Notes under the pieces: model-generated
The model's database searches: none
Told to the model about the DNA's origin: nothing
What the model saw: only the letters and a program-made list of their open reading frames with translations
Translations under genes and position numbers: made by a program
Shown: positions 1 through 8,450 of the stretch, piece after piece
Position numbering within the stretch: position 1 is the stretch's first letter
Layout: every line of letters begins with the position of its first letter
Assembly: GCA_017533545.1 (NCBI GenBank)
Contig: JAFXHW010000151.1
Span: 1 to 8,450 of the forward strand
Source of the DNA: Clostridia bacterium
Lineage (GTDB): Bacteria > Bacillota_A > Clostridia > Oscillospirales > CAG-272
DNA length: 8,450 nt
Direction: 5' to 3'

Positions 1-6
1 AGTTTC

Positions 7-25
7 GCCTTTGTATTACAAAGGC
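7..25. other. short perfect hairpin at the left edge
   Basis: GCCTTTGTA (7-15) and TACAAAGGC (17-25) are exact reverse complements separated by one base. An overlapping alternative stem pairs GGCTT (23-27) with AAGCC (34-38). There is no following T-run on either strand, so it is not a clear terminator. It may be the end of a structured intergenic region or part of the neighbouring repeat. The gene it would belong to lies outside the window. Confidence 0.35.
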
Positions 26-48
26 TTCGGGCAAAGCCCATACCCCTT

Positions 49-123
49 GTAGGGCGGGGGTTTACTCCCGCCGCCTTATTGGCTTAAATCTTTCATTACG
101 GCGGGAGCAAGCCCCCGCCCTAC
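49..123. repeat. 75-bp GC-rich inverted-repeat (MITE/REP-like) element
   Basis: The first 25 bases (49-73) and last 25 bases (99-123) are reverse complements with two mismatches. The outermost 12 bases, GTAGGGCGGGGG and CCCCCGCCCTAC, match perfectly. The 25-base centre (74-98) is A+T-richer. There is no ORF and no transposase. The design, with TGTAGGG-type outer ends and a hairpin-forming body, matches the element at 8354-8437. Both are probably members of a dispersed non-autonomous intergenic repeat family. Mobility is inferred. Confidence 0.7.
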
Positions 124-134
124 GATGTAGCACC

Positions 135-163
135 ATTATAACACAAATCGGCAGAGAAAACAA
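135..163 (-). promoter_or_regulatory. possible extended -10 promoter reading leftward
   Basis: On the minus strand TTGTTT (158-163) is followed after exactly 17 bases by TATAAT (135-140), with a TGT just before the -10 (extended -10). It overlaps the hairpin at 148-175 and would read into the inverted-repeat element and out of the window. The hexamers are good, but A+T-rich intergenic DNA produces such matches by chance, and no downstream gene is visible. Confidence 0.25.
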
Positions 164-175
164 GTTCTCTGCCGA
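148..175 (-). terminator. probable intrinsic terminator for mazG
   Basis: TCGGCAGAGAA (148-158) pairs perfectly with TTCTCTGCCGA (165-175), giving an 11-bp stem with a 6-base loop. It lies 67 bases beyond the mazG stop on the minus strand and is followed there by TTTGTGTTAT, a weak U-rich tract. The position and strong stem fit termination of mazG. The interrupted U-tract lowers confidence. Confidence 0.55.
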
Positions 176-242
176 AGTTTTGTGACTGCTAATCCTCCGC
201 TAAGAATGCAGGGAGAAAAGGCAGCCGCTTTTGTCTTAAAAA

Positions 243-890
243 TCACTTTTGTTTTTCCACAAATCCGTCGCAATATTTTGCGAGTATCTCCTCGGCATCG
301 TAGCCGTTCTTTTCGGCAAGGGCGCAAAGATCGAAAAGCTTTTTTGCGATATCATCCTTGTCGGCCTTCTCGTCGGGCATTGTGTATACGTTCGCCTTTG
401 CCGACTTTTTGGCGATCTTCTGTGCACGCATCAGCGAGGGGAGCGACTTTGCGATGCCGTCGAGGATCTCGTAGGTGCTTTCTCTCTTTTTCGTTTCCTG
501 CTTAATCTTTTCCCAGTTGACAAGCACCTTCTCGGCATTGTCGGCTTCAACGTCACCGAATATATGCGGATGACGTACGATGAGCTTCGAGCAGACGTCG
601 TTGCAGACGTCGTCAAATACGAATTCGCCGTCCTCCTCGCACATTTTCGCGTGGAAAACGATCTGCAAAAGCACGTCGCCAAGCTCCTCACGCATCAGAG
701 TGCTGTCTGCGTTGTCGATAGCCTCGACCACCTCGTAGGTCTCCTCGATAAAGTTTTTGCGAATGCTCTCGTGGGTCTGCTCACGATCCCACGGACAGCC
801 GTCGTCTGAGCGCAGAATGCTCATAATTTCAAGCAGATCGTTTATGTCGTAGCGCTCTTTTGTGAGTAATTTTTTAGCTCTGTCGGTCAT
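243..890 (-). CDS. mazG: MazG nucleoside triphosphate pyrophosphohydrolase
   Basis: This is a 215-residue MazG-family house-cleaning enzyme that hydrolyses (d)NTPs to NMP and pyrophosphate in the cytoplasm. The N-terminal MazG domain is clear: GCPWDREQTH (31-40), the EExxE metal site (E49, E50, E53) and EELGD (68-72), followed by RHPHIFGD (106-113), WEKIK and a KSLPSLMRAQKI helix (149-159). I chose the ATG at 890 because AAGGAG lies just upstream. The in-frame ATG at 956 would add 22 residues with no ribosome binding site. The protein is shorter than the roughly 260-residue E. coli type. Its second MazG repeat is shrunken and lacks both EExxE and EELGD, so only the first domain should be catalytic. 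The gene is transcribed away from the SleB-like gene and probably ends at the hairpin at 148-175. Confidence 0.95.
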   Translation of the reverse strand: MTDRAKKLLTKERYDINDLLEIMSILRSDDGCPWDREQTHESIRKNFIEETYEVVEAIDNADSTLMREELGDVLLQIVFHAKMCEEDGEFVFDDVCNDVCSKLIVRHPHIFGDVEADNAEKVLVNWEKIKQETKKRESTYEILDGIAKSLPSLMRAQKIAKKSAKANVYTMPDEKADKDDIAKKLFDLCALAEKNGYDAEEILAKYCDGFVEKQK

Positions 891-991
891 CTTTTGCTCC
901 TTGATATTTATGTGAAAATTTAAAAAAACATATCCGTTTTTCGCGCAAATTTCCATGAATGTATCGCGCTTTTAAAACAAAAAATAGCGAT

Positions 992-1339
992 ATGAAAAGA
1001 TTATTTGCAATTTTAATTATAATCGGCGCATTGTCGGGTGTATGTGTCAATGCGCTGACCGAAACGCCCAAGACCGAGGTGTCACGCGGGGATGTTTATC
1101 TTCTTGCGCGGCTGATCACCGCCGAATGTGACGGGCGGGACTGGACCGAGATGGTGATATGCGGCGCCGAGTGCGTCGAGCGGACAAAAAACGGCTATCA
1201 TTGCACCACCATAGCGGGAGTCATTTTCGAAGAGGGACTTTACGAATCGGTGTCGAACGGCAAAATTTACAATATCCCGACCGTTCTCGCCATTCGCGCC
1301 GCCGAGGAGGCGCTGCTCGGAATGCTCTCGGAGGGCTGA
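992..1339 (+). CDS. SleB-like cell-wall hydrolase, C-terminally incomplete
   Basis: This is a 115-residue secreted protein. It has a signal peptide (MKRLF, then a hydrophobic core, with likely cleavage near residue 21 after VNA) and the front half of a SleB-type (Hydrolase_2) domain. Family landmarks are the YLLARLITAE block with candidate catalytic E45, GAECVERTKNGY (58-69), TIAGVIFEEG (73-82), SVSNGKIY (86-93) and the AAEEALLG helix (103-110). SleB-family enzymes are lytic transglycosylases acting on spore cortex or vegetative peptidoglycan. The usual final 30-40 residues after the 'ALNG' helix, including the FxNP-type segment, are missing. The TGA at 1337 is not bypassed by an obvious frameshift. 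I chose the ATG at 992 because it begins the signal peptide; an in-frame ATG at 959 adds 11 residues. Neither has a good ribosome binding site. It may be a decayed gene or a short variant. Confidence 0.65.
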   Translation: MKRLFAILIIIGALSGVCVNALTETPKTEVSRGDVYLLARLITAECDGRDWTEMVICGAECVERTKNGYHCTTIAGVIFEEGLYESVSNGKIYNIPTVLAIRAAEEALLGMLSEG

Positions 1340-1418
1340 TTTTATCCCTTACACTCCAATTATAATATCCGATAGTTACGACATTGTTCAAAAAGTGTAA
1401 ACAAATATGCGTAATGCC

Positions 1419-1447
1419 TTGACTTTTGCTGTCGGTAACGATACAAT
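1419..1447 (+). promoter_or_regulatory. sigma-A promoter of cdd
   Basis: TTGACT (1419-1424) and TACAAT (1442-1447) are separated by 17 bases, one mismatch each from consensus. The predicted start near 1454 leaves a leader of about 26 bases containing GGAGG (1469-1473) before the cdd ATG at 1480. This makes cdd independently transcribed from the upstream SleB-like gene. Confidence 0.8.
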
Positions 1448-1479
1448 CGAATTGTAGAAACTATTGTTGGAGGATAAAA

Positions 1480-1857
1480 ATGACCGACAGAGAGCTTTAC
1501 GAAATGGCACTTGAAGTGTCCCAAAATGCTTATGCACCCTATTCGAATTATTTTGTCGGAGCGGTGCTCGTTTGCGATGACGGAACGCTTTATACCGGAT
1601 TTAACATCGAAAACGCATCCTTCGGAGCAACCGTCTGCGCCGAGAGGGTAGCTCTGTTTAAGGCCGTTTCCGAAGGAAAGAGAAGATTCACCGCTATTGC
1701 CGTTGCATCGGCAAGGGAGGAAAACTGCTCGCCCTGCGGAATATGCCGTCAGACTTTAAGCGAGTTTGCGCCCGATCTTTCAGTAATATACAAATGGAAG
1801 GGCGAGGTCGTCAAAAGGCCGCTTAACGAAATTTTGTCCGATTCGTTCGTTATGTGA
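1480..1857 (+). CDS. cdd: cytidine deaminase
   Basis: This 125-residue protein has the size and motifs of the homotetrameric cytidine deaminases, which convert (deoxy)cytidine to (deoxy)uridine in pyrimidine salvage. Visible features are AYAPYSNYFVGAVL (17-30), the FNIENASFGATVCAER block (41-56) with zinc ligand C53 and proton-shuttling E55, and PCGICRQ (85-91) with zinc ligands C86 and C89. All catalytic residues are present. The ATG at 1480 follows GGAGG with 6 bases between and begins the conserved domain. The in-frame upstream ATG at 1426 lies inside the promoter, so I rejected it. It is a stand-alone gene with its own promoter, and the next operon starts from a separate promoter about 40 bases downstream. 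An A/T-rich palindrome at about 1858-1873 is too weak to call as a terminator. Confidence 0.96.
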   Translation: MTDRELYEMALEVSQNAYAPYSNYFVGAVLVCDDGTLYTGFNIENASFGATVCAERVALFKAVSEGKRRFTAIAVASAREENCSPCGICRQTLSEFAPDLSVIYKWKGEVVKRPLNEILSDSFVM

Positions 1858-1898
1858 CAAAAAATATTTTTTCCCCGACATCAAACGCCGCCTTTCAG

Positions 1899-1927
1899 TT
1901 GATTTCGACTTTAAAAAATGTTATAAT
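1899..1927 (+). promoter_or_regulatory. strong promoter of the vWA/PP2C/kinase operon
   Basis: TTGATT (1899-1904) is followed after exactly 17 bases by a perfect TATAAT (1922-1927), preceded by TGT (extended -10). Transcription would start near 1934, leaving a leader of only about 17 bases that consists of an A-run and the GGGGGG ribosome binding site (1938-1943). The leader is too short for a riboswitch or attenuator, so any control must act at the promoter. Confidence 0.8.
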
Positions 1928-1950
1928 TATAAAAAAAGGGGGGATATGAC

Positions 1951-2469
1951 TTGGAAAGGGCAGCAAATATAAGAAGACCGCAAAAGCTTAAAAGACACAG
2001 CAGGCGAAAAGGTGCTGCTGCAGACCGACGCGAGTACATAATCGACTGGTATTCGGTATCTTTGGCTTTTATCTCCCTTTTGACTTTACTTTTGGGGGCG
2101 CTGCCCTCGGTTGAGGTGATATCCTTTGACAAAACGGTCGCCTTTTTCGATTTTATACAGTATTTGCCACATGCATTTGCGATCTTTGCGATAATCGCGC
2201 TCTGTTCGGTGATACTCAATACGATATTTGCATTCATCGCCTCTGTCCCGAGACTCTTCTGCACGGTTTTGAGCGGGTTTAGCCTTGTTTCAACCGTTGT
2301 GACTCTGCTTTCGGCCGATATGCGTCTGATCGGTTACAGCGACGGCGGGTTTTTGATGCACGGACTTAATTACACACTCTCAATACCGATAATTCTCCTT
2401 TTGAGCTTCGCTTCGCTTTCGTTAAGCGTGCTTTCCTATCTTCGGGAGCGCGATGAGCGAGTCGAATGA
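1951..2469 (+). CDS. four-TM membrane protein of unknown function, first gene of the operon
   Basis: I do not recognise a family for this 172-residue protein. It has a strongly basic N-terminus (many Arg/Lys in residues 3-28) followed by four hydrophobic segments at about 33-53, 73-98, 102-121 and 140-164. It ends in a short charged tail (RERDERVE). By the positive-inside rule both ends should be cytoplasmic. The start is TTG: GGGGGG (1938-1943) lies 7 bases upstream, and the nearby ATG at 1945 opens a frame that stops after eight codons. It lies directly under the operon promoter. An 88-base gap, with no visible terminator, separates it from the vWA gene. Its place at the head of a phosphorylation module suggests a membrane partner or signalling component, but that is inference from context only. 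Confidence 0.75.
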   Translation: MERAANIRRPQKLKRHSRRKGAAADRREYIIDWYSVSLAFISLLTLLLGALPSVEVISFDKTVAFFDFIQYLPHAFAIFAIIALCSVILNTIFAFIASVPRLFCTVLSGFSLVSTVVTLLSADMRLIGYSDGGFLMHGLNYTLSIPIILLLSFASLSLSVLSYLRERDERVE

Positions 2470-2557
2470 TCCCGAATCAAGCAAAAAAAGGAACATTTTA
2501 ACAAAAAAATCGTCTGAATTAATATTACGGATATATAAAAATACGGAGGGAAAAATC

Positions 2558-3247
2558 ATGGCTTCCAATTATAAGATCAAATACAACGTAGATATGGTGT
2601 TTGTCATAGATGCTACCGGCAGTATGGACAACATTATTGATATAGTAAAGCAGAACGCGCTCAATTTCTACACCGACGTAACCGATGCGATGACACGAAA
2701 GAGAAAGGTGATCGACACCTTGCGCATCAAGGTCATCGCCTTCCGCGACTACATAGCCGATGGCGCCGATGCAATGCTCTCCACCGATTTTTTCACTCTG
2801 CCCAACGACGAAGCGGAATTTTCCAATACCGTCAATGCCATTGAGGCGATCGGAGGGGGCGACGATCCCGAGGACGGACTTGAGGCGATCGGATACGCTA
2901 TCCGCTCGCAGTGGAACCGCGAGGGAATGAAGCGCCGCCAGATCATCGTCGTATGGTCGGATGCTCCCACTCACGAGCTTGGAGCCGGCGCGGCTAATCC
3001 CGGTTACCCCAAGAAGATGGCAAAGACCTTTGACGAGCTTTCCCGCTGGTGGGGCAACGGAGAAATGCCCTCCGAATACATAGACAACGACGCCAAGCGC
3101 CTTGTTTTGTTTACACCCGAGGCCGATTGGTGGAATTCGATAGTCAACACCTGGAACAACGTCTACCATATCCCCACGCTTGAGGGTCAGGGACTGCGCG
3201 AGCACGGATACGAGCAGATGATCGAGACTATCACCAACACTATCTGA
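2558..3247 (+). CDS. vWA (von Willebrand factor A) domain protein, TerY/vwkA-like
   Basis: This 229-residue cytoplasmic protein is essentially one vWA domain. VDMVFVIDATGSM (11-23) holds the MIDAS metal site as D18-x-T20-x-S22, a DxTxS variant of DxSxS. AFRDY (61-65), GGGDDPEDGLEAI (99-111) and IIVVWSDAPTHELG (129-142, with D135) follow. The FRDY, GGxDxPED and DAP motifs recall vWA domains of the Dictyostelium vwkA type. There is no signal peptide or TM segment. The ATG at 2558 follows CGGAGGG with good spacing; an in-frame ATG at 2453 overlapping the previous gene has no such site. Only 10 bases separate it from the PP2C gene. vWA proteins next to a PP2C phosphatase and a Ser/Thr kinase form the TerY-P-type triad, where the vWA is thought to be an adaptor or phosphorylation target. 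A weak alternative promoter (TTTAAC-17-TAATAT, 2497-2525) might add transcription. Confidence 0.92.
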   Translation: MASNYKIKYNVDMVFVIDATGSMDNIIDIVKQNALNFYTDVTDAMTRKRKVIDTLRIKVIAFRDYIADGADAMLSTDFFTLPNDEAEFSNTVNAIEAIGGGDDPEDGLEAIGYAIRSQWNREGMKRRQIIVVWSDAPTHELGAGAANPGYPKKMAKTFDELSRWWGNGEMPSEYIDNDAKRLVLFTPEADWWNSIVNTWNNVYHIPTLEGQGLREHGYEQMIETITNTI

Positions 3248-3257
3248 TCTTGCTTTT

Positions 3258-4193
3258 ATGAAAAATAGAAACGATTCGATCCGCCTTGCCTCTTTTGCGG
3301 TGTCGGGTGAAATGGTCGAGGGACGGGGAGAGGACTCAAAATTGATCCTTATTTCGCCCGAGCGGCACGTCGGACGCGCCGTCCTGGCCGTCTTTGACGG
3401 ATGCGGAGGACTTGGCGCGCGGCGATACCCGTCGGAGGGTGACGCGAGCGGCGCATATATCGCCTCCCGCCTTGCCGCCGAAACGCTGAGAGGTATCGCG
3501 ATAGGCGATGAGATATCGCCCGAGCTCTACGAAATGGCGCTCAAAACCACCTTCAAGCGTGAAAAAGCGCGTCTTGACGCTCTCAACGGCGAGCTTAAAT
3601 TCCGTTCCGATATGGTAAAAGCACTTCCCACCACAGCCTGCGTTGCAACCGTTGAAAAATCGACCTGCTCGGTCATGTGGATAGGGGACAGCCGCCTTTA
3701 TACGCTTGACAACGGCGGACTTCATATACTCACCTCCGATGACGGATTGCAAAATAACGGCGATGACTACATAAGCGACAGCCGCCTTTACGGATCTGTC
3801 AATGCCGAGGACGATTTTGTCTTCTTTTCGCGGCAGGTATCTGCAAGATTGCCGCGAGTCTGGATAGTTGCAAGCGACGGCTTTTACGAATCATTCCGCA
3901 CTCCGATGGAGATGGAAGAGTTTTTGCTTTCCTCCCTTATGGAGTCTGCCGACAGCCGCGAATGGCGTGAAAACATCAGAGCGCGTGTCGACGAATGTGC
4001 ATCCGACGATTATACCGCAGTCTTTTTGATCTCGGGTTACCCCAGCTTTCAGACGCTCAAAAAGCGGCTTTTACTGCGTGCAAAGCACATATCGAAAAGG
4101 GTAAAGGAGCTTTCCCTTTGCGAGGGCGAGGAGTTCGAAGAATTGGCGCGAGGAATTTGGAAGGATTACCGCCGCGCATTTATTCAGTATTAG
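3258..4193 (+). CDS. PP2C-family Ser/Thr protein phosphatase
   Basis: This 311-residue protein is a metal-dependent protein phosphatase that removes phosphate from Ser/Thr in cytoplasmic targets. The PP2C motifs appear in order: GRGEDS (22-27), AVFDGCGG (44-51, the family's VFDGHGG with Cys for His), PTTACVATV (124-132), WIGDSRLYTL (141-150), LTSDDG (158-163), VASDGFYES (204-212) and SDDYTAVFL (249-257). The acidic metal ligands (D26, D47, D207, D250) are all present, so it should be active. A basic, coiled-coil-like tail (about 264-311) follows the domain and has no assigned role. The ATG at 3258 is 10 bases after the vWA stop and lacks a Shine-Dalgarno sequence, so translation probably depends on coupling. 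It most plausibly opposes the downstream kinase, acting on the vWA protein or the receptor. Confidence 0.92.
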   Translation: MKNRNDSIRLASFAVSGEMVEGRGEDSKLILISPERHVGRAVLAVFDGCGGLGARRYPSEGDASGAYIASRLAAETLRGIAIGDEISPELYEMALKTTFKREKARLDALNGELKFRSDMVKALPTTACVATVEKSTCSVMWIGDSRLYTLDNGGLHILTSDDGLQNNGDDYISDSRLYGSVNAEDDFVFFSRQVSARLPRVWIVASDGFYESFRTPMEMEEFLLSSLMESADSREWRENIRARVDECASDDYTAVFLISGYPSFQTLKKRLLLRAKHISKRVKELSLCEGEEFEELARGIWKDYRRAFIQY

Positions 4194-4233
4194 TTTTACA
4201 AAAACAAAAACATTTTGATCGGTCGTGTTATAA

Positions 4234-5153
4234 ATGGAAGAAAAATATATAGGCAAATACCGTTTGACAACTGACCTTCGCGGTCAGAACAGCGGCAACG
4301 CCCGCTGGGGGTTTTGTACATATAATTCAAATGAATATTTTATAAAAGAGTTTATCTCTCCCGTCTACCCTGAGGCGTCGGCTCCCATATCCGACGAGGT
4401 AAGGGCGGCGCTGATACGCGAATGCTCCGCATTTGAGCAGCGCAAAAACCGCCTTTATACTGCGATAAATGCTTCGACTAACGGTAACATTATCGGTATT
4501 CGCTCGTTTTTCCGCTTCAAGAGCAGGTATTATATCGTGACCGAGAAGGTGGAAACGGGTAAGACCAAGGTCAGCGAGATTGCCGAGCTGTCGATGGAGA
4601 AGAAGATAATCCTTTTGCGCGTCCTGCTGTACAGCATTCGCTGTATTCACGATGCGGGCATCGTGCACGCCGACATAAAGCCCGATAATCTTATCTTAAA
4701 GCCCACGCAAAACGGCTATTACACCCTGAAGCTCATCGATTTCGATGCCAGCTTTTTCGAGGACGATCAGCCGAAAAACAGCGACGATATCCACGGCGAT
4801 CTTTCATACCTTGCACCCGAAACTTTCCTCAGAATCGCGGGTGAGAATAAAAAGATCACAAGGAAGGCGGACATTTTCGCTTTGGGTATCATCTTCCATG
4901 AATTTCTGACGGGCGTTCGTCCGAGAATGTCGGGTGATTACGATTATCTTTACGAGGCGGTGCTTGACGGCGGCGATATCGGTATATCCAACCGCCTGCC
5001 CCTGCCCATTCATCCCTTATCCGCCGCATGCTCGATATCGATCCGAAAAAGCGTCCGTCGGCGGCAGATATTTTTGATTATTTCGGCGAAAAGACTTCAG
5101 AGAGATCGGGCGACGAAGGAAAGCATTTTTCCCGCGACAGCTCGCTGGACTGA
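4234..5153 (+). CDS. eukaryotic-like Ser/Thr protein kinase, frameshifted near the 3' end
   Basis: This Hanks-type kinase reads in one frame for 261 codons, then needs a -1 correction. Visible motifs are a loose glycine loop (GQNSGNARWG, 17-26), FIKEF with K38, HADIKPDN (145-152, HRD replaced by HAD), LIDFD (168-171, DFG replaced by DFD), GDLSYLAPE (188-196) and ADIFALG (212-218). After IHP (259-261) the frame as written gives a non-kinase tail ending at 5226. Adding one base to the CCC run at 5014-5016 restores LIRRMLDIDPKKRPSAADIF, the standard final kinase helix, and a stop at 5151-5153. The intact product would be about 306 residues. The break may be a real mutation or a homopolymer sequencing/assembly error. 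There is no TM segment, so the kinase is cytosolic. The ATG at 4234 has no clear ribosome binding site and lies 40 bases after the PP2C gene. It is the presumed partner of that phosphatase. Confidence 0.88.
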
Positions 5154-5171
5154 TAACATAAAAAATACTAC

Positions 5172-5203
5172 GAAAGGAGCGCTTTGCGCGTTGATGCATA
5201 ATG
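5172..5203 (+). promoter_or_regulatory. distant ribosome binding site with intervening hairpin
   Basis: GAAAGGAG (5172-5179) is the only Shine-Dalgarno-like sequence before the zinc-ribbon/Big2 gene, but it ends 21 bases before its ATG (5201). Between them GCGC-TTT-GCGC (5179-5189) can form a small stem, which could shorten the effective spacing or tune initiation. Upstream in-frame starts are excluded by TGA at 5192-5194. A ten-codon ORF starting with the ATG at 5194 also uses this site. Confidence 0.4.
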
Positions 5204-7426
5204 GCTTGGAAATGTCCCAACTGTGAAACCTTAAATCAGGGCAAAAAATGCATAGTGTGCAATTGTACCATGCCCCGAAGCGCAAAAAAGAAGGGTAAGG
5301 GTCAAAAGCGCAGACAGAATATAAAACCGCTGATAATTGTCGTTGTATGCGCCATTGCCGTTGTGGCACTGGTGCTCGCACTGGCGCTGTCACAATCAGA
5401 CGAAACGGTAAACCCCAATATTGACACTACGACTGCGCAAAACGATGTGACCACATCCCCCGACGTAACGCTTGACAGCGATACCGAGCCCGACGTCACA
5501 ACGAGCGAAGTTGAAGATACAACAGCGATATCGCATGATACAACCGCCGAAAGCGAAAGGGTCGAAAGCGAAACAAGCGACGGCGAGGTGGGCATAAAGA
5601 GCGTATCGCTCGACATCACCGAGCTGACCATAAAGTCGGGCGAGAGCGTAAAGCTTAACGGAAGCATCCGCCACGTGGGCAACGTAGATCTGTCGGTCAA
5701 ATGGGCATCGTCCGATACAGATATTGTTAATGTTACCGCAAACGGAATAGTTATCGGCGTAAAAGCGGGCAGCGCTGTTGTTACGATGACAGCATCCAAC
5801 GGCATGAGTGCAGAGTGCCGTGTTACCGTTGAGCCGAGCGAGGTTCTCTATATCACTCTTTCAGCAGCATCGGTAAATCTCGAGGTCGGTTCGGGCAAGA
5901 CGATAAATGTAAACGTATCTCCTGCCGATGCAATAAACGGCGATGTTGAGTGGGAGATATCAGACGAAAATATTGTAATGCTTACCGATGCATCCGATAC
6001 ATCGGTCGTAGTTGTCGCACAATCGGCCGGCGAGGCCACGCTTACTGCCAAGACGTCGAACGGCAAGAGCGCAAGCTGTAAGATCACCGTTACTGAAGCA
6101 GCCGTAAAGGCAGAATCGATCGAGATAGACGAAAAAACTGTCAACCTTCGCGAGGGCGACGAGCACAAGCTGAACGTTACCGTCCTTCCTGCAAACGCCA
6201 CCGATGTGAAGCTGACATATACAAGTTCTGACGAAGAGGTCGCCGTCGTTGATGAAAACGGCAATATCACCGCCAAAAAGATGGGCAGCGCCGTTATCAC
6301 GGTTAGCACCGAAAATTCAATTAAGGCAAGCTGTACGGTAAACGTCAAGGCGGAAAAGGTAGAGGCGCTGGTGCTTTCCGAAAGTCAGGTCACCATGAAG
6401 GTGGGCGACGTTTACACCATAACCGGCCAGACCATTCCCGAGGGATTCACCATTCTCTGGACGGTGTCCGATGACAGCATTATCAGTACGATAGGCGGAC
6501 GGATTTATGCCATCTCTCCCGGTGTTGCCACTGTATATGCATATGCATCCGACGGAGTGAGTGCCACCTGCACGGTTACTGTCGAAAGTCCCGTTTTGCC
6601 GACATCTGTTTCATTTGAAAGCAATCGCATAAGGCTTGATGTCGGTCAGACACATACATTCAAAATCAGTCTTACACCTGATGATTCCGTTGCCGCACTT
6701 ACTTTTACATCCAGCAACGATGAAATTGCAACGGTAGATGAAAAAGGTGTGCTGACGGCGCACAAAGAGGGCGTTGTCGCGGTAAACGTCAAGACATCTA
6801 ACGGCATTTCGGCCATGTGCATAGTTGAGATCGGCAATGGCGGAGGTGCATCTGCGGAAAGCGACTTTGCTTACAGCTACAACGTAAAGGGAATAACGAT
6901 AACCGACTACGTCGGTGCGTCTGACAGAGTTGTGATCCCTGAAAAGATCCATGGCAGTCCCGTAACAGCTATCGGCGCGGGCGCGTTTATCGACAAGAGC
7001 GTTGTGTATGTCAAACTTCCAAACAGTGTTGATTTTATAGGCGAATATGCCTTTGCAAATTGCCATGATCTCGTTTCGGTAGACTTTGGCTCGTCACTTT
7101 ATCAGATTGATGCACATGCATTTTTGAATTGCTCCAATCTTGCCGATCTGTCGCTGCCCGACAGCGTTTCAAAGATCGGTGTGGGTGCCTTTGAAAACTG
7201 CAGTTCGCTTGTTTCGGTAAAGATTCCCGATCAGATAAGGGAAATCGCATCGGCGTTGTTCAAGGGCTGTACATCGCTTGCCGAGATTACCGTGGGGATG
7301 CAGGTCAACAGCATCTCGAATGATTCCTTTGACGGATGCTCTGAAAATCTGGTTTTCATATCTCCCGAGTATTCCATGGCATCGAATTTCGCTAAGCTAA
7401 ATGGATTTGAAGTTAAAAATCCGTAA
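5201..7426 (+). CDS. zinc ribbon - TM - five Big2 - LRR_5 (BspA-type) surface protein
   Basis: This 741-residue protein has a bipartite design. Residues 3-20 (W3, C5, C8, N12, C17, C20) form a zinc-ribbon/RanBP2-like finger. A basic stretch (29-42) precedes one TM helix (43-64), so the finger should be cytoplasmic and the rest outside. A Thr/Asp/Ser/Glu-rich linker (65-130) leads to five Big2 Ig-like domains at about 132-214, 215-301, 302-386, 387-465 and 466-546. Each ends in an S-A-x-C-x-V-x-V-like strand with a single Cys (206, 293, 378, 457, 540). A leucine-rich-repeat domain of LRR_5/BspA type (about 557-741; AFxxCxxLxxVxxP-like units) completes it. There is no LPxTG signal, so the TM helix is the anchor. 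Such ectodomains usually bind proteins or glycans. As last gene of the kinase operon, ending just before a strong terminator, it is a candidate sensor. Ligand and signalling role are inferred. Confidence 0.93.
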   Translation: MAWKCPNCETLNQGKKCIVCNCTMPRSAKKKGKGQKRRQNIKPLIIVVVCAIAVVALVLALALSQSDETVNPNIDTTTAQNDVTTSPDVTLDSDTEPDVTTSEVEDTTAISHDTTAESERVESETSDGEVGIKSVSLDITELTIKSGESVKLNGSIRHVGNVDLSVKWASSDTDIVNVTANGIVIGVKAGSAVVTMTASNGMSAECRVTVEPSEVLYITLSAASVNLEVGSGKTINVNVSPADAINGDVEWEISDENIVMLTDASDTSVVVVAQSAGEATLTAKTSNGKSASCKITVTEAAVKAESIEIDEKTVNLREGDEHKLNVTVLPANATDVKLTYTSSDEEVAVVDENGNITAKKMGSAVITVSTENSIKASCTVNVKAEKVEALVLSESQVTMKVGDVYTITGQTIPEGFTILWTVSDDSIISTIGGRIYAISPGVATVYAYASDGVSATCTVTVESPVLPTSVSFESNRIRLDVGQTHTFKISLTPDDSVAALTFTSSNDEIATVDEKGVLTAHKEGVVAVNVKTSNGISAMCIVEIGNGGGASAESDFAYSYNVKGITITDYVGASDRVVIPEKIHGSPVTAIGAGAFIDKSVVYVKLPNSVDFIGEYAFANCHDLVSVDFGSSLYQIDAHAFLNCSNLADLSLPDSVSKIGVGAFENCSSLVSVKIPDQIREIASALFKGCTSLAEITVGMQVNSISNDSFDGCSENLVFISPEYSMASNFAKLNGFEVKNP

Positions 7427-7430
7427 ATTA

Positions 7431-7468
7431 AAACAGCGTTCTTGTCTTAAAAAGAACGCTGTTTTTTT
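7431..7468 (+). terminator. intrinsic terminator of the signalling operon
   Basis: AAACAGCGTTCTT (7431-7443) pairs perfectly with AAGAACGCTGTTT (7452-7464), a 13-bp stem with an 8-base loop, and a run of seven T (7462-7468) follows. It begins 4 bases after the stop of the Big2/LRR gene. This is a textbook Rho-independent terminator closing the five-gene operon and separating it from the spore coat gene. Confidence 0.95.
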
Positions 7469-7478
7469 GCGCCTTCGA

Positions 7479-7507
7479 TTATAAAAACGGAATATGTGTA
7501 CATAATA
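7479..7507 (+). promoter_or_regulatory. possible sporulation-sigma (sigma-G-like) promoter
   Basis: CATAATA (7501-7507) fits the sigma-G -10 pattern CATNHTA, and TTATA (7479-7483), 17 bases upstream, matches four of five positions of GHATR. No convincing sigma-A promoter lies between the terminator and the coat gene. A sporulation promoter is expected for a coat-type gene, but coat genes more often use sigma-E or sigma-K, so this is tentative. Confidence 0.3.
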
Positions 7508-7546
7508 AATGTGACGGACATTTCCGAATCGAAAGGAGATAGAAAA

Positions 7547-8014
7547 ATGAATTTAACCCAAAAGGAAACAATGCTTTTAAACGATCTTAAGGGTCAGGAG
7601 CAGCTTTGCATTGAAAAGTATTCGCGATACTCTTCCGAGGCCTGCGACGGCAATCTCAAAAATCTTTTCACCGATATTGGCAATATCGAAAAGTCGCATC
7701 TTGATACCATCAATTCGATGCTCAACGGCACCTTTACTCAGATGAGCGGTGGCGGCAGCCAGTCGAACGCGGCAAGTTATATCGCGGTGTCGAGCTGCAC
7801 CGGATGCCAAAAGGACAGCGACGCATATCTTTGTGCCGACGCGCTCGCGGGCGAAAAGCATGTTTCCGCCCTTTACGATACCTGCGTTTTCGAGTTTAGT
7901 GACGTCAATATGCGCGACGCGCTCAACCATATTCAGAAGGAAGAGCAGCAGCACGGCGAAAAGATTTACGCCTATATGGCGAAAAACGGAATGTACCCCT
8001 GCGAGGGGCAATAA
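7547..8014 (+). CDS. CotF-like spore coat protein (ferritin-like fold)
   Basis: This 155-residue protein matches clostridial 'Coat F' spore coat proteins: MNLTQKET start, LLNDLKGQEQLCIEKYSRYS (11-30), LKNLFTDIGNIEKSHLDTIN (37-56) and a second helical pair ending HIQKEEQQHGEKIYAYM (128-144). These proteins adopt a ferritin-like four-helix bundle and are found in the spore coat of Bacillus and Clostridia. Here two ExxH motifs (E48-H51, E133-H136), plus E18 and E103, keep the spacing of a diiron carboxylate site, so metal binding is possible. The ATG at 7547 follows AAAGGAGA with normal spacing; an in-frame ATG at 7496 has no ribosome binding site. The stop lies in the first unit of a tandem repeat. 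Losing one G from the run at 8005-8008 would extend the protein through GNN(A/G)P repeats to 8072, so the tail may be truncated by frameshift. Confidence 0.85.
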   Translation: MNLTQKETMLLNDLKGQEQLCIEKYSRYSSEACDGNLKNLFTDIGNIEKSHLDTINSMLNGTFTQMSGGGSQSNAASYIAVSSCTGCQKDSDAYLCADALAGEKHVSALYDTCVFEFSDVNMRDALNHIQKEEQQHGEKIYAYMAKNGMYPCEGQ

Positions 8015-8104
8015 CGCTCCTGCGGAGGGCAATAACGCTCCTGCGGGAGGCAACAACGGTCCCTGCGGGTGACAATAACGGTCCCTGCGGGGGGCAATAA
8101 CGGA
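7996..8104 (+). repeat. 21/22-bp tandem repeat, five units, at the coat gene 3' end
   Basis: CTGCG starts recur at 7999, 8020, 8041, 8063 and 8085, so units are 21, 21, 22 and 22 bp plus a last partial one. Each unit carries a G-rich run followed by GCAATAACG (or a one- or two-base variant) and CTCC or GTCCC. Read one frame away from the coat gene, units encode (E/G)GNN(A/G)P(A/C) repeats, open until the TGA at 8070-8072. Removing one G from each of the runs at 8005-8008, 8067-8069 and 8089-8094 would keep the repeat open from the coat domain to a TAG at 8105-8107. Repeats with G-runs are prone to slippage. Confidence 0.8.
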
Positions 8105-8120
8105 TAGATGTCACCCTTAA

Positions 8121-8132
8121 TCTGCATGCAGA
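8121..8132. other. 12-bp perfect palindrome
   Basis: TCTGCATGCAGA is its own reverse complement. It lies between the tandem repeat and the structured element, with no gene immediately downstream. It could be a protein-binding site or chance; nothing else supports a function. Confidence 0.25.
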
Positions 8133-8156
8133 CACACGAAGAGATTTGTGGGATAG

Positions 8157-8275
8157 TGGGAATTCGAGCGCAGCGAGAATTCTATAAACACCCGAAGATA
8201 TATCCGGACAGAAGGATATTCGCTGCTTTTGCGAAGCAAAACCTGTTTCGTTCAGAAACAGGAGGCGAATTCCCA
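8157..8275. repeat. 119-nt multi-branched hairpin element
   Basis: TGGGAATTCG (8157-8166) pairs perfectly with CGAATTCCCA (8266-8275). Three further stems are nested inside: ATATCC/GGATAT (8200-8205 with 8214-8219), TTTTGC/GCAAAA (8227-8232 with 8236-8241) and CCTGTTTC/GAAACAGG (8242-8249 with 8255-8262). The result is a junction with three arms. No convincing protein is encoded on either strand. Because its first 46 bases recur downstream, I read it as a dispersed or tandem intergenic repeat. A structured small RNA is the alternative. Confidence 0.6.
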
Positions 8276-8353
8276 ATGAATTCGAGCGCAGCGAGAATTC
8301 TATAAACACCCGAAGATATATCCAATGAATTCGAGCGACAGCGAGAATTCTAT
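8276..8353. repeat. two partial direct copies of the structured element
   Basis: Bases 8278-8323 repeat 8160-8205 exactly (46 bp, from GAATTCGAGCG to GATATATCC). A shorter third copy (8327-8353) carries one inserted A and ends at TAT just before the next inverted repeat. Both copies are preceded by CCAAT. Each begins with two GAATTC sites 11 or 12 bases apart that can pair. The copies look like truncated duplications, and no gene is visible in them. Confidence 0.75.
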
Positions 8354-8437
8354 GTAGGGGAGGGGTCTCCCCTCCCGATGATGGTATCCAACACAGCATA
8401 CGATCTGACCATGCGGGAGGCGGAACGCCTCCCCTAC
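8354..8437. repeat. 84-bp GC-rich inverted-repeat (MITE/REP-like) element
   Basis: The ends GTAGGGGAGG (8354-8363) and CCTCCCCTAC (8428-8437) are perfect reverse complements. Each end also folds alone: GGGAGGGG/CCCCTCCC (8358-8365 with 8369-8376) and GGGAGGCG/CGCCTCCC (8415-8422 with 8426-8433), both with 3-base loops. The 38-base middle is unstructured and encodes nothing. The layout parallels 49-123, but the arm sequences differ, so it is a related type rather than a copy. CCTAC/GTAGG (8433-8445) at its right edge may begin another hairpin. Confidence 0.7.
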
Positions 8438-8450
8438 GGCGTAGGAATAC

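Follow-up and report, generated by a model that had tools for sequence, protein, structure and literature searches.

A vWA-PP2C-kinase operon of a Clostridia bacterium as a putative membrane-linked, TerY-P-like phosphorylation switch with exchangeable receptors

Introduction

In the TerY-P triad, genes for a vWA protein, a PP2C phosphatase and a Ser/Thr kinase lie side by side, and the kinase carries a zinc ribbon (or OB-fold) fused to its C-terminal end, in the accessible part of one account (PMC11090510). In Sulfolobus, the ArnA/ArnB/ArnC/PP2A network combines a RanBP2-type finger protein, a vWA protein with an intact metal site, a Ser/Thr kinase and a phosphatase controlling complex assembly, according to the available portions of two reports (PMC6509490; PMC7472852). 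Actinobacterial GAP1-N2 systems contain a kinase, often with a zinc ribbon or TM segment, adjoining a PP2C and a stand-alone vWA protein; they are GTPase-centred conflict systems, and surface receptors are not described in the accessible sections of that source (PMC7159879). Genes for a kinase, a PP2C and a vWA protein are also close together in Escherichia coli (YegI/PphC/YegL). PrkC/PknB kinases, which have a PP2C partner, couple an outer sensor to a Ser/Thr kinase, and we know of no place for a vWA protein in PrkC systems.

The operon described here lies in an 8450-nt stretch of Clostridia DNA (the window). It shares with the TerY-P triad the adjacency of the same three protein classes, which holds in the window and in 71 of 82 loci. 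It differs in that none of 78 kinases carries a C-terminal CxxC pair, zinc fingers being found instead on separate, mostly membrane, proteins. Further, the window vWA protein matches no PADLOC model at E ≤ 1, although that library includes a TerY model (PDLC02224; one library's model only), and the window holds no Ter or nuclease gene. The Arn network is similar in its RanBP2-type finger, vWA protein with a metal site, Ser/Thr kinase and phosphatase. However, in the accessible Arn descriptions the finger is joined to FHA, the phosphatase is PP2A rather than PP2C, ArnB has extra domains and no common tail is mentioned, whereas the finger of the window is joined to a TM segment and outer Big_2 and LRR_5 domains, with no FHA listed. 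The vWA profiles of the E. coli and Clostridia systems align over only 14 columns (probability 31), and YegI matches none of the Pfam kinase models at E ≤ 0.01. Unlike in the PASTA kinases of the PrkC/PknB type, sensor and kinase are on separate chains here, and the window sensor carries Big2/LRR and not PASTA.

Organization of the operon

Five ORFs on the forward strand (1951–7426) encode, in order, a small 4-TM membrane protein, a vWA protein, a PP2C phosphatase, a Ser/Thr kinase and a zinc-finger/Big2/LRR protein. This content and order, together with the terminator, bear out a first-pass annotation of the same DNA, which overstated the strength of the promoter. The last gene is followed by an intrinsic terminator with a perfect 14-bp stem and an 8-nt loop, running into T's (7430–7465, forward strand). 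It was detected through folding (-19.4 kcal/mol, z -6.0, equalled by 0 of 200 shuffles), being absent from the consensus scan list. Ahead of the first gene, a promoter-like site (TTGATT-17-TATAAT with a TG before the -10; 1899–1927, forward strand) agrees with the consensus at 10 of 12 positions. It had been called strong; we grade it weak because it is one of 15 scan matches in the window, against 10.0 ± 3.0 in shuffles. In addition, the consensus scan gave no terminator between the end of the cytidine deaminase gene (1857) and this site, and read-through into the operon is therefore possible.

The window flanks encode MazG, a SleB-like fragment, the cytidine deaminase and a coat-F protein. 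An Rfam scan of the window gave no match at the gathering score.

The vWA-PP2C-kinase core

The phosphatase (311 aa; 3258–4193, forward strand) matches Pfam PP2C_2 (2.3e-9; 37.5 bits against a cut-off of 24). The soluble kinase is encoded at 4234–5153 on the same strand, matches Pkinase (89 bits) and contains the motifs HADIKPDN and IDFD. Its frame is lost near 5.0 kb, and a profile of related kinases carries on in another frame, which runs to a stop at 5151–5153. An intact database kinase (P0125) is 99% identical to the window kinase over the 85% of the query covered; an assembly slip is as likely a cause of the break as real decay. Pfam finds no PASTA domain in the window kinase, which also has no called TM segment and thus does not unite kinase, TM segment and PASTA on one chain; most kinases of relatives likewise have no called TM segment.

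The vWA protein (229 aa; 2558–3247, forward strand) matches Pfam VWA_4 (37.5 bits, cut-off 27), and the start consistent with the family alignment is at 2558, not 2453. Its predicted model resembles integrin beta-I domains at 13–17% identity, with D18, T20, S22, E105 and D135 as putative metal-site residues. All 81 loci retain D18, S22, E105 and D135, while position 20 is Thr in 80 and Ser in one. By fold and metal-site residues, the predicted model qualifies as integrin beta-I-like. The Integrin_beta family (PF00362) scores 21.0 bits against the window protein, below the curated cut-off of 24.8, and a precomputed match to it is carried by some among the 120 vWA homologues listed. The best row of a second structural comparison was Pactolus, which we take to be an integrin-like domain with no metal binding. 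The modelled likeness would be one of common fold, which proves no function; the window protein differs from integrin beta-I domains in being bacterial, in lacking a called TM segment and in that its ligand binding is putative. In viral contigs, two stretches matched the search pattern and none was confirmed as a vWA relative; plasmid records gave six vWA matches, two of them covering at least 80% of the protein.

Distribution of the trio and its membrane partners

The vWA-PP2C-kinase trio is common in Clostridia. Relative loci were 80 of 129 confirmed relatives, each with one of two conserved peptides, and distant members are therefore missed; genes were our own calls of long or conserved ORFs, and one locus (L029) dropped out. 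In one neighbour count, same-strand genes at most three positions away were set against genes more than four away, those between being left out. The exact five-gene set was found in one of 79 analysed relative loci (L003), in the same order and with a vWA protein of 76% identity. In roughly one locus in five a flank is short (under 1.2 kb in 15 of 81), so that some absences of the set are uninformative.

The first gene (172 aa, TTG start; 1951–2469, forward strand) encodes a protein with four hydrophobic segments, as annotated, and with no match at E ≤ 1 in Pfam, NCBIfam or PADLOC. The family is very narrow, with four database homologues. Among called proteins of the relative loci, its profile matches only the window protein and that of L003 (32% identity), and other small multi-TM neighbours are therefore not demonstrated homologues. 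As a class, small multi-TM proteins show a mild excess near the trio (27/321, against 46/812 far from it). No fold is claimed for the window protein because its predicted model is poor (pLDDT 50.6).

The fifth gene (5201–7426, forward strand) encodes a 741-aa receptor-like surface protein. It begins with a RanBP-like motif, W.CP.C...N....C..C (5201–5275), probably cytosolic, followed after a Lys/Arg-rich stretch by a single TM segment (5330–5386; hydropathy only) in a presumed N-in orientation. Pfam then finds five Big_2 domains (5606–6838, limits approximate and set by eye) and a BspA-type LRR_5 region (residues 589–714; 6965–7342; 1.8e-32). With PF13306 at 112.3 bits against 27.7 and a hydrophobic segment at residue 44, the protein qualifies as a BspA-type LRR surface protein. 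Of the annotated zinc-ribbon/Big2/LRR architecture, the Big_2 and LRR_5 parts are thus confirmed by Pfam, while the finger is recognized by its Cys pattern, with no Pfam zinc family at E ≤ 1. A protein with the same Cys pattern in L024 matches Zn_ribbon_RanBP at 2.1e-5 (24.1 bits, under the cut-off of 27).

The RanBP-like finger is found in 44 of 479 trio neighbours and in none of the 654 genes that make up the rest of these loci, by a pattern which, like the strict tail pattern, was composed after neighbours had been inspected. Of 42 loci whose kinase has a type-1 or weak type-1 tail and whose flanks both exceed 1.2 kb, 41 have a zinc-ribbon protein with a TM segment no more than five genes from the trio. 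The domains joined to these recurring zinc-finger membrane proteins vary (Big2/LRR, PASTA, TPR). Receptor-like neighbours include a finger-TM-PASTA protein in L019 and an LRR protein in L006, as well as LRR proteins in L021 and L051 detected by a profile built from the window receptor; that of L051 has neither tail nor finger. With such profiles, Big2/LRR was found in 8 of 321 near genes against 1 of 812 far ones, the near matches including L019, better read as PASTA, and L015, which is weak.

The first-pass annotation had tied a TerY-P-like trio to a small membrane protein and a receptor-like protein, and the full set of L003 and the receptors of L006, L019, L021 and L051 uphold that link. 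Its suggestion of a conserved five-family system finds no support in the tabulation of neighbours (one locus, four homologues of the 4-TM protein), nor, given the frequency of zinc-ribbon membrane proteins, does the supposed rarity of the arrangement in Firmicutes. Trios mostly do occur apart from the exact 4-TM and Big2/LRR families, the case that the annotation had named as refuting it, but not from the broader class. The common tail and the integrin beta-I likeness lay beyond what that annotation could detect.

A C-terminal tail in kinases and neighbouring proteins

Read in the other frame, the window kinase ends with the tail HFSRDSSLD (5124–5150, forward strand; kinase-tail profile score 9.8). 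An F..[AP]GDL-type tail (loose pattern) ends 44 of 78 kinases. Kinases of the type-2 clade end in NGLSRFMK-like sequences without the Asp, and those of L022 and L044 have no such tail. A profile of kinase endings, trained on 120 database kinases with all tail types pooled, detected the tail in 44 of 469 other neighbours, whereas among the 623 genes left over it detected 1; both tail counts omit ORFs truncated by a contig end. At least four of the 44 are kinases or pieces of kinases (a TIR-kinase in L009, second kinases in L077 and L080, a 100-aa piece of the split kinase in L011). The tail thereby recurs on proteins of these neighbourhoods that are otherwise unrelated. Database kinases were used for training because the tail and finger patterns had been drawn up after viewing the loci, and the bias is thereby lessened. 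The window receptor has no kinase-type tail, nor has the window 4-TM protein (score -5.3), whereas the L003 homologue of the latter ends in GDFRPPDDLG (score 13.2).

That every tail lies near such a vWA gene is no evidence, because the loci were fetched by vWA. Similarly, the 34 genomes of a genome-wide tail search were chosen from tail loci (32 of type 1; L027 and L082 'other'), so that recovery of their kinases is expected and scarcity elsewhere is the informative part. On the vWA tree, co-evolution of finger and tail gave five usable pairs and a median p of 1. Type 2 is one clade, and the association is thus not replicated by independent events, leaving joint evolution of finger and tail unsupported.

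An SRIKSTMG-like motif, whose pattern was composed after examples had been seen, occurs in 13 of 46 opposite-strand genes adjoining the core, all in the type-2 clade. Elsewhere the counts are 9 among 479 neighbours, 2 among 77 kinases and 1 among 608 far genes (L059, same clade). It is a possible phosphosite, and no further role is assigned to it.

Proposed mechanism and alternatives

We lean towards the view that the operon is a membrane-linked, TerY-P-like phosphorylation switch, with exchangeable receptors coupled via zinc fingers and Asp-bearing tails. Judging from their families, the soluble kinase and PP2C would set the phosphorylation of cytosolic or membrane clients. The single-pass protein, with its RanBP-like finger inside and Big2/LRR outside, would sense something extracellular, and the vWA protein may be a complex adaptor. 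Gene context supports the coupling of receptors to the trio. Tail binding by the vWA protein is what we infer: its beta-I-like metal site would most likely grip the tail Asp of the kinase and, in relatives, of membrane partners, and a common tail would allow different receptors to be plugged into one kinase-phosphatase core. The further idea that the vWA protein, in reading this Asp in a tail common to kinase and exchangeable membrane receptors, is an intracellular counterpart of integrin ligand recognition, and the tail a Clostridia plug-in code that rewires kinase input, is speculative and rather unlikely. The absence of the tail from the window 4-TM protein and receptor, and the broken kinase frame, count against the switch, as does the L051 LRR protein, which lacks both tail and finger.

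Quite possibly, if short of probably, the tail is a different C-terminal signal, read by a zinc finger, phosphatase, protease or membrane-insertion machinery and not by the vWA protein. Where the kinases lack the Asp tail (the type-2 clade, L022 and L044), the metal-site residues are conserved just as well, and the tail therefore cannot be the sole reason for their conservation. The RanBP-like finger also follows locus type: it is present in 30 of the 42 loci of type 1 or weak type 1 for which both flanks are available, and in none of 15 type-2 loci. On the other side, 17 of 43 type-1 loci have no recognized finger nearby, and no polar position in the tail profile is stronger than Asp, which suits a metal site.

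A split envelope sensor of the PrkC/PknB kind, in which a soluble kinase serves an outer sensor on a separate chain with its output in cell-wall metabolism, is conceivable, with some doubt. The PASTA protein beside the L019 trio and the absence of PASTA and TM segments from the window kinase suit such a scheme; this PASTA case is single, however, and the scheme gives the vWA protein no role.

An anti-phage module appears improbable. In such a module the trio would detect infection and respond by shutting down the cell or by activating a restriction factor, and the surface proteins would be incidental. Phage protection of P. aeruginosa PAO1 by TerY-P, and its association with restriction systems, are described in the accessible parts of two reports (PMC10889362; PMC11090510). 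Presence is patchy (at E ≤ 1e-60, 4 of 245 genomes from a single order, centre genome included), the L009 TIR-kinase bears the tail, and the window kinase matches the PADLOC models PD-T4-6 (1.2e-22), mad6 and MkoA. However, we read these matches as reflecting the common kinase domain; the window PP2C, like the vWA protein, matches no PADLOC model at E ≤ 1, no nuclease family occurs among 20 chosen neighbour proteins, and the window flanks, with the genes named above, also count against this reading. Finally, a decaying operon with a dead kinase and five chance neighbours, as the frame break and the narrow 4-TM family might suggest, is very improbable given the intact P0125, the preservation of kinase sequence past the break to its own stop, the conserved gene order of L003 and the equal likelihood of an assembly slip.

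In the accessible parts of the open-access literature consulted, among them PMC4978471, PMC9976466 and PMC12088040, neither the tail nor zinc-finger membrane partners were found described; an earlier mention in the 2012 Ter paper or in Gao et al. (2020) is possible.

Significance

For the membrane-linked switch, the short tail common to related operons may be the plug that joins different receptors to the same core, and it offers a purely sequence-based way of listing the likely members of each system. Should receptors prove exchangeable, these operons would form a modular family of Clostridia sensors, with outer domains (Big2, LRR, PASTA) of types that occur on wall- and surface-contact proteins.

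Operon structure and flanking sequence

Five genes lie on one strand of the window, preceded by a plausible promoter (1899-1927) and followed by a strong terminator (7430-7465; z -6.0). They encode, in order, a 4-TM protein (172 aa), a vWA protein (229 aa), a PP2C (311 aa), a Ser/Thr kinase and, last, a protein of 741 aa bearing a zinc finger recognized by its Cys pattern, one hydrophobic segment, five Big_2 domains and an LRR_5 region. The first-pass annotation of these five genes was borne out, with the caveat of a break in the kinase reading frame. Compared with a profile built from the kinases of related loci, the frame was lost near 5.0 kb (region 4980-5153), and the coding sequence continued in another frame to its own stop at 5151-5153, ending in HFSRDSSLD. 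An intact database kinase (P0125, 306 aa) showed 99% identity over the 85% of the query covered and has the same ending. The break is taken to be either a slip in the assembly or a lesion of recent origin.

The upstream flank contains genes for MazG (minus strand), a SleB-like fragment and cytidine deaminase, and the downstream flank a gene for a coat-F/ferritin-like protein. The SleB-like protein (959-1339) matches only positions 80-165 of a 201-position model and may be truncated. Five copies of a 20-nt unit, spaced by 21-22 nt, are found at the end of and beyond the coat-F gene (7997-8102). Further downstream, two identical 46-nt copies, 118 nt apart (within 8160-8437), and an imperfect 24-nt inverted repeat (8354-8437) are possibly remains of small mobile repeats. 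A GC-rich 25-nt inverted repeat of 92% complementarity at 49-123 resembles the latter in appearance.

Related loci and gene order

Of 2477 candidates from database searches, 1490 were vWA homologues at E<=1e-3. In the genome collection, 129 vWA relatives were confirmed, from which 80 loci were kept; the 82 loci analysed are these plus two plasmid loci and the window, without L029. All three core families (vWA, PP2C and kinase) were recognized in 71 of the 82, most commonly in the orders vWA-PP2C-kinase (39) and PP2C-kinase-vWA (19). The system is patchily distributed, being present at E<=1e-60 in four of 245 genomes of one order, including the genome on which that survey was centred. The 4-TM protein has four database homologues, and the 4-TM proteins of the window and L003 share 32% identity. 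The proposed coupling of the trio to a receptor is supported as a class, but not as a fixed five-gene set, as the full order of the window was found in only one other locus, L003.

Zinc-finger membrane partners

Proteins combining a zinc ribbon with a TM segment made up 113 of 320 same-strand genes at most three genes from the core, versus 17 of 538 more than four genes away, and 57 of 82 loci had such a protein near the core. A narrower motif, a RanBP-like finger (W.C..C...N..C..C), was present in 44 of the 479 same-strand genes lying up to five genes from the core and in none of 654 other genes. It occurred in 40 of 82 loci, including L001, a plasmid from Chloroflexota, and L069, a possibly misbinned MAG labelled Succinivibrionaceae. 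Pfam domains on the finger-type or nearby proteins vary across loci: Big_2 and LRR_5 (window), PASTA (L019), LRR_5 with a C-terminal zinc ribbon (L006), TPR (L008), WG repeat (L025) and FHA (L060). Among the LRR proteins the inner module also differs, being an N-terminal finger in the window and L003 and a C-terminal zinc ribbon in L006. A profile built from the window protein recognized LRRs in two others: in that of L021 the LRR lies between a signal-like segment and a TM, which is followed by the tail DWFKSAGDL, and that of L051 has neither finger nor tail.

A shared C-terminal tail

In many of the kinases, a variable linker leads to a C-terminal F..[AP]GDL or a variant of it. Among 78 kinases, this tail (type 1) was found in 44 by a loose pattern and 28 by a strict one, and an NGLSRFMK-like ending (type 2) in 11, or 17 by a wider pattern. 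Non-core genes were then scored with a tail profile whose training set consisted solely of the endings of 120 database kinases; 44 of 469 neighbours scored at least 6 bits, versus one of 623 other genes, and at 12 bits the counts were 29 and 0. Kinases or part of a kinase account for at least four of the 44; zinc-ribbon proteins, multi-TM proteins and an LRR protein are among the remainder. Three window proteins were scored: the kinase ending gave 9.8, the 4-TM protein -5.3 and the receptor -13.6; the 4-TM protein of L003 scored 13.2. A TIR-kinase fusion bearing the tail lies immediately upstream of the trio in L009 (8520-9929), and second, divergent kinases that share this tail lie beside it in L077 (7515-8576) and L080 (5533-6717).

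A DNA-level search of 34 chosen genomes (94.9 Mb) gave 32 occurrences of the strict tail followed by a stop, versus one for a reversed control. These matches were read as 16 core kinases, one second kinase, nine other operon proteins (one counted as known from L021), one contig-edge copy and five ORFs elsewhere, of 8-59 aa. Four of the five look like chance. The 59-aa ORF, around position 1500 of L122 on a separate contig of a system-bearing genome, has an HTH-like start and ends in CFRTAGDL; it is possibly a client beyond the operon, or chance. Eighteen genomes from the other clade, 17 of type 2 plus that of L044 (53.4 Mb in all), gave one match, in a 10-codon ORF.

A vWA tree built by a quick method places all 17 type-2 loci inside one starred clade of 20 rows. 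In loci of this clade (L037, L058, L062, L047 and others), the kinases have the NGLSRFMK-like end and a divergent neighbouring membrane protein ends in an SRIKSTMG-like sequence. The window and L003 are sisters, grouped with L012 and L013; both of the latter bear the finger, L013 with a type-1 tail and L012 with none recognized. Because type 2 forms a single clade, an association of the finger with the tail cannot be supported by independent events (five pairs, median p 1).

Relation to known systems and proposed mechanism

Compared with known systems, this one represents a variant form of the TerY-P triad, with which it shares the vWA-PP2C-kinase trio; however, two TerY-P features looked for were absent: the window vWA gave no match to the TerY model of PADLOC at E<=1, and none of 78 kinases has a C-terminal CxxC pair as expected of a zinc ribbon. 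The portions of the literature covered by our search contained no description of the shared tail or the beta-I-like vWA. The Arn system of Sulfolobus provides an example of a kinase and a phosphatase that can assemble with a vWA protein and a RanBP2-finger protein into one complex, in a phosphorylation-dependent manner (PMC6509490, PMC7472852). For the present system, we infer every binding step: most likely, the inner finger of the receptor and the tails would gather kinase, phosphatase and membrane partners on the vWA protein, and an outside signal would tip the balance between kinase and phosphatase.
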